Origin: Sphingorhabdus sp. M41
Lineage (GTDB): Bacteria > Pseudomonadota > Alphaproteobacteria > Sphingomonadales > Sphingomonadaceae
Reading direction: 5' to 3'
Length of the DNA: 64,000 nt
Assembly (NCBI RefSeq): GCF_001586275.1
Contig: NZ_CP014545.1
Span: forward strand, 1-64,000
The translations under genes were made by a program, and so were the position numbers. Below the pieces are notes generated by a model. That model made no database searches. It was not told the DNA's origin and saw nothing but the letters and a program-made list of their open reading frames with translations. This document shows, in pieces, positions 1 to 64,000 of this stretch; position 1 is the first letter of the stretch, and every line of letters begins with the position of its first letter.

Positions 1-783
1 TCAGGCAGCCGCCTTTCGATCGGGCAAACGCCCGATCAGCTCGCGGGCGAGATCGATATAGGCAACGGAACCGCTGCAACGATAATCGTAGATCAGGGCG
101 GGAAGACCATGGCTGGGCGCTTCCGACAGCCGGACATTACGCGGGATCACGGTTTCAAACACTACGTCCCCGAGACAAGCCCTTACATCATCGGACACTT
201 GTTCGGTCAACTTGTTGCGACGATCATACATGGTCAGAACCACACCCATCACCGACAGCTGACGATTGAAGCGAGCGCGGATACGCTCCACCGTCTGGAG
301 CAACTGGCTCAATCCCTCGAGCGCGAAAAATTCGCACTGCAGCGGGACCAGCAAGGATTCGACAGCAACCATGGCGTTCAGGGTGAGCAGGCCGAGTGAT
401 GGTGGACAGTCGATGAGAATGATATCCCAGCGCCCATTGTCCGCCGCATCGAGAGCTTTTTTAAGCCGGTGGGTCCGCTCTTCAAATTCTACCAGTTCCA
501 CTTCGGCGCCGGAGAGATCAACGGTAGCGGGAACAATCTCTAGTCCCGGTACCTTTGTTTCGTTGATGCAGTCGGCCAGCGACACGTCATTGATCAACAG
601 GTCATAGCTGCTGTTGACGCGATCGCCCTGCGCCAGGCCGAGGCCGGTCGAAGCATTGCCCTGCGGGTCCAGATCTATCAACAGGACTTTCCAGCCGCTG
701 GCGGCCAGTGCGGTGGCCATATTGATTGCAGTGGTGGTTTTGCCCACGCCGCCTTTTTGATTGGCTATTGCTATACGAACCAT
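1..783 (-). CDS. parA: Chromosome-partitioning ATPase ParA (Soj)
   Basis: A 260-residue ParA/MinD-family ATPase that works with ParB at parS sites to segregate newly replicated origins. The deviant Walker A motif KGGVGKTT lies at residues 10-17, followed by LLIDLDPQGN and later by the Walker B-type segment ILIDCPPSLG. Length is normal for chromosomal ParA. The stop codon is at the very edge of the window, so a parB downstream would lie just outside. It is followed upstream by rsmG, mnmG and mnmE on the same strand, the classical origin-proximal cluster, and three parS sites lie within 3.4 kb, which favours the chromosomal rather than a plasmid ParA. Confidence 0.97.
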   Translation of the reverse strand: MVRIAIANQKGGVGKTTTAINMATALAASGWKVLLIDLDPQGNASTGLGLAQGDRVNSSYDLLINDVSLADCINETKVPGLEIVPATVDLSGAEVELVEFEERTHRLKKALDAADNGRWDIILIDCPPSLGLLTLNAMVAVESLLVPLQCEFFALEGLSQLLQTVERIRARFNRQLSVMGVVLTMYDRRNKLTEQVSDDVRACLGDVVFETVIPRNVRLSEAPSHGLPALIYDYRCSGSVAYIDLARELIGRLPDRKAAA

Positions 784-811
784 GGTCAGTTCAGCCCTAA
801 AAAATAGGTTT

Positions 812-1429
812 CTAGCCCTTTCCCACCAAAATACCGGCGTTCGGATCGGTCAAACTATGTTCCACGTGAAACATTTTTTGCCGTTTTGGCGACAGGCCTT
901 TCAACTCCCTTACCGCATTTTTTCCCTTTGGTAAGAGCCAAACCGTATTTTCTGTGGAAAAACGGTGCGAAAGTGCGATGAGTCGTTCCAAAGGAGCAAA
1001 AGCCCGCGCGCTTATGACATCGACGGGAAAGCTTTCGACATTCTCCAGACGATCCCCGATCACCGACGCATGGTCGCCTATGCCCGTCTGTTTGACCACT
1101 TCGTTCAGAAATTCTGCCCGCCGTTTGCGCGATTCAACCATATGCACCTTATAGGGCGTAAGGATCGCAATCACAATTCCGGGAAAGCCCGCGCCGGTTC
1201 CCAGATCAAGCCAGACCGTTTCCGGGTCCGGGCTAGGCGCATAGCGGAGCAACTGCGCGCTATCGACAATATGCCGGGACCATAGATGATCCGCGCTCGC
1301 CCTGGAAATGAGATTCTGCCGCTGCATCTCGTCCCGAAGCAATGCGTTGAAACTCTCCAATTGTTCCCATGTTTCACGTGAAACATCATATTCAGCGCGA
1401 AGCCAAGCCTGCGCTTCTTCTTCGGTCAT
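812..1429 (-). CDS. rsmG: 16S rRNA (guanine-N7) methyltransferase RsmG (GidB)
   Basis: A 205-residue Rossmann-fold methyltransferase that uses S-adenosylmethionine to modify G527 (E. coli numbering) of 16S rRNA. The SAM-binding motif [13 protein letters not shown] is near residue 70. It overlaps mnmG by 4 bp, indicating translational coupling. Two parS palindromes lie inside the coding sequence and encode the peptides DVSRET near the N terminus and FHVEH near the C terminus, so this gene carries both a protein and a centromere function. Confidence 0.96.
858..873. promoter_or_regulatory. parS: parS site (ParB-binding palindrome)
   Basis: TGTTCCACGTGAAACA fits the bacterial chromosomal consensus TGTTNCACGTGAAACA. 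It lies within rsmG about 75 bp from parA. ParB nucleates here and spreads, and ParA then acts on the complex. Confidence 0.9.
1370..1385. promoter_or_regulatory. parS: parS site (perfect palindrome)
   Basis: TGTTTCACGTGAAACA is the exact, fully palindromic parS consensus. It is embedded in the 5' part of rsmG, about 500 bp from the first site. Confidence 0.93.
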
Positions 1430-3291
1430 GCCGCAATATTCCTGTTATCCCGCCGGCGGGCGTGAACTAGAATTGCCGCAAGCGCCGCTGGCGTTATGCC
1501 CCTGATTCGCGAGGCAGCGGCCAAGGTCTCGGGACGCGCTGTTGTCAGCCGCTCGACCATTTCGTTGGAAAGCCCGGCAATGAGGGCATAGTCCATGTCA
1601 TCGCCAAGACCGATTTGTTCATTGGCCCGGAGATCGCGCAGCTCTGATTCCTGACGATCGAGATAGGGAGCATAGCGCGCGTCTTCCTCGATCTCCAGCA
1701 TCAGCGCCGGATCGCCAAGCGCCAAACATGCCTCCAATTCTTCCAATGATGCGATCGTGATATTGGGAAAACGCAGCCACTGGAACAGGCTCTGCTTGGT
1801 ACCATCCCGGCGGACATTGATACCGATCTTGACCAGATCATCGCTGGAATAGATGCTTTCCAGCGCCTTCAATATCCTGTTTCGCGCCTGCTGCCGCTCG
1901 CCAAACCAGGCCGCCCGTTCGGACGAAACACAGCCTGTTTCCAAAGCAATGGGCGTCAATCGGGTGGAGGCATTATCGGCGCGCAGCCGCAAGCGATATT
2001 CCGCCCGGGCCGTGAGCATGCGATAGGGTTCGGTAACACCCTGCAGCACCAGATCATCGATCATCACAGCCATATAGCTGGTGCCACGGTCAAGTGCCGG
2101 AGCGTCCTTGCCCTGCACCGCACAAGCCGCGCCAATGCCGGCGATCAGCCCTTGCGCCGCTGCTTCCTCGTAACCAGTCGTGCCGTTTATCTGGCCAGCG
2201 CAATAGAGGCCTTCCATGTCCCGAACCTTGAGCGAACGGTCCAGTGCCCGGGGATCGATATGATCATATTCAACCGCATAGCCGGGAACCAATATATCGG
2301 CCTTCTCGAGACCTTCCATGGAGCGGACAAAGGCCAGCTGAACGTCGGCAGGCAGCGAAGTGCTGATGCCATTGGGATAGACCAGATCGGTATCAAGACC
2401 TTCCGGCTCGAGAAATACCTGATGGGAATCGCGATCGGCAAATCGGTGAATCTTGTCTTCAATCGACGGACAATAGCGCGGCCCCTGTGCATCGATTGCA
2501 CCACTGAACAGCGGCGACCGGTCGAGCGATCCGCGAATGATTTCGTGCGTCTCGCTGTTCGTCCGGCTGACGGCACAAAATGTCTGTGGCACCGTGCGTC
2601 CTTTCGACAGCGGCGACATGGTCCACTGATCGTCATCGGACGGTTGTTCGGGCAAGACTGCCCAGTTGATCGTTCGGCCATCAAGGCGCGGTGGAGTTCC
2701 GGTTTTCAGCCGGGCGATCGGCAGTCCGACATCGCGGATCTGCTGTCCCAGAGAGAGCGATGCAGCCTCCCCTGTCCGGCCGCCTTCGACGGTTTCCTCG
2801 CCGCGGAATAATTTGCCGTTGAGAAAAGTACCGGTCGCCAGAATCACAGCCTGCGCATGGATGATCGAACCGTCGGCCATTGCAATGCCGGTCACGCGCG
2901 AACCCGACATCACCAGGCTGGCGACTTCACCCTCGACAATAGTCAGCTTGTCCTGCGCATCAAGCATCCGGTGGATTGCTGCCTTGTAAAGCTTGCGATC
3001 GGCCTGAACCCGCGGTCCCTGTACAGCGGTGCCCTTTGACAGATTTAGCATGCGATAGTGGATTGCAGCGGCATCCGCAGCGCGCCCGATCAAGCCGTCG
3101 AAAGCATCGACTTCGCGCACTAGATGCCCCTTGCCCAAACCACCAATTGCCGGGTTACAGGACATCGCGCCGATGCTTTCCCTCGTAAAGCTGACCAATG
3201 CTGTCGACACACCCATGCGCGCGGCAACAGCGGCTGCCTCGCAACCGGCATGGCCTCCGCCCACTACGATGATGTCAAATGTCTGGTTCAT
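1426..3291 (-). CDS. mnmG: tRNA 5-carboxymethylaminomethyl uridine modification enzyme MnmG (GidA)
   Basis: A 621-residue FAD-dependent enzyme. With MnmE it installs the cmnm5 group on the wobble uridine of tRNAs. The FAD-binding GGGHAG motif is at residues 11-16, and the signature [20 protein letters not shown] follows. The start at 3291 gives [13 protein letters not shown], which aligns with the family; a longer reading frame to 3327 adds 12 residues before the Rossmann strand and is unlikely. It lies between rsmG (4-bp overlap) and mnmE, with a parS site in the short gap before mnmE. Confidence 0.97.
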
Positions 3292-3348
3292 AGCGCGGCC
3301 CATAGCGGAAGCGGGATTGCAGGTCAAAACCTACCGGCGCTGCTCGTC

Positions 3349-3364
3349 TGTTCCACGTGGAACA
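3349..3364. promoter_or_regulatory. parS: parS site (intergenic mnmG/mnmE)
   Basis: TGTTCCACGTGGAACA is a perfect palindrome that keeps the CACGTG core and the TGTT/AACA arms. It lies in the 74-bp gap between mnmE and mnmG and touches the mnmE stop codon. This is the third site in 2.5 kb. Confidence 0.87.
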
Positions 3365-3365
3365 A

Positions 3366-4664
3366 TCACTTGCCGATACAGAATTTTCCGAACAGGCCAT
3401 CGAGCATATCCTCGGTGCTGGCCTTGCCAGTAATCTCGTCGAGTGCTTTGCGCGCCATGCGCAGATGCTCCGCTACGATCAGATAATCCAGCTCATCGTT
3501 TACCGCGGCCAGACTTTCGGTAGCGGCGGCAAGGCGATCAGCCTGGCGAGCGTTGACGCTGACCTGGTCGCCGTCGGGCAATATGTCTTTCGCCTGCTTG
3601 ATCAGATAATCAACCAGCGCATCCATGCCCTGTCCGCTGACCGGCGACAGCGTGAATGCACCCGCAGTTTTTGGAATATAGTCCGGACGGTCGCAGCGCG
3701 AACTGATTTCGACCAGATTGTTATAGCTTGGTCCCTGCCCCTCGTCACCCAGCCACAATATGATATCGGCTGCGGCAAATTGCTGACGAGCCCGATCAAT
3801 ACCGATCTGTTCAATTGTTTCCGCTCCGCTCTCCCGCACCCCGGCGGTATCAATGAAGAGAAACGGAATCCCACCCAGCGCGATAGGCACTTCGATCACG
3901 TCGCGCGTAGTCCCGGCGATATCCGAAACGATTGCCGCGTCGCGTTCGACCAGTGCATTGAGCAAAGTTGACTTGCCGCTATTCGGTGGACCACCAAGCA
4001 CGACCCTGATACCATCGCGCAGTTTCTCTGCTCGCGGACGCTGCAATAGATCACGCATGTCGTCTACCAGCCTACGAGCGGCGTTCTGAATCATTGATGC
4101 TTGCGCCGGGGCAACATCATCCTCGTCGGAAAAATCCAGCTCGGCTTCAACCTGTGCTGATAATTGCAAAATTATCTGCTGCCAGTCATCGACCTTGCGC
4201 GACAAGCCACCACCGGCATTGCGCACCGCAGCTTTGCGCTGCAACTCGGTTTCGGCAAAAAGCAGATCGGAGAGGCCTTCGGATTCCGCCAGATCCATTT
4301 TGCCATGGGTGAAGGCCCGGCGCGTAAATTCGCCCGGCTCGGCCCGGCGCAGACCGTCCATCTGCTCCAGCGCCGATTCGATTGCCCGGATAACCGCACG
4401 GCCACCATGGCAGTGAATCTCCGCGAGATTTTCACCGGTCGCGCTATGCGGGCCCGGGAACCACAGACACAATGCCGAATCAAGCAGCTCTTTGCTAACC
4501 AAATGGGTGATATTATGGAGTGCAGCAACGCGCGGATTTGGTAAATGTCCGGTGAGAGATTCCAGCGCCTGCCCTGCCTGAGGCCCGCTGATCCGCAGGA
4601 TTCCTATCGCCGCCGGCGGTTGCCCGCTGGACAATGCGAAAATTGTATCATCAGCGGACAACAT
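3366..4664 (-). CDS. mnmE: tRNA uridine-5-carboxymethylaminomethyl modification GTPase MnmE
   Basis: A 432-residue K+-activated GTPase, partner of MnmG in modifying wobble uridine. It has the N-terminal tetrahydrofolate-binding domain, a helical domain interrupted by the G domain (GPPNSGKS at residues 225-232, then DTAG), and the invariant C-terminal CIGK motif whose cysteine is functionally important. Length is slightly short for the family but all blocks are present. Confidence 0.96.
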   Translation of the reverse strand: MLSADDTIFALSSGQPPAAIGILRISGPQAGQALESLTGHLPNPRVAALHNITHLVSKELLDSALCLWFPGPHSATGENLAEIHCHGGRAVIRAIESALEQMDGLRRAEPGEFTRRAFTHGKMDLAESEGLSDLLFAETELQRKAAVRNAGGGLSRKVDDWQQIILQLSAQVEAELDFSDEDDVAPAQASMIQNAARRLVDDMRDLLQRPRAEKLRDGIRVVLGGPPNSGKSTLLNALVERDAAIVSDIAGTTRDVIEVPIALGGIPFLFIDTAGVRESGAETIEQIGIDRARQQFAAADIILWLGDEGQGPSYNNLVEISSRCDRPDYIPKTAGAFTLSPVSGQGMDALVDYLIKQAKDILPDGDQVSVNARQADRLAAATESLAAVNDELDYLIVAEHLRMARKALDEITGKASTEDMLDGLFGKFCIGK

Positions 4665-4679
4665 GACAGAAAACGGCAG

Positions 4680-4952
4680 CTAGTCGTTCTTTTTCTTGGT
4701 GGATGAAGATTTTCCACCGCCCGATGCGGCGCCCATGGCTCCGGTCAGGAAGGATGAAAACATCTTCAGGCCAGCCTCGCCCATCGGCGCAATGATCTTG
4801 GTAAAATTCTGCAATTGTTCGACGGAATTGGCGCCCTGCAGGAATTTCGACATTTCCTGGACGTAGCTTTCATTGAGTTTGGCAACATCTGGCAGACCGA
4901 TCAATCGGCGCGCCTCTTCCGGTGTGCAGTCCAGTTCAACGCTGACTTTCAT
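4680..4952 (-). CDS. DUF6489-like small conserved protein
   Basis: A 90-residue protein beginning MKVSVELDCTPEEARRLIG and ending in a lysine- and serine-rich tail. The start is preceded by a good AGAGGAAC ribosome-binding site. It resembles small alphaproteobacterial proteins annotated DUF6489, often found beside mnmE. Function is unknown. The central segment is helical with an amphipathic MFSSFLTGAMG stretch. An in-frame extension upstream to 5426 would run antisense to the dienelactone hydrolase and is not credible. It lies 15 bp downstream of nothing but the mnmE start, so it is probably expressed upstream of mnmE on the same strand. Confidence 0.8.
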   Translation of the reverse strand: MKVSVELDCTPEEARRLIGLPDVAKLNESYVQEMSKFLQGANSVEQLQNFTKIIAPMGEAGLKMFSSFLTGAMGAASGGGKSSSTKKKND

Positions 4953-5084
4953 AATAGTTCCTCTGTTTGGCCAGTGAAGCGAAGTCCCCACCCCGCTCAA
5001 CAGGTTGATGTTCCACCTTGCCTGCTGCTGATATGGGGATAATGTAGCCAAAGAATCAAGTGATGATGCAAAGGAGCTGTAAAG

Positions 5085-5783
5085 ATGGGCGCGTTGGAAC
5101 AAGTGAAATCGCTGAGCGGAGACACAGAATTTCCCTGCTATGTGGCAAAGCCTGATGGCAAGCCCGGTGCGGCAATCATCGTCATCCAGGAAATATTCGG
5201 CGTCAACAAGGGAATCAGGGCCAAATGCGATCACTGGGCCAGCCTCGGCTATCTCGCCATTGCGCCGGACCTGTTCTGGCGGATCAACGAGGCTACCGAT
5301 CTCGACGCCGATGTCCCGGAACAATTCCAGACCGCAATCGACCTGATGAACAAATTTGATCAGGATCAGGGCATTCGCGATATCGAGGCAGCCATCCATT
5401 TCGCCCAGAGCGCGATCGGCAGCCACAAGGTGGGCTGCGTCGGCTATTGCCTCGGCGGCCGCCTGGCGTTCATGACCGCCTGCCGTACCGATATCAGGGC
5501 CTCTGTCGGCTATTATGGCGTCGGTATCGACGGTCTACTCGGTGAGAAGCACGCGATTGCCCATGAGGTGATGCTGCACATTCCCACCGCTGACGGATTT
5601 GTCCCCGCCGATGCGCAGGCCGCGATGCACGCCGGGCTGGATGATCACCCGAAGGTGACCTTGCACAATTATGAAGGCCTCGATCACGGTTTTGCCGCTC
5701 AATTCGGCGCACGCCGCGATGAGGAAGCCGCAACATTGGCCGACAGCCGCACCGAAGCCTTTTTCAAGGAAAATCTAGCGTGA
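5085..5783 (+). CDS. Dienelactone hydrolase family protein
   Basis: A 232-residue alpha/beta hydrolase of the dienelactone hydrolase family, about the usual size. The nucleophile is Cys122 in the elbow GYCLGG, with Asp170 (TADGFVP) and His201 (LDHGF) completing a Cys-Asp-His triad. The QEIFG motif near residue 36 is also typical. The start is preceded by AAAGGAGC. Its stop overlaps the next gene by 4 bp, so the two are probably cotranscribed. Physiological substrate cannot be read from sequence; many homologues are carboxymethylenebutenolidase-like without being in an aromatic pathway, and no such pathway is seen here. Confidence 0.88.
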   Translation: MGALEQVKSLSGDTEFPCYVAKPDGKPGAAIIVIQEIFGVNKGIRAKCDHWASLGYLAIAPDLFWRINEATDLDADVPEQFQTAIDLMNKFDQDQGIRDIEAAIHFAQSAIGSHKVGCVGYCLGGRLAFMTACRTDIRASVGYYGVGIDGLLGEKHAIAHEVMLHIPTADGFVPADAQAAMHAGLDDHPKVTLHNYEGLDHGFAAQFGARRDEEAATLADSRTEAFFKENLA

Positions 5784-6181
5784 GCGCACGCGACAACCTA
5801 AAAGTCTGGCACGACCATTTTGCGCACAAGGATGGAACCGGCCTGCGCGACCAGATCGCCGACGATGCCGTATTCCACTCGCCCGTCGTGCACACGCCGC
5901 AGTCCGGCAAGCCGATGGTCGTCGCCTATCTCAGCGCCGCTGATCTGGTACTAGCCAATGACAGTTTCCGCTATGTCCGCGAAATTGTCGATGAATCCCA
6001 GAATATGGCGATGCTGGAATTCGAGCTCGAGCTCGACGGGATCCATGTCAACGGCGTCGATATCATCAGCTGGAATGACCAAGGCAAGATTCAGGATTTC
6101 AAGGTGATGGTCCGGCCGCTGAAGGCGATCAACAAGGTCTGGGAAGAAATGGGCAAGATGCTGGAGAAGATGAAGGGCTAG
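5780..6181 (+). CDS. SnoaL/NTF2-like family protein
   Basis: A 133-residue cone-shaped NTF2-like fold protein, read from a GTG start that overlaps the hydrolase stop (GTGA). Features are the N-terminal helix (DNLKVWHDHFAHKD), the strand FHSPVV, and the C-terminal strand IQDFKVMVRPLKAI. Family members are small-molecule isomerases, dehydratases or binding proteins; no specific activity can be assigned. Translational coupling to the hydrolase suggests the two act on related substrates. Its 3' end overlaps the convergent AAA ATPase gene by 4 bp. Confidence 0.8.
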   Translation: MSARDNLKVWHDHFAHKDGTGLRDQIADDAVFHSPVVHTPQSGKPMVVAYLSAADLVLANDSFRYVREIVDESQNMAMLEFELELDGIHVNGVDIISWNDQGKIQDFKVMVRPLKAINKVWEEMGKMLEKMKG

Positions 6182-6714
6182 ATCATCCGATTCTTCACGA
6201 AAACAACACGCTCATCCACGCTGGCTCTGGGTAATTCTACCAATATATAGCCATAGCGTGCCCACGCTGCCGCTATTGCTTCATGAGTGGCCACGGCCTC
6301 GTGCCAATCCTGGATACGGTCCTGATCGCCGTGGTAGATTTCCCTCCACGGCGGTGCGGCAAATATCTGTCCTGCATATCGATAGTTACGACAGGCCAGA
6401 TCAAGCTCTCCCGGGATAGGTAGGCCCATCAAATCGAGAAATCCAGCGTTATCGGGGAAACCCCGGTCGAACAGCCAGCGCTGACAACTCGCACTGGCCG
6501 TAGTAAATTTTTCAACGTCGAGCTTCAAAATTTCAGCAGCATATAAATGCGGGTTTTTCTGCCGCAAATCATGACCGTTTTTTCTGGCCAAGACAGCCCG
6601 CCCGGACTCGCTGCCTATCGCAATTCGATCCTCGGAGAGCTTCTTGCAGAGCGTTGTTTTTCCAGATCCTGGACCGCCGGTTATGACCGCAATATTCGTC
6701 GCGTTCAGGATCAC
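6178..6714 (-). CDS. AAA family ATPase / P-loop kinase-like protein
   Basis: A 178-residue single-domain P-loop protein. Walker A is GGPGSGKT at residues 13-20 and a later segment WLFDRGFPDN resembles the Walker B region of AAA_28 (predicted ATPase) proteins. It overlaps the TerC-like gene by 4 bp, so the two are cotranscribed. Substrate is unknown; a nucleoside or small-molecule kinase role is possible. Confidence 0.8.
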   Translation of the reverse strand: MILNATNIAVITGGPGSGKTTLCKKLSEDRIAIGSESGRAVLARKNGHDLRQKNPHLYAAEILKLDVEKFTTASASCQRWLFDRGFPDNAGFLDLMGLPIPGELDLACRNYRYAGQIFAAPPWREIYHGDQDRIQDWHEAVATHEAIAAAWARYGYILVELPRASVDERVVFVKNRMI

Positions 6715-7439
6715 CCGAACAGCGTCAAAACCCCGATCGTCTGCTCGTCACCGACCAGTCCGGAATAGATCATCTTGCCAGCGACATAGACGATAACCGC
6801 CAGCCCCAGATAAGCGATCCACTTGTAGCGCTCGATATATTTGGCGATCACGTTTGCAGCCAGACCCATCAGGGCGACAGACAGCAGCAGGCCGATCACC
6901 AATATTCCAGGATGCTCGCGTGCTGCACCAGCCACGCCCAGGACATTGTCGAGGCTCATCGATACGTCGGCAGCGGTAACCGCCCAGACGGCCGCCCAGA
7001 AGCTTCTCTGGGCCTTCACGCCGCTATGTTCGTCGCCTTCAATCTCTTCCGAACCCGGAGATTCGCCTTTGTGGAAAATCTCGCGGTAAAAACTCCAGCC
7101 GACCCACAGCAACAGCAAGCCACCGGCCAGAACCAGACCGACAATCTGCAAAAGCTGCACCACGATCAAAGCGAACAGGATGCGCAATATCAGCGCTGCA
7201 GCAATACCGATCAATATGACCTTGCGGCGCTGCTCCGCCGGCAAGCCACCAGCCAAGGCGCCTACAACGATGGCGTTGTCAGCAGCAAATACCAGATCGA
7301 TCAGCACCACCTGCCCGAAGGCCGCAAGCGCCGCGGGTGATCCGATATTCGAGAAATCATGGACAATCGCTGCCCAGATTTCTGAAACAGAACCAAGGCC
7401 GGTCGCGGCAGCGGATAAAAAGGGGAGAAGTTCAATCAT
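6711..7439 (-). CDS. TerC family integral membrane protein
   Basis: A 242-residue polytopic inner-membrane protein of the TerC/YjbE/Alx type. The two diagnostic acidic repeats are visible: DLVFAADNAIVVGA in the first half and ADVSMSLDNVLGVAG in the second, with membrane segments around each. Family members have been linked to manganese and other metal-ion export or metal loading of exported proteins. It overlaps the AAA ATPase (4 bp) and the upstream monooxygenase-like gene (8 bp), forming a three-gene operon downstream of rho. Confidence 0.88.
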   Translation of the reverse strand: MIELLPFLSAAATGLGSVSEIWAAIVHDFSNIGSPAALAAFGQVVLIDLVFAADNAIVVGALAGGLPAEQRRKVILIGIAAALILRILFALIVVQLLQIVGLVLAGGLLLLWVGWSFYREIFHKGESPGSEEIEGDEHSGVKAQRSFWAAVWAVTAADVSMSLDNVLGVAGAAREHPGILVIGLLLSVALMGLAANVIAKYIERYKWIAYLGLAVIVYVAGKMIYSGLVGDEQTIGVLTLFG

Positions 7440-7731
7440 GGAATATAGAGGATCCGTAATAGTTCACGACCGGCATAGGGTCATAGAAATCATGAAGCAA
7501 GTTGCGCCATTGTTGATAATCGCCTGACTGCCGAAATTGTTCCCGGTGCGATTCAATCCGGTCCCACTGGACCAGAAGCAAATAACGGTCCGGATCATCA
7601 GTCGATGGTCGAACTTCAATCGACTGAAAACCGGATTGGGATTCAATAAGCGGCCTGGCTTTCGCCATCGCCCGTTCGAATTCAACCGACTGCCCTGGTC
7701 GGACCTGCAATATCGCATGTTCGACAATCAT
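7432..7731 (-). CDS. Antibiotic biosynthesis monooxygenase (ABM) domain protein
   Basis: A 99-residue ferredoxin-like ABM-fold protein. It opens with IVEHAILQVRPGQ and contains the typical LLVQWDRIESH strand-helix. Such proteins act as small cofactor-free monooxygenases or haem-degrading enzymes, often as dimers; the precise role is unknown. It lies 18 bp from rho and overlaps the TerC-like gene. Confidence 0.85.
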   Translation of the reverse strand: MIVEHAILQVRPGQSVEFERAMAKARPLIESQSGFQSIEVRPSTDDPDRYLLLVQWDRIESHREQFRQSGDYQQWRNLLHDFYDPMPVVNYYGSSIFHD

Positions 7732-7749
7732 CAGACCAGTCCGGCAGCT

Positions 7750-9006
7750 TTACTGGTTCATGCTGTCGAAGAAATCGTCGTTGGATTTTGAATCCTTCAT
7801 CTTATCGAGCAGGAATTCCATCGCATCGATCGTGCCCATCTGCATGAGAATACGGCGCAGCACCCACATTTTCTTGAGCTTCTCGTCCTCGACCAGCAGC
7901 TCTTCCTTGCGGGTACCGGACTTGCCGACATCGAGCGCAGGGAAGATACGTTTGTCGGAAACCTTGCGATCCAGCACGATTTCGGAGTTACCCGTTCCCT
8001 TGAATTCTTCAAAGATCACTTCGTCCATCCGGCTGCCGGTATCGATCAGCGCGGTAGCAATGATCGACAGCGAACCGCCTTCCTCGATATTCCGGGCAGC
8101 ACCGAAAAAGCGTTTTGGCCGTTGCAGAGCATTGGCGTCAACACCACCGGTCAGCACCTTGCCGGAGCTTGGTACAACGGTGTTATAGGCGCGACCCAGA
8201 CGGGTAATCGAGTCGAGTAGAATGACAACATCATGCTTGTGCTCGACCAAGCGCTTGGCCTTTTCGATCACCATTTCGGCAACCTGAACGTGACGGGTCG
8301 CGGGCTCGTCAAAGGTGGAGCTGATCACTTCGCCCTTCACCGAACGCTGCATATCGGTCACTTCTTCCGGCCGCTCGTCAATCAGCAACACCATCAGATA
8401 GACTTCCGGATGATTGTCGGTGATTGCCTTGGCAATATTCTGCAGCAGCACGGTTTTACCGGTCCGCGGGGGCGCCACGATCAGGGCGCGCTGGCCCTTG
8501 CCCTGCGGCGAAATAATATCAATCACCCGGGCAGACTTGTCTTTCTCCGTCGGATCAAGACTGTCGAGCTTGAGCTTCTCATCCGGATAAAGCGGTGTCA
8601 GATTGTCGAAATTGACCCGGTGCCGCACGGCGTCAGGATCATCGAAATTGATCGAGATCAGCTTGGTCAGCGCGAAATAGCGCTCGCCATCGCGCGGCGC
8701 CCGGATTTCGCCTTCGACCGTGTCGCCGGTACGCAGACCGAATTTGCGAACCTGATTGGGAGAGACGTAAATATCATCAGGGCCAGCAAGATAATTGGCA
8801 TCTGCCGAGCGCAGGAAACCAAAACCATCGGTCAGCACTTCAATCGTGCCGACGCCCATGATCTGTTCGTCATTGTCCGCCACTTCCTTCAGGATAGCGA
8901 ACATCAGATCCTGTTTGCGCAGGGTGGAGGCACCCTCGACGCCCAGCTCTTCTGCCATTGAGACCAGATCCGCGGGCGATTTTTCTTTTAATTCTTTTAA
9001 ATGCAT
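7750..9006 (-). CDS. rho: Transcription termination factor Rho
   Basis: A 418-residue hexameric RNA helicase that ends transcription. The N-terminal helical domain ([14 protein letters not shown]) leads into the cold-shock-like RNA-binding fold ([12 protein letters not shown], residues 61-72). The ATPase core has the P-loop APPRTGKT near 178-185, followed by [16 protein letters not shown] and the secondary RNA-binding region. Length is normal. A leader of about 146 bp separates it from hemJ. Confidence 0.98.
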
Positions 9007-9152
9007 GGAGTTTTATCCAAATATGTCAGGAGGTTATTTCTTAATTATGCATGTGCGCAGCTCATTGCCGTCTTCGATTCACATGAAAATTGGCCCGGAC
9101 GGGCTTTGACGCTCAATTACGCCTTTGTCATTTCACTGTCAACCAAGCGCGA

Positions 9153-9596
9153 TCAAAATGGTTTTATGATCACCAGAATGATGATGATGGCAGCTGCAAT
9201 ACCAGGCACTTCATTGGCCAGCCGCAAGGCTTTATCGCTCATCCTCCGCTCGCCCCTCGCCAGCTTTTTGCCATAGCTGATCATCCAGCCGTGATAGCCT
9301 GACAGCGCCAGCACCATCAGCAATTTGGCGTGAAACCAGCCCTGGCTGAACGCGCCGATATTATAGGCAAGCGCCAATCCGATAACCCAGACGATGATCA
9401 GCGACGGATTGAGGATGATCTTGCGAAGCTTGCCCTCGCGTTCAATCCATTTCCCGTCTTCTTCCGAACCGATCGCAGTTTCCTGATGATAGACGAAGAA
9501 ACGCGGCATCATGAACAGGCCCGCCATCCAGAAGATGACGAAGATAAGATGAGCCGATTTTAACCAGAGATAGAGCATGGACAGAATTTCATTCAT
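9153..9596 (-). CDS. hemJ: Protoporphyrinogen IX oxidase HemJ
   Basis: A 147-residue membrane protein of the HemJ (UPF0093, formerly CopD-like) family, the oxygen-independent route from protoporphyrinogen IX to protoporphyrin IX. Four membrane segments are visible, with conserved His16 (SAHLIFVIFWMAG) and Lys91 (FHAKLLM). It overlaps hemE by 4 bp, consistent with a small haem operon. Confidence 0.94.
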   Translation of the reverse strand: MNEILSMLYLWLKSAHLIFVIFWMAGLFMMPRFFVYHQETAIGSEEDGKWIEREGKLRKIILNPSLIIVWVIGLALAYNIGAFSQGWFHAKLLMVLALSGYHGWMISYGKKLARGERRMSDKALRLANEVPGIAAAIIIILVIIKPF

Positions 9597-10645
9597 TGCC
9601 TGACAAGTGTAAGCAGCTTTTCAACATGTTCAATGGGCGTGTCGGGTAAAATCCCGTGACCCAGATTGAAAATATGCGGGCGATCTTCAAAAACCTGCAG
9701 GATATGGCGTACCGAGGTCTCCAGTGCTTCGCCGCCGGTTATCAGCGCAAGCGGATCGAGATTACCTTGCAACGGCAGATTTTTCGGCAGATTTTCATGC
9801 GCCCAGACCGGGTCAACCGTCTCATCCAGACCGATGGCGCTGGCTCCGGTCTCATTCGCATAAGCGACCAGTTTGGCGCCTGCCCCCTTGGGAAAACCGA
9901 TGATCGGCAGATCGGGATGGACCGCCTTCAACCGCGCTATGATTTCCGCATTGGGCGCAATCACCCATTTTTCAAATTGGGCGGGCGACAGTGATCCCGC
10001 CCAGCTGTCGAAAAGCTGCACCGCATCAACACCCGCTTCGATCTGACCGAGCAAATAAGTAACCGTGTTCTCGACAATCGCGTTGATCAGTTCGCCAAAG
10101 GCGGCTTCATCGCGATAGGCAAAGCGGCGGGTCGCTGCCTGGTCCTTGCTGCCCTGTCCGTTGACCATATAAGTCGCGATCGTCCACGGACTTCCTGCAA
10201 AGCCCATGAAGGTCGTTTGATCATCGAGCCGTGCGGCTACTGCTCGAACCGTTGCATATATGGCCTCAAAATGCTCGGGAGCAGCCTCCAGAGAGCCCAA
10301 AGCCGCATCCAGCAACCTGGGTGCCAGCCGGGGTCCTTCGCCTGCCTCAAACCAGAGCTTCTGGCCCATCGCATGCGGCACGATCAATATGTCGGAAAAC
10401 AGGATCGCACCGTCAAAACCAAAACGCTTGATTGGCTGCAAGGTGACCTCGGCCGCAGCCTCGGCATCATAGCAAAGTTCGAGAAACCCGCCTTTTTGTG
10501 CGCGCAGTTCCCGGTATTCCGGCAAATAGCGGCCTGCTTGACGCATCAACCAGACCGGCGTTTGATCGGTTTTCTTGCCGAGCAATGTCTGCAGGAGAAT
10601 TTTCCGTGATTCATTTCCATTCGGCATAGCGAGACGGTTACCCAT
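9593..10645 (-). CDS. hemE: Uroporphyrinogen decarboxylase HemE
   Basis: A 350-residue cytosolic enzyme that decarboxylates the four acetate side chains of uroporphyrinogen III. The signature PVWLMRQAGRYLPEYR is near residue 30 and GFAGSPWT near 150. The 5' end borders the AT-rich tract of the putative chromosomal origin. The start at 10645 has no clear ribosome-binding site; an internal ATG at 10627 (MPNGNESRK) is a reasonable alternative. Confidence 0.97.
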   Translation of the reverse strand: MGNRLAMPNGNESRKILLQTLLGKKTDQTPVWLMRQAGRYLPEYRELRAQKGGFLELCYDAEAAAEVTLQPIKRFGFDGAILFSDILIVPHAMGQKLWFEAGEGPRLAPRLLDAALGSLEAAPEHFEAIYATVRAVAARLDDQTTFMGFAGSPWTIATYMVNGQGSKDQAATRRFAYRDEAAFGELINAIVENTVTYLLGQIEAGVDAVQLFDSWAGSLSPAQFEKWVIAPNAEIIARLKAVHPDLPIIGFPKGAGAKLVAYANETGASAIGLDETVDPVWAHENLPKNLPLQGNLDPLALITGGEALETSVRHILQVFEDRPHIFNLGHGILPDTPIEHVEKLLTLVRQ

Positions 10646-10785
10646 TATATTATCTTATATATTATATTAGATTGTTGTTGATGATAGAGCGTGGAAAAGG
10701 CGGTAACCTGCCAGCGCCGTAAATACAAACAGATTGACAGGGGGCAGTAAACGAAGATTTGACCGATTCCAAAATTCGTTCCCCG

Positions 10786-10794
10786 TTATCCACA
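10786..10794 (+). promoter_or_regulatory. DnaA box
   Basis: TTATCCACA is an exact match to the high-affinity DnaA box and lies in the middle of the putative origin. Confidence 0.8.
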
Positions 10795-10827
10795 GACTGT
10801 TGATGGAATCGATCAATGTTGGTTGGC

Positions 10828-10836
10828 TGTGGATGA
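10828..10836 (-). promoter_or_regulatory. DnaA box, one mismatch
   Basis: On the minus strand this reads TCATCCACA, one change from TTATCCACA. It lies between the two perfect boxes. Confidence 0.6.
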
Positions 10837-10872
10837 ATTTGCGGGAGTCGGGGAAGAATATCGAGGGACAGG

Positions 10873-10881
10873 TTATCCACA
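10873..10881 (+). promoter_or_regulatory. DnaA box
   Basis: A second exact TTATCCACA in the same orientation as the first and 87 bp from it, close to the ppsR start. Confidence 0.8.
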
Positions 10882-10927
10882 CTTTCATCCCTTGCTTTAT
10901 CCCCTTTGAAATCACAAAGCTTAGCGG

Positions 10928-11773
10928 ATGAAACGGCTCCACCTTCATCTGCTCTCGGATTCAACCGGTGAGACCCTGGAAAACATTGCCAAAGCGGCAC
11001 TCGCTCAATTTGACGGCGTGGAGATCATCAAGCATTTCTGGCCTATGGTCCGCTCGGAGAAGCATCTCAACCGGATATTGGCTGAAGTGGCCGATAATCC
11101 CGGGCTGGTCATATTCACTATCGTCAACCGCGATATCAGAGCAAAATTGGAACGCGAATGTCGGCATCTCGGGCTGCCGTCAGTTCCTGCGCTCGATACC
11201 GTGACCGATGCCTTGTCCAATATGCTGGGGCAGGAAGCCAAGGCCAGACCGGGTCGTCAACATATTCTCGATGCGGCCTATTTCGCCAGGGTAGAGGCGA
11301 TTCAATTCACCATCGCCCATGATGACGGTGTCGGCTGGGAGAATTGGGAAGAAGCTGATATTGTGCTTGCCGGCGTGTCGCGAACTTCGAAAACACCAAC
11401 CTCCATCTATCTCGCCAATCGCGGCTACAAGACTGCGAATATTCCGATCGTCCCGGAATCACCACCACCCGATTCACTCTTTCATCTAAAGAACCCTCTG
11501 GTAGTCGGTCTGATCACCGGCGCTTCCAGGCTTGTGCAGGTCAGACGCAACCGTTTGCTGTCGCTGAACCAGGCGCCAGAAACTGACTATGTGAATGAAG
11601 AGAAGGTCAAGGCCGAGACGCAATATGCCCGCCGGATGTTCGCCGACAACGGCTGGCCGATGATTGATGTGACACGGCGCTCGATCGAGGAATCCGCTGC
11701 GGCAATCATCAATCTCTATAATGAGAGACATGTCGGTACCGGCGATGATCACAAGGCTGATGGTGATGTCTGA
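10928..11773 (+). CDS. ppsR: PEP synthase / PPDK regulatory protein (kinase-pyrophosphorylase, DUF299)
   Basis: A 281-residue bifunctional regulator that inactivates phosphoenolpyruvate synthase or pyruvate phosphate dikinase by ADP-dependent phosphorylation and reactivates it by phosphorolysis. The N-terminal LHLLSDSTGETLENIAKAAL and the P-loop-like GVSRTSKTPTSIYLANRG (about residues 150-167) are diagnostic. It is the first gene right of the putative origin, matching the Caulobacter hemE-origin-DUF299 layout. It overlaps maf by 8 bp. Confidence 0.95.
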   Translation: MKRLHLHLLSDSTGETLENIAKAALAQFDGVEIIKHFWPMVRSEKHLNRILAEVADNPGLVIFTIVNRDIRAKLERECRHLGLPSVPALDTVTDALSNMLGQEAKARPGRQHILDAAYFARVEAIQFTIAHDDGVGWENWEEADIVLAGVSRTSKTPTSIYLANRGYKTANIPIVPESPPPDSLFHLKNPLVVGLITGASRLVQVRRNRLLSLNQAPETDYVNEEKVKAETQYARRMFADNGWPMIDVTRRSIEESAAAIINLYNERHVGTGDDHKADGDV

Positions 11774-12371
11774 ACCGGTCCTGATATTGGCGTCCAAAAG
11801 CAAGGCCCGGCATGCAATGCTGACTGCGGCTGGTGTAGCGGTCGAGGCAATTGCACCAAATGTGGATGAAGAGGCTCTCAAGGATGGGTTGAAAAGCGAA
11901 GGCGTGACCGCGCGCAATCTCGCTGATGCGCTGGCAGAAGCAAAGGCAGTGCGATTGTCCCGGCGGATTGGCGCCGGCTTGATATTGGGGGCCGATCAGG
12001 TTTTGGCCCTCGAAGACGGCACGATGCTCGACAAGCCGACCGATCCTGCCGATGCAATCGCTCAACTGAAATTGCTGTCGGGCAAGAAGCACAAGCTGTT
12101 CAGTGCTGCCGTCATTGCCGAACAAGGCACTCCAGTGTGGAGACATATCGATATTGCCACGCTTTCCGTACGGGTGCTGAGCGATAATTTCATCGAGCGA
12201 TATGTAGAAGCGGAATGGGACAATATTCGCTATTGTGTCGGCTGTTACGAAATTGAGGGCAGAGGCGCCCAGCTTTTCTCGGCGATTACCGGCAGCCAGT
12301 TCACGATCATGGGCCTGCCACTTTTGCATCTGCTGGACTATCTTCGCATCCGAGGTATTTTACCGTCATGA
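11766..12371 (+). CDS. maf: Maf family nucleotide pyrophosphatase
   Basis: A 201-residue Maf/YhdE/YceF-type nucleoside triphosphate pyrophosphatase that removes non-canonical nucleotides. Motifs are LILASKSKARHAML at the N terminus and GADQVLALEDG in the middle. The start at 11766 (MSEPVLILAS) fits the family; longer frames reach back into ppsR. It overlaps aroE through ATGA. Confidence 0.92.
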   Translation: MSEPVLILASKSKARHAMLTAAGVAVEAIAPNVDEEALKDGLKSEGVTARNLADALAEAKAVRLSRRIGAGLILGADQVLALEDGTMLDKPTDPADAIAQLKLLSGKKHKLFSAAVIAEQGTPVWRHIDIATLSVRVLSDNFIERYVEAEWDNIRYCVGCYEIEGRGAQLFSAITGSQFTIMGLPLLHLLDYLRIRGILPS

Positions 12372-13186
12372 ACACAGATATTACCTATGCCGAGGTGATC
12401 GGAGACCCGATTGCGCAAAGCAAGTCGCCGCTGATCCACAAATTCTGGCTCGAACGGCTGGATATCAAAGCCGATTATCGCGCTTGCCATGTCACGCCCG
12501 AGGAACTGCCCGGTTATATTGAGCAACGGCGCGCCGATCCGCTCTGGCGGGGATGCAATGTTACGATACCGCATAAAATAGCGATGCTCGATCTGGTCGC
12601 CGATCCTGGCGGTGTGCGCGAAAAAATTGGCGCCATGAATACAATCGTGCGCCAGGCAGATGGCAGCCTGATCGGGACCAATACCGACGCCGCCGGTTTT
12701 TTTGCGCCTATTGCCGATATCGACTGGTCGGGGAAACATGCTGTGGTCATTGGGGCAGGCGGAGCGGCACGAGCGGTGTTATTCGCCCTGAAACAGGCCG
12801 GCGTTGGCGAAATAACCATCGTCGCGCGCAACGGCCTGAAAGCGACCGGCTTGCTCATGCAGGCGTCGGCCAAGGGCAGTGTGCTGCCGATGGACGCGCA
12901 ATTACCCGCGGCAGATCTGCTGATCAACGCGAGCCCGCTCGGGATGACCGGACAAGCGCCACTAGAGGTGGACCTAGATCCCTTGCCGGCCGATGCTCTG
13001 GTCTATGATCTCGTGTATGCACCGCTGAAGACGGGGCTGTTGCGCGCGGCAAAACAACGCGATCTGGCAGTGGTTGACGGTCTCGACATGTTGATTGGTC
13101 AGGCCGCGCTGGCTTTCGAGCTGTTTTTCGGTGCAACGCCGCCAATGGAAGACGATGACCAACTCAGAAAATTGTTGACGGCATGA
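12368..13186 (+). CDS. aroE: Shikimate dehydrogenase AroE
   Basis: A 272-residue NADP-dependent enzyme that reduces 3-dehydroshikimate in aromatic amino-acid synthesis. The substrate site IGDPIAQSKSPLIH, the catalytic-lysine segment NVTIPHK and the nucleotide-binding GAGGAARAVLFAL are all present. It overlaps maf and coaE by 4 bp, which puts it in the ppsR-maf-aroE-coaE-dnaQ operon. Confidence 0.96.
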   Translation: MNTDITYAEVIGDPIAQSKSPLIHKFWLERLDIKADYRACHVTPEELPGYIEQRRADPLWRGCNVTIPHKIAMLDLVADPGGVREKIGAMNTIVRQADGSLIGTNTDAAGFFAPIADIDWSGKHAVVIGAGGAARAVLFALKQAGVGEITIVARNGLKATGLLMQASAKGSVLPMDAQLPAADLLINASPLGMTGQAPLEVDLDPLPADALVYDLVYAPLKTGLLRAAKQRDLAVVDGLDMLIGQAALAFELFFGATPPMEDDDQLRKLLTA

Positions 13187-13791
13187 TGGAGCGGCGCAAG
13201 CCTTATATTGTCGGTCTGACAGGTTCCATCGGCATGGGTAAATCCACGGTGGGACAAATGTTTGTCGAAGAAGGCGTCCCGCTGTTCGATGCCGATGCCG
13301 CCGTGCACGAGTTGCAAGGACCGGACGGCGCGCTGGTGGAGGCGATTGAAGCGCTGTTCCCGGGCAGCACAAGCAGCGCGGGTGTCGACCGACAGAAACT
13401 GGGAGCCATGGTGCTTGGCGATGCCGCTGCACTGCAACGGCTCGAAAAACTGATTCATCCTGCGGTTGCCGAAATGCGTCTCGCCTTTCTCGAAAAACAT
13501 CGGGACCAGCCACTGATCCTGTTCGATATTCCGCTTTTGTTTGAAAAATCGGGTGCCAAGGGTGTCGACCATGTCGTCGTGGTCTCTGCCGGTGAAAACG
13601 ACCAGCGTGATCGCGTTCTCGCTCGGCCGGGCATGACTGAGGAGCGGTTCGAGCAGATCAAAGCGCTGCAAATGCCGGATGCAGAAAAGCGGCAAAAGGC
13701 TGATTCTGTGATAGATACCTCCCTGCCTCAGGCGGAAACACGCCAACAGGTGCAGAAACTTGTTCAAAAACTGAAAGCTTCCCTTGCGTAA
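13183..13791 (+). CDS. coaE: Dephospho-CoA kinase CoaE
   Basis: A 202-residue P-loop kinase that carries out the last step of coenzyme A synthesis. Walker A is GSIGMGKST at about residues 14-22, and LFDADAAVHEL follows. The C-terminal LKASLA region is normal. The operon places it before dnaQ, a conserved alphaproteobacterial pairing. Confidence 0.95.
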   Translation: MMERRKPYIVGLTGSIGMGKSTVGQMFVEEGVPLFDADAAVHELQGPDGALVEAIEALFPGSTSSAGVDRQKLGAMVLGDAAALQRLEKLIHPAVAEMRLAFLEKHRDQPLILFDIPLLFEKSGAKGVDHVVVVSAGENDQRDRVLARPGMTEERFEQIKALQMPDAEKRQKADSVIDTSLPQAETRQQVQKLVQKLKASLA

Positions 13792-13818
13792 CCCCGATTT
13801 CGGTCCGATATTGAACTT

Positions 13819-14517
13819 ATGCGAGAGATAATTTTCGATACAGAAACCACCGGCTTTGACCCTCAAAATGGCGACCGGATGGTGGAAATCGGTTGCATTG
13901 AAATGATCGATCGAATCGAAACCGGTCAGAGCTTCCATTGCTATTATAATCCCCAGCGGACGATGCCTAAAGCCGCCGAGAATGTGCATGGATTGTCAGA
14001 TGTGTTTTTATCCGACAAGAAATTATTCGCAGACGGCGCGGCGGAACTTCTCGATTTTCTGGGAGACGCGAAGCTCGTTGCCCATAATGCGCAATTTGAC
14101 TTCAATTTTCTCAACGCCGAACTGCTTCTGTGCGGCTATCGGGAAATTTCCCGGTTTCGCATGATCGATACATTGGCAATCGCCAAGTCCAAGCATCCCG
14201 GCGCAAAATTGTCGCTTGATGCCTTGTGCTCCCGCTACGGCATCGACCGTAGCCACCGGGTTAAACATGGTGCGTTGCTTGATGCGGAACTGCTAAGCCA
14301 GCTTTATATCGAGTTGACCGGTGGACGCCAGATCGGCCTTGGCCTGGCAGAAGATACGAAGCGTCAAGATGCCATCGCCAGCATGCGACCGACATCGAGG
14401 CCCGCTGAGCGCAAGACATTCATGGCGGCGCGCGAGCATCAGGCCGACGCCGAAGAACTGGCAAGACACAAGATATTTATTGAAGGTATCGAAAACCCTC
14501 TCTGGGCAGAGATTTAG
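13819..14517 (+). CDS. dnaQ: DNA polymerase III epsilon subunit (3'-5' proofreading exonuclease)
   Basis: A 232-residue DEDDh exonuclease. Exo I is IIFDTETTGFDP at the N terminus, Exo II is HNAQFDFNFLN, and Exo III is HGALLDAELL. The C-terminal extension has the expected length for the segment that binds the alpha subunit. It lies 27 bp after coaE, in the same operon. Confidence 0.95.
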   Translation: MREIIFDTETTGFDPQNGDRMVEIGCIEMIDRIETGQSFHCYYNPQRTMPKAAENVHGLSDVFLSDKKLFADGAAELLDFLGDAKLVAHNAQFDFNFLNAELLLCGYREISRFRMIDTLAIAKSKHPGAKLSLDALCSRYGIDRSHRVKHGALLDAELLSQLYIELTGGRQIGLGLAEDTKRQDAIASMRPTSRPAERKTFMAAREHQADAEELARHKIFIEGIENPLWAEI

Positions 14518-14565
14518 CTGTATCGCCGTTCGGGTAATGGTACAGTAAGAAAAAGGAGAATGAAT

Positions 14566-15138
14566 ATGGAAGTTCGTGTTTCAGGACATCAGGTCGATAC
14601 CGGCGATGCGTTGCAAACCCATGCCGAGGATCGGATGAATGCGATTGCCAGCAAATATTTTGCCAAAGCGATCTCAGCGAACGTTACCGTGAGCAAAGCG
14701 CCCCACGCCCAATTTAAATGTGATATCGTGACTCATGTGATGCAGGGCCTCACCCTCAAGTCTGATGCCGAAGCCGGCGATGCCCATCAGGCATTTGAAA
14801 AGGCTGCCGACAAGATTGAAAAACAGCTGCGCCGCTACATGCGGCGGCTCAATGATCATCATGTTCAGGCGCAATATGCTGCAAAGCAGGAAGAAGCGGC
14901 CTATCGGGTCTTTGACTCGGTTGAAGACGAGGAAGAAAGCGAAGTGAGCGGCGACTCTCCTCCGATCATCGCCGAAACCAGCACCGACATTCCCGAAGCA
15001 AGCGTGTCCAATGCCGTCATGATGATGGATTTGCGCAATACCAGCGCGCTTTTGTTCAAAAACTCTGGCACTGGTACCCATAATATGGTTTATCGCCGCC
15101 CCGATGGCACAATTGGTTGGGTAGAGCCCAATAGCTGA
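14566..15138 (+). CDS. hpf: Ribosome hibernation promoting factor, long form
   Basis: A 190-residue long HPF that silences 70S ribosomes and drives their dimerisation in stationary phase. The N-terminal RaiA-like domain (residues 1-105) contains ADRM and KYFAKAISANVTV, and the C-terminal dimerisation domain ends MVYRRPDGTIGWVEPN. The ATG at 14566 lies 7 nt after AAGGAG; the ATG at 14560 is only 1 nt from it and is unlikely. ptsN follows. rpoN, which usually precedes hpf in many proteobacteria, is not present. Confidence 0.93.
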   Translation: MEVRVSGHQVDTGDALQTHAEDRMNAIASKYFAKAISANVTVSKAPHAQFKCDIVTHVMQGLTLKSDAEAGDAHQAFEKAADKIEKQLRRYMRRLNDHHVQAQYAAKQEEAAYRVFDSVEDEEESEVSGDSPPIIAETSTDIPEASVSNAVMMMDLRNTSALLFKNSGTGTHNMVYRRPDGTIGWVEPNS

Positions 15139-15167
15139 TAGAAATGTGCCACTTTTAGCAGGCGAAT

Positions 15168-15191
15168 GACCGGTATTTGGTAGAACCGGTC
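15168..15191. repeat. Inverted repeat in the hpf-ptsN gap
   Basis: Arms GACCGGT and ACCGGTC (7 bp each) are separated by a 10-nt loop. There is no U-tract after it, so it is not a standard terminator. It could be an mRNA hairpin separating hpf from ptsN or an operator. Confidence 0.4.
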
Positions 15192-15266
15192 TCATGCGCA
15201 TAGGTGTCGGAATTCTGGCATGGTCGTTGAACTGGCTAAATTTTGTCGGGACAAAAGGGAAGATTC

Positions 15267-15734
15267 ATGACTGATTTGTCCGTTAGACTGGAACTTGCCG
15301 CTGTCCGGGATTGTCCCGATGTCAGCGATAAGGCCGACATCCTGCGCACAATCGCCCGCATTGGCCAGGATTGCTATCGTCTTGATGCTGATACTATCCA
15401 GGCCGGTTTGGAGGCGCGCGAGGCTCTCGGTTCAACCGGTTTCGGACGATCCGTTGCCATACCGCATACCAAACTCGCCAGTCTTGACCATTGTGTGGGC
15501 ATTTTTCTGCGTCTTGCCGAACCAGTTTCCTTCAATTCCCACGATGGCAAACCGGTTGATCTGATATTCACTCTCCTGTCTCCGCAGAAAGCCGGGGTTG
15601 AGCATTTGAAAGCTCTGGCCGCGGTATCCCGCTTCTTGCGGGATGACCATATGGTGGCAAAGCTTCGCGGCGCATCGGGGCAGGATGCGCTCTACGCGCT
15701 GTTGAACCGACAGCGCGAGCAGCAGGCTGCTTGA
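15267..15734 (+). CDS. ptsN: PTS IIA-Ntr family regulatory protein PtsN
   Basis: A 155-residue EIIA domain of the nitrogen phosphotransferase system, a regulatory phosphocarrier rather than a sugar transporter. The phospho-acceptor is His67 in RSVAIPHTKL. The start at 15267 gives MTDLSVRLEL and fits the family; a frame from 15243 adds eight residues. hpf-ptsN adjacency is conserved in many proteobacteria. The partners (PtsP, HPr) are not in the window. Confidence 0.92.
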   Translation: MTDLSVRLELAAVRDCPDVSDKADILRTIARIGQDCYRLDADTIQAGLEAREALGSTGFGRSVAIPHTKLASLDHCVGIFLRLAEPVSFNSHDGKPVDLIFTLLSPQKAGVEHLKALAAVSRFLRDDHMVAKLRGASGQDALYALLNRQREQQAA

Positions 15735-15743
15735 TCCCAGATC

Positions 15744-16223
15744 ATGACAGGTGAAGCTGACAATGAAGAAGAACATGGCGGTGCCCAGGGACATTTCCGG
15801 GCGCTGGAACGGCTTTATGCGGAAGCACCGATAAACCGCCTGTTCAATTCCCGTCTCGAAATCGTGGAAGCCGGCAAAGCCAGCATATTTTTTGATGTGG
15901 ATGAACGCTATTATCACGCTGCCGGTGCGGTGCACGGGACGGCCTATTTCAAAATGCTCGACGACGCCGCTTTTTATGCTGCCAACAGTCTGGTGTCTGA
16001 CCGGTTCATCCTGACCACTGCTTTCAATCTGCTCTTCACCAAGCCGCTCAAGTCGGGTCCGGTCATTGCCGAAGGCCGATGGGTTAGTGGTAAACGGCGA
16101 GTTTTCGTTGCCGATTCTCGGCTGATCGACAGCGAGGGTGAAGAAATAGCGCGTGGTACCGGAACTTTCATGCGCTCGCACATCCCGCTGGCATCGCTGC
16201 CCGGCTATAAAAAAGATGATTGA
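15744..16223 (+). CDS. PaaI family hotdog thioesterase
   Basis: A 159-residue hotdog-fold protein. The active-site region HAAGAVHGTAYFKMLDDAAF and the strand TTAFNLLFTKPL are typical of PaaI/4HBT thioesterases, which hydrolyse acyl- or aryl-CoA esters. It starts 9 bp after ptsN and overlaps the next gene by 8 bp, so it probably belongs to the same transcript. Substrate cannot be assigned. Confidence 0.87.
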   Translation: MTGEADNEEEHGGAQGHFRALERLYAEAPINRLFNSRLEIVEAGKASIFFDVDERYYHAAGAVHGTAYFKMLDDAAFYAANSLVSDRFILTTAFNLLFTKPLKSGPVIAEGRWVSGKRRVFVADSRLIDSEGEEIARGTGTFMRSHIPLASLPGYKKDD

Positions 16224-16554
16224 ACCGCGGCTTTCCGCGGAAATGAAGGTCAAAACCCTTCTCAGACTGGTGAATCAGAATGGTGGCTTCGGAGTCGTTC
16301 TGAAAAAGGGCGACAGAATATCCGGATCGATCCTCATCCAATGTGTGGAAAAGGGGGAGAACCCTAGGCTCCTGGAGAATATGCCGTCGCTGGATGGTGA
16401 GCCCAACTGGCAGCAGATATGGCCACAAGCCACTGATAATAATAAGAAAATATCAGATTATGTTGCACAAAGATTCCGTTTTGACCCCGATATGTGGTTA
16501 ATTGAACTGGACATCCCGGATGCGGAACGGCTCATCGCCCAAATGGGTCAGTAA
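16216..16554 (+). CDS. DUF1491 family protein
   Basis: A 112-residue conserved alphaproteobacterial protein. It starts MIEPRLSAEMKVKTLLRL and contains GVVLKKGDRISGSILIQ and the C-terminal WLIELDIPDAERL, the pattern of DUF1491. The start overlaps the thioesterase stop by 8 bp. Function is unknown; no signal peptide or membrane segment is seen. Confidence 0.85.
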   Translation: MIEPRLSAEMKVKTLLRLVNQNGGFGVVLKKGDRISGSILIQCVEKGENPRLLENMPSLDGEPNWQQIWPQATDNNKKISDYVAQRFRFDPDMWLIELDIPDAERLIAQMGQ

Positions 16555-16756
16555 ACTTGACTTTATTCCCCAGAACCATATTTGCCGCTCAACTTTGATG
16601 CGCAGGTTGCCGACGGGGGTCAGAAATGACAGGCGGTAAACACGCAGACGGGGAGAACAGAAACAGGCCCACCTTTTGAATTTCGGCTCTGTTTTTGGCG
16701 GTTTTGACGAAAATGTCACGATTTGCTCTGGTCTCACCGCATAATGTAATAGGTTA

Positions 16757-17464
16757 ATGAGAAAAATTTTTCGTGCAACAAGCGCTCTGTCGCTTGCCCT
16801 TACTGCGGTCGCGGCATTGTTCGTCACCGATGCGTCCTTTGCTTTGGAAGCAAGCGACGAAATACCGGAATCCGAGATTTTCGTCGATCCGGCCCTGCTG
16901 GAAGCAGATGAAGCAAATCCAGCCATTGTTTTTGCCGAGCAACAGGAAGTTGTTGCTGAAATTCCAAAAGATGTTGTGAAAGCCGACATGATTGCCAACG
17001 GTGACGCCGAAAGCGATTCTGATGAAAACAGCGGTTTCATCAATGACGGCGCCTCATCCCTGCGTCAGCTGGTGCGCCAGCAGTCGGTAGATGGTTCGCT
17101 GGACGCTGAAATGAAATGTTTGGCCGGCACCGTCTATTTCGAATCCAAAAGCGAATCCCTGCAGGGTCAGCTGGCCGTCGCGCGCGTAGTGCTCGCACGT
17201 GTCGCATCCTCTCGCTTCCCGAATAGCATCTGCGGTGTTGTTTTCCAGCGCAGCCAGTTCTCCTTTGTTCGTCGCGGGAAAATGCCGCCGATCAAAACCG
17301 GGCACCGGCAGTGGCGCAATGCGGTGGCAATTGCCAAAATCGCAATGAACGATGGCTGGGAAAGCTCGGTCGAAGGCGCGCTGTTCTTCCACGCACGTTA
17401 TGTTTCTCCAGGCTGGCGGCTCCAGCGTCTGGCAGCGATCGACAACCATATTTTCTATCGGTAA
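16757..17464 (+). CDS. Cell-wall hydrolase (SleB / Hydrolase_2 type), exported
   Basis: A 235-residue exported protein. The signal peptide occupies about residues 1-29, followed by an acidic low-complexity linker (residues 30-85) and a C-terminal Hydrolase_2 domain (about residues 110-235) with KCLAGTVYFESKSESLQGQ and QFSFVRRG. Such domains cleave peptidoglycan. It lies after a 202-bp gap with no other gene, and a terminator follows. The first codons include a self-complementary GAAAAATTTTTC at about 16759-16770. Confidence 0.9.
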   Translation: MRKIFRATSALSLALTAVAALFVTDASFALEASDEIPESEIFVDPALLEADEANPAIVFAEQQEVVAEIPKDVVKADMIANGDAESDSDENSGFINDGASSLRQLVRQQSVDGSLDAEMKCLAGTVYFESKSESLQGQLAVARVVLARVASSRFPNSICGVVFQRSQFSFVRRGKMPPIKTGHRQWRNAVAIAKIAMNDGWESSVEGALFFHARYVSPGWRLQRLAAIDNHIFYR

Positions 17465-17487
17465 CCAAACCGGAAGCTGGCAAATCA

Positions 17488-17526
17488 TAAGGGCTCCCTT
17501 ACGGGGGCCTTTATTTTGTTCTTTTT
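17488..17526 (+). terminator. Rho-independent terminator after the cell-wall hydrolase
   Basis: A stem AAGGGCTCCC pairs (with wobbles) with GGGGGCCTTT across a short TTAC loop, followed by a T-rich run ending CTTTTT. It lies 24 bp after the stop codon. Confidence 0.75.
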
Positions 17527-17544
17527 ATGTTCTAGTCTTGAGCG

Positions 17545-18060
17545 ATGACGACAAGGAATGATACGATTGGCTTGCTGACGACTCCCGGTGAGCTGACAGG
17601 CGCACAGGCCGTTGCCCGCGGTGTCGCCCGGATGTTCCTGCGACATGATATCATGATATTGCCCGAGGTCAGTTTGCGGAACCGGCGCCGGGCGGATCTG
17701 ATGGGCATTGATGCCAAGGGGCAAATTGTCATTGTCGAGATCAAGGTCGCACGCAGCGATTTGCTCGGTGATGCCAAATGGACCGAATATCTGGATTATT
17801 GCGATCGTTTCTATTGGGCCTTGCCGGTGGGCTTCGATGCGTCGCCGGTCGAAGGATCAGATTTTCTTCCTGAACGCACCGGGCTGATCATTGCCGACGC
17901 CTATGATGCGGAAATGGTGCGTCCGGCTGCGACCAATGCGCTTGCACCTGCTCGGCGCAAGACAGAGACCATGCGGCTGGCCCGTCGCGCGATGCAGCGT
18001 GCAGCAATCTCCGATGGCTGGATCAGCCCCACCTCGGATCTGCACGAACTGGGTGGCTAA
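17545..18060 (+). CDS. mmcB: MmcB family DNA repair protein
   Basis: A 171-residue nuclease-fold protein of the MmcB family, which in Caulobacter contributes to DNA-damage tolerance. The PD-(D/E)XK-like core is visible as EVSLRNRRRADLMGID followed by IVIVEIKVARSD (acidic residue and E-x-K). It is convergent with the ankyrin gene. Confidence 0.87.
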   Translation: MTTRNDTIGLLTTPGELTGAQAVARGVARMFLRHDIMILPEVSLRNRRRADLMGIDAKGQIVIVEIKVARSDLLGDAKWTEYLDYCDRFYWALPVGFDASPVEGSDFLPERTGLIIADAYDAEMVRPAATNALAPARRKTETMRLARRAMQRAAISDGWISPTSDLHELGG

Positions 18061-18070
18061 TAAGCTAAAA

Positions 18071-18724
18071 CTAGCCTTCTGGCCCGAAAAACCGCCCTTC
18101 GGATTCCGGTTTTTTGTCAGCGTCGGATTTTTCAATCTCGGCCAAAATGGCAGCCGTCCGCCGATCCTCCTTCGCGTAATCGCGCGCTGACTTACCGGCG
18201 AGCGTGTCGGGCCGGTCCGGGTCGGCGCCGTTTGCAAGCAACAGTCGAACCAGTTCCGTATCACGGATATGGACCGCCAGAATAAGTGCGGTTTCGCCTT
18301 GTCTGTTCGTGTCATTGACCTTGGCGTTTTTGGCCAAAAGGGTTCTGACTCCATCAACAAACCGAAGCTGGGTAGCGAGCATCAGCGGCGTTGTGCCCTC
18401 TTTGTCCGAGAGATTGGGATTGGCGCCCTTCTGCAGGAGAAAGCCCAGCCAGGTGTTGTCGCGTCGATCCACCACAATATGTAGGGCAGTCTGACCTGTT
18501 GAGCGGTCGCGCGTATTGACGATGACCGATCCCGGCTGGCTGAGTAACTTCGTTGCTTCTTCGCCATCGCGGTCCTTGACCGCTTTCAGAAAATTATAGC
18601 TGTCCGAAAATTGTGCCGCAGCAGGCGCGGAAAAGGAAACCGCCGCCGCTGCAAGCGTTGCAAAACGTAGAAAAATGATGAATTTTGCTGACCAGAATGT
18701 GCCTGAACTATCGTTATTGAACAT
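18071..18724 (-). CDS. Ankyrin-repeat protein, exported
   Basis: A 217-residue protein with a signal peptide (cleavage near AAAAQF, about residue 38) and four ankyrin-like repeats between residues 75 and 185, including GQTALHIVVDRRDN, GTTPLMLATQLRF and GETALILAVHIRD. Ankyrin repeats mediate protein binding, here presumably in the periplasm. The C terminus is charged. The partner is unknown. Confidence 0.87.
   Translation of the reverse strand: MFNNDSSGTFWSAKFIIFLRFATLAAAAVSFSAPAAAQFSDSYNFLKAVKDRDGEEATKLLSQPGSVIVNTRDRSTGQTALHIVVDRRDNTWLGFLLQKGANPNLSDKEGTTPLMLATQLRFVDGVRTLLAKNAKVNDTNRQGETALILAVHIRDTELVRLLLANGADPDRPDTLAGKSARDYAKEDRRTAAILAEIEKSDADKKPESEGRFFGPEG
18087..18115. terminator. Possible bidirectional terminator between mmcB and the ankyrin gene
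   Basis: AAAAACCG and CGGTTTTT form an 8-bp stem with a 12-nt loop and T-runs on both strands. It overlaps the last codons of the ankyrin gene and could end rightward transcription from mmcB. Confidence 0.5.
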
Positions 18725-18819
18725 TTTTCGCCCCGTTTCTTTAACTCGTGAGTCTTCACTCAGATCCGCTGTAATCGCCGACTATCAATTATCTGTTGAA
18801 ATTGATCAACTAGCAGACC

Positions 18820-19452
18820 ATGTCTGGCCCGGTAATGAACAATCTCTCAAACATCGCAAAAATAATCCTCAGCGCAGGATTACTGACCCTCATGGTGGCC
18901 TGTAACCCTGCGCCGGATGGAAGCGTCGCAACCGATTCCGAGCCGCCGCTGGCCGGGGCAAAGATCGGCGGCACATTTACCCTGACGAACCAGGATGGCG
19001 GGCGAACCTCCGACCAGCAATTCAAGGGCAAATATCGGATAATGTATTTCGGTTACAGCTATTGTCCGGACGTTTGCCCGGTCGATCTCGCCAATATCAT
19101 GCTTGGTTTGAAGCAGGCCGAAAAAGAAAATCCGGCCCTGATAGAAAAAATCCAGCCGATTTTCATATCGGTCGACCCCGGTCGCGATACTCCCGCCGTG
19201 TTGAAGCAATATGTGCCCGCCTTCCACCCGCGCCTTATCGGCCTTACCGGAAGTCCCGAGGAAATCGCAGAAGTCGCGAAAAAATATCTGATCATTTACG
19301 ATATCCGGAACGACGAGGGATCGAGCGAATATCTTGTCGATCATAGCCGCCAAGCCTATTTGTTCGGGCCAGATGGAGAGCCTCTGGCACTGCTGTCCTT
19401 TGACGGCACGCCGCAGCAAGTCGCGGGTGAAATTAACCGATGGGTGCGCTAG
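18820..19452 (+). CDS. SCO1/SenC family copper chaperone lipoprotein
   Basis: A 210-residue thioredoxin-fold lipoprotein that delivers copper to the CuA site of cytochrome oxidase or acts in redox control. A lipobox ends at Cys28 (TLMVAC), the copper motif is CPDVC (Cys82 and Cys86), and His175 in VDHSRQAYL is the third ligand. No cytochrome oxidase gene is in the window. It overlaps the next gene by 13 bp. Confidence 0.93.
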   Translation: MSGPVMNNLSNIAKIILSAGLLTLMVACNPAPDGSVATDSEPPLAGAKIGGTFTLTNQDGGRTSDQQFKGKYRIMYFGYSYCPDVCPVDLANIMLGLKQAEKENPALIEKIQPIFISVDPGRDTPAVLKQYVPAFHPRLIGLTGSPEEIAEVAKKYLIIYDIRNDEGSSEYLVDHSRQAYLFGPDGEPLALLSFDGTPQQVAGEINRWVR

Positions 19453-19886
19453 GCTCCGATCAGCCATTCTGGGAAGCGCCGCTCGAATCCCTGGACCGCG
19501 CCCAATGGGAGGCCTTGTGTGATGGCTGCGGCAAATGCTGTTTGCTGAAAGCCGAAGACGAGGACGACGGTCAGATATATATGACCAATATCGCCTGCAA
19601 ATTGCTCGACCTTCGGAGCGCGCAGTGCAGCGACTATCGCCACCGCAAATTCCATGTTCCCGATTGCGTGCGGCTGACTCGCAACAAGCTGGAAGAATTT
19701 GAATGGCTACCAGATAGTTGCGCTTATAAAATGCGCGCTCGCGGTCTGCAATTGCCGGAATGGCATTATCTGGTCTCCGGTGACCGTGAATCGATCCACA
19801 GGGCTGGAAAGTCGATCCGGGGTAAGGTTATACCGGAAAGCAAGGCCGGACCGCTTGAACAGCATATTCTCGATGCGCCTTTTTAG
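19440..19886 (+). CDS. YcgN family cysteine-cluster protein (UPF0260)
   Basis: A 148-residue protein with the family cysteine pattern: CDGCGKCC, then C in MTNIACKLL, C in AQCSDYRHR, and C in VPDCVRL. The cysteines suggest metal or Fe-S binding, but no activity has been assigned to the family with certainty. It overlaps the SCO gene and the metallopeptidase gene, so the three are cotranscribed. Confidence 0.9.
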   Translation: MGALGSDQPFWEAPLESLDRAQWEALCDGCGKCCLLKAEDEDDGQIYMTNIACKLLDLRSAQCSDYRHRKFHVPDCVRLTRNKLEEFEWLPDSCAYKMRARGLQLPEWHYLVSGDRESIHRAGKSIRGKVIPESKAGPLEQHILDAPF

Positions 19887-20619
19887 TTCATCGCGTTCTG
19901 AAGCGCTCGCCATCCGTCTCGACGGCGTGAGCTATCCGCTTCAGTTGCGACGCTCAAAACAGGCGCGGTCGATCATTGTTTCGGCGGATACGGTCAAAGG
20001 TGTCGTCCGTCTCACGGTGCCCACTCATGCTTCAGAAAATCAGGCGCTGCGCTTCGCCCAGTCGAAATCCGACTGGCTCAATGCCCGCTTTGCCGAAGCC
20101 GTGCCACCGGTTCCAGTTAAGGATGGCAGCCAGATCGCCTTTTTGGGCGAGCCGTGTTTCATAAGATGGTCTCCGGAATTTGCGCGGGCGCCGGTGCTTG
20201 TAGAAGACGAAATCCGTTTGGGTGGACCCGCTGAACATGTTGAGTCCCGTATCCTGCGCTGGCTAAAGGGCCAGGCGCGCGCGATTTTTGCCGAAGATCT
20301 GCAATTTTACTGCATTCGCGCCGGAACGGATTTGCCGCAGCTGTCAGTCGGCGATGCACGGCGGCGCTGGGGCAGCTGTTCCGCACGCCAGTCTATCCGG
20401 TTGAACTGGCGGCTGGTCATGGCACCACCGCATGTGCGCCGGTCGGTGGTGGCGCATGAAGTGGCCCATCTCAAACATATGGACCATAGTCGGCGATTTT
20501 ACGCATTGCTCGACCAGATATTCGAATCGGACCGCCGGACGGCTGACCGCTGGCTCAAGGACCATGGCCGTGGTCTGCATATGGTCGGAGCAGACCGACA
20601 ACCCCAGCCGGCCGACTGA
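19873..20619 (+). CDS. YgjP-like (M48 superfamily) metallopeptidase domain protein
   Basis: A 248-residue protein of the YgjP/WSS1-like family. The zinc motif HEVAH is at residues 195-199, followed by the WGSCS signature (residues 166-170, upstream) and a downstream His near 205. The start at 19873 overlaps the YcgN stop by 14 bp; a much longer frame reaches back into that gene and is rejected. No signal peptide, so probably cytosolic. Confidence 0.88.
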   Translation: MRLFSSSRSEALAIRLDGVSYPLQLRRSKQARSIIVSADTVKGVVRLTVPTHASENQALRFAQSKSDWLNARFAEAVPPVPVKDGSQIAFLGEPCFIRWSPEFARAPVLVEDEIRLGGPAEHVESRILRWLKGQARAIFAEDLQFYCIRAGTDLPQLSVGDARRRWGSCSARQSIRLNWRLVMAPPHVRRSVVAHEVAHLKHMDHSRRFYALLDQIFESDRRTADRWLKDHGRGLHMVGADRQPQPAD

Positions 20620-20625
20620 ACCGGA

Positions 20626-22737
20626 TTACTGTTGCGGTTCCGAACGCAGGGCTTCGGGAATCAAGGATTCAGGCTGGTTTTGCGGAGGCGCTGGTTTCGG
20701 TTTCTTGGCCGGCTCCGGTTTGCGGGGAGCCGGGTCGCCGCCGCGGCCAAGGACGGAATCGATCCAGTCCTGATCCAGTTGCGGACCATCTGCGGCCTCG
20801 CCATCTTCCAGATCATATTCGACCCCGCGACCTGTTTCGATCGGCATGCCGTTCTCGTCCACATAGATACCGTCTTCCGGCGCCCCGAACAGCTCGCCTT
20901 CATCTGGTTCCAGCTGCCATTCCGGCAAGACCAATTCGGTATCGAATTTTTCTACTTTGCGATTGGCCACGGCCACCTTCATGAATTGGGCGAACGCGGT
21001 GGCCGGAGCTCGACCACCCTGTAGACCGCCGACGGGCTTTGCGTCGTCACGGCCCATCCAGACACCTGTGGTTAGCCCACTGGAGAAGCCGAGGAACCAG
21101 CCATCCTTGTTGCTGCTGGTTGTTCCGGTCTTGCCGGCCACCGGTCTGCCGATTTGGGCTGCCCGTCCGGTCCCGGTGGCTACGGCGGTCTGCATCAGGT
21201 CGGTAATGCCGGCGGCAACCCACGGATCGACGAGCACCCGGCTGCCGTCAAATTTGCTTTGATAAAGAATATCGCCCTTCATCGTCTGGACCTTGGTGAT
21301 ACCAAATGGGGTGATAGCAACGCCCTTCGCGCTGATCGAGGCGAAGGCGCGGGTCAGGTCAAGCAACCGCACATCGGAAGTTCCGAGTACCATTGAGGGG
21401 TTTGTGTTGATCGGCGTAGTGATGCCAAAACGACGCGCCATATTGGCAATCGTCGTCGTGCCGATATCATTGCCGATTGCTGCTGCCACGGTATTCTTGG
21501 AGAAAGCAAAGGCGGTCCGGACATCTATGTCCCCGGCATAGCGATCGCCGCTGTTGCGCGGCGTCCAGTTGCCAATGGTGATCGGCTCGTCGGTCACTGT
21601 GTCATTGGGGGTATAGCCGGCCTCCAGCGCTGCCATATAGACGAATACCTTCCAGGCCGACCCTGGCTGACGGACGGCCTGTGTGGCGCGGTTATAGTTG
21701 GATGTGACATAATCTGTCCCGCCGACCATAGCGCGCACCGCACCATCCCTGTCGATTGCCACCAATGCCCCTTGCGCACCGGCTGGCACGCGCGACTGGA
21801 TTGCTGCCGTGGCTGCGCGCTGCATATCGAGATCCAGCGTGGTCCAGACTTCAATCGGCTCCACGCTCTCGTCGATCAGCAAATCCAGCTGCGGTAGCGC
21901 CCAGTCGGTAAAATAACGCACGCTATTCTGGCGAGGTTCGGGCGCGAGTTTCACCGATGCCGGATTGGTCTTTGCCGCTTCGGCTGCGCTTATCGCGCCA
22001 GCGTCCTGCATCACTTCGAGGACCACTGTCGCCCTTCCGATCGCTGCTGTTGCGTCGGCGGTGGGCGAATAGCGCGAGGGAGCCTTGACCAGACCGGCAA
22101 TGATCGCAGCCTCGGCCAGGTTGAGCTCTCTGGCGCTATGGGCAAAGAAACGGCGAGATGCGGCATCAATGCCATAGGCACCGCCGCCATAATAAACCTT
22201 GTTCAGGTACAGTTCGAGGATCTGCTCTTTGGAAAATTTCCGTTCCATCGCCAGCGCGAGCAATATCTCCCGCCCCTTCCGGCCAAAGGTCCGGTTGTTG
22301 TTCAGGAATATGTTCCGGGCGAGTTGCTGGGTGATGGTCGATCCGCCCTGAGCCCAATGGCCGCGCTGCATCCTTACCTGGAGCGAACGCGCGATGCCGA
22401 TCGGATCAACGCCCGGATGACTTTCGTAGCGCCGGTCTTCGACGGCAACCATCGCGCCTTTCATGACGTCCGGGATGTCTGCATATTGCAGCCACTCGCC
22501 GTAGCTCGGCCCCATGGAAAACAGCTCTTTGCCGTTCACATCCAGCACCCGTATCATCTGGCCGTTGGGAGAAGATTTCAGGTCCTCGAAGCCGGGGAGG
22601 GAGGAACGGACGACCAAAATCGCAACCACGAGGGCAATTGCCGCGAGAATTCCGACGACAAGGCCGGTCTTGGTCAGCCGCCATAGCCACTTGCGCACTG
22701 GCCCTTGCTTTTTATTGCGTTTTTTGGCCCGCGCCAT
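20626..22737 (-). CDS. Penicillin-binding protein 1A-type bifunctional peptidoglycan synthase
   Basis: A 703-residue class A PBP. A basic cytoplasmic tail and membrane anchor (residues 22-47) lead to a GT51 glycosyltransferase domain with EDRRYESHPGVD and GGSTITQQLARN, then a transpeptidase domain with the SxxK motif in PGSAWKVF, SKN in AFSKNTVAA, and KTGTT. The C-terminal tail after residue 640 is proline- and lysine-rich. It polymerises and cross-links peptidoglycan in the periplasm. It is transcribed convergently with the metallopeptidase gene, only 6 bp away. Confidence 0.95.
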   Translation of the reverse strand: MARAKKRNKKQGPVRKWLWRLTKTGLVVGILAAIALVVAILVVRSSLPGFEDLKSSPNGQMIRVLDVNGKELFSMGPSYGEWLQYADIPDVMKGAMVAVEDRRYESHPGVDPIGIARSLQVRMQRGHWAQGGSTITQQLARNIFLNNNRTFGRKGREILLALAMERKFSKEQILELYLNKVYYGGGAYGIDAASRRFFAHSARELNLAEAAIIAGLVKAPSRYSPTADATAAIGRATVVLEVMQDAGAISAAEAAKTNPASVKLAPEPRQNSVRYFTDWALPQLDLLIDESVEPIEVWTTLDLDMQRAATAAIQSRVPAGAQGALVAIDRDGAVRAMVGGTDYVTSNYNRATQAVRQPGSAWKVFVYMAALEAGYTPNDTVTDEPITIGNWTPRNSGDRYAGDIDVRTAFAFSKNTVAAAIGNDIGTTTIANMARRFGITTPINTNPSMVLGTSDVRLLDLTRAFASISAKGVAITPFGITKVQTMKGDILYQSKFDGSRVLVDPWVAAGITDLMQTAVATGTGRAAQIGRPVAGKTGTTSSNKDGWFLGFSSGLTTGVWMGRDDAKPVGGLQGGRAPATAFAQFMKVAVANRKVEKFDTELVLPEWQLEPDEGELFGAPEDGIYVDENGMPIETGRGVEYDLEDGEAADGPQLDQDWIDSVLGRGGDPAPRKPEPAKKPKPAPPQNQPESLIPEALRSEPQQ

Positions 22738-22824
22738 ATTGATCCACCCACTAAATACCAGACTAGAAATTTTCTAGCGTTTTGGTGCCTTACCGTAGGC
22801 TGAACAGGGAAGCACAGAAAAAAG

Positions 22825-23223
22825 TCAGTCTGTTTTGGGTTCGAAGGCCATCGCGGCGCTGTTCATGCAATAGCGGAGACCGGTATCAGTAGGTCCATCG
22901 GGAAAAACATGACCAAGATGACCGTCGCAGGTGGAGCAGCGTATCTCGACCCGGCGCATGCCAAGGCTATTGTCCTCGATTTCGGTGACCGCCTCTGAAT
23001 CGGCGGGTGCGGAGAAGCTTGGCCAGCCGCAACCGCTATCGAATTTGCTCTCCGATTCAAACAATTTGCTGCCGCAACCGGCGCAGAAAAACTCTCCGTC
23101 GCGATATTCGGTGTTCAGCGCTCCGGTGAAGGGCCGTTCGGTGCCCGCTTCGCGCAGCACATGATATTGTTCCGGCGACAGCTGTTGCCGCCATTGCTCG
23201 TCGCTCAATATTGTTTTTTCCAT
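22825..23223 (-). CDS. msrB: Peptide-methionine (R)-S-oxide reductase MsrB
   Basis: A 132-residue enzyme that repairs oxidised methionine. The zinc site is Cys47/Cys50 (CAGC) and Cys96/Cys99 (CSTC), and the catalytic cysteine is Cys119 in GLRYCMNS. Length is typical for the free-standing domain, with no fused MsrA. Confidence 0.96.
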
Positions 23224-23338
23224 TACCGCTAAATGGGCGTTCGATTGCAGCCGGTCAAGGGATCTGGCGAAGAGAATCGGTACGGCTGATCACAATGCTT
23301 AACTGATTATTAGCCATATTTTGGCAGGATATATCACT

Positions 23339-23884
23339 ATGAAGATAGTGGTAAAATTGATGCTGTCAGGCCTGCTCTTGATCGCAGGCCTGGCACTGCT
23401 GCCAGGGCAATCGCATGCCCAATGCCGTTTATGTGCCGCCAGTCCCGAAGCGCACAGCCTGTCCAACGGGGCTTCCGGTAAGCCGGAAATTCCCTTGCAG
23501 ATCGAAATCACCGCTGATCTGGATTTCTCGCGCATGGCGCTGCTCAGCAACAGTGGCGGTGTCGTCAGCATCGACCCGGTGTCCGGTGGCAAACATTTCC
23601 GCGGGAGCGTCGCCAACCTTGGTGGCATGGCGCTGCACGGAGAAGGACGTTTGACCGGGGAACCAGGCCGCAATGTGCGAATATTCCTGCCGGAGCGGAT
23701 TCAGCTGAGCGCACCCAATGGTTCAACCGCCGAGCTGGAAAAACTGGAAACCAATCTGCCGGAACTGGCCAGACTGGATCATACAGGTCGACTGACCTTT
23801 GCTTTTGGCGGACAATTGCGCGTCCGGGGTGACGCCAGCGGCCGGTTTCGCGGCCGGATTGCGATCACCGCCGACTATGAGTGA
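23339..23884 (+). CDS. DUF4402 domain exported protein
   Basis: A 181-residue exported beta-rich protein. The signal peptide (MKIVVKLMLSGLLLIAG...SHA) is about 25 residues. The rest has the DUF4402 pattern: ITADLDFSRM, a glycine-rich GSVANLGG, and a C-terminal LTFAFGGQLRVRGDASG followed by a terminal beta strand ITADYE. Related proteins are often pilin-like or surface-associated, but the role is unknown. The CRLC motif near the mature N terminus could form a disulphide. Confidence 0.75.
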   Translation: MKIVVKLMLSGLLLIAGLALLPGQSHAQCRLCAASPEAHSLSNGASGKPEIPLQIEITADLDFSRMALLSNSGGVVSIDPVSGGKHFRGSVANLGGMALHGEGRLTGEPGRNVRIFLPERIQLSAPNGSTAELEKLETNLPELARLDHTGRLTFAFGGQLRVRGDASGRFRGRIAITADYE

Positions 23885-23890
23885 ACCTAC

Positions 23891-24919
23891 CTAACGTCCG
23901 CTGGCCGCTTTTCTGGCAATCAGCAGCAATTCTTCTTCCAGCAGCACCTGATCGGGCTGACCGCTGCTTTTCATCACGATCTCCAGTTGCAAGATTCGCT
24001 CAATCAGCCGCGCGATATGGGCCGATGACCAGATTCGCAGCTGCCGCTTGAAATGTTTCTGTTCCTTGAAAAACACGCTCGGATGCCCGGCAACGGAATC
24101 GACATTGCCACCCTTGTCGACCTTGCTGCGCAATTCCGCGAGCTTGTTGAGATGGCGGAGCATGATCCGGATCAGACCAATTTCGCTAATGCCCTGAGCG
24201 CGCGAGGCGGCGATTTCCTGCGCCAGGCGGGCCGCATCGCCATTGAGCGCGGCATGAATCAGCAGGTTGATATCTTCTTCGTCATTTTCTGCGCCGAGCA
24301 AGAGCAGAATATCGGCTTCCGGCGTCTGTACATTCTCGGGGGTCGCATCCAGATATAGCGCGATCTTCTCCACTTCCATGCGGGCCAGCACCAGATCATT
24401 GCTGGTCAAAGCGGCAATTTCCTGCGCCATTTCCCGGCTCAGTTGCAGGCCCTCGGTCTTCGCCATGGTCTGGATGGCAGCCGCTGCCTGTTCCGGTGAG
24501 GTTTCATAGCAGGTCGCGATCAATGCATCCGGCGCAGCGATGATGCTTTTCGCCAGCGCAGTCTTATCGCCCATGCCGGGTGCGATGACAAATACCGGAT
24601 CGCCGGCGGTATCGCTGGCCAGCAGATTGTCGATCGCCGCAGTCGCCCTTACCGCTTCGCCGCTGTTCAATCGCAAAACAAGGTAACGCTTGTCGCCGAA
24701 CAGCGACGCGGAATTGGCTTCGTCATTGAGGCGGGCGGGTCCGTCGGTGATGTCGCTTATCGTCAGATCGACTCGCTCGGCGGATTGCGCCAGCGGCTTG
24801 ACCAGTTCCTCGACCAGCGCCTGGCAGCGGGTGACATTGGGACCGCATAACAGGATCAGTCGGAATTGATCGGAGCCGGCGTGGAAGCGCCTGACAATTT
24901 CTTCCGGCTTTGCCTTCAT
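23891..24919 (-). CDS. holA: DNA polymerase III delta subunit HolA
   Basis: A 342-residue clamp-loader subunit of the HolA family. It has an N-terminal AAA-like domain (RLILLCGPNVTRC) that lacks a working P-loop, as expected for delta, a central DLVLARMEVEKIALYL segment, and a C-terminal collar domain. It overlaps lptE by 4 bp. The leuS-lptE-holA order is a widespread proteobacterial cluster. Confidence 0.93.
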   Translation of the reverse strand: MKAKPEEIVRRFHAGSDQFRLILLCGPNVTRCQALVEELVKPLAQSAERVDLTISDITDGPARLNDEANSASLFGDKRYLVLRLNSGEAVRATAAIDNLLASDTAGDPVFVIAPGMGDKTALAKSIIAAPDALIATCYETSPEQAAAAIQTMAKTEGLQLSREMAQEIAALTSNDLVLARMEVEKIALYLDATPENVQTPEADILLLLGAENDEEDINLLIHAALNGDAARLAQEIAASRAQGISEIGLIRIMLRHLNKLAELRSKVDKGGNVDSVAGHPSVFFKEQKHFKRQLRIWSSAHIARLIERILQLEIVMKSSGQPDQVLLEEELLLIARKAASGR

Positions 24920-25437
24920 GGCTGCGGCAACGCGTTGGCCTCTTCCCGGGCGAACAGAGAAAGCCGGGTCACGATCTGGTTGGCCACGCGGGTCGCCAGA
25001 TTCTCCAATGCCGTATCCTCTGCGGCGAGAGTCGCATATTCCGAAGATACCACGTCAATCCCGGCATCAGATCCCGCCGTGGCGTCCAGCACAACAACCG
25101 AGTCGGCGAGACGGACCAGCTGATAGCGGGCGCGCAGGGTTCTGCGCTCGCGCGTGATCCGATCATCGCTGCGCACGCCAAATCCGGCAATCTTGTCTTC
25201 CAGTGCGACGGTCAGGCGGTATTTTGCCTGCTGTCCCTCAAATGCCTCGAGCTGATCTTTCAGCGCATTGCGGGTCAGCCATCCGGCCTTGCCGGCGATC
25301 GGTTCAATCTCGACATTGCCAAGCTGCTGGGCGACAACGCCATTGGTACCGCCAGCATAGAGCGGCCGCAGGTTGCAGCCGGCCAGCATCGCCGAGATTG
25401 CCACCACCAGGGTGATCCGCGCGATCACGGATTTCAT
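24916..25437 (-). CDS. lptE: LPS-assembly lipoprotein LptE
   Basis: A 173-residue outer-membrane lipoprotein that plugs the LptD barrel during lipopolysaccharide export. The lipobox ends at Cys21 (AMLAGC) and is followed by NLRPLYAGG, the family signature. It overlaps both leuS and holA by 4 bp. lptD is not in the window. Confidence 0.93.
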
Positions 25438-27962
25438 ATTACGATATTGACCAGTCGATCGGGCACGACAATCACCTTCTTTATTTCCGCTCCGTCGAGA
25501 CTACGCTGCACCTTCTCGGATGCGAGGGCAAGTTCTTCGAGCTGCTCCTTGCTGCTGCCCTTGGCAACGGTGATTGTATCGCGCAGCTTGCCGCGTACCT
25601 GAATCGCAATCGTCACTTCATCATCGACCAGCAGGTTTTCGTCCACCTCCGGCCAAGGCGCGTTGGCGACCAGATCGCTTTCGCCGAACAAAGCCCATGC
25701 TTCCTCGGCAATATGCGGCACCATCGGGGCGACGATCCGTGCCAATGACTTGATCGCAACAGTCCGGTCTTCGGAAGGCCCTGATTTCTCGATCAGATTG
25801 ACCAGTTCGAATATCTTCGCCACCGCCTTGTTGAACGAGAGCGCCTCGACATCTCCGGCGACGCCGGCGACGGTCTGGTGCAGCTTGCGCCGGAGCGCCT
25901 TGTCCTCGCCTGTATCGGCGTTATCGGCGACAGCGATAAACAACCGCCACAAGCGCTGGACAAACCGCCAGCTGCCTTCGATGCCGGCCTCGGACCAGGG
26001 AAGATCGCGTTCCGGCGGACTGTCGGAGAGCATGAAAAAGCGCACCGCGTCCGCACCATATTGTTCGATGATCGGATCGGGGTCGACGACATTTTTCTTC
26101 GACTTCGACATTTTCTCGACCCGGCCGGTGGTGACCGCTGAGCCGTCGGCAATTACCGCCCAGTCCGCGCCGTTTTTCTCGACTTCGTCGGGAGACAGCC
26201 AGCTGCCGTCGCCATGTTTATAGGTTTCGTGCGTCACCATACCCTGGGTGAACAGGCTCTCGAACGGCTCGGCAAAATCCAGCTTGCCGATGCTCGCCAG
26301 AGCGCGTGTCCAGAAACGCGCATATAGCAGATGCAGGATCGCATGTTCGACGCCGCCAATATATTGGGTCACCGGCAGCCATTGCTTGACCACTTCGGGG
26401 TCAAAGGGTCGGTCATCAGGCTGGCTGGCGAAGCGCAGGAAATACCAGCTGCTGTCGACAAATGTGTCGAGCGTATCGGTCTCGCGCCGCGCCGCCTTGC
26501 CGCATTTCGGGCAGTCGACATGTTTCCAGGTCGCGTGACGTTCCAGCGGATTGCCCGGTGTTTCAAAATCAATATCTTCGGGCAGCACGATCGGCAGCTG
26601 GTCCTTGGGCACCGGTACCGGGCCGCAGTCATCGCAATGAATGATCGGAATCGGCGTGCCCCAGTAACGCTGGCGCGAAACGCCCCAGTCGCGCAGCCGC
26701 CAGGTGGTCTGGGCCTTGCCCCAGCCTTCGGATTGCGCGCGATCAATGACGGTCTGCTGCGCCGCGTCGATGGTCATGCCGTCGAGAAAGGCGCTGTTCA
26801 CGATCTTTCCGGGTCCGGTATAGGCTTCGTTGCCGGCGTACTCGGCGCCGGTTTCGTCGCCGTCAGAAACCACGCGCTTGACCGGCAGATCATATTTGCG
26901 GGCAAAGTCGAGATCGCGCTGGTCATGCGCCGGTACGCCGAAAACCGCGCCGGTACCATAATCCATCAGCACGAAATTGGCGACGTAGACCGGCAACTGC
27001 CAGTCGGGATCAAGCGGATGGGTGACGGTTAGGCCGGTATCAAAGCCCTTTTTCTCCATCGTCTCCAGCTCGGCAGCGGTGGTGCCGCCAGCCTTGCATT
27101 CTTCAGCGAAGGCGGCGAGCGCGTAATTCTGGCCAGCAAGTTTCTGAGTCAGCGGATGGTCGGCCGACAGGGCGACAAAACTCGCTCCGAAAATCGTGTC
27201 CGGACGGGTCGAGAAAACCTCGACCGTCGCGATATCAGCTTGCGCTTCTGCCAGAGCGAAATGAAATTGCAGGCCCTGCGACTTGCCGATCCAGTTTTCC
27301 TGCATCAGCCGCACTTTTTCCGGCCAGCCCTTGAGGTCACCCAGTCCGGCCAGCAGATCTTCGGCGAAATCGGTAATCTTCAGAAACCACTGGCTGAGCT
27401 TGCGCTTCTCGACCTGAGCGCCGGAACGCCAGCCCTTGCCGTCGATCACCTGCTCGTTGGCGAGCACCGTCATGTCGACCGGATCCCAGTTGACCGCCGA
27501 TTCCTTGCGATAGACCAGCCCGCCCTCGAACAGATCGATGAAAAGCGCCTGTTCCTGCCCATAATAGTCCGGGTCGCAGGTCGCCAGTTCGCGGCTCCAG
27601 TCAAAGGCAAAGCCCAAAGTCTTCAGCTGGCTGCGCATCGACGCGATATTGGCCCGTGTCCATTCGCCGGGATGGACTTTCTTTTCCATCGCGGCATTTT
27701 CCGCCGGCATGCCGAAGGCATCCCAGCCCATCGGATGGAGCACTTCAAAGCCCTGCATCCGCCGGAACCGGGCAAGCACGTCGCCCATCGTATAGTTGCG
27801 GACATGGCCCATGTGGATGCGGCCGGAGGGGTAAGGAAACATCTCGAGCACATAGCTGCGCGGCTTGCTGCTCGCGTCGTCCGCTTCGAACACGCGCGAT
27901 TCGGCCCAGCGCTTTTGCCAGCGTTTGTCCGCCGCCAGTGGATTGAATCGCTGATCGGTCAT
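25434..27962 (-). CDS. leuS: Leucyl-tRNA synthetase
   Basis: An 842-residue class I aminoacyl-tRNA synthetase. The HIGH-type motif is in [17 protein letters not shown] (about residues 41-57), the CP1 editing domain spans about 225-415, a zinc-like HCDDCGPV segment is present, and the KMSKS motif appears as [11 protein letters not shown]. Size is normal. It heads the leuS-lptE-holA operon. Confidence 0.97.
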
Positions 27963-27989
27963 TGCGGCCCCATTATATGGCAGGAAAAA

Positions 27990-28439
27990 TTAGTTGGAGA
28001 TCGCACCGCGCCGCAGGTCGCGGGCCTTGGTGAGAATGATCTGTTCGAGCTTCTGCGTGGTTGCCGCTTTCACCGGTGCATCGACCCATGTGCCGTTGCT
28101 GGCAACCTGACGGGATGCCGCAACGCGCAAGGCATCGGCGCGCAAATCCTGGTCGAGGATCGAAACGTTGATCTTCATCCGCTCGCTTGGATTTTGCGGG
28201 TTTACATACCAGTCGGTCAGGATCACGCCGCCATTGCTATCGGTTTGGGTGAGCGGCATGAAGGACAATGCATCCAGCGAAGCGCGCCACAAATAGCTGT
28301 TCACGCCGATGGTGGTAATCTGTGACGCTGCCAGATCCGCTTTTGGCCGCTCTTTGCCACCGCAGGCAGAAAGCAGGGAAAGCGCCAGCAGGCTAGCGGT
28401 TGCAGATCGCACGAAGAGAGATGGATTGAGGCGGGACAT
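27990..28439 (-). CDS. DUF3576 domain lipoprotein
   Basis: A 149-residue lipoprotein with a lipobox ending at Cys26 (SLLSAC). The mature part has the DUF3576 pattern (GVNSYLWRASLDALSFMPL, GGVILTDWYVNP, RMKINVSILDQDLRADAL). The start at 28439 fits a normal signal peptide; the frame extends upstream to 28553 without lipoprotein features. It sits 27 bp downstream of nothing but leuS upstream, so it probably leads the same leftward transcript. Function unknown. Confidence 0.88.
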   Translation of the reverse strand: MSRLNPSLFVRSATASLLALSLLSACGGKERPKADLAASQITTIGVNSYLWRASLDALSFMPLTQTDSNGGVILTDWYVNPQNPSERMKINVSILDQDLRADALRVAASRQVASNGTWVDAPVKAATTQKLEQIILTKARDLRRGAISN

Positions 28440-28789
28440 GAAGCGCTCCTGGTTGCATTTTACGCCGATACGAAATCTTTTTTGCAGGATTTGTTCCGGA
28501 CGTGAATATATTTCAGCGCTCTCTATAAATGCTTTGCCGCAAGGGGCAAGCACAAGCGCATGATTCGCTCTTGTGCAGCAGCGACTGAACCCCAGTTGAA
28601 TAATCGCAGAATCATATTGGGTTCATGTTTTTTATGGTAGGCCGTGAAACGATCTCCGCCAAAAAGCGTAACCGAACTGCAACAGTAAGGCGCTAGTTTG
28701 AAGAAATCGGACAAAAACAATATGTTGACTCGTGTAGATTGGCAGATTTTGTTATATCGAAGGTCAGATAAAGGGGAAGCGGCTTCATC
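28440..28789. other. 350-bp divergent intergenic region
   Basis: This gap separates the leftward DUF3576 lipoprotein and the rightward exported protein and probably holds both promoters. It is AT-rich relative to neighbours. Weak inverted arms ATGATTC (about 28560) and GAATCAT (about 28607) are present. A TTGACT at about 28724 is followed by AT-rich sequence but at non-standard spacing. No convincing gene or RNA was seen. Confidence 0.5.
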
Positions 28790-29527
28790 ATGACGAAAAA
28801 GGTCAGTCATTTCGGTTGGTTAGCGACGGGACTCGCGCTCTCCGGTCTTGCCATGACCCCTGCTCTTGCAAAAGTGCTTTCCAGTGATGACGGAATGGTA
28901 TCCCTGAAAACCCTCGGATCAATTGGCTCCTTTACCGTAGCTGGTGCCGACCCTGATCTCGTAGCCAAATATAAACTCAGCGCCTTTCGCGGCAATGCGA
29001 GCTTCAAATTCACTCCGTCCGGCGGCACCCGCGACGGGGAACGCTCGGTTACCGTAGTGGTGCGCCAAAAATCTGACGCGGTTTCCATTCGCGAGAATAT
29101 TCTGGCTGCTGCACCCGGATCGGGTGTAGCCAGTGCGGCGAAAATTGCTCCCGTTGCTTATAGCCTCGGCTCGGCCAAAGGCTTGAAGAGCTTTGCAATT
29201 CCGGTCCGGAAACTCGGCAGCAACCTCCCTGATCTCTCGGAAATCGGTGCTGAACGGCTGATGGGCGAGGACAATGATGGCAAGAAGAGCCGTTTCAACC
29301 CGCGCATGTCGATCGATGCCTCGGCACCGATCAACGCGACACCCCGCGCTCTGGATGCCAGCCAGAAAGATTATACGCTCGATGTTGGTGGCAGCTACTC
29401 GCTGACCCGCAACCTGGACGTGACTGCCGGTGTCCGGATCAATAATGAGCGCGACCGGATGGCACCGCTGACCGATAATCGTCAGGACAGCCAAGCCGTC
29501 TATGTCGGAACCCAGTTCCGCTTCTAA
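28790..29527 (+). CDS. Exported protein of unknown function, probable outer-membrane beta-structure
   Basis: A 245-residue protein with a signal peptide (cleavage after TPALA, about residue 27). Residues 30-150 are mixed and include SVTVVVRQKSDAVS. The C-terminal 60 residues alternate polar and apolar (SYSLTRNLDVTAGVRINNE, AVYVGTQFRF) and end in phenylalanine, the signature of BAM-dependent outer-membrane proteins. No family recognised with confidence. A short barrel or autotransporter-like anchor are the alternatives. Confidence 0.75.
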   Translation: MTKKVSHFGWLATGLALSGLAMTPALAKVLSSDDGMVSLKTLGSIGSFTVAGADPDLVAKYKLSAFRGNASFKFTPSGGTRDGERSVTVVVRQKSDAVSIRENILAAAPGSGVASAAKIAPVAYSLGSAKGLKSFAIPVRKLGSNLPDLSEIGAERLMGEDNDGKKSRFNPRMSIDASAPINATPRALDASQKDYTLDVGGSYSLTRNLDVTAGVRINNERDRMAPLTDNRQDSQAVYVGTQFRF

Positions 29528-29536
29528 AATTCATAT

Positions 29537-30112
29537 TTAGCTTAAAGCGTCGATCGCCGCCCAGCCATGGGTCAGGTGGTTTTTGCGCATTCGATAGCGA
29601 TACTCGTTCATCCCGCCCAGATAGATCACCGCGCCATTGCACAGCGCTGCCAAGCGCCGGGTCTGCAGAGGATTCAGGGGCTGCTGGCCAGGATGGGACC
29701 GGGTAGTGAACACCGGTGACAGAAAATAAATGTCCGCACAGACGCGATTGGCTTGCTGAATTTCCAGGGCATTATGAACCGGCACGCTGTGCGGCATCCC
29801 GCCCATATTGGTCCGTCGCTGTACACGCCCGTGTACGCCGTCGGCGCGCCAGCGTCTGGCTAGCGCCGGAGATCCGGCCAGAAACAATATATGGCCACGC
29901 CGCCGAGCTAGTTTTTTGACAGTTTCAAATCGCTTTCGTCGCGATGTTTCCCGTAAATGATAATGGCGAAAGACAATCCCGCTGCCCCGCGGCAGTCGCA
30001 GGACCAATTGCTCAAGAAGCGCATCATTTCGCGCGTCGGTGAACATCCATATCCGGGGCAGGGCCGACCTTCTTGGGTCCGGCAAAGCGGGGCAGGGCTG
30101 GTCTCGCAACAT
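29537..30112 (-). CDS. Thiamine phosphate synthase / TenI-like family protein
   Basis: A 191-residue TIM-barrel protein of the ThiE/TenI family. Recognisable parts are IWMFTDARNDALL at the N terminus, GSGIVFRHYHL, DGVHGRV and ADIYFLSPVFTTRSHPG with GGMNEYRYRM near the C terminus. Standard ThiE motifs are partly degenerate, so it may be a paralogue rather than the thiamine enzyme. The start at 30112 leaves a 55-bp gap to the divergent yggS; a longer frame to 30424 lies antisense to it. Confidence 0.7.
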   Translation of the reverse strand: MLRDQPCPALPDPRRSALPRIWMFTDARNDALLEQLVLRLPRGSGIVFRHYHLRETSRRKRFETVKKLARRRGHILFLAGSPALARRWRADGVHGRVQRRTNMGGMPHSVPVHNALEIQQANRVCADIYFLSPVFTTRSHPGQQPLNPLQTRRLAALCNGAVIYLGGMNEYRYRMRKNHLTHGWAAIDALS

Positions 30113-30167
30113 AAGCAGGCCTATAGACGCAAGCTTCGCGAAAGAGAATGATTGAGAGAGACCCAAT

Positions 30168-30836
30168 TTGGCAAACCCCCCACTAGAGGACATCCGCAGC
30201 AAGATCGAAAAGGCCGCCAGAATAGCGGACCGCAAGCCTTCGGATATCGCGCTCATCGCCGTGTCCAAAACCCGCAGCATTGATGAAATTCGACCGCTGC
30301 TAGAGGCGGGCCATCGCGTATTCGGGGAAAACCGGGTGCAGGAAGCGATGGAGAAATGGCCTGTGCTGAAGGCCGAATATCCGGATATCCAACTACATAT
30401 GATTGGCCAGTTGCAATCCAACAAGGCTGGAGAAGCGGTGGCTCTTTTTGACTATATCCATTCCCTCGACCGGCTTTCTCTGGTCAAGGCGCTGGCAAAG
30501 GAAATGGGCAGGCAGGACCGCCAGATACCCTGTTTTCTGCAGGTCAATATCGGCGAAGAATCCCAAAAGGGTGGCTGTGATATCAAGGCTGTGCCCGAGA
30601 TGCTGGCCCAGGCCCGCACAGCCGGTATAACCGTCGCCGGCCTGATGGCAGTCCCGCCGGACAATGTGAACCCGGTCCCCTATTTCGCGCTGCTTGCCAA
30701 GCTGGCGCGCGACAATGGCCTCGATGAACTCAGCATGGGAATGTCGGGTGATTTTGACAAGGCGATCAAGCTCGGTGCCACTCATATCCGGGTTGGCACC
30801 GCGCTATTTGGTCCGCGCGATACTCCGGCAGCTTGA
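30168..30836 (+). CDS. yggS: PLP homeostasis protein YggS (PROSC family)
   Basis: A 222-residue alanine-racemase-fold protein that binds pyridoxal 5'-phosphate through the lysine in LIAVSKTRS (about residue 33) and helps maintain PLP levels. Further motifs are GENRVQEAMEKW and HMIGQLQSNKAGEAV. The start is a TTG at 30168, preceded by GAGAGAGA; no ATG suits the family alignment better. Confidence 0.93.
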   Translation: MANPPLEDIRSKIEKAARIADRKPSDIALIAVSKTRSIDEIRPLLEAGHRVFGENRVQEAMEKWPVLKAEYPDIQLHMIGQLQSNKAGEAVALFDYIHSLDRLSLVKALAKEMGRQDRQIPCFLQVNIGEESQKGGCDIKAVPEMLAQARTAGITVAGLMAVPPDNVNPVPYFALLAKLARDNGLDELSMGMSGDFDKAIKLGATHIRVGTALFGPRDTPAA

Positions 30837-32678
30837 TCAGCTTTGGCCGTTTTTCTCGCTGTCTTTCGCCGCGCGGTCCGCTTTGCGTTCCTCCGGTGTG
30901 TCAGCCGCGACATAGCTGATCACGACGTCACCGTCTTCAATGACCGGTCGGGCATCGGTTGCAAAGAATAGCAGCCGACGATCCGGCTTGAACACGGCGA
31001 GCGGTTCCTCGCCTTCTTCCAGATTCTTGCGATAATCCTCAGCGGTGAATTTCTCGGTGATATTGGTTTTGCTGAATCGCCATCCGGCCAGATCACGGTC
31101 GAGCAATGTGCCAAAATCCGCGCCGGATTCGAACAACAGCCGGCCGTGTCCGACCCTGCTTTTGCTCTGGCTGTCATTGGCCAGCCGGCTGATTTGCTCA
31201 TAGCCCATTTCCGGGCCGAGATCAGCGGTGATCAACTGGTTCTGGCTATCATTGTCAGTGGCCGCGATGAGATGCTGAAATTCGCCCATGTCGATATTGT
31301 CGTCATGCGCCTCTGCCAGCACATCACCATGGTGAATCGCAAGGCCTTCGCTACGCGCCCTGCGCAGGGCGAATTTGCTGTTGTCCGTCATCAGGACATC
31401 GATTTCGAGAGATTTCAGCATTTTACCCAAAGCAATCGACCAGCGATTGGCGCCGGCGATCAAGACGCCCTCGCCTTTCCCTTCCGAAATGCCCAGTCGC
31501 TCGGCGACCCAGGACGCAGAAAACCCATGCGCAAAAATGGTCGCGATAACGACAGCAAAGCTGAGCGGTACCAGCGCCTCTGCCCCGGGCAGTCCATAGT
31601 CGACAAGACGTATGGCAAACAAACCGGTAATCGCGACCGCGACAATACCGCGCGGCGCAATCCAGGCGATGAACAGCCGTTCGCGCCAGGGTACGGAACT
31701 GAACAGCAGAGCGGCCAGCACAGAAATGGGTCGCACAACGAACAGCAGCAATATCAGGAAGATGACAAATTGCGGGCGGAACTGCTGCACCGTTTCCCAG
31801 TCCAGCGTCGCGGACAATATGATGAACACACCGGAAATCAGCAGTACCGCCAGATCTTCCTTGAACCGGTAGAGCGCCTGACTGGAATAGATTTGCCGGT
31901 TGGCCATAACAATGCCCATCACCGTCACCGTGATCAGTCCGGTTTCATGTTTGATCAGATCGGCGATGACAAATCCCGCGATCACCGTAACCAGCAGAAA
32001 AGGCGCCTTCAGATATTCAGGAACTTTCCCTCTGGGAAACAGCCAGGTAATGGCAAAGCCAAGCCCTGCGCCAATCAATCCGGCAATGAAGCTTGCTGCC
32101 AGAACGTCCATGCTGATGACGGCGATATTGGCATCGGGCCCTTCATAGGTGATATAGGCGTAGATACCGACGGCCAGCAGCGCGCCAATCGGGTCGTTCA
32201 CAATGCCTTCCCATTTCAGGATGTTGCGAACCCGCGATGGTACGCGCAATGTGCGCAGCATCGGGCCAATCACCGTAGGACCGGTGACGATCATGATACC
32301 GCCAAGCAAGGCTGATATTTCCCAGGACAGGCCAGCACCATAATGTGCCGCTGCTGTTCCCAGCACCCAGGCAATCGGCCCGGCGACAAATACCATCGCC
32401 GAAACCGCGCCGCCCGCCTGTCTCAATTCCCGGAAGTTGAGGCTGAGTCCGCCTTCAAACAGTATGACGGCCACCGCCAGCTTGATGATTGGTTCTTGCA
32501 GCGCTCCGAAATCGCGTTCGGGATCGATAATGCCCAGTACCGGGCCGGCGAGGATGCCGACGATCAGCATCAGAGCAATGGCAGGGCGACCCGTTCTCCA
32601 GGCAATCCATTGCGCGCCGATGCCGAGCAGGCCGATCAGCGCGATCTTCACCATGAGAGAGTCAACTAGTTCCATCAT
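30837..32678 (-). CDS. Cation:proton antiporter with TrkA-N regulatory domain
   Basis: A 613-residue protein of the CPA (NhaP/KefB-like) superfamily. About twelve membrane segments lie in residues 1-400, with the characteristic ILFEGGLSLNFRELR, GPTVIGPMLRTL and WEGIVNDPIGALLAV (paired acidic residues of the transport site). A C-terminal nucleotide-binding domain follows (LIAGANRWSIALGKMLK and DNDSQNQLITADLG). It exchanges Na+ or K+ for protons at the inner membrane. The stop codon is immediately next to the convergent yggS stop. Confidence 0.92.
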   Translation of the reverse strand: MMELVDSLMVKIALIGLLGIGAQWIAWRTGRPAIALMLIVGILAGPVLGIIDPERDFGALQEPIIKLAVAVILFEGGLSLNFRELRQAGGAVSAMVFVAGPIAWVLGTAAAHYGAGLSWEISALLGGIMIVTGPTVIGPMLRTLRVPSRVRNILKWEGIVNDPIGALLAVGIYAYITYEGPDANIAVISMDVLAASFIAGLIGAGLGFAITWLFPRGKVPEYLKAPFLLVTVIAGFVIADLIKHETGLITVTVMGIVMANRQIYSSQALYRFKEDLAVLLISGVFIILSATLDWETVQQFRPQFVIFLILLLFVVRPISVLAALLFSSVPWRERLFIAWIAPRGIVAVAITGLFAIRLVDYGLPGAEALVPLSFAVVIATIFAHGFSASWVAERLGISEGKGEGVLIAGANRWSIALGKMLKSLEIDVLMTDNSKFALRRARSEGLAIHHGDVLAEAHDDNIDMGEFQHLIAATDNDSQNQLITADLGPEMGYEQISRLANDSQSKSRVGHGRLLFESGADFGTLLDRDLAGWRFSKTNITEKFTAEDYRKNLEEGEEPLAVFKPDRRLLFFATDARPVIEDGDVVISYVAADTPEERKADRAAKDSEKNGQS

Positions 32679-32733
32679 CTATCCTTGGCGGGTTTTTCGG
32701 TCTTATGCAAAAAAACTTTCTGCCGCCTGTGGA

Positions 32734-33999
32734 TCAGCAATTACGGAAATGGTCAATTGCTTCCTCAATAACGGCGTAAACAGCTTCCAGTTCCACAGGA
32801 CTGATACAATAAGGTGGCATGATGTAGATCGTATTGCCCAGCGGCCGAAGTAAAATCTTGTGATCCCGGAAAAACGCGAGCAGTTGCGGCCCCAAGCTGG
32901 ACATATAGTCGCCTGCACCGTCGTCGATTTCAAAGGCCAGTATGGTGCCGCACTGACGCAATCCGCTCACGTTCGATTTCCGCATCAGCCGGTCGGAAAA
33001 GGCCCGATGCGAAGAAATAATGCCGTCGATCCGCTCCAGAACCGGTTCCTCGCGCCAGATCGCGAGATTGGCATTGGCCGCGGCGCAGGCAATAGGATTG
33101 GCGGTAAAGCTGCTTGAGTGGAAAAACATCTGCGCGCGATCTTCGGAAAAATGCGCCTGATAAATAGGGTCTGTGGCAGCGGTTACGGCCAGCGGGATGA
33201 CACCGCCGGTCAGGCCCTTGGCCGTGCACAATATATCCGGTTCAATGCCCGCCTGTTCGCAAGCGAAGACGGTCCCGGTACGACCCCAGCCAGTCATCAC
33301 TTCGTCGGCGATGAACAGCACATCATGCTCGCGGCAGATAGCCGCCATCTTGGCCAATGTCGCGGCACCATATATTTTCATGCCACCCGCGCCGAGGATT
33401 AGCGGCTCGACGATCAGCGCCGCCGGCGGGCTTTCGCTGTCCTTGCAAAAGGCCTCAAGCTGGTCGAGCGTAGCCTGCTCAGCCCCCGCTTCCGGGAAAG
33501 CTATCGTGCCAACGTCAAATAGCAGCGGCGCATAAGCTTGATTGAACACGCCGCGCGCGCCGACCGACATCGCGCCGATCGTATCGCCATGATAGCTATG
33601 CTCCATCACCAGGATCTTCTGGCGCGCTTCGCCGCGATTGTGCCAGTAACCGAGCGCCATCTTGAGCGCGACTTCGACCGCCGTCGAACCGCTGTCGGAA
33701 AAGAAAATATGCTCGAGGGAATCGGGCAGAAAACCGGAAAGACCCGCGGCCAGCTCCCGCGCCGGTGCATGCGTCCATCCGGCAAAGATCATCTGGTCCA
33801 GCCGGGCGCTCTGTTCCTGAATCGCGCTGACGATCTTCGGATGGCAATGGCCGTGCGTCTGCACCCACCAGCTAGATATCGCGTCGATGATCCTGGTGCC
33901 GTCGCTCTGGTAGAGGCACGCGCCTTCCGCCCGCGCGATCTCAGGGATTGGTTCGCCGAGACCGTGCTGGGTGAAAGGATGCCAGATATTGATGCTCAT
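32734..33999 (-). CDS. bioA: Adenosylmethionine-8-amino-7-oxononanoate aminotransferase BioA
   Basis: A 421-residue class III aminotransferase that converts KAPA to DAPA in biotin synthesis. The start MSINIWHPFTQHG at 33999 matches the family; WHPFTQ is diagnostic. The PLP site is in DILCTAKGLTGGVIPLA. It overlaps bioD by 4 bp. The order bioF-bioD-bioA on one transcript is clear. Confidence 0.95.
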   Translation of the reverse strand: MSINIWHPFTQHGLGEPIPEIARAEGACLYQSDGTRIIDAISSWWVQTHGHCHPKIVSAIQEQSARLDQMIFAGWTHAPARELAAGLSGFLPDSLEHIFFSDSGSTAVEVALKMALGYWHNRGEARQKILVMEHSYHGDTIGAMSVGARGVFNQAYAPLLFDVGTIAFPEAGAEQATLDQLEAFCKDSESPPAALIVEPLILGAGGMKIYGAATLAKMAAICREHDVLFIADEVMTGWGRTGTVFACEQAGIEPDILCTAKGLTGGVIPLAVTAATDPIYQAHFSEDRAQMFFHSSSFTANPIACAAANANLAIWREEPVLERIDGIISSHRAFSDRLMRKSNVSGLRQCGTILAFEIDDGAGDYMSSLGPQLLAFFRDHKILLRPLGNTIYIMPPYCISPVELEAVYAVIEEAIDHFRNC

Positions 34000-34625
34000 G
34001 ATCCGAAGTCCGCGATATCGAAATGGGCAGCAAAGGCGTCCCGCAAGGCGTCCGGAGAGAGTTGGTCGAGCATCGGCAAGCGCCCGAGATGCGGCACGGC
34101 ACCAATCCGGCATATGGTCTGCTCGCTGTCGACATTTTCATCGCCGATAAAGGCGATGCCGTGGATTGGCACGGCACGGCTACGCAGAGCCTCGATGGTC
34201 AACAGGCTGTGATTGATGGTCCCGAGACTGGTCGACGCGACGATGATCACCGGCAGGCCCCAATGGGCAAAAAGATCGGCAAACAGCAGTTCCGGATTGA
34301 CCGGCACCAGCGCGCCGCCTGCCCCCTCGATGATCAGCGGCCCGTCGACTTGCGGGATGTCGAGATCGCCCAGACCAATGACAATGCCTTCCTGAGCTGC
34401 CGAATAATGGGGGGAAGCTGGAATCTTCAGCCGGTAGCGTTCGGGCAATATCCGGTCCGGATCAACGCCGCCAATCCGCGCGACCGTCTCGCTGTCGGTG
34501 CCGTCTGCCAGCCCCGCCTGCACCGGTTTCCAGTAGCTCGCGCCCAGCGCCGCGGTCAGCGCCGCGGCAAAGACGCTTTTGCCGATATCGGTATCGGTAC
34601 CGGTGATGACGAACTTGCCGCTCAT
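33996..34625 (-). CDS. bioD: Dethiobiotin synthetase BioD
   Basis: A 209-residue P-loop enzyme that closes the ureido ring of dethiobiotin with ATP and CO2. The P-loop is GTDTDIGKSVF at residues 8-18, and EGAGGALVPV follows. It overlaps bioF and bioA by 4 bp each. Confidence 0.94.
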   Translation of the reverse strand: MSGKFVITGTDTDIGKSVFAAALTAALGASYWKPVQAGLADGTDSETVARIGGVDPDRILPERYRLKIPASPHYSAAQEGIVIGLGDLDIPQVDGPLIIEGAGGALVPVNPELLFADLFAHWGLPVIIVASTSLGTINHSLLTIEALRSRAVPIHGIAFIGDENVDSEQTICRIGAVPHLGRLPMLDQLSPDALRDAFAAHFDIADFGS

Positions 34626-35767
34626 GCCGCTTCCGCCAGTGCCAGCGCCTCGTGCAATGCGGCTGCGAGATTGCTTATATCGTCTTGTGTCACGTTCAGG
34701 GTCAGCGAGATGCGCAGGCGCGCGGTGCCGGCCGGTACTGTCGGCGGGCGAATGGCCCGGACATCATATCCCTGCTCCTGCAGCATCGCCGCCACGCTTA
34801 CCGCCACCCGGTCTTCGCCGAGGATGATCGGAAAAATCTGGCTGTCCTGATGGTCGCCGAGCGACAGGCCGGCAAAGCCGCTCCGGGTAAGCGCGATATG
34901 CTCCGCCAGACGACTCTGCAGCGAGGGATTGTCCGCGACATAAGCTATGGCATGCTGCGCCAGATGCGCGGTCAGCGGGCTCGGCGCAGTGGAAAAGATG
35001 AAGGGCCGCGCCCGATTGATGAAAAATTCGCGCAGGATTTTCGGCATGGTGAGCAGCCCGCCTTCGCCGCCCAGCGCCTTGCCGCAGGTGCGCAACAGGA
35101 TCGCGTTTTCCTGCCTGCCAATGTCACCCGCCAGACCGGTGCCGCCCTCGCCGAAAACACCCACCGCATGGGCCTCGTCGATCACCAGCATCGCGTCATG
35201 GGCATTGGCGATTCGCGCAAGATCGCCCAGCGGTGCCCGATCGCCGTCCATGCTGTACAGGCTCTCCACCGCGATCCACACGGTGCCCGTGCCTCCGGCT
35301 TCGCGCCAATTCCGGATCTCTTGCTCGACTGCATTGCAATCATTGTGCGGGAAAGCCCGGAACGCGGCGCGGCCCAGTTTCATCCCGTCATGAACGCTGG
35401 CGTGGACCAGCGCGTCGTAAAGCAGCAGATCGCCGGTCTGCGGCAGGGTCGCGAACAGGGCGGTGTTGGCAGCAAATCCGGAACCGAAGAACAGACTGGC
35501 CTCCGCGCCATAATGGCTGGCGGCATATTGCTCGAGCGCTTCATGCTCGGGATGATTGCCACCCAGCAACCGCGATCCGCCCGAACCATGCGCCATGCCA
35601 TCGGCAATCGCGGCCTGCGCGACCTCTTTCAGAAGGGGGTTGCGGGAGAGTCCGAGATAATCATTGGACGAAAAATCCCTGCCGACCGGAATCGACAGCC
35701 GCCTATTGCGCCCCGCCTGATCCAGCGCGTCCAGCTGGTCGCGATAGGGTTTGAATCGATCCATCAC
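34622..35767 (-). CDS. bioF: 8-amino-7-oxononanoate synthase BioF
   Basis: A 381-residue PLP-dependent alpha-oxoamine synthase that condenses pimeloyl thioester with alanine. The motifs SNDYLGLSRNP, EAHAVGVFGEGG and the PLP lysine region LRTCGKALGGEGG are present. It is the first gene of bioFDA. bioB and a BioC/BioH-type pimeloyl gene are not in this window. Confidence 0.95.
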   Translation of the reverse strand: MMDRFKPYRDQLDALDQAGRNRRLSIPVGRDFSSNDYLGLSRNPLLKEVAQAAIADGMAHGSGGSRLLGGNHPEHEALEQYAASHYGAEASLFFGSGFAANTALFATLPQTGDLLLYDALVHASVHDGMKLGRAAFRAFPHNDCNAVEQEIRNWREAGGTGTVWIAVESLYSMDGDRAPLGDLARIANAHDAMLVIDEAHAVGVFGEGGTGLAGDIGRQENAILLRTCGKALGGEGGLLTMPKILREFFINRARPFIFSTAPSPLTAHLAQHAIAYVADNPSLQSRLAEHIALTRSGFAGLSLGDHQDSQIFPIILGEDRVAVSVAAMLQEQGYDVRAIRPPTVPAGTARLRISLTLNVTQDDISNLAAALHEALALAEAA

Positions 35768-35781
35768 CGCGCCGTTAGCAG

Positions 35782-36510
35782 TCAGCGACCCGTGCTGGCC
35801 AGAGGCAATGCAAGCTGGCTGTCATCGACCGCTTCTATTGTCCTGTCGCGGAAGGGCAGCGGGAAGCAGACGGGCTTTTCCTGCAGGCCGATGATCGCTT
35901 CCGCCGGTCCCCCGACGCAGGCCTCGATCACCGGATCCTGCGCCGCCATGCCACCGGTCAGCGCCCCGAAAGCGGGCATGATCAGATGATGGCGTCCCCT
36001 GACAAAACAGCGCCGCGAAACATGACGGCCGCGCGTGGCTATGCGGATTTTCGGGTGATAATGACCGGATATTTCCGGCAAATGACTACCGGCCGTCGCT
36101 TCGTGCCGCAGCGCCAGCCCCTCGCCCGTCCACTCGTCAACCACCGTGCCACCCCACAGACCGGCAACATCACGGTCATGATTGCCGGTGATCCAGACCC
36201 AGTCGAGCGCGGCGGTCATCGCCGAGAGCTGCCTTGCCGCTTCCGGCTCCAGCCGCGCCTCGCCTTCGCCGTCATGATAATTGTCACCGAGGCAGAAAAC
36301 TCTTGTCGCGCCCGTATCGCGGACCAGACCGGCCAGTTCGTCCAGCGTTGCCTGGCTGTCATAGGGCGGCAGCATCTGGCCCTGCCGCGCAAAGAAACTC
36401 GCCTTTTCCAGATGCAGGTCGGCCACCAGCACCGCATTTTTTGCTGGCCAGTACAGCGCGGCAGGAGCTACGATATCAAAGCGGTGTTGGGCGAACAGAA
36501 GGGGAACCAT
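35782..36510 (-). CDS. pdeM: Ligase-associated DNA damage response endonuclease PdeM
   Basis: A 242-residue calcineurin-like metallophosphoesterase. The five blocks are visible: VADLHLEK (Asp31, His33), GDNYHDGEG, GNHDRD, and GHYHPK. PdeM-type nucleases accompany an ATP-dependent DNA ligase, an Lhr-like helicase and an exonuclease in a DNA-damage operon. Here the helicase is about 5 kb away and ligase and exonuclease were not found in the window. It lies 14 bp from bioF. Confidence 0.9.
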   Translation of the reverse strand: MVPLLFAQHRFDIVAPAALYWPAKNAVLVADLHLEKASFFARQGQMLPPYDSQATLDELAGLVRDTGATRVFCLGDNYHDGEGEARLEPEAARQLSAMTAALDWVWITGNHDRDVAGLWGGTVVDEWTGEGLALRHEATAGSHLPEISGHYHPKIRIATRGRHVSRRCFVRGRHHLIMPAFGALTGGMAAQDPVIEACVGGPAEAIIGLQEKPVCFPLPFRDRTIEAVDDSQLALPLASTGR

Positions 36511-36591
36511 GGACCCGCTATGCGATGAACATAAGCGCTATGCAAGCCACCGGGTTGGAATTTATCGCTCGCCCGCACTATATGCGCTGCC

Positions 36592-37530
36592 ATGACCGAA
36601 TCTCAAACGCCCGTAAAAGTCGCCGCGCTCTATCATTTTGCCGTGGTCGACGATCCCGCCGCCCTGCGCCTGCAAGTGCTCGCCCTGTGCGAGGAACATG
36701 GCCTCAAGGGTACGATATTGCTGGCCCAGGAAGGGATCAACGGCACCATCGCCGGCGCACCCGACGATATTGATGCAGTGATCGAGGGCCTGCGCACGCT
36801 GCCCCGCTTTGCCGATCTCGAGGTCAAATATTCTGAAGCCAGCGCGATGCCATTCTTGCGGATGAAGGTCCGGCTCAAGAAGGAAATCGTCTCGATGGGT
36901 GTCGAGGGCGTCGATGCCGCCACCGAGAAGGGCGCCTATGTCGACCCCGCCGACTGGAACGACCTGATCGCCGACCCCGACACGATCGTGATCGATACGC
37001 GCAACGCCTATGAAGTGGCGATCGGCAGCTTCGACGGCGCGATCAATCCCGATACCGAGAGCTTCCGCGACTTCCCGGCCTGGTTCGACGAATTCTCGGA
37101 AAAGCTGCGGCAGGATTCGGACAAGGCACCGAAGATCGCCATGTTCTGCACCGGCGGCATCCGCTGCGAAAAGGCGACCGCCTATGTCAAGGCGCAGGGC
37201 TTTGACGATGTCCAGCATCTCAAGGGCGGCATCCTGAAATATCTCGAACATGTGCCCGAATCGGAAAGCCGCTGGCAGGGCGACTGTTTCCTGTTCGACC
37301 AGCGCGTGGCCGTCGGCCACGGGCTGGTCGAAGCCGACTATGGCCAATGCTATGCCTGCCGGATGCCGCTGAACGCCGCCGACCGCGCCTCGCCTGACTA
37401 TATTCCCGGCGAAGCCTGCCCGCATTGTATCCACGACCGGACCGACGAGCAGCGCGCCCGCTATCGCGAACGCCAGCGCCAGGTCGAGAAAGCTGCAGAA
37501 GAAGGCCGGCAGCATCTCGGCACCGAATGA
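36592..37530 (+). CDS. trhO: tRNA uridine(34) hydroxylase TrhO (rhodanese family)
   Basis: A 312-residue enzyme that makes 5-hydroxyuridine at the tRNA wobble position using oxygen. The N-terminal ferredoxin-like domain (residues 8-100, LLAQEGINGTIAG) is followed by a rhodanese domain with active-site Cys186 in MFCTGGIRCEKA, and a C-terminal cysteine-rich segment (CYACRMPL, CPHC). Length is typical of the YceA/TrhO family. The gst gene overlaps its stop by ATGA. Confidence 0.94.
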   Translation: MTESQTPVKVAALYHFAVVDDPAALRLQVLALCEEHGLKGTILLAQEGINGTIAGAPDDIDAVIEGLRTLPRFADLEVKYSEASAMPFLRMKVRLKKEIVSMGVEGVDAATEKGAYVDPADWNDLIADPDTIVIDTRNAYEVAIGSFDGAINPDTESFRDFPAWFDEFSEKLRQDSDKAPKIAMFCTGGIRCEKATAYVKAQGFDDVQHLKGGILKYLEHVPESESRWQGDCFLFDQRVAVGHGLVEADYGQCYACRMPLNAADRASPDYIPGEACPHCIHDRTDEQRARYRERQRQVEKAAEEGRQHLGTE

Positions 37531-38177
37531 CCGATTTGCCGGTCCTCTACAGTTTTCGCCGCTGCCCCTATGCGATGCGCGCAAGGATGGCGCTGCTGGT
37601 CAGCGCAACCCCGGTTCGCCTGCGCGAGGTCGTGCTGCGCGACAAGCCGGCAGAAATGATCGCCGCCTCGCCGAAGGCCACGGTGCCGGTGCTGGTGCTG
37701 CCAGACGGACAGGTGATCGACGAGAGCCTGGCGATCATGCACTGGGCGCTGGACCGCAACGATCCACAAGGCTGGTTGCAGGGCACCGCTGCCGAATCCG
37801 AATTGATCGCGGAAGCCGATGGCCCGTTCAAACATGCTCTCGACCGCTATAAATATCCTGTCCGCTACGAAAATGTCGACCCGCTGGACCACCGCGCTGC
37901 CGGACTGGCCTTTCTTGAAAAGCTCGAAGGTTTGCTTCAGGAATCGGGCCAGCTCATGGGAGCGAAGCCGACTTTAGCCGACCACGCCATTTTCCCCTTC
38001 GTCCGCCAGTTCGCCAATAATGACCGCAACTGGTTCGACCAATTGCCGCTTCCTGCCCTGCAGAAATGGCTTGGTGATCATCTCGCATCGTCGCTGTTCG
38101 CCACAACGATGCAGAAATTTCCACAGTGGAAGCGTGGGGATGCGGAGCCGGTTTTCGCTCTTGAGGTCGCAGTTTAG
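37527..38177 (+). CDS. Glutathione S-transferase family protein
   Basis: A 216-residue GST. The N-terminal thioredoxin-like domain begins LYSFRRCPYAMRARMALL, with the candidate catalytic Cys in CPYAMRAR, and the glutathione-binding segment ATVPVLVLPDGQVIDESLAI. The C-terminal helical domain is complete. The start overlaps trhO by 4 bp. Substrate unknown. Confidence 0.88.
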   Translation: MTDLPVLYSFRRCPYAMRARMALLVSATPVRLREVVLRDKPAEMIAASPKATVPVLVLPDGQVIDESLAIMHWALDRNDPQGWLQGTAAESELIAEADGPFKHALDRYKYPVRYENVDPLDHRAAGLAFLEKLEGLLQESGQLMGAKPTLADHAIFPFVRQFANNDRNWFDQLPLPALQKWLGDHLASSLFATTMQKFPQWKRGDAEPVFALEVAV

Positions 38178-38192
38178 GCGGCACCTCTCTGA

Positions 38193-38996
38193 TCAGATCC
38201 CGACGCGCAGCTTCAGTCCCACCCGCGTATCCGGGGCGGCATCCGACAGGCCGAGGGCGCCATCGACGCCGATGCGGACCGAGCGGGTCAGATTGGTGCC
38301 GAAACCCATGTTGATGCTCTGGCTGTCGCCGATGCTGGAGGAAGCGGATTGTTCATAGGAATAGGAAGCGGTCAGCGCGCTGTTCTTGCCGAGCAGGAGA
38401 TGGCTCCCGGCGGTTCCGGACAGAGTGTTGCGCGTGGCGAAATTATCCGGCTCTCCGATAATCGTATAGCCCGCGCCGACAAATGGCACGATCGCTCCCA
38501 TTTTTTTGGAGAGCTGGCCATTTAGCCCATAATCGACCTTGCCGGTTCCCAGGCCTTTTGCCCGCGATGCGGTTGGCAGTTTGACAGAAGCGCCGACGCT
38601 GGCATTCACGCCAGAGACGGGTAGCTGATAAGCGGCATTGAGCGAGAGGTCGCCAATGCCTTCGCGCTTTACCTGACCGGTCTGCGAACCGTTCGACGCC
38701 AGCAAAGGCGTGCCGAACAGCCCGCCCTGATTGATGATCACCTCCTGCGGGGCGGTGGAGGAAATATAGGGGATCGACGCGGATGCGCTGAACCGGCCTT
38801 TGGTCATCGCGATACCGGTCGTGGCAAAGCTGCTCTTATAGTCCAGCCCTTGACCGACATCCCCTTCGACATGGTCAATTCCAGCGAGCAGCTGGAAATG
38901 GGTTTCGTCCTGGCTATTCTGTTGATCACCGGAATCCTGTGCGAGTGACGGACTGGCAGCGGCGAGAAATATCGGCAGAGAAAGAAAAATGCGCAT
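38193..38996 (-). CDS. Outer-membrane beta-barrel protein (Phenol_MetA_deg-like)
   Basis: A 267-residue exported barrel. The signal peptide ends near SPSLAQ (about residue 20). The body has alternating strands such as FATTGIAMTKGRFSASASI and LSGTAGSHLLLGK, and ends LKLRVGI. It resembles the transporter-like Phenol_MetA_deg family, whose substrate specificity is usually unknown. The C-terminal residue is isoleucine rather than the usual phenylalanine. Confidence 0.75.
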   Translation of the reverse strand: MRIFLSLPIFLAAASPSLAQDSGDQQNSQDETHFQLLAGIDHVEGDVGQGLDYKSSFATTGIAMTKGRFSASASIPYISSTAPQEVIINQGGLFGTPLLASNGSQTGQVKREGIGDLSLNAAYQLPVSGVNASVGASVKLPTASRAKGLGTGKVDYGLNGQLSKKMGAIVPFVGAGYTIIGEPDNFATRNTLSGTAGSHLLLGKNSALTASYSYEQSASSSIGDSQSINMGFGTNLTRSVRIGVDGALGLSDAAPDTRVGLKLRVGI

Positions 38997-39032
38997 ATTG
39001 GCTTCGCTCCATGAAGAGATGGCACCACGCCC

Positions 39033-39060
39033 GCGTGACGCGTGACGCGTGACGCGTGAC
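39033..39060. repeat. Four tandem copies of a 7-bp unit
   Basis: The unit GCGTGAC is repeated four times exactly, followed by a degenerate fifth copy. It lies just upstream of the barrel gene start and could be slippage-prone. Confidence 0.9.
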
Positions 39061-39213
39061 GAGTGCTCGTCTGTGAGTGGAGGGAACGAACCGAAGCCGC
39101 GGTTTAATCCAAATTATTTTGGAAAAACCGTTTCTGGAACCGAAACATATTGAAATTGAACGTTCATTACATTGGATCCGACATTCGCTGGCGTCTGCCG
39201 TAACGCTGTCCGG

Positions 39214-40188
39214 TCAGGATTTTATCCGGCTGTTGCGCGGCTCATCGATATGCAGCCGGGCATTGCGCGGAGTCAGAAAATGGATTTTCCGTTTGGGAAA
39301 ATCGATCGCAACCTGATCAAATTTCCGCAGCACGTCCATACCCATCAGCAAGGTGGGCTTGTCGGCCAGACCGAAGCGCTCGAACGGTGGCGCATCGGCG
39401 AAAGCCACAGAAAGGCTGTCAAAGCGGGCACGGCCGATGCGAAAATCGCGGGCCCGACCAAATTCCACGCCCAGAGTCTCGCCGGTGACAGCGATCAACA
39501 GATTGTCATCTCCCAACTCCTTCGCGCGGCTGATCAGCCGCTTCTGCAATATTTTGTTGGCGATGGAAATCTGGGCGCCCGTGTCAACGATGACATTGAC
39601 CTTGATCCCCGAAATCGTGGCATCGGTGAAGATCAACTGGCCGGACCTCCGCTTTGCAGTCACCACGATTTCCCTTGAACCTGGCCGGTTGCGCGCTTCT
39701 TCCGCATCTTCAATGACAATCTGGTTCAAGACGAAATCAAACAATATCCGCTGGTCCTGCAAGCCGTCGAGGCCCAATATGCCATCGGCGCCAATATGCC
39801 GCGCCGCCAGAACCGGCGAAATCAGCCCGTCATAGCTTTTCCGGCCGAGAGTCAGGCTGGGAACGTAGACCATGTCGACCATGCTGGTGCCGGCAATACT
39901 CATCAGTTCGGCCGGCTCTTCGCCTTCCAGTGCCAGCCTGTCGGCAATTGTGCGCGAAATCACGGTCCGTTCTGCGCCGGTGTCGATTACGAAGGAAAAG
40001 GGTCCCTTGCCTTCGATACTGACCGGAACGGTCATCCGTTCGGCGCGATCCTCGTCGAGATCGATAATCTGGCCTTCGGGATTGATCAGGCTGCCGGGCG
40101 CAACCGGCTGGCCAAAGGGCATGGGGTAAGCCATTGCCAAAGCGGAGGCCAGAACAGCAGGTGTCAGGCTCATCAAAAAGGCTGGCAT
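39214..40188 (-). CDS. Double-domain retropepsin-like aspartic protease (copy 1)
   Basis: A 324-residue protein with a weak signal peptide and two aspartic-protease half-domains. The first has FVIDTGAERTVIS with Asp69 and GILGLDGL at about 136-143; the second has VIVDTGAQISIAN with Asp202 and a later LLMGMDVL. Each half shows the DTG plus hydrophobic-hydrophobic-Gly pattern of retropepsins, so one chain could form an intramolecular pseudo-dimer as in pepsin. Linked to a close paralogue about 100 bp upstream. Substrate unknown. Confidence 0.85.
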   Translation of the reverse strand: MPAFLMSLTPAVLASALAMAYPMPFGQPVAPGSLINPEGQIIDLDEDRAERMTVPVSIEGKGPFSFVIDTGAERTVISRTIADRLALEGEEPAELMSIAGTSMVDMVYVPSLTLGRKSYDGLISPVLAARHIGADGILGLDGLQDQRILFDFVLNQIVIEDAEEARNRPGSREIVVTAKRRSGQLIFTDATISGIKVNVIVDTGAQISIANKILQKRLISRAKELGDDNLLIAVTGETLGVEFGRARDFRIGRARFDSLSVAFADAPPFERFGLADKPTLLMGMDVLRKFDQVAIDFPKRKIHFLTPRNARLHIDEPRNSRIKS

Positions 40189-40293
40189 CGTCTCTCCAAT
40201 CTATTCTTTCCAGCTAGCGACAGCTTAGGCTGCGGTTCTCTACTTGCCACTGGCTTACCACCAATGGTCGCCGAGCCTCGACCAACGACATCG

Positions 40294-41244
40294 CTAGGCA
40301 TCTTTCGGGATCAGGAAGTAGATTTTCCGGTTGGCAAAATCGATCGCCACCCGGTCAAATTTGCGCAACGCATCCATGCCCAGAAACAGCGCCGGTTTCC
40401 TGTCCAGTTTCAAAGCCTTGAACGGTGCAATATCGGCGAAAGCGATCGGGATGATGCCAAAGCGAGCGCGTCCGATCAGCAATTCCTCGGCAATGCCATA
40501 ATCGGCCTGCACCGACCGACCGGTGACATCGACGAGACTGGCCTGCACCATGGCTGACGATTTCAGCCGCAACCGTCGTTGCAACACCTTGTTACCGATG
40601 GAAAGCTCACCGCCGGTGTCGATGATCACGCTGGTTTTGATTCCGGCAATCGTGGCATTGGTGAAAATCAATTGCCCGGAGCGCCGTCTTGCGGTCACCA
40701 CGATTTCCCGGCGCGATCTGCTTTTCAGCGGCTTGCTGGTATCCTCGATAGAAATATTTCGCGCGAGAAAATCGAACAGGATCCTCTGGCCCTGCAGACT
40801 GTCGAGACCGAGAACCCCGTCTGCGCCAATATTGGCGGAGCGGAATGTCGGCGAAATCAGACCGTCATAGCTGCGCGTCCCCAGAGTCAGGCTGGGGACA
40901 AAGACGGTCTGCACTGTGGTGCTGCCCGCCAGTGCCACAATCGTGACTTCATCCTCGATATCAAGCGCCAGCGCGCCAGCAATTTCCTTGGACAATATGG
41001 TTCGTTGCGAAGCCGTATCGATAATGAATTCATAGGGCCCGCCATTTTCGATCCGGACCGCGACCGTCATCCGCTCGCGCCGGTCCTGCGCAATCGCAAT
41101 CTGTTCCGCATCGGGCTGGAGAAACTGGTCGGGCAGCCTGTCGGCAATATGTGCCTCGGTCTCCGGTTCCACCGGAATGGACGCCGCGGGCTGAGCCGCA
41201 AACAGCGACGCGCAGACAGGAAGCAACATTGTCGGACAAGCCAT
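40294..41244 (-). CDS. Double-domain retropepsin-like aspartic protease (copy 2, altered first motif)
   Basis: A 316-residue paralogue of the neighbouring protein with the same architecture. The first motif reads FIIDTASQRTILS (Asp76; Gly of DTG replaced by Ala78), the second reads VIIDTGGELSIGN (Asp209), and GVLGLDSLQGQRILFDF matches copy 1 closely. A possible signal peptide (MACPTMLLPVCASLF) is at the N terminus. The change in the first DTG could alter or reduce activity. Adjacent tandem copies point to recent duplication followed by divergence. Confidence 0.85.
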   Translation of the reverse strand: MACPTMLLPVCASLFAAQPAASIPVEPETEAHIADRLPDQFLQPDAEQIAIAQDRRERMTVAVRIENGGPYEFIIDTASQRTILSKEIAGALALDIEDEVTIVALAGSTTVQTVFVPSLTLGTRSYDGLISPTFRSANIGADGVLGLDSLQGQRILFDFLARNISIEDTSKPLKSRSRREIVVTARRRSGQLIFTNATIAGIKTSVIIDTGGELSIGNKVLQRRLRLKSSAMVQASLVDVTGRSVQADYGIAEELLIGRARFGIIPIAFADIAPFKALKLDRKPALFLGMDALRKFDRVAIDFANRKIYFLIPKDA

Positions 41245-41303
41245 TCGCCAACCCTAGCCGATAATCGACATCTCGCCAAATCCGGCTCAACTCGCCGGCA
41301 ATT

Positions 41304-43913
41304 CTAATCCAGTTTCATAGCCTCGCTGATCAGCGATTCCGCCTCGATCAGCAACGCGTCATCGGTCGCTCCCTGCGCGACATGTTCGCGGCCGATCATC
41401 ACCAGCACCGGCACCGCCAGCGGGCTGACCCGCTCCAGCTCCACATGGATTATCGACTCCGCCGCCCGGTCGAGCAGATCGCCAAGCCTTCCGACATCGG
41501 TCATCCGCGCCCGCGCATCCGCCCATGCCGCCTGCATCAGCAGATGGTCCGGCTCATATTTGCGCAACACGTCGAAGATCAGGTCGGTCGAAAAAGTGAC
41601 CTGCTTGCCGGTCTTGCGCTTGCCCGGATGCTGCCGCTCGACCAGACCGCTGATCACCGCCACCTCGCGGAAAGCGCGCTTGAGCAGGTGCGACCCCTCC
41701 ACCCAGTCGAAAAACTCGTCTTCCAATATATCGGCGCTGAACAGCGGGCGGGGATCGGTGACCGGCTCGACGCTGTAGCAGGCCAGCGCATAATCATTGG
41801 CGACAAAGCCGACCGGCTTGAGGCCGCGGTCCTCCATCCGCCGGGTCAGCAGCATGCCCAGCGACTGGTGCGCGTTCCATCCTTCGAAACTGTAGCAGAC
41901 CATATAATGCAGCTTCTTGTGCAGAAAGGTCTCGACCAGCAATTGCCCCGGTTCCGGCATCACCGAGCGATGGTCCTGCATCTCCAGCCATTCGCGGACA
42001 TCGTCGGGGAACCGCGCCCAGCCGGCGCGATCGGTCAGAAAAGCGCGCACCCGGTCGGACAAATGGGTGGTCAGCGGCAGTCTCGCCCCGCCATAGCTCG
42101 GGATCATCGCCGCTTTCTTCGAGGCGCGGACAATGACATCGCTGGCGTCCATCTTGATCAGCTCGAGGCTCAGTCCGGCGAAGAAAAACGTGTCGCCGAC
42201 CGATAGCATGGCGGCAAAACCTTCCTCGACCTTACCGAGATTGCGGCCGTTCTTGAACCGGACAGTCATCATCGCCGCGTCGACGATGATCCCGGCGTTG
42301 AGCCGGTGCTGGGCAGCGAATTTAGGATGGGTCAGGCTCCAGACGCCCTTCGCGTCCCGCCGCAGCCGCTTGAACCGGTCATAGGCCTTGAGCGCATAGC
42401 CGCCGTCGCGGGTAAAATTCAGCACCCGCTCGAACTGCTCTTTCGACAGGGCGCTATAGGGCAAGGCGCTTTGCACCTCGTCGAGCAGATCATCCTCCTG
42501 AAACGGTCCGGCGCAAGCGCAGCTCATCACATGCTGGGCGAGCACATCCAGCCCGCCGGCGCGAAACGGTTCGCCGTCGCGGCGGCCCTCGTTGACCGCA
42601 TCCAGCGCTGCCCGCGCCTCGAGATATTCAAACCGGTTGCCGGGCACGAGCAGCGCCCTGGACGACACATCCAGCCGGTGGTTGGCGCGGCCGATCCGCT
42701 GCAGCAGGCGCGAGGAACCCTTGGGCGCGCCCATCTGGATGACGCAATCAATATCGCCCCAGTCGACCCCGAGATCGAGCGAAGCGGTGCAGACCAGCGC
42801 CCGCATCTGGCCCGAGGCCATGGCATTCTCGACCTTGCGCCGCGCCTCCTTCGATAGGCTGCCGTGATGGATACCGATGGCGAGATTTCCGTCATTGATA
42901 TCCCACAGCTGCTGGAAGGTGAATTCGGCGAGAAAGCGGGTGTTGCAGAAGACCAGGGTCATCCGGTTCTTGCGTATCTGCTCCATCACCTGCGGAATCG
43001 CATAGGTGCCGGCATGGCCGGACCAGGGTACGCGCACCGGATCGCCTTCCGGCGTCTCGGGCAGCATGATCGACAGATCGGCCGGTGCGCCGTCCGCGCC
43101 GAGCACATGGGTGACGCTATGGATATCACCATAAGGGGCCAGCCAGGCGCGGAAATCATCCGGTTCGGCCACCGTGGCGGACAAGGCGACCCGCTGCATC
43201 TCCGGCGCGATTTTTTGCAGCCGCGCCAGCGATAGCGCGAGCAGGTCGCCGCGCTTGCCGGTGGCAAAGGCGTGCACCTCGTCGATCACCACGCGTTTCA
43301 GCCCGGCGAACAGGGCAAAGCTTTCCGGCTGGCTGAGCAGCAGGTTGAGCGACTCCGGCGTGGTCAGCAATATCTGCGGCGGCTTCACTCTCTGCCGCGC
43401 CTTGCGATTCGCCGGCGTATCGCCGCTGCGTGTTTCGACCGTGATCGGCAGGCCCATTTCCTCGATCGGCGTCAGCAGATTGCGCTGCACATCGACGGCC
43501 AGCGCCTTGAGCGGCGAGATATAGAGCGTGTGAAGGACGTGCCGTTCATCCCGGGCCTGGCGAAGGGCAGTTCGCGCGCCGCCAGATGTTTCGACAGGTT
43601 CAGCACGAACGGTTGTTTTGCCCGCCCCGGCTAGGCCCTCCCGTTCGCCCTGAGCTTGTCGAAGGGCCGGTTGCGCCAGCCCTGGTGCTTCCACAGACTC
43701 AGCACTCACGGGTTGCCTGGCCTCCCCTTCCACAAGCTCCACCAGCGTCGGCAGGAAACCCGCCAGCGTCTTGCCCGCTCCGGTCGGCGCCGTCAGCAAG
43801 GCGTGCCGTCCCGCCCGGGCTGCCGCTAGCATCTCCAGCTGATGCGGCCGCACGCTCCAGCCGCGCGAAGCGAACCAGTCGGTCAGTTTTGGGGGTAAAT
43901 CTGTTGCCATCAT
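41304..43913 (-). CDS. Ligase-associated DNA damage response DEXH-box helicase (Lhr-like)
   Basis: An 869-residue superfamily 2 helicase of the Lhr type. Walker A is APTGAGKT (residues 42-49), the DEVH box is VVIDEVHAFATGKRG, SAT is VALSATVAEPDDF, and the motif VI region QRIGRANHR is present; an Lhr C-terminal winged helix and barrel domains follow. Between the Walker A and motif Ia (YISPLKALAVDVQRN) there is an insertion of about 55 residues (residues 69-124) made of two repeated units. PdeM about 5 kb away belongs to the same pathway. Confidence 0.92.
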   Translation of the reverse strand: MMATDLPPKLTDWFASRGWSVRPHQLEMLAAARAGRHALLTAPTGAGKTLAGFLPTLVELVEGEARQPVSAESVEAPGLAQPALRQAQGEREGLAGAGKTTVRAEPVETSGGARTALRQARDERHVLHTLYISPLKALAVDVQRNLLTPIEEMGLPITVETRSGDTPANRKARQRVKPPQILLTTPESLNLLLSQPESFALFAGLKRVVIDEVHAFATGKRGDLLALSLARLQKIAPEMQRVALSATVAEPDDFRAWLAPYGDIHSVTHVLGADGAPADLSIMLPETPEGDPVRVPWSGHAGTYAIPQVMEQIRKNRMTLVFCNTRFLAEFTFQQLWDINDGNLAIGIHHGSLSKEARRKVENAMASGQMRALVCTASLDLGVDWGDIDCVIQMGAPKGSSRLLQRIGRANHRLDVSSRALLVPGNRFEYLEARAALDAVNEGRRDGEPFRAGGLDVLAQHVMSCACAGPFQEDDLLDEVQSALPYSALSKEQFERVLNFTRDGGYALKAYDRFKRLRRDAKGVWSLTHPKFAAQHRLNAGIIVDAAMMTVRFKNGRNLGKVEEGFAAMLSVGDTFFFAGLSLELIKMDASDVIVRASKKAAMIPSYGGARLPLTTHLSDRVRAFLTDRAGWARFPDDVREWLEMQDHRSVMPEPGQLLVETFLHKKLHYMVCYSFEGWNAHQSLGMLLTRRMEDRGLKPVGFVANDYALACYSVEPVTDPRPLFSADILEDEFFDWVEGSHLLKRAFREVAVISGLVERQHPGKRKTGKQVTFSTDLIFDVLRKYEPDHLLMQAAWADARARMTDVGRLGDLLDRAAESIIHVELERVSPLAVPVLVMIGREHVAQGATDDALLIEAESLISEAMKLD
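43539..43709. repeat. Tandem 99-bp repeat carrying sphingomonad-type palindromic elements, in the helicase frame
   Basis: Two 72-bp units (43638-43709 and 43539-43610) are separated by 27 bp. In the protein they read VSAESVEAP...ALRQAQGERE and VRAEPVETS...ALRQARDERH. At DNA level they contain the paired GTTTCGACAGGTTCAGCACG and CCTGAGCTTGTCGAAGGG sequences typical of intergenic palindromic repeats in Sphingomonadales genomes. They are in frame, so the helicase is not broken. Confidence 0.85.
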
Positions 43914-44011
43914 AACCGGAAGTTTGAGATATTATAGACCCATGGGGATGCTATGTAGTTGGTCATGGACAGGGTCGACGACAAGCAGAGCAGACACTTT
44001 TTCCAATCTGA

Positions 44012-44040
44012 TTGCAAGATCAAGTATTTTATAGTATATG
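44012..44040 (+). promoter_or_regulatory. Possible promoter for the 44.1-kb gene pair
   Basis: TTGCAA and TATATG are separated by 17 bp in an AT-rich stretch, 50 bp upstream of the start at 44091. Each hexamer matches the sigma-70 consensus at four positions of six. Confidence 0.4.
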
Positions 44041-44090
44041 TTAGTATTGCTCGCATCGCATTTGAGTAAAATGAGAAAACCGGGGGATGA

Positions 44091-44381
44091 ATGCAGATTG
44101 CTATTCTGTTCAAGGCTCTTTTTTTCAATGGAGTTGGCACCTCGTCTATTTTACTGGCGCTAATGACCCTGTTTGATTTCCAGTGCGGAGAAGCACGGTT
44201 GAAATGCCTGTCCAACGCGCTCGACGGAGATGTTCCGAACCGCTTTTATGCTGCTCTTGGTGTAGGCGTCGTTTTTCTGGTTATCGGCGGTGCTTTAGGC
44301 GCCAAGGAAGCAAATATAATCAAAACAATCTGGGATGGGGTCGCCAGCAAGATTCCCTCATTCGGACGTGCAGATGAGTAA
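44091..44381 (+). CDS. Small membrane protein of unknown function
   Basis: A 96-residue protein with two hydrophobic segments (about residues 8-28 and 52-72) connected by a loop with two cysteines (FQCGEARLKC). A GGGGGA sequence precedes the ATG. It overlaps the next gene by 8 bp, so the two are cotranscribed. Codon use and base composition are AT-richer than neighbours, hinting at acquisition. No family recognised. Confidence 0.6.
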   Translation: MQIAILFKALFFNGVGTSSILLALMTLFDFQCGEARLKCLSNALDGDVPNRFYAALGVGVVFLVIGGALGAKEANIIKTIWDGVASKIPSFGRADE

Positions 44382-45219
44382 CCGTTTCTGGATTATAGCC
44401 AGCGGACTTGTGTGGCTGCTCGGTGTAGGGTTGGCTCTCAGCGTCTTTTTCTCATATAATGATCTGCGTTCAGAATTGGCCCAGAAAAATCTGGCGATAG
44501 CCAAGGCCGAAACGGAATTAAGCGCGAAACAGGCTGATCTGGATGGTCTCGCAGAACGCATCGCCAGACAGCAAAGCCAATTTGCGACGCTGGAAGATGC
44601 TGTCATTGAAGTGACTCTGTTCCTCGAACAGAATTCGGGCAAAAAAGATCTGGTCCAGAGGCTGTGTAATCAGAATGGCTCAAGGCTTGCCGGCTTGGCA
44701 CTCACCATATGTGCCAATGTCCATAACGTTCTGGGAGATTCCTATTATTCATATTTGCAGACGGTGTTGCAGGCAACCTTGTTTCGCAGCACTGACAAAT
44801 TTGAAGCCGCCAGCGAAAAATATCTAAGCGCGCAATCTCAAATCAAACAAGTTTCTGCCCCGCCACAACATCGAGCATTGCTGCAAGCTCTGGCTTTTGA
44901 AGGGCAGGCCTATTCTGCCTATCGACAAGACCAGCTGACGGCAGCGAAAGGGCTGATTGATGACGCGCAGAGAGTGATGCAGCCATTTCCCAACCAGGTT
45001 TCCGGCTTTGTTGCGTTGACAGACTTGAAGATTGCCTGTGAAAGCAAAATCCCGAAGGCGGAAATTTCTGAAAAATATCAGCAATATAAACGCGACTTGG
45101 AAAAAGCCATCGGTTCAGCCTCCGGAGCATGGCTGGATTACCGGAAGCGGGACCTGGCCAACTTCGAAAACGATCCAGAATTGAAGCTTGTTTGCCCCGA
45201 ATTTAGTACGGGCACCTGA
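44374..45219 (+). CDS. Membrane-anchored coiled-coil protein of unknown function
   Basis: A 281-residue protein with an N-terminal membrane anchor (residues 4-24), a coiled-coil segment (about 27-75, LRSELAQKNLAIAKAETEL), and a helical C-terminal region that could be a solenoid (QLTAAKGLIDDAQRV, AEISEKYQQYKRDLEKAI). The anchor implies a periplasmic or cytoplasmic tethered protein. It is read from 44374 (MSNRFWIIASG), overlapping the small membrane gene. No family recognised. Confidence 0.65.
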   Translation: MSNRFWIIASGLVWLLGVGLALSVFFSYNDLRSELAQKNLAIAKAETELSAKQADLDGLAERIARQQSQFATLEDAVIEVTLFLEQNSGKKDLVQRLCNQNGSRLAGLALTICANVHNVLGDSYYSYLQTVLQATLFRSTDKFEAASEKYLSAQSQIKQVSAPPQHRALLQALAFEGQAYSAYRQDQLTAAKGLIDDAQRVMQPFPNQVSGFVALTDLKIACESKIPKAEISEKYQQYKRDLEKAIGSASGAWLDYRKRDLANFENDPELKLVCPEFSTGT

Positions 45220-45456
45220 ATCAGGATTAAAAAATAACATCCTGTTTCGGTGATACGGGTGGGAAGTCTATCTGTGAGCCAAATTTCTTCGCTTCACAAT
45301 GGCTCCACATATTCTTGATCCAACCCTGTCATAGGCACTGCCGGCTGCTCGAACCGGCGCTCTCCAAACAGCGCGCAGATAATGCAACCGGCAACCGCGC
45401 CTGATCCTTGCCCGCTCGGAAATATTCCCGTATCCACCGACCGGAGCGATTTCGAC

Positions 45457-46584
45457 ATGGTCGCGCCACCAGACCCAATAAGAGCGACAAAGATGGACAA
45501 TCGGACAACATCGGAGACACGGGTTGAGTGGGGCTTCATGATTGCCCTTCTGGTGATTGTCTCGCTGGCCTTCGCGGTTCTGGTCGAGCCATTTTTCGGT
45601 GCCATCGTCTGGGGCGTCGTCGTCGCCGTCCTGTTCCGTCCGGTGTACGAACGATTGCTCGGCTATCTGCCCGGCCGCACCAATATGGCCGCGGTGATCA
45701 CGCTGATTCTGATATTGTTGCTGGTCGTGGTCCCGACAATTTTGCTCGGCATGGCACTGGCCCAGGAGGCCGCGACCATCTATCTGCGGATTCAGAATGG
45801 GGAAATCGATTTCGGCGCGGTGTTCCAGGCGTTTGAAAATTCGTTGCCCCAATGGGTGCAGAACCAGCTCGCCGCTTATGGCTATGGCGATTTTGCCAGC
45901 ATCAGGGCGGAAATCGAACAGTCCATATCCGCCATTCTCGAATTTCTGGTGACCCAGTTGCTGAGCGTCGGGCAGGGCGCCTTCCAGTTCATGCTCAGCC
46001 TGGGTGTCATGCTCTATTTGACCTTTTTCCTGCTGCGCGATGGTCGTGCACTGAGCGACCGTATCGAACAGATGGTTCCGCTCGGAGAGGAAAAGCGGCG
46101 CATTCTCATGGAAAAATTTCTGGTAGTCATTCGCGCGACCATCAAGGGCAGCCTGATTATCGCGATCATTCAGGGCAGTCTCGGAGGGATTGTCTTCTGG
46201 GCGCTCGATATCCGGGGCGCATTATTATGGGCAGTTTTGATGGGCATATTCTCCCTGATTCCGGCCATCGGCACTGGGTTCGTCTGGGTCCCGGTGGCGC
46301 TTTATCTGTTCATCACAGGAGCTGTCTGGCAGGCTGTGGTGCTGGTTCTCTGCGGCGTGTTCGTGATCAGCATGGTCGACAATCTCGTCCGTCCGACTCT
46401 GGTCGGCAGGGACACGCGGATGCCCGACTATGTCGTGCTGATCTCGACGCTCGGCGGCCTGCAGCTGTTCGGGATCAACGGCATCGTGATCGGTCCGCTG
46501 GTGGCGGCTCTGTTCATCGCGATCTGGAGCATTTTCTCCGAGATGCAACAGGGACAGGTGGAGCCGGAAAAAGCTAGCGAATAG
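45457..46584 (+). CDS. AI-2E family transporter (PerM / UPF0118)
   Basis: A 375-residue polytopic inner-membrane protein with about eight membrane segments, including FMIALLVIVSLAFAVLVEPFF near the N terminus, and the family signature region around SLGVMLYLTFFLLRDG and ALLWAVLMGIFSLIPAIG. Family members have been linked to export of small molecules such as AI-2, or to Na+/H+ exchange, without a single agreed role. Start is uncertain; 45382 and 45493 are alternatives. The 3' end overlaps the convergent deacetylase gene by 11 bp. Confidence 0.88.
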   Translation: MVAPPDPIRATKMDNRTTSETRVEWGFMIALLVIVSLAFAVLVEPFFGAIVWGVVVAVLFRPVYERLLGYLPGRTNMAAVITLILILLLVVVPTILLGMALAQEAATIYLRIQNGEIDFGAVFQAFENSLPQWVQNQLAAYGYGDFASIRAEIEQSISAILEFLVTQLLSVGQGAFQFMLSLGVMLYLTFFLLRDGRALSDRIEQMVPLGEEKRRILMEKFLVVIRATIKGSLIIAIIQGSLGGIVFWALDIRGALLWAVLMGIFSLIPAIGTGFVWVPVALYLFITGAVWQAVVLVLCGVFVISMVDNLVRPTLVGRDTRMPDYVVLISTLGGLQLFGINGIVIGPLVAALFIAIWSIFSEMQQGQVEPEKASE

Positions 46585-47488
46585 TCGCGCGGCGCGCCGC
46601 TTCGTCCGCCATCGTCATCATCGACCGTGCATGGCGCAGGGCCACCGCATGATGGTCATGGCCATAACCACCGCCTAGCGCGCTGGCGACGGCAATACCG
46701 CGGTCACGGGCCTTGCGGATGACCATCCGGTCGCGCTGTTCGAGTCCTGCATCGGTGAGCGCCAGCCGGCCGAGCCGGTCGTCGGCATGCGGGTCGACCC
46801 CCGCCTGATAGAGCAGCATATCCGGTGCAAAGCGCCCGAGAATGTCATCCAGCGCGTCATCCAGTATCGCGAGATAGGCCTCGTCTTCCATCGCATCGGG
46901 CAGCGCAATATCACGGCTCGAACGCGCCTTTCTGGTCGGGAAATTGCGTTCATTATGGATCGACAGGGTGAAAACATCCTCGCGCCCGGCCAGCAATACG
47001 GCGGTGCCGTCGCCCTGATGCACGTCGAGATCGACAATGAGAATCTTGCGCGCGTCGCCTTCCGCCAGTAGCCGGTTGGCGGCGATGGCCAGATCGTTGA
47101 ACACGCAATAGCCGGCGCCGGTATCCGCCAGGGCATGATGGCTGCCCCCGGCGCTGTTCGCCGCATAGCCATGTTGCAGGGCTAGCCGCGCCGCCAGCCA
47201 GGTGCCGCCCGACGTATATTGGACACGGCTGGCGATCTCCGCCGATACCGGAAAGCCGATCCGGCGTTCTATTTCACGTGGAACAGTCCCGGTCAGCACT
47301 TGCTCGACATAGTCGGGGTCATGTACCGCCTCGATCCACTGGCGCTCCATCAGAGGCGGCTGATGGGCCTGATGCAGCGGCTCATGGATCCGGATCGCCT
47401 CCATCACCAGCTGATATTTGTCGAAGACAAAGCTGCCGCTGGCCGGGCGCGGCGCCACATAATCGGGATGGTGGACGATATGGAGCAT
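46574..47488 (-). CDS. Histone-deacetylase-like (class II / acetylpolyamine amidohydrolase) family protein
   Basis: A 304-residue zinc hydrolase of the arginase/HDAC fold. Active-site segments are GGSHHALADTGAGYCVFND and LIVDLDVHQGDGT (metal ligands Asp and His), with a catalytic tyrosine likely near GGYGHDH. In bacteria such enzymes deacetylate polyamines, acetoin-related substrates or proteins. A parS-like palindrome lies inside the gene at 47270-47285. Confidence 0.9.
   Translation of the reverse strand: MLHIVHHPDYVAPRPASGSFVFDKYQLVMEAIRIHEPLHQAHQPPLMERQWIEAVHDPDYVEQVLTGTVPREIERRIGFPVSAEIASRVQYTSGGTWLAARLALQHGYAANSAGGSHHALADTGAGYCVFNDLAIAANRLLAEGDARKILIVDLDVHQGDGTAVLLAGREDVFTLSIHNERNFPTRKARSSRDIALPDAMEDEAYLAILDDALDDILGRFAPDMLLYQAGVDPHADDRLGRLALTDAGLEQRDRMVIRKARDRGIAVASALGGGYGHDHHAVALRHARSMMTMADEAARRATIR
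47270..47285. promoter_or_regulatory. parS-like palindrome inside the deacetylase gene
   Basis: TATTTCACGTGGAACA keeps the CACGTG core and differs from the TGTTNCACGTGNAACA pattern at one position. It is about 44 kb from the parS cluster. It may be a weak ParB site or chance. Confidence 0.4.
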
Positions 47489-47495
47489 GGATGGC

Positions 47496-47909
47496 CTAGG
47501 AACGCTTCCGCAGATGATAGGTCAGCGCCATGGCGATACAATGTTTGACGGCATCGACGGGCAGTTCGTCTTTGCTGTCAAACAGCACAGCGCGATTGCC
47601 GTCAAATGTCAATTCCTCATCATATAGTTGCCGGTAGCGCTCGACCAGATCGGTCTGGCAATGCACATAGAGCCCATATGTGTCCGGCGATTTCTTGTGC
47701 CGATGGATCCGCACGGTGGTGCCCGACCCGCTCGCCGCCGTCAGAAATGCCGGCTCTCCCCATTTGACCGTCTCTTCCAGCGGACCGATAGCCGGATTCT
47801 CCCGCGCAACCTCCAGCACCAGCTGGCGGAGCTGCACCAATCTCTCGGCCAGTTGCTCCGGAAGGCCTTCCCAGGCGGAGCGCGTGGGTTCGGGAATTTC
47901 GTCTGTCAT
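47496..47909 (-). CDS. DUF1801 domain protein
   Basis: A 137-residue YdhG/DUF1801-like protein. The pattern ETVKWGEPAFL in the middle, the strand RIHRHKKSPDTYGLYVH and the C-terminal DAVKHCIAMALTYHLRKR match the family, which has no firmly assigned function. It lies 7 bp upstream of the deacetylase gene on the same strand. Confidence 0.83.
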   Translation of the reverse strand: MTDEIPEPTRSAWEGLPEQLAERLVQLRQLVLEVARENPAIGPLEETVKWGEPAFLTAASGSGTTVRIHRHKKSPDTYGLYVHCQTDLVERYRQLYDEELTFDGNRAVLFDSKDELPVDAVKHCIAMALTYHLRKRS

Positions 47910-47941
47910 TCCAAATCATTATCAGTCGGCCGGGGTTTTTG

Positions 47942-49648
47942 TCACGCGCCTCGTATCAAACGCCCGGGTCGCGCGCCTGTGGACTGGTCGAAGCGCCGGA
48001 TAATCTCGCCAGACACGATCGTCGCATCATAGCCGGTTGCGCGCTGGTGCAGCCTTTTCCCGCCCGCAGGAAGGTCATGGACGATCTCCGGCAGATGCAA
48101 TTGCAGATTTTCGAGATCGATCACATTGATATCCGCCTTGGCACCGGCTTTGAGCAGGCCGCGCTGGTCGAGTCCGACCGCTTTCGCGGCCTTGTGCGAG
48201 AGCATATGGATCGCTTCCGCCAGTTCGAAACTTTCCGCTCCCGGATTGCAAACATATTGGGTGAGCAAATAGGTCGAGTAGCTGGCATCGCAAATCGCGC
48301 CATAATGAGCGCCGCCGTCGCCAAGGCCGGGAATGCAGTGCGCATGGCTTAGCATTTCATGGGCGCTGGCCAGCGTGCCATTTTCATAATTGCCAAGCGC
48401 CGCGAGGAACAGCCCCTTGCCATTTGTCTCGAGAAGCCGGTCATAGGCGATCTCCTGCGGCGTGCAGCCCCTGGCCGCCGCCTGGCCTGCCATGCTCATT
48501 TCTTTCGGTGGCGCATAGTCGGGGGGATTGTCGAGCGGGAACAGCCAGTTCCAGTCGCGGGCCAGCGCGTTGAACGGATGACCATGTTCGAATTCTTCGC
48601 TCAGCAGCGCCTCGCGCAAGTCCGGATCGCGCATCGCCGCAACCTGCTCCTCTACGGACAGGTCGGCAATCTTCGCCCAACTCGGACAGAGAATGAACGG
48701 GTGGACAGTCAGTTCCAGCCCGGCAATCAGTCCGATTGGCCGCGGCATGATCTGGGCGGTAGCCTTCCCGCCATTGGCGTGGGTGCGATCGATCATATCG
48801 AGCACCTTGCGCCAGCGCGGTGGCCCGTCATTGCCGGATGCGAGTGTGAAAGTGGCCGGCCGACCGGAGCTTTCCACCACCCGCTCGATCACCTGATATT
48901 CCTTGTCCCAGCCGACAAAGGCGTCGAGCACAACCTGGAAGGTTCCGCAGCCGGCATCCTTCATGCCGCCGCAGATCGCTTCCAGCTCGGCCACATCGGC
49001 TTCGAATGTCGGGATCGACCCGCCATCTGCAGTCTTGTGAATCGACAGCCGCGACGTCGCAAAGCCGATCGCTCCGGCCTCCATTGCTTCGCGCGCCAAT
49101 TTGCGCATCATTGCCAGATCATCATCATTGGCCGGTTCGCGGGACGCGCCGCGCGCGCCCATGGCGTAGACGCGCAAGGGAGAGTGCGGCAGATAGGCGG
49201 CAATATCGATATCGCGTTTGCCCTTCTCGACCACGTCGAGATATTCGGGAAATGTCTCCCAGTTCCAGGGCAGGCCATCGGACATCACCACGCCGGGAAT
49301 ATCCTCGACGCCTTCCATCACGTTGATCAGCATGTCGTGATCTTCCTTGCGGCAGGGCGCAAAGCCGACGCCGCAATTGCCCATGATCGCCGTGGTCACG
49401 CCGTGCGAGGAGGAAGGGCTGAGCTCTTCCGCCCAGATGCACTGGCCGTCATAATGGGTGTGCACATCGATAAAGCCGGGGGTGACGATCTTGCCGGTGG
49501 CATCTATTTCCTCGCGGCCCGTGCCGGCGACTTGTCCGATCGCCGCTATCTTGCCGTCGCTGACCGCGATATCCCCGTCGATAAGAGCACCGCCGCTGCC
49601 ATCGGCAATGGTCCCGCCGCGAATTACCAGATCATATATTTTGGTCAT
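47942..49648 (-). CDS. D-aminoacylase / N-acyl-D-amino-acid deacylase family amidohydrolase
   Basis: A 568-residue metal-dependent amidohydrolase. The start MTKIYDLVIRGGTIADG at 49648 fits the family; a longer frame to 49828 adds unrelated residues. The metal-binding HTHYDGQ, the GNCGVGFAP segment and late HCIPGLGDGGAHYG are visible. It deacylates N-acyl-D-amino acids or related compounds; substrate is not certain. The MAPEG gene lies 8 bp upstream on the same strand. Confidence 0.9.
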   Translation of the reverse strand: MTKIYDLVIRGGTIADGSGGALIDGDIAVSDGKIAAIGQVAGTGREEIDATGKIVTPGFIDVHTHYDGQCIWAEELSPSSSHGVTTAIMGNCGVGFAPCRKEDHDMLINVMEGVEDIPGVVMSDGLPWNWETFPEYLDVVEKGKRDIDIAAYLPHSPLRVYAMGARGASREPANDDDLAMMRKLAREAMEAGAIGFATSRLSIHKTADGGSIPTFEADVAELEAICGGMKDAGCGTFQVVLDAFVGWDKEYQVIERVVESSGRPATFTLASGNDGPPRWRKVLDMIDRTHANGGKATAQIMPRPIGLIAGLELTVHPFILCPSWAKIADLSVEEQVAAMRDPDLREALLSEEFEHGHPFNALARDWNWLFPLDNPPDYAPPKEMSMAGQAAARGCTPQEIAYDRLLETNGKGLFLAALGNYENGTLASAHEMLSHAHCIPGLGDGGAHYGAICDASYSTYLLTQYVCNPGAESFELAEAIHMLSHKAAKAVGLDQRGLLKAGAKADINVIDLENLQLHLPEIVHDLPAGGKRLHQRATGYDATIVSGEIIRRFDQSTGARPGRLIRGA

Positions 49649-49656
49649 GTTTAGTT

Positions 49657-50055
49657 TCACCCTCTCACAAGCTGAACGATGACACCGATCAAGGTGCCAA
49701 GTACGAATATATAGATGGGGGGCATGCTGGCGTAGAGCCACAGCAGCCGTTTCTCCGGGGCCCTGTGATAGCCTAGCGCATAGCCGACCCGCATGAACGG
49801 CCAGATCAATCCGATAGCCGCAGCCCAATAGGGGCTGACGACATAAGCGAACAGCCAGAGGCCGGGCAGGAATAGCACCAGATGTTCCAGCGTATTCTGA
49901 TGCGCCCGGACATGGCGCTCATATTCCGGTGGCCCGCTGTGCGATGGCGGTACGATCTTGAACCGGCCGCGCGCCAGGCCGGCCATTAGCAAAGTGAAAT
50001 AATATGCGAGCAAAGCCAGTGTGCTGACAGTCGCCACGTATATATACCGGTCCAT
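49657..50055 (-). CDS. MAPEG family membrane protein
   Basis: A 132-residue four-helix membrane protein of the MAPEG family (eicosanoid and glutathione metabolism). It contains ERHVRAHQNTLEHLVLFLP, the family core with the conserved Asn/Glu, and apolar segments at 8-28 and 68-88. Bacterial members are usually orphan. It probably forms an operon with the amidohydrolase. Confidence 0.87.
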   Translation of the reverse strand: MDRYIYVATVSTLALLAYYFTLLMAGLARGRFKIVPPSHSGPPEYERHVRAHQNTLEHLVLFLPGLWLFAYVVSPYWAAAIGLIWPFMRVGYALGYHRAPEKRLLWLYASMPPIYIFVLGTLIGVIVQLVRG

Positions 50056-50378
50056 GAACCGCTAATCCCCATCCCTTTTTCAGACTGTCCTGAACGAATG
50101 GATCGGCCCTGACCATAGTGCATTTCGATAAGAAAGCCGTGCCGGGAAGATTTTGCAGCCTAGCGGCCCTCGTTCCAGGCGATCAGGCCGAAGCACGAAA
50201 CCAACCATTGGCAAAATATACCATTATTCAGCAACCATTAATCTGCGCGCTAAGGCTGAAATCAGGCAGGCCTTTGAAATACAACAATAATATTAAACTG
50301 GCACGCCCTGTGCAGAGCTATGCTCATCTTCGCAACACAAGTCGCGAAGCACCAGTTTAAACAAAAAGGAAATTGAAA
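50056..50378. other. 323-bp intergenic region before the twin small peptides
   Basis: It contains the sigma-54-like promoter (50298-50314) and the AT-rich stretch before it. No other gene is supported. A weak rightward reading frame at 50118-50360 lacks a ribosome-binding site and any recognised homologue. Confidence 0.5.
50298..50314 (+). promoter_or_regulatory. Sigma-54-like -24/-12 promoter
   Basis: CTGGCACGCCCTGTGCA matches the consensus CTGGCACG-rNNN-TTGCW with the GG and GC doublets at the correct 12-bp spacing (first G to first G), differing at two positions. The small-peptide start is 65 bp downstream of the -12 element. Confidence 0.5.
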
Positions 50379-50501
50379 ATGACCAACGTAAACATCCAGA
50401 ACCAGGTAGCCGCCGCTTTTGCCGCTCTTTTTTCCGCAGCCGTTTTTGTTGTCGCCAGCGTCGGCCCGGCGGTCCAGAATTCCGCTGCCCTGATCGCATA
50501 A
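50379..50501 (+). CDS. Small hydrophobic peptide A (40 residues)
   Basis: The protein begins MTNVNIQNQVAAAFAALFSA and ends SVGPAVQNSAALIA, with a central apolar segment of about 20 residues. AAAAGGAAA lies 8 nt before the ATG. It is a paralogue of the next peptide: both have Q-x-A-A-x-F-A-A-x-F, a hydrophobic run, and SVGPA. Probably a single-pass membrane peptide. Too short for routine gene finders. Confidence 0.7.
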   Translation: MTNVNIQNQVAAAFAALFSAAVFVVASVGPAVQNSAALIA

Positions 50502-50525
50502 CCCCATTGAAGAAAGGAAAATATC

Positions 50526-50642
50526 ATGCCCCGCTTCACATTACGTCAGGAAATCGCCGCTGGCTTCGCCGCCATATTCTGCTCGGCAATCCTCGTAATC
50601 TCGTCGGTCGGTCCGGCAGCAAACGGCGCGACCTTCATCTGA
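50526..50642 (+). CDS. Small hydrophobic peptide B (38 residues)
   Basis: The protein begins MPRFTLRQEIAAGFAAIFCS and ends SVGPAANGATFI. GAAAGGAAA precedes the ATG. It lies 24 bp after peptide A with the same alanine/phenylalanine-rich membrane segment and SVGPA motif, so the pair is a tandem duplication. Role unknown. Confidence 0.7.
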   Translation: MPRFTLRQEIAAGFAAIFCSAILVISSVGPAANGATFI

Positions 50643-50684
50643 TGCCAGTCGACCGGTGTGATCTTGCCGGTCGATTGTACGAGC

Positions 50685-52100
50685 CTAATGCCCCGCCTGC
50701 TCGCCGCGCTCCAGTCCCGATAATGCCAGCTGCTCGTCAATCTGCGCCATCAGCCGGTCGAGACCGTCCTGCGATTTGGCTTCGGCCCGGGCCACCAGAA
50801 CATCCTGCGTATTGCTTGCCCGCAGCAGCCACCAACCGTCTTCGGTATTGACCCGCGCGCCGTCGGTGTTGTTGACATCGGCGCCGCTGGCCGAAAGCCG
50901 CTCCAATATTTCGTCGATAACCGCAAACTTGCGGCTTTCATCGACCTGAAAACGCATTTCCGGCGTGTTGATCATATCCACCATATCGCTGCGCAACTGG
51001 GTCACGCTCTTGCCGATATTGGTTGCTGCCTGAATCAGCCGGATCGCGGCATAAGGCGCGTCGTCGAAGCCGTAATAATCATGTTTGAAGAACACATGGC
51101 CGCTCATTTCGCCGGCCAGTGGCGAACCGGTTTCCTTCATCTTCGACTTGATCAGACTATGGCCGGTCTTCCACATCAGAGGCTTGCCGCCGAGCGCCGC
51201 GATCCGGTCATATAAGGCCTGTGATGCCTTGACGTCGGCGATGATCGTCGCACCAGGCTCGCTTTTCAGGACATCCTCGGCATAGATTTGCAGCAGCTGG
51301 TCGCCCCAGATCACTCGGCCCATGCCGTCGATCGCGCCGATGCGGTCGCCGTCGCCGTCAAAGGCCACGCCGAAATCGAGACCCTTCTCCGCCACCAGTG
51401 CCTTCAGATCCGCGAGATTCTTTTCTTCGGTCGGATCGGGATGGTGATTGGGGAAGGATCCGTCGACTTCGGTATAGAGAAGATGATGTTCTCCCGCGCC
51501 ACGCTCAGCGAGCAGTCTGGTCAGTTTCTCTATCACCGGTCCGGCAGCGCCGTTGCCGCAATCCCAGCCGATCTTGAAGGCCCCGCCGGTGAAATTCTTC
51601 AGCAGGCGCTCGACATATTCATCTTCGATATCGATCCGTTCGAGCGTGCCAGTTCCGCTTTCCCAGTCTCCGCTGGCTGCCATCGTGCCCAGTCCCAAAA
51701 TGTCGGCGCCGAAAAAGGGGCGGCCCTGAAACACCATTTTGAAGCCGTTATAATTGGCAGGATTGTGACTTCCTGTAATCATTATGCCGCCTTGGACCGT
51801 TTTTAGTACAGATTCGGCATAATAAAGCATCGGAGTGGGACCCATTCCGACAGAAATTGCATTGATTCCTGCATCATTGAGACCGCGGACAAGCGCCTCT
51901 TCCAGCATCGGGGAACTCTCGCGCCCGTCAAAACCTGTTGCAACCGCAGTACCGCCATCGCGCGCAATCAATGTCCCGAAACCACGCCCAATAGCATAGG
52001 CATCGTCCGCTCCCAGCGTCTCGCCGATAATGCCGCGAATGTCATATTCGCGCAGCGAAGTGGAGTGAAATTCGTGAGATTTCGGGGCGTTCATGAGCAT
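50685..52100 (-). CDS. pgmG: Phosphoglucomutase/phosphomannomutase PgmG
   Basis: A 471-residue alpha-D-phosphohexomutase interconverting glucose- or mannose-1-P and 6-P. The phosphoserine is Ser111 in TGSHNPANYNGFK, the metal loop is DGDGDR (Asp248, Asp250, Asp252), and the four domains are complete. In Sphingomonas this enzyme feeds exopolysaccharide (gellan/sphingan) precursors, so capsule or lipopolysaccharide supply is likely. Start MLMNAPKSHEF could also be the ATG two codons later. Confidence 0.93.
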   Translation of the reverse strand: MLMNAPKSHEFHSTSLREYDIRGIIGETLGADDAYAIGRGFGTLIARDGGTAVATGFDGRESSPMLEEALVRGLNDAGINAISVGMGPTPMLYYAESVLKTVQGGIMITGSHNPANYNGFKMVFQGRPFFGADILGLGTMAASGDWESGTGTLERIDIEDEYVERLLKNFTGGAFKIGWDCGNGAAGPVIEKLTRLLAERGAGEHHLLYTEVDGSFPNHHPDPTEEKNLADLKALVAEKGLDFGVAFDGDGDRIGAIDGMGRVIWGDQLLQIYAEDVLKSEPGATIIADVKASQALYDRIAALGGKPLMWKTGHSLIKSKMKETGSPLAGEMSGHVFFKHDYYGFDDAPYAAIRLIQAATNIGKSVTQLRSDMVDMINTPEMRFQVDESRKFAVIDEILERLSASGADVNNTDGARVNTEDGWWLLRASNTQDVLVARAEAKSQDGLDRLMAQIDEQLALSGLERGEQAGH

Positions 52101-52184
52101 GGCCTTGGTTGATTGGACTGGCCCCTGTTTCTAAGGTGCAGCGTCCTGAAAATCCAGCGATACTGTCAAAATATGATGGGATGG

Positions 52185-52619
52185 CTACCGACGGCCGGAT
52201 GCTTCCAATTCTTCCAATAATATGTCGCGCGCCCGGTTGATCATCTTCGCCAGCTGCTCGTCCCCGCCATTGTCGGGATGATGTTCCGCCAGCCTTTGCT
52301 TCCAGGCAGCATTAATCTCGATAAAGCCGGCGTCATCGCTGATACCCAATAGAGAACGCGCCCGGTCCAGTTCGAAATTGCGCGGTTTGCGCTTCGGTTC
52401 TTCGTCATCGCGCGCGGGAATCAATATCCGCCAGCCACTCAGAAAAGCCGCTCCGGCCAGCATGGCCCCGCCCATGATCCAGTTACTGCCGCGCAGAAAA
52501 TTTGCGCCCAATAACGCAACCGCCAGTGCCAGCCATTGATTGGCGGTCATCGTCTTGGCCTTGCCCGATAATATCAGCCAAGCCAGAATCGCCCCGCCAA
52601 ATATGAGCAAAGCCATCAT
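52185..52619 (-). CDS. J-domain membrane protein
   Basis: A 144-residue protein with an N-terminal membrane anchor and one or two apolar segments (residues 1-70), then a C-terminal J domain (about 85-144) with the HPD motif in AEHHPDNGG. J domains stimulate Hsp70 ATPase. It lies 3 bp from mipZ on the same strand. TIM14-like alphaproteobacterial J proteins are similar; partner not known. Confidence 0.87.
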   Translation of the reverse strand: MMALLIFGGAILAWLILSGKAKTMTANQWLALAVALLGANFLRGSNWIMGGAMLAGAAFLSGWRILIPARDDEEPKRKPRNFELDRARSLLGISDDAGFIEINAAWKQRLAEHHPDNGGDEQLAKMINRARDILLEELEASGRR

Positions 52620-52622
52620 CGG

Positions 52623-53447
52623 TCAGGCAACCAGCTTCGGATTCGGCAAGGCGGACTCGCCGCCATCCGGCGAATGTTGCGTGGTTGGTGGCAGCGCGAG
52701 ATGCTTGATCAACTCGCGCAATTCCTGTCGCGCCGCCAGATGGCTTGTCGCCAGCCGGCCAAGATGCTGCTTGTCGAGCATCGTCAGGCCCGAAGGGAAA
52801 AGCTCGCGATAAATAACCCGCTCGCTGAGCCCCGGAATGATGCGAAACCCGACGCGCTGCGACAATTCGGCAAGGGCGGCGATGATCCGTTTCATATTAT
52901 GCGCTTCGACATATTGGGTCCGGTTTCTCAGCAATACCCAGTCTATCGTTGTGCCGTCCGCTTTCGCTCTGGCCTTGCGGGCGTCCCAGATCAATTCCGC
53001 ATAAAAACTCAGCTTGCGAACCTTGTAGGTTTCCGGATCGACCTGCCCGATCAGATCGAAATCGACAAAGCTGTCATTGATCGGCGTGACCAGGGTGTTT
53101 GCACGGGTTGCCACAAAGCGGGCGAATTTGTCATCGCGGCCCGGCGTGTCAAACAGCAGGAAATCGACCCCGTGCGACATTCGCTCCATCAACTGTTCCA
53201 GCCGGGCGAGATTGTCATCTTCGAACACGTCATAAAGTGGCTGTGGAATATCAATGTTCAGCCGCTTCATCGTCGCATCGCGGTTTTCCAGATAGCGATA
53301 GGTTGTGCGCTGGCGCGGGTCGAGATCGATGATCCCGACCTTGTGACCCTGATAGGAAAGAGCAACCGCAACATGAACCGCGGTTGTCGACTTTCCGGTG
53401 CCGCCTTTTTCATTGGCGAAGACAATATGATGCGGACTGTTGGTCAC
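52623..53447 (-). CDS. mipZ: Division-plane positioning ATPase MipZ
   Basis: A 274-residue ParA-like ATPase. The deviant Walker A is KGGTGKST at residues 14-21 and LIDLDPRQRTTYRYLENR follows, the MipZ-specific extension of the switch region. In Caulobacter MipZ binds ParB at the pole, forms a gradient and blocks FtsZ away from midcell. Its presence with parA and parS here supports a complete polar partition and division system. Confidence 0.93.
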   Translation of the reverse strand: MTNSPHHIVFANEKGGTGKSTTAVHVAVALSYQGHKVGIIDLDPRQRTTYRYLENRDATMKRLNIDIPQPLYDVFEDDNLARLEQLMERMSHGVDFLLFDTPGRDDKFARFVATRANTLVTPINDSFVDFDLIGQVDPETYKVRKLSFYAELIWDARKARAKADGTTIDWVLLRNRTQYVEAHNMKRIIAALAELSQRVGFRIIPGLSERVIYRELFPSGLTMLDKQHLGRLATSHLAARQELRELIKHLALPPTTQHSPDGGESALPNPKLVA

Positions 53448-53548
53448 GTTTTGATCGATACCCCTGTTCTTGCCCCTTGCGAAGGACGGTCCACCGTCGC
53501 ATAGCTCAAGAGAGCTTTACAGCAAAATCTAAACGCAAAGAGTGATGC

Positions 53549-54388
53549 ATGCAAATTGTTCGACAGCTTGACCCGCTGCGGGACGCTTTGGCGGAGTTTC
53601 GCAAGGCCGGATCTAAAATCGGGCTGGTCCCGACCATGGGTGCGCTGCACGCAGGACATATGCGGTTGGTGGAAGAGGCGATGGAACAATGCGACACAGT
53701 TGTGGCGTCGATCTTCGTCAATCCAACCCAGTTCGGCGAGGGCGAGGATCTCGATGCATATCCGCGTCAGGAAGCCGCAGATGCGGCTCTGCTGGAAGCA
53801 GCGGGCGTCAAATTATTATGGGCGCCAACGGCCGAGCAGGTCTATCCGCAAGGCTATGCCACCAATGTCAGCGTAAGCGGGATTAGCGACGGTCTGTGCG
53901 GCGCGGCGCGCCCGGGCCATTTCGACGGCGTGGCCACGGTGGTGGCGAAATTGTTCAACCAGGTCCGTCCGGACGCAGCCTATTTCGGTGAGAAGGACTA
54001 TCAGCAGCTGGCGGTCATCCGGCGCATGGCCCGTGATCTTGATTTTACCCACGATATTGTCGGTGTCCCGACGGTTCGTGATCCGGATGGCCTCGCATTA
54101 TCGTCGCGCAACGCCTATTTGACCGCAGAACAAAGGGCCAGTGTCGTGGCACTCCCCGATGCAATGCGGGAAGCAGCTGATGCTATTGCGAGTGGCGGCG
54201 AGATAGACGCGATATTGGATGCCGCCAGAGCGCGAATACTCGGCGCGGGCTTTCATAAAATCGACTATCTTGAGCTTCGCGATGCCAATTCTCTGGCGAT
54301 TCTCGATGTTTTTGCCGAACCGGCTCGTCTTTTCGCCGCAGCCCATATCGGCCGAACCCGGTTGATCGACAATATCCCCGTTTCCTAG
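53549..54388 (+). CDS. panC: Pantothenate synthetase PanC
   Basis: A 279-residue ATP-dependent ligase joining pantoate and beta-alanine. VPTMGALHAGHMRLV carries the HIGH-type motif, FVNPTQFGEGEDLDAYPR binds pantoate, and the KMSKS-like region is near LALSSRNAYLT. Divergent from mipZ with a 101-bp gap. panB is not in the window. Confidence 0.95.
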   Translation: MQIVRQLDPLRDALAEFRKAGSKIGLVPTMGALHAGHMRLVEEAMEQCDTVVASIFVNPTQFGEGEDLDAYPRQEAADAALLEAAGVKLLWAPTAEQVYPQGYATNVSVSGISDGLCGAARPGHFDGVATVVAKLFNQVRPDAAYFGEKDYQQLAVIRRMARDLDFTHDIVGVPTVRDPDGLALSSRNAYLTAEQRASVVALPDAMREAADAIASGGEIDAILDAARARILGAGFHKIDYLELRDANSLAILDVFAEPARLFAAAHIGRTRLIDNIPVS

Positions 54389-54482
54389 GGCCACAGCGAC
54401 TATCGGTTAACCAAAATATTTGTGAAAAATGACTGATTTCATGGGTTTTTGGAACGCTGAAACGGAATTTCTGCGATTCGCG

Positions 54483-54497
54483 TTAACCATTTCTTTA
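54483..54497 (+). promoter_or_regulatory. CtrA-like binding site
   Basis: TTAACCATTTCTTTA is TTAA, seven bases, TTTA, one base from the full CtrA consensus TTAA-N7-TTAA, and it also contains the TTAACCAT half-site. It lies 65 bp upstream of the SEL1-like gene. A second TTAACC is at 54407-54412. Confidence 0.45.
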
Positions 54498-54561
54498 GGA
54501 GAATGCGCTGAAAGTCGTCCTGTCGCTGCAAATTGCGGCATCAAAAACAGGGACTGATAAA

Positions 54562-54858
54562 ATGGGCAACAGCATGAAAAGCGCCGCCTTTCTAATCGAA
54601 AGCCACCTCTCCGAGGCAGCACGGGGCAGCAACAATGCATATTTTGATCTGGGTGTGATCTATTCGACCGGATCTGATGGCGTCGACGTCGATTTGACCG
54701 AAGCACATAAATGGTTCAATCTGGCCGCCTTGTCAGGCCATGACGAAAGCAAGATTTGCCGCGCGGAAATCTCGCTTGAAATGACGGCTCGCGAAATTGC
54801 CGAAGCCCAGCGGGAAGCACGCAACTGGCTACAGGAAAATACGCGCCGCGCTGCCTGA
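54562..54858 (+). CDS. SEL1-like repeat protein (short)
   Basis: A 98-residue protein with one SEL1-type helical repeat (NNAYFDLGVIYSTGSDGVDVD, then LTEAHKWFNLAALSGH) and a charged C-terminal helix ending in RRAA. SEL1/TPR-like repeats mediate protein interaction; this copy is much shorter than usual. Possible CtrA sites upstream suggest cell-cycle control. Confidence 0.75.
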   Translation: MGNSMKSAAFLIESHLSEAARGSNNAYFDLGVIYSTGSDGVDVDLTEAHKWFNLAALSGHDESKICRAEISLEMTAREIAEAQREARNWLQENTRRAA

Positions 54859-54860
54859 AT

Positions 54861-56006
54861 CTAATCCGATTTTCTGAACGGCCCCATATTGGCCAGAAAT
54901 TCGATATCGGCCGCAACCGCTCGACGCTCGCGTTCGAGATAGTCGGCAATGGCCGAGCGAAACCCCGGATCGACGATATAATGCGCTGACCAGGTCGGTA
55001 CCGGCTGATAGCCACGCGCCAGCTTGTGGCTACCCTGCGCTCCGGCCTCGACGGTCTTCAGTCCGCGCGCAATGGCTGCGTCAATCGCCTGATAATAGCA
55101 AATTTCGAAATGCAGAAACGGGATATCGCGCGTACATCCCCAATAGCGTCCATACAGCGTCTCTTCGCCGATAACATTCAGCGCGCCAGCGATCGGCACG
55201 CCTTCCTGCATCGCAAATATCAGCAGCAGCTTGTCGGCCATTTTCTGGTGCAACAGGTCAAAGGCGCTGCGAGTCAGATAGGGCTGTCCCCACTTGCGCA
55301 TCCCGGTGTCCTGATAGAATTCCCAGAAATAGTCCCAGTGATGCGGTTGAATTTCCGCGCCCGACAAGTGAACAATATCCACTTCTTCCTGAGCCTTGGC
55401 TCGTTCCCGTCGAATCGCCTTGCGTTTCCGGGAAGACAAAGCTGCGAGAAAATCATCGAAGCTTTGATAGCCGTCGTTGCGCCAGTGGAACTGGCTGTCG
55501 GTCCGGATCATCCATCCCGCCTCGCGAAAATAGTGGAGCTGGTCCTCGCTGACAAATGTCGCGTGCACCGATGAAATGCCGTTATTTTCTGCCAATTGTT
55601 CCGCTGCTTTCAGCAGAGGCAAGGCCATTGCCTTGTCCCGCAAAAGCAGGCGCGGTCCGGGTACGGGTGAGAAGGGCGACGCGATCTGGATTTTCGGATA
55701 ATATTGGCCACCGGCATTTTCAAACGCATGCGCCCATTGCTGGTCGAAAATATATTCGCCCTGACTGTGCGACTTGAGATAGCTGGGCAGGCAGGCGGCG
55801 ATTTTCCCGGCTCCATCCTCGATAATGATGGGCAGAGATTTCCAGCCGGTTCCGGGGCCGACGCTCCCTGATTCTTCCATCGCGGAGAGGAAGGCATGGG
55901 AGACAAAGGGATTGGCCGAACCGGCACAGACGTCCCATTGGTCAGCAGGGAGGGTGGCGATATCTGGTGCGACATGCGCAAGGATTTCGGTAGGGGTGTC
56001 GGACAT
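54861..56006 (-). CDS. GNAT-fold acyltransferase (FemAB / DUF482-like)
   Basis: A 381-residue protein of the peptidogalycan-biosynthesis/DUF482 family. The N-terminal half has FVSHAFLSAMEESGSVG and the typical YIFDQQWAHAFENAG, and the C-terminal half has FHWRNDGYQSFDDFLAALSSRKRKAIRRE, a basic stretch common in the family. It probably transfers an acyl or aminoacyl group to a cell-envelope target; substrate unknown. Confidence 0.85.
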   Translation of the reverse strand: MSDTPTEILAHVAPDIATLPADQWDVCAGSANPFVSHAFLSAMEESGSVGPGTGWKSLPIIIEDGAGKIAACLPSYLKSHSQGEYIFDQQWAHAFENAGGQYYPKIQIASPFSPVPGPRLLLRDKAMALPLLKAAEQLAENNGISSVHATFVSEDQLHYFREAGWMIRTDSQFHWRNDGYQSFDDFLAALSSRKRKAIRRERAKAQEEVDIVHLSGAEIQPHHWDYFWEFYQDTGMRKWGQPYLTRSAFDLLHQKMADKLLLIFAMQEGVPIAGALNVIGEETLYGRYWGCTRDIPFLHFEICYYQAIDAAIARGLKTVEAGAQGSHKLARGYQPVPTWSAHYIVDPGFRSAIADYLERERRAVAADIEFLANMGPFRKSD

Positions 56007-56020
56007 TGCGCGCGATATTA

Positions 56021-56779
56021 TCAGTTCTGCGGCATCTCATAAACCGGTTCGTCTGCATATCTTGAGGCGATTTCTTCCTGTTCGGCAGAGCGCACCGTCC
56101 AGGTGACGACTGGCAGGCCGCGTGCCCGCTGCGCTGCGGCAAAGCGGGAGGGCAGATCCCGAATATCATAGGCGAGAAAATCGGGCCTTGCCGCCCACAG
56201 GTTACGGTGACGGGCGATCCGGCCGCGCCAATTCTTGCTATCTTCTTCCGTGATGACCAATCCCCGGACGATATGGTCGGCATTCTTGCGAAACCAGGCG
56301 CCGACCAACGGGTTAAAGGACATGATGGCGGCCTTGCCCCCATAGCCTTCCAGAGCCCTGCGCACCGAGAGGCACAGCGGACCTATCCGCCTGTTGCGGG
56401 ACTTGATTTCGATCAGCACCGGCACCCGTCCAGCCACCTGAGCCAATGTTTCGCGCAGGCGCGGAATCTTGCCATGTCCGCCATTAAGCTGGATCTGGTC
56501 AACATCTTTGGCGCGCAATTTACCGATCGGGCCAGTCTGATTGGTCAGCCGGTCCAGTTCATAGTCGTGAAAAACAAAGGCGCGGCCATCTTCTGCGGCC
56601 TGCACATCGCACTCAATTCCATGACCCAGCTTGATCGCAGCTTCAAAGGCGGCGGGACTATTTTCCAGCACATCATTGCCGTGCAGCCCGCGATGGGCAT
56701 AAGGCTGGCCTTTCAGGAACGCTACCCGTCCGGGCGCCGGAGCCGGCGCGAGCGCATTGTCGAGCAGCGTCCCGATCAC
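56021..56779 (-). CDS. Glycerophosphodiester phosphodiesterase family protein
   Basis: A 252-residue TIM-barrel GDPD. The first motif AHRGLHGNDVLENSPAAF includes the catalytic His, IECDVQAAEDGRAFVFHDYEL carries the metal-binding Glu-x-Asp and the second catalytic His. No signal peptide, so probably cytosolic. It overlaps ridA by 4 bp. It releases glycerol-3-phosphate from phospholipid head groups. Confidence 0.9.
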   Translation of the reverse strand: MIGTLLDNALAPAPAPGRVAFLKGQPYAHRGLHGNDVLENSPAAFEAAIKLGHGIECDVQAAEDGRAFVFHDYELDRLTNQTGPIGKLRAKDVDQIQLNGGHGKIPRLRETLAQVAGRVPVLIEIKSRNRRIGPLCLSVRRALEGYGGKAAIMSFNPLVGAWFRKNADHIVRGLVITEEDSKNWRGRIARHRNLWAARPDFLAYDIRDLPSRFAAAQRARGLPVVTWTVRSAEQEEIASRYADEPVYEMPQN

Positions 56780-57243
56780 TCAGTTTTCAGAGCTATGATG
56801 GCGTCAACCTCAACCGCGACGCCGAGCGGCAGCGATGCCACGCCGACGGCGCTCCGGGCGTGCTGACCGGCTGCTCCAAAAATCACTTCCATCATGTCGG
56901 AACAGCCGTTGGCAACCTTGGGATGGTCGCTATAGTCTGCGGTGCTGTTGACGAAGACGCCGAGTTTGACGATTCGGTCCACGCGGTCGAGTGATCCGGC
57001 CGCCTTCTTGATCTGCGCCGCGATCATTAGCGCACAGGCCTTGGCGGCCTGTTGCCCCTCTTCCAGCGACATATTGTCACCCAGTCGGCCGATGATCAGC
57101 TTGCCATCCTGCATCGATACCTGGCCGCTGATATGGAGCAATCCATTCACTTCAACGGCCGGAACATAAGAGGCCACCGGGGCCGCCGGTGTGGGCAATT
57201 CAATGCCCTTTGCTGTCAGGGCTTTTTCAATATTGTCGGTCAT
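56776..57243 (-). CDS. RidA family enamine/imine deaminase
   Basis: A 155-residue RidA (YjgF/UK114) protein. It has GLLHISGQVSMQDG, GDNMSLEEGQQAAKACALMIAAQI and the terminal RSAVGVASLPLGVAVEVDAI with the conserved Arg that binds the imine carboxylate. It clears reactive enamines made by PLP enzymes. It overlaps the GDPD gene by 4 bp. Confidence 0.9.
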   Translation of the reverse strand: MTDNIEKALTAKGIELPTPAAPVASYVPAVEVNGLLHISGQVSMQDGKLIIGRLGDNMSLEEGQQAAKACALMIAAQIKKAAGSLDRVDRIVKLGVFVNSTADYSDHPKVANGCSDMMEVIFGAAGQHARSAVGVASLPLGVAVEVDAIIALKTE

Positions 57244-57255
57244 AAGGTAAAACTC

Positions 57256-57933
57256 TCACGCATGGTTGGCTGGGTCAAGCTCTTGCGATGGCAAGTCCAT
57301 CGCCGGAGCCGGTGCGGCATTGTCAAACTTGTCCGAGATCCAGGACATTGCGTCACCCCACAAATCGATACGGGCATGGGCGGCAACATTCGTCTCGACA
57401 TGTTCTGCCATGATCGGCTCACCCACCATCTGCAGGCGCCATACGTCAGGGGCGTGCTTGGCTACGCTGCCGTGTTGATGACCCAGATCATCGACGAACA
57501 CGGTAACCGCAGGCGCGAAGTCCGCGATGATGCTGTTCAGCAGCTCGCCCTTGCCGCCCTGATTGGTATAGACGGGAAAATCGATACCGACTGCCTTCAA
57601 CTGTTCGGCGCGGGCTTCACGGCGATCATCCAGCAGATTGGTCAATATCACGACATCGGCGATTTCACTCAGCTTGTTGATAGATTCCACCGCACCCTCG
57701 ATCGCTCCCTGACGGTGCATTTCATTGTCGAAAAACTCCTTCAGCATTGGCCAGATCAGCTCTGGCAGAACCTGGGTGCCATCATGTTTGTGGCGCAGCG
57801 CATTCGCAAAATTATTGCCGTTTTCCAGATCGAAATGGATATGTTTGTCGCTGTCCAGCCATTGCTGGAAAGGCACCACCATATGCAGCAGAACTTCGTC
57901 GCAGTCGCTGATTAGAAGCGGCTTTTTACTCAT
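57256..57933 (-). CDS. HAD-superfamily hydrolase
   Basis: A 225-residue HAD-fold protein. The nucleophile motif is LLISDCDEVLLHM (first Asp as nucleophile, second two residues later), motif II is ILTNLLDDRR and motif IV is TVFVDDLGHQHG. The start at 57933 (MSKKPLLISD) is preferred. It overlaps the DUF3572 gene by 8 bp. Substrate unknown. Confidence 0.85.
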   Translation of the reverse strand: MSKKPLLISDCDEVLLHMVVPFQQWLDSDKHIHFDLENGNNFANALRHKHDGTQVLPELIWPMLKEFFDNEMHRQGAIEGAVESINKLSEIADVVILTNLLDDRREARAEQLKAVGIDFPVYTNQGGKGELLNSIIADFAPAVTVFVDDLGHQHGSVAKHAPDVWRLQMVGEPIMAEHVETNVAAHARIDLWGDAMSWISDKFDNAAPAPAMDLPSQELDPANHA

Positions 57934-58216
57934 GAAAATCTCCGGGAGCGTTAAGATGCTGCGCTGCTGCAGCAAGTTTGGCGGGGGCGACACCGATAGC
58001 ATCGGCGCAGGCAATCAGGTCGGGCTCGTGATTGGCAAGAAAGCCCAGCAAGGATGCCAGCATCGCCGGGTCCTCAAGGCCTGATCTCAGTTCGCGGGGA
58101 TCCAGCCCGGTCAGGGCCAGCAAACGCTCCGCGCGGTCCTGATCTTGCAGCACCCAGCCGAGCGCCTGTAAGGCGATGATTTCGCTATCGGGCCCGAGAT
58201 TGGGATTTGTTTCCAT
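57926..58216 (-). CDS. DUF3572 domain protein
   Basis: A 96-residue all-helical alphaproteobacterial protein. The pattern SEIIALQALGWVLQDQDRAERLLALTGLDP and LASLLGFLANHEPDLIACAD fits DUF3572. In many relatives it lies next to divK, as here (52 bp away, divergent), which suggests, without proving, a link to that regulator. Confidence 0.87.
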   Translation of the reverse strand: METNPNLGPDSEIIALQALGWVLQDQDRAERLLALTGLDPRELRSGLEDPAMLASLLGFLANHEPDLIACADAIGVAPAKLAAAAQHLNAPGDFHE

Positions 58217-58268
58217 TGCCGCTTTCGCCTAATGGGTCGACAGCAAGTTTGAAAGGGTAAATCCGGTC

Positions 58269-58637
58269 GTGGCAAAAAGAGTGTTGGTGGTTGAGGACAA
58301 TGAATTGAACCTCAAGCTGTTCTGCGATCTGCTGCGGGCCCATGGTTTTGTCGTCGAGCCGGTCAGCGATGGCCGGGAAGTGCTCGAAAAGGCGCGCAGT
58401 TTTGTGCCGAATCTGATTGTGATGGATATTCAGCTGCCCCATGTCAGCGGCCTGGAACTGATCGAGCAGATCAAGAAAGATGGTCAGCTTAAGATCATAC
58501 CAATCATGGCCGTGACCGCATATGCCGGCAAGGGTGACGAAGACCGGATTTTGAGTGCCGGAGCAGAGGCTTATGTCTCAAAGCCCATATCGGTGGCGAA
58601 ATTTGTCGAATCGGTACAGAAAATTCTGCACCGCTAA
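58269..58637 (+). CDS. divK: Single-domain response regulator DivK
   Basis: A 122-residue receiver domain without an output domain. Acidic residues ED at 9-10, the phospho-acceptor Asp53 in LIVMDIQLPHVSG, the Thr in MAVTAYA and the Lys in YVSKPISV are all present. In Caulobacter DivK~P acts through DivL and PleC on the CckA-CtrA pathway. The divK-rpmG adjacency is conserved in alphaproteobacteria and supports the name. Confidence 0.9.
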   Translation: MAKRVLVVEDNELNLKLFCDLLRAHGFVVEPVSDGREVLEKARSFVPNLIVMDIQLPHVSGLELIEQIKKDGQLKIIPIMAVTAYAGKGDEDRILSAGAEAYVSKPISVAKFVESVQKILHR

Positions 58638-58655
58638 AGTCGGGCCAAAGCCTGC

Positions 58656-58823
58656 TTATTTGATTTTGGCTTCTTTGAATTCGACATGCTTGCGCACAAC
58701 CGGATCATATTTGCGCTGCACCATTTTTTCGGTGAGATTACGCGGATTCTTGCGGGTTACGTAGAAAAAGCCGGTATCCGCCGTGCTGACGAGTTTGATC
58801 TTTACATTGGCTGGTTTCGCCAT
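58656..58823 (-). CDS. rpmG: 50S ribosomal protein L33
   Basis: A 55-residue protein beginning [20 protein letters not shown] and ending EFKEAKIK. It has the L33 core KIKLVSTA...YVTRKNPRN...[19 protein letters not shown]. It is the short type without the CxxC pairs, so it does not need zinc. It lies 18 bp from divK in convergent orientation and is too short for common automatic calls. Confidence 0.95.
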
Positions 58824-58974
58824 GGTGCATTCCTTAAGGCAGAAGCTGAAATAAAAACAGCGACGCTATCCGGCGCCGCATTCGTTCCCGCGCTAATGGT
58901 GAAAATGCCGATGATTGTCAAGAAAAAGCCATCGAGCTTCCTGCGGCAGCAAACTCTGCTCCGTTTACGGCTTT

Positions 58975-58982
58975 TTAACCAT
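58975..58982 (+). promoter_or_regulatory. CtrA half-site-like TTAACCAT
   Basis: The sequence TTAACCAT is a known CtrA half-site consensus and lies about 40 bp before the start of the next hypothetical gene. The rest of the full site is absent. Confidence 0.3.
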
Positions 58983-59020
58983 GTTTTTGCATGGTCACAT
59001 TGAAGCGGGGAGCAATTGCG

Positions 59021-59356
59021 ATGAATCATGATAGAAATCTGTTTGTGCACGCGGAAATGCTGAAGTTGCTCGACGGTTTGCCGGCGGAACTGGTTGGCCA
59101 GCATCCCCTGCAGTTTCTCATGCACCTGGACCATGTCCGGCAAAAAGCAACGCAGTATGGCCTGGCAGCGCTGCGCGATCTCAGCTGCATATTGGAAACC
59201 GCTTTGCAACCTGCGCTAGAGACTGGTGGTGCCACCACAATCGCACGCACATATCTCGAAGCGATGCGCGCGACGCTTGACTGCGACGAAATGAACCCTG
59301 CCATGACCGAAGCGCTCATGGCCAATGTAGCGCTCCGCCTTGGCGGGCAGCCCTAA
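59021..59356 (+). CDS. Helical hypothetical protein
   Basis: A 111-residue mostly helical protein starting MNHDRNLFVHAEMLKLLDGL. GGGGAG precedes the ATG at 59021; the frame begins earlier at 58991 but without a ribosome-binding site. Histidine-containing segments (HAEMLKLL, HLDHVRQKATQYGLAALRDLS) are reminiscent of a four-helix Hpt-like fold but the characteristic HxxKG motif is not present. Function unknown. It lies 12 bp before the GDT1 gene. Confidence 0.6.
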   Translation: MNHDRNLFVHAEMLKLLDGLPAELVGQHPLQFLMHLDHVRQKATQYGLAALRDLSCILETALQPALETGGATTIARTYLEAMRATLDCDEMNPAMTEALMANVALRLGGQP

Positions 59357-59367
59357 CCGTAACGGCA

Positions 59368-59934
59368 GTGGATGCATTTCTAACTTCGCTTTTTGCTCTG
59401 GCTGTTGCTGAATTTGGCGACCGGCCGCAGATTCTTTGTGCCGCTCTGGCGATAAGATATGGCCGTGTGTCGCCGATCATCTGGGGCCTGGGTCTGGCAA
59501 CTCTCTGCAATTGCGTGATTTCCGGTATCGCCGGTTCCGCGGTTCACCAGTGGATCAGCGAAGACGCGCTGCAACTCTTCTATGCCCTGTCCCTGATTTT
59601 TGCCGGCTTTGGCATGGTCGCATGGCGTCGTCCGGTCGACTTGCTGGAAAAATGGCAGCTCGGACCATTCTGGACATCCTTTCTCGGCCTCTTCATTCTT
59701 CAGCTTGGCGACAAGGGACAATTTGTTCTCATGGCTACCGCCGCTCGGACCGACATGTGGGCTTTCGCCGCCGCTGGTGGATGGATCGGCGTAATGATCG
59801 CATGCCTGCCCGCCATCCTGTTTCACCGGCAACTGGCTGAGAATGTCCCGATGGCACTAGTTCGCTATGTCGGCGGCGCTGGCTTTCTTTTGGTCGGGTC
59901 TATCCTCGCGCTAGGAGCATGGGGCATAATTTGA
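59368..59934 (+). CDS. GDT1 / TMEM165 family transporter
   Basis: A 188-residue membrane protein with about six segments and the two signature motifs E-x-G-D-[KR]: VAEFGDRPQ (first half) and LQLGDKGQF (second half). Family members move Mn2+ or Ca2+, with H+ exchange. The TerC-like gene at 6.7 kb is another metal-handling candidate. It starts at a GTG, just after the helical hypothetical gene. Confidence 0.88.
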   Translation: MDAFLTSLFALAVAEFGDRPQILCAALAIRYGRVSPIIWGLGLATLCNCVISGIAGSAVHQWISEDALQLFYALSLIFAGFGMVAWRRPVDLLEKWQLGPFWTSFLGLFILQLGDKGQFVLMATAARTDMWAFAAAGGWIGVMIACLPAILFHRQLAENVPMALVRYVGGAGFLLVGSILALGAWGII

Positions 59935-60071
59935 TCTCGCCTCGGCAACCTTGTGCAGGCTGCTAGATCGATATTATCAATCTGAGATAGCAAATCTTCC
60001 CGTTACATCGGGCTATCAATATATTCTAATCTCCACGTCATAAAATAATCAATCCGATAAGGAGAATGAAT

Positions 60072-60536
60072 ATGACCACAGGTGACAATGCAAAAAAGGC
60101 CGTAGCCGAATCACTGAATGGAATATTGGCTGACAGTTTTGCGCTCTATCTCAAGACCAAGAACTTCCACTGGCACGTTTCCGGCCCCCACTTCCGTGAT
60201 TACCATCTTATGTTCGATGAGCATGCGGCGCAGATACTCGCCACCACGGACCTGATTGCCGAACGTGTTCGCAAAAACGGACATCGCACTCTAACCTCTA
60301 TTGGTGATATCGCCAAACGGCAGACCATTGCCGACAACGACGATGCCAAGGTCGCGGCGGCGGACATGCTGGTCGAATTGCGCGCTGATAATCTGAAGCT
60401 CGTCGAAAAACTCCGTGAAGCGAAGGAATTGGCGGGAGAGGCAGGAGACAATGCTACTGACGGCTTGTTGGATGACTGGACGGATCAGGCAGAAGAACGC
60501 GCCTGGTTCCTGCTGGAAATCGCAAAGAAAGACTGA
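60072..60536 (+). CDS. dps: DNA-binding ferritin-like protein Dps
   Basis: A 154-residue dodecameric ferritin that stores iron and protects DNA in starvation or peroxide stress. The ferroxidase ligands are His33 and His45, with Asp49 in NFHWHVSGPHFRDYHLMFDEH, matching E. coli His51/His63/Asp67 spacing. The ATG at 60072 lies 7 nt from AAGGAG. The N-terminal tail is short and only weakly basic, so strong DNA binding through it is not assured. Confidence 0.95.
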   Translation: MTTGDNAKKAVAESLNGILADSFALYLKTKNFHWHVSGPHFRDYHLMFDEHAAQILATTDLIAERVRKNGHRTLTSIGDIAKRQTIADNDDAKVAAADMLVELRADNLKLVEKLREAKELAGEAGDNATDGLLDDWTDQAEERAWFLLEIAKKD

Positions 60537-60832
60537 GTAAAGATAATCCATTATTTGCCGGAAGGAAAAGATGCTTCAATTTGGACCAGCCCCCCGTGCC
60601 GGCCGAAAATAGCATGAGCCCTTTCGGCAGCAATGGATCAAGCTCATTGCCAGTCATGGATTATGGAACCAGACCCTACGGCTGTAAGCGGATTTGCATC
60701 AGAATGCGGCGCATTCTGATCCGGTTTCCACGCCCTGAAGATGGAACATCCCAGCTCATTTGGAAAATCATGGTAAATAAATAATGCCCCGCTATTCTCG
60801 CTGGATTTTTCTGGGGGTATTATTGAATGAAT
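60537..60832. other. 296-bp intergenic region before the autotransporter
   Basis: It contains the 23-bp palindrome at 60698-60720 and AT-rich sequence near 60780. A reading frame of 67 codons from 60581 has no ribosome-binding site and no recognisable homologue, so it is not called. A promoter for the autotransporter is expected here. Confidence 0.5.
60698..60720. repeat. Palindrome upstream of the autotransporter
   Basis: ATCAGAATGCG and CGCATTCTGAT are 11-bp perfect arms around one G. It lies 113 bp before the start codon. No T-run follows, so an operator or a repeat element is more likely than a terminator. Confidence 0.7.
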
Positions 60833-63800
60833 ATGAGTTTCGGGCAGTCAAAACGGTCTTTACTTTTGCGCACAGCGGCGGTGGGGGCATTTGCTACCCT
60901 CGCTGTTTTGGCAACGTCGGCACAGGCCATAGTGCCCAACGATAATTTCTCACCGGAAGATATTGTCGACACCGATGGCGGGGTGAATGGTGTCGGCATG
61001 TTTGCTCGCGGGGATGGTTTCGTCTGTTCCGGAACATTGATCAATCCGCGAACTGTTCTGTTTGCCGCGCATTGTGTGAATGATCGCCCGGAAAGTGATT
61101 ATAACAATGTCGTCAACACAGCATGGTCATTTGACACTGATGCGATTCAACTCCGTAGCTTCATTCTTGATGAATTGGGTATTACGAGCGGCACGTTCGA
61201 GCAGTCGATCAACACGTTTCTGGTGAATCAGATTCGCTGGAATGCGCAGTCCACTGAACGCGCCGACAGCCAGGGGTTTCTGGAAGGCGATATTGCTCTC
61301 GCCAGCCTGGCCGCACCGGCAGGCAAAATCCCCACTTGGGCACTGTTGTTTTCAGCTTTGCCAACTCCTGATTCCATCAGCGATGCGGATGGCACAGGTT
61401 ATCATGTCAACATCACAGGTTACGGCCGCACAGGCAGCGGCAGTGCCGGCTCAAATGTCGGCATTGATTTCCGTCGACGGGCTGCCGAGAATATGCTGGG
61501 TTCCCTGTCGTCTTTTGACGATCGGAACAGCTTCTTGTTCGGCGCTCCATTCGGCGACCTGCCCCAGGTTCTCTATCGCCTTGACTTTGATGACCCCGAC
61601 AAAACCAATACCTTTGATTTCAATCTCTACAAGGATGAGCCGCGCACACGCGAGGGCACGACGGCTGGCGGGGACTCCGGCGGCCCGTTGATTCTTGATG
61701 CTGCAAATAACAGCTTGTCGACCGAAAATCTCCAGATTGGCGTTCTGTCTGGCGGTTCGCGTTTCTTTGGCCCTCAGGTCTTCAGCTCTTACGGGACGGA
61801 AAGCTTCTATCAGCCCTTGTTCCTGTTTGCCGATTATATTGCTGCCAACAATCCTTATCGCTACGTCAGTGCAAAAGCAGGTGACGGCAATTGGGAAGAT
61901 GCAACCCACTGGCAGACCGATCTCGATCCTGCCTACCGGATAATCGATGTCGACGGCAATGTCGTAAACGGTTTTCCTGACACCCAGTCGGCTGGCCGGC
62001 TTGGTGCCGACCCGCAATTTGGTGAAGTCTGCTTTGACCCCGAAGGCGATAATCCTGGCGATGGCTGTCAGGATCTGGCGACTGGTGATTTCTCTCCTCC
62101 ATCGCGTCCAGCTCCAGCAGCAGCGCCTGTGGCAAGCGGAAATTTGACGTCCGCTATCGGAAACGTTGAAGTCAGCGCAACGTCGGAAATTGCTGCCGGC
62201 GGCGAAGCGCGGGCGTCATCCGAAGTGGTCTCATCGGTTACGTCGGCATCTGCCTCTGGTGCGCGCGCAGTCATGATCACGGGATCCGAGTATCAGGCCC
62301 ATGGTGCCAACAGTGTGAACATCGATGGCGCGGAAAATATAGCATTTCCCGAGGGGAATGCTGTCGAAGTCGCTGAAGCAGAAGCACAAGCTGACAATGG
62401 CGCCGAACTTGCTCAGGAAGAATCCCAAGCTCCTGGCGATCCGCAACCAAATCCAACATTGGCGAACGGATTGCCGGGTGCGACGGACTTTGTTCCCGAC
62501 AATATCGATCCGGTGATCAGTGCTGATCCGGCTGTCCAGGTAAACAGCCGCTATTTCGAAGTCACGCTGAACCAAGCTGGTAACACCACTTTGAGCAGCA
62601 GCAGAACGATCGACCGTTTGAACGTTAGCGGGGCGGCAGGTTTGAGTATCGCTGCAGCTGGCGATTTGACGTCGCTAATTGATGTCAATCAGTCAGGGGG
62701 ACGCGTTGCCGTTGATGGTAGCCTGACCAGTGCGGGAGACTATTCCCTGTTTGCCGGCCTGTTGTCAGGAAGCGGCACAGTAAAGGCACCTTTCGTCACC
62801 AGCATAGCGGGCGGAATCGCGCCGGACACAATGGGAACGACTGGCACTCTGACCATTGACGGAAATCTGGTTCTGTCATCGGGAACCACTTTGTTCATCG
62901 ATGTTGGCGCATCGAACAGTTCTGATCGCGTCTCCGTAACGGGCGAAGCCAATGTCGGGGGCAATGTGGCCATTGGCAGTATTGAACTCTTCCAGACAGT
63001 TACGCCAAGCATCTATCGTATCCTGACCGCTGACGGGGGTGTGACCGATCGGTTTGCCGGTGTTTCCAACCTGTCGGCGATCCTGATGTCACGACTGATT
63101 TATGGTGCCAACGCCGTAGATCTTGAGATTCGTGCGCAAAGTTACCAGAATGGGATCGACAGCAACAGTGCAGTACAGGTCAGCTATGCAGGTTTGCTGG
63201 ACCGCAATCGCGGAAATGCCACGGTCGGCGACCTGTTCTCTTTCTTGGACTTCGCGGATGCAGGTACAATCCAGTCTACATTTAACAGCTGGGCACCAAC
63301 GACGGAATCTACGGTGCAGGCAATGGGGCGCGGCTTTATCGGGAATGTCGCGAGTTTCTATCAGAACAGAAGCAGCGCGGCCGACCGTTCTTCAAACGGC
63401 GGCACGATTGCCGTAATCGGTCGTCCGATACAATTGGCAGTGTCATCTCTCGGCGGTTTTGCCATGAACGGTGCTAGTGTCCTGAGTGATGCGGCTGCAA
63501 ATAGCAGCGAGACAGAAGTGCGTTCCGGTGGTGTTAACGAAGACATGGCTGTCTATCTTTCCGGTGGTTTCGTCAATGGCGATGCCGGCTCGATGCCGCT
63601 TCGCAATCCTTCCGCAGGAGCCGATGGAGAGGATGAATTTGACGGGTTCTTCATTGCCGCAGGACTTGAATATTATTTCGACGAATCCTCATTTATCGGT
63701 GTCTCGGGATATTATTCGGATGTCGATGCCACGGTGGAATTGGGTAACACGGCGCAGTCAAAAGCGATCATGGGTTCGATTTACGGACGCAGCAAAACCT

Positions 63801-64000
63801 TTGCTGATCTGGTACTGGACGCCCGGGTGACATTGGGTACCTATAATGTTGAGACCTTGCGCAACGTGGCTCTTGGTGCCCAAGCGTTCAGCCTGACTAC
63901 CGATGATGACAGTCTGCTATTTGCGTCTGAGTTCGGATTGTCGAAAGAATTGAATCTTCTTGATGCAATCATCGCTCCCGGCGTCCGGGGCCGTGCAGCA
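60833..64000 (+). CDS. Serine-protease autotransporter (truncated by window end)
   Basis: An open frame of 1056 codons with no stop before the window edge, so C-terminal part is missing. The signal peptide ends near SAQA (about residue 32). A trypsin-like S1 domain follows with His80 (AAHC), Asp153 (EGDIALA) and Ser282 (GGDSGG). Then a long Ala/Ser/Gly-rich, beta-helical-looking passenger (residues 430-790) and the start of an autotransporter barrel (AVYLSGGFVNG, FFIAAGLEYYFDESSFIG). It probably exports and displays a protease at the cell surface. The alternative start at 60827 adds two residues. Confidence 0.9.
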   Translation, partial: MSFGQSKRSLLLRTAAVGAFATLAVLATSAQAIVPNDNFSPEDIVDTDGGVNGVGMFARGDGFVCSGTLINPRTVLFAAHCVNDRPESDYNNVVNTAWSFDTDAIQLRSFILDELGITSGTFEQSINTFLVNQIRWNAQSTERADSQGFLEGDIALASLAAPAGKIPTWALLFSALPTPDSISDADGTGYHVNITGYGRTGSGSAGSNVGIDFRRRAAENMLGSLSSFDDRNSFLFGAPFGDLPQVLYRLDFDDPDKTNTFDFNLYKDEPRTREGTTAGGDSGGPLILDAANNSLSTENLQIGVLSGGSRFFGPQVFSSYGTESFYQPLFLFADYIAANNPYRYVSAKAGDGNWEDATHWQTDLDPAYRIIDVDGNVVNGFPDTQSAGRLGADPQFGEVCFDPEGDNPGDGCQDLATGDFSPPSRPAPAAAPVASGNLTSAIGNVEVSATSEIAAGGEARASSEVVSSVTSASASGARAVMITGSEYQAHGANSVNIDGAENIAFPEGNAVEVAEAEAQADNGAELAQEESQAPGDPQPNPTLANGLPGATDFVPDNIDPVISADPAVQVNSRYFEVTLNQAGNTTLSSSRTIDRLNVSGAAGLSIAAAGDLTSLIDVNQSGGRVAVDGSLTSAGDYSLFAGLLSGSGTVKAPFVTSIAGGIAPDTMGTTGTLTIDGNLVLSSGTTLFIDVGASNSSDRVSVTGEANVGGNVAIGSIELFQTVTPSIYRILTADGGVTDRFAGVSNLSAILMSRLIYGANAVDLEIRAQSYQNGIDSNSAVQVSYAGLLDRNRGNATVGDLFSFLDFADAGTIQSTFNSWAPTTESTVQAMGRGFIGNVASFYQNRSSAADRSSNGGTIAVIGRPIQLAVSSLGGFAMNGASVLSDAAANSSETEVRSGGVNEDMAVYLSGGFVNGDAGSMPLRNPSAGADGEDEFDGFFIAAGLEYYFDESSFIGVSGYYSDVDATVELGNTAQSKAIMGSIYGRSKTFADLVLDARVTLGTYNVETLRNVALGAQAFSLTTDDDSLLFASEFGLSKELNLLDAIIAPGVRGRAA

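Follow-up and report, generated by a model that had tools for sequence, protein, structure and literature searches.

The analysed window comprises the first 64 kb of the 3,339,521-bp single contig of Sphingorhabdus sp. M41 and contains, at 10646-10927, a 282-bp gap between two divergent genes. To its left lies hemE, encoding uroporphyrinogen decarboxylase (9593-10645, minus strand; PF01208, URO-D, E 1.7e-115), whose true start may fall a few codons inside the called frame; to its right lies ppsR, also DUF299 or COG1806 (10928-11773, plus strand; PF03618, Kinase-PPPase/DUF299, E 3.8e-93). The Pfam matches on both sides agree with the divergent pair named in an earlier note on this DNA, which had placed the chromosomal origin here. 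Genes further left include UPF0093, rho, TerC, mnmE, mnmG, rsmG and parA, among others, and those to the right are maf, aroE, coaE and an RNase T-type exonuclease gene, probably dnaQ. Scans of the 64-kb window for tRNA genes and Rfam families returned no matches.

The hemE side of the gap carries an A/T tract (10644-10673), a probable duplex unwinding element located by an A/T-count scan. Within the 1,179,523 bases scanned it is the sole place with at least 27 A/T in 29, making the near-pure tract recognised earlier unique in 1.18 Mb. A TTG/ATG trinucleotide run, TTGTTGTTGATGATAG (10672-10687, plus strand), occupies the position where DnaA-trios would sit and is followed by a degenerate DnaA box with two mismatches, CGTGGAAAA (10690-10698, minus strand), which adjoins the unwinding region and in some relatives has a form nearer TGTGGATAA. 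Further in lies a conserved element, ACAAACAGATTGACA (10725-10739, plus strand), whose commoner form in the family is TTGCCAACAGCTTGAC; a scan of 1.18 Mb of the genome found the ACAAACAGATTGACA string at this one place. Three GANTC sites (10765-10769, 10806-10810 and 10845-10849), the number the earlier note gave, were recovered by pattern scan; the leftmost begins 21 nt ahead of the exact DnaA box at 10786.

Two exact DnaA boxes, TTATCCACA, are present on the plus strand at 10786-10794 and 10873-10881, as had been described. Of the two one-mismatch boxes described with them, one stands: TCATCCACA on the minus strand at 10828-10836, found by a mismatch scan against TTATCCACA. The other, TTATCCCCT at 10897, differs from TTATCCACA at two positions and is one of several two-mismatch boxes in the gap. 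A degenerate inverted partner box, TGTTGATGG (10798-10806, minus strand), was read from the genus alignment and is TGTGGAT-type in most genus relatives. The weak DnaA-like box at 10897 is embedded in a block, TTCATCCCTTGCTTTATCC (10884-10905, plus strand), that shows no variation across the genus alignment, has a single copy in 1.18 Mb of the genome and could serve as a weak DnaA site or as the ppsR promoter.

Genome-wide, exact TTATCCACA boxes number 11 and matches to the reversed control pattern 14. Little can therefore be read from single boxes; a close pair does count, and the pair in the gap is the only one less than 100 bp apart. Scoring with up to one mismatch, applied to 1,179,523 bases (35% of the genome; the other 65% was covered by exact patterns alone), ranks the gap as the top 300-bp window for DnaA boxes, with a score of 10 against 4 for the next. 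The looser pattern TTWTNCACA, with six matches in the 64-kb window against 2.6 expected, is weak evidence on its own. A second, weaker spot with two one-mismatch boxes lies about 5.5 kb right of the origin, at 16204-16503. At least three GANTC sites occur in 2.8% of 4118 tiles of 284 bp, and the window as a whole contains fewer GANTC sites than its shuffles (169 versus 316).

The same arrangement recurs in relatives. The comparison used the best 80 of 287 ppsR relatives in the genome collection, and in 79 of these 80 named loci a divergent hemE lies 250-940 bp from ppsR, mostly across gaps of 250-331 bp; in the remaining locus (L122) hemE was not found within the fetched 10 kb. Together with the DnaA-box score, this shared layout points to the 282-bp intergenic region as oriC. 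The 80 gaps, among them that of the window and several from near-identical genomes, divide into 23 from the genus, the window counted, and 57 from elsewhere. Aligning the 23 genus gaps reveals a common A/T-rich tract, a TTGTTGTTGATGATAG-like run, a near-constant ACAAACAGATTGACA, the string CGATTC, DnaA boxes and the invariant TTCATCCCTTGCTTTATCC. By eye, runs resembling TTGTTGTTGATGATAG extend throughout the genus and appear as GATGATGAAAGATGATG in some other genera.

Two of the gaps are enlarged, L082 to 940 bp and L138 to 501 bp, perhaps by insertions beside the origin or through misjudged gene ends. A wider search for ppsR alone found it in 189 of 199 family genomes. The 10 with no match at E<=0.001 include a congener (G145) and all sampled members of genera g21, g22 and g74, whose genomes measure 2.1-2.5 Mb; in these 10 this boundary gene may have been lost or missed.

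A region between divergent genes could also be a shared hemE/ppsR promoter region holding DnaA boxes by chance, a reading we consider extremely improbable. Both genes need promoters, and TTGACA at 10734, as read from the sequence, resembles a -35 box; a promoter at TTGACA was nonetheless rejected, the -10 box not being kept outside the genus when compared by eye. Against chance boxes, YATCCAC cores average 2.11 per gap across the 80 gaps versus 0.08 in shuffles, spacings within the gaps are fixed, and the strands are asymmetric in composition around the gap. Counting against the origin reading, the window's gap has only two exact DnaA boxes; at least one is present in 44 of the 80 gaps and none in 36.

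The chromosomal surroundings include a partition cluster. Three matches to TGTTNCACGTGNAACA occur in the whole genome, and the reversed control has none: a parS with one mismatch to the consensus (858-873), an exact parS (1370-1385) and a symmetrical one with two mismatches (3349-3364). The cluster lies 7.3-9.8 kb from the gap, in keeping with the 7-10 kb given earlier. The window begins with parA (1-783, minus strand), which parB, an open frame at 3338569-3339519, adjoins across the contig end; because parA and parB meet across the contig ends, the chromosome is probably circular. A further parS-like site with two mismatches lies outside the cluster at 47270-47285, 36 kb right of the gap. Nearly opposite the gap, at 1,700,993, is a single match with three mismatches to what we take to be the dif pattern.

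Sampled in 20-kb pieces, GC skew is predominantly positive between 100 kb and 1.7 Mb (one negative sample) and predominantly negative between 1.77 and 3.3 Mb (one zero, one slightly positive), changing sign near the contig start and near 1.74 Mb. The cumulative maximum falls at 1.74 Mb (within 1.665-1.789 Mb). These two skew arms, the near-opposite dif-like match and the close parS sites uphold the placement of the window at the chromosomal origin. The family behaves similarly: in nine one-contig genomes, hand-picked because enough sequence flanks the locus on either side, the left-hand samples (-400, -200 and -60 kb) have negative skew in 8/9, 8/9 and 8/9 and the right-hand samples (+60, +200 and +400 kb) positive skew in 7/9, 7/9 and 6/9, giving the expected sign at 44 of 54 places and the wrong one at 10.

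At finer scale, the GC-skew check that the earlier note had proposed came out in part: the local sign change is there, at 10-12 kb, whereas cumulative skew reaches its lowest point at 57.8 kb and the fit prefers about 60 kb. The cumulative curve, computed from 35% of the letters so that its minimum is local to the window and not that of a whole-chromosome curve, falls to the gap, climbs for about 10 kb and drops again to the minimum 47 kb right of the gap. A strand-corrected fit over 879 mechanically predicted genes is optimal at 50-60 kb for fourfold sites and at 60 or 90 kb for all positions; at 10 kb it is worse by 10.0 and 9.5 log units, respectively, values inflated by the assumption that genes are independent of one another. 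Near 1.70-1.75 Mb there are mirror solutions of about the same quality, and as the fit alone cannot separate origin from terminus, the rule that the leading strand is G-rich was used to choose between them. The stretch at 20000-58000 has negative skew on the expected right arm; genes at 20-50 kb lie mostly on the minus strand, and correcting for gene strand leaves the offset in place.

An origin near 50-60 kb, with the hemE gap a mere DnaA-regulated divergent promoter, would account for the lowest cumulative skew and for the strand-corrected optimum, and a similar offset exists in a congener (G084). That genome is collinear with the window except for small unaligned stretches and has a similar dip in skew, a minimum at +40 kb and a local dip at ppsR; its collinearity led us to reject a rearrangement private to this genome as the source of the 47-kb offset. 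We nevertheless judge an origin at 50-60 kb very unlikely. In the list of top 300-bp windows, the DnaA-box score at 40-70 kb never exceeds 2, whereas the gap reaches 10; an A/T tract as strong as the one in the gap is also missing there, and the parS cluster is on the far side of the gap. The minimum also moves between relatives: over 220 kb of G067, which has strong skew, it lies 797 bp before ppsR (-0.8 kb), and over 220 kb of G086 it falls on the opposite side, at -49 kb. In both genomes the gap outscores every other window of the 220 kb for DnaA boxes, and parS lies 6-10 kb to its left.

Many bacteria have their origin at dnaA, which here is at 2,961,502, 390 kb from the gap. One exact DnaA box, at 2960740, lies 762 bp before the matched DnaA domain and is perhaps an autoregulatory site of dnaA. 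An origin at 2.96 Mb was rejected and has only the slimmest chance of being correct: the box is alone, with no cluster, skew samples are negative on both sides, and the skew fit there is worse by 47 and 53 log units. According to the parts consulted of a study of Sphingomonas melonis (PMC8116508), moreover, dnaA is not kept near ori in Sphingomonadales.

We conclude that skew sets the origin within some tens of kilobases and that the sequence sets it in the gap. The region at 10646-10927 is, with a probability of about 0.95, oriC, the bidirectional replication start of this chromosome. This assignment draws on features legible in the DNA itself, namely gene layout, clustering of DnaA boxes, the A/T tract, rarity in the genome, conservation and the strand asymmetry of the flanks. 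In the mechanism that we infer from them, DnaA would bind the boxes at 10786, 10828 and 10873 as a platform and extend across weaker boxes in the direction of hemE; the A/T-rich stretch at 10644-10673 would then open and the helicase would be loaded there. Forks would run to a terminus near 1.70-1.74 Mb, and the parABS cluster 7-10 kb away would separate the new origins.

The kind of origin is already known: hemE-linked alphaproteobacterial oriC regions have been predicted before for Sphingomonadaceae. As far as the S. granuli paper was covered, DoriC predicts an origin near hemE for most members of the family (PMC4741004). The predicted oriC of Sphingopyxis and other Sphingomonadaceae (Ori-Finder/DoriC) has in common with the gap its position beside hemE, DnaA boxes, a putative unwinding element and the gene order, and a comparison confined to the main text, the supplementary alignment lying outside it, reveals no difference (PMC4741004). 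The basal unwinding system of DnaA box and DnaA-trios, as described in the portion of its source consulted, likewise has the order box, spacer and trinucleotides beside an A/T tract, but its trios are 3'-GAT-5' and the run here is mainly TTG/ATG (PMC8287927). A hand count on the window sequence gives two 3'-NAN-5' trios next to the degenerate box at 10690, the criterion being at least three within 16 bp; a DnaA-trio-like function of the TTGTTGTTGATGATAG run is put forward as a suggestion from its position.

The earlier note had called the origin Caulobacter-type, which holds for the gene layout and parS distance and fails for the control sites. Caulobacter crescentus Cori, in the sections of two papers that were available (PMC1914354, PMC4468827), likewise lies between hemE and COG1806/DUF299, with an A/T-rich region, several DnaA sites and parS within about 8 kb. 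In the same sources Cori has five CtrA sites and an IHF site, neither consensus of which is in the window's gap, and moderate-affinity G-boxes, where the gap has two perfect DnaA boxes (PMC1914354, PMC4468827). A further difference is the position of dnaA, far from the gap. The gap contains no CtrA site TTAA-N7-TTAA in exact or loose form (TTWW-N7-TTWW) and no match to the IHF consensus WATCAN5WTR. The G-box core TGATCC, in the form we take to be its core, is also absent from the gap.

The genus presents a more varied picture. Exact TTAA-N7-TTAA is present in 8 of the 23 genus gaps, always immediately ahead of CGATTC, compared with 1.4% of shuffles, and the loose form in 18 of 23 compared with 37% of shuffles; outside the genus the exact form appears in one of 57 gaps, at a different place. 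At the alignment position of the congeners' sites, the window has a degenerate CtrA-like TAAA-N7-TTGA (10748-10762, plus strand). By eye, the half-sites are not clearly better conserved than their spacer, in sequences that are related and not independent. CtrA control of the window's own origin was rejected, the sites being present in congeners and degenerate here. WATCAN5WTR has a match in 9 of the 23 genus gaps, compared with 18% of shuffles, and in none of the 57 others, compared with 10%.

The genome encodes CtrA (above the NCBIfam cut-off), GcrA (above the Pfam cut-off, under the NCBIfam one) and a CcrM-like protein that matches its NCBIfam model over nearly full length at 611 bits, under the cut-off of 830. 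A 2015 review, as far as consulted, states that CtrA sites were not seen in origins other than those of Caulobacter and possibly Rickettsia prowazekii (PMC4468827), and the part consulted of an earlier paper predicts such sites in the origins of Wolbachia and other Rickettsiales (PMC1914354). In Sphingomonas melonis, CtrA is reported, in the material covered, to be dispensable for growth yet to influence replication (PMC8116508). Given those predictions and that role, the genus-level CtrA-type site, degenerate in this strain, is a lead and not a first, and as a point we regard it as moderately new.

The most regular feature of the gaps combines the element at 10725 with the first GANTC. An AACAG.TTGAC-like pattern, written from the alignment, matches 62 of the 80 gaps; across 1.18 Mb of this genome it has five matches, one of them in the gap. 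In all 62 matching gaps a GANTC starts 24-26 nt behind the element, and in 58 of the 62 the next box core lies 47-49 nt behind it. Outside the genus the element-GANTC offset is 25 or 26 in 37 of 39 gaps and 24 in the other two. Across those 37 non-genus rows the N of GANTC is T in 20 and G in 17, and the columns just 5' are hardly informative; that GA and TC do not vary in these rows is not evidence, because the rows were chosen so, whereas the 62/62 is. Counted independently of the element, a GANTC starts exactly 21 nt ahead of a forward DnaA-like box (at most two mismatches) in 61 of the 80 gaps, among them 38 of the 57 from other genera, and 20-22 nt ahead in 65 of 80, against 0.7% of shuffles; of the fifteen gaps without the 20-22 nt spacing, eight are from Novosphingobium. 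GANTC averages 2.3 per gap in the genus and 3.6 elsewhere, compared with about 1.2 in shuffles.

Shared descent accounts for part of this conservation, the counts having been made without a tree. Exact strings are rare. One, TTGCCAACAGNTTGAC, is found in 1 of 192 genomes of the class (G086, just before ppsR), a set with only three members of this family, this genome included, and has no exact match in this genome. Another, GANTC-N16-TTATCCACAG, is found in 7 of 147 genomes of the order; this genome has one copy, at 10765, and a TCCCC context accompanies three of the seven (G000, G194 and G453). The conservation therefore rests on degenerate boxes and the loose pattern.

The AACAG.TTGAC element has one mismatch, in its commoner form, to what we presume to be the IHF consensus and two in the form seen here, and is possibly an IHF-type or other bending-protein site. 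If so, the element at 10725 would bind a bending protein such as IHF, and the GANTC between element and box, two helical turns from the box start, would be placed for methylation-dependent binding. We tentatively propose, at odds well short of even, that in many sphingomonad origins an AACAG.TTGAC-like element, a GANTC 24-26 nt on and a DnaA box 21 nt (two helical turns) after the GANTC start act together: the methylation state after fork passage might gate binding of DnaA or of the bending protein and help limit initiation to once per cycle, giving CcrM a SeqA-like role. In Caulobacter, according to the parts consulted of a review, initiation does not require CcrM, yet overexpressing the protein disturbs chromosome content, and CcrM seems to have a part in keeping replication to once per cycle (PMC6090056). 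The literature searched, with partial coverage that leaves out the supplementary alignment of PMC4741004, does not mention a GANTC at a fixed position in the origins of sphingomonads, and we regard the position-locked site as a moderately new point.

Placing the origin in the hemE-ppsR gap anchors gene-dosage and strand analyses of this chromosome, for which the position of dnaA and the raw skew minimum would both mislead. The position-locked GANTC offers a way to ask whether methylation times initiation in bacteria where, in the part of the S. melonis work covered, CtrA is reported dispensable for growth (PMC8116508).
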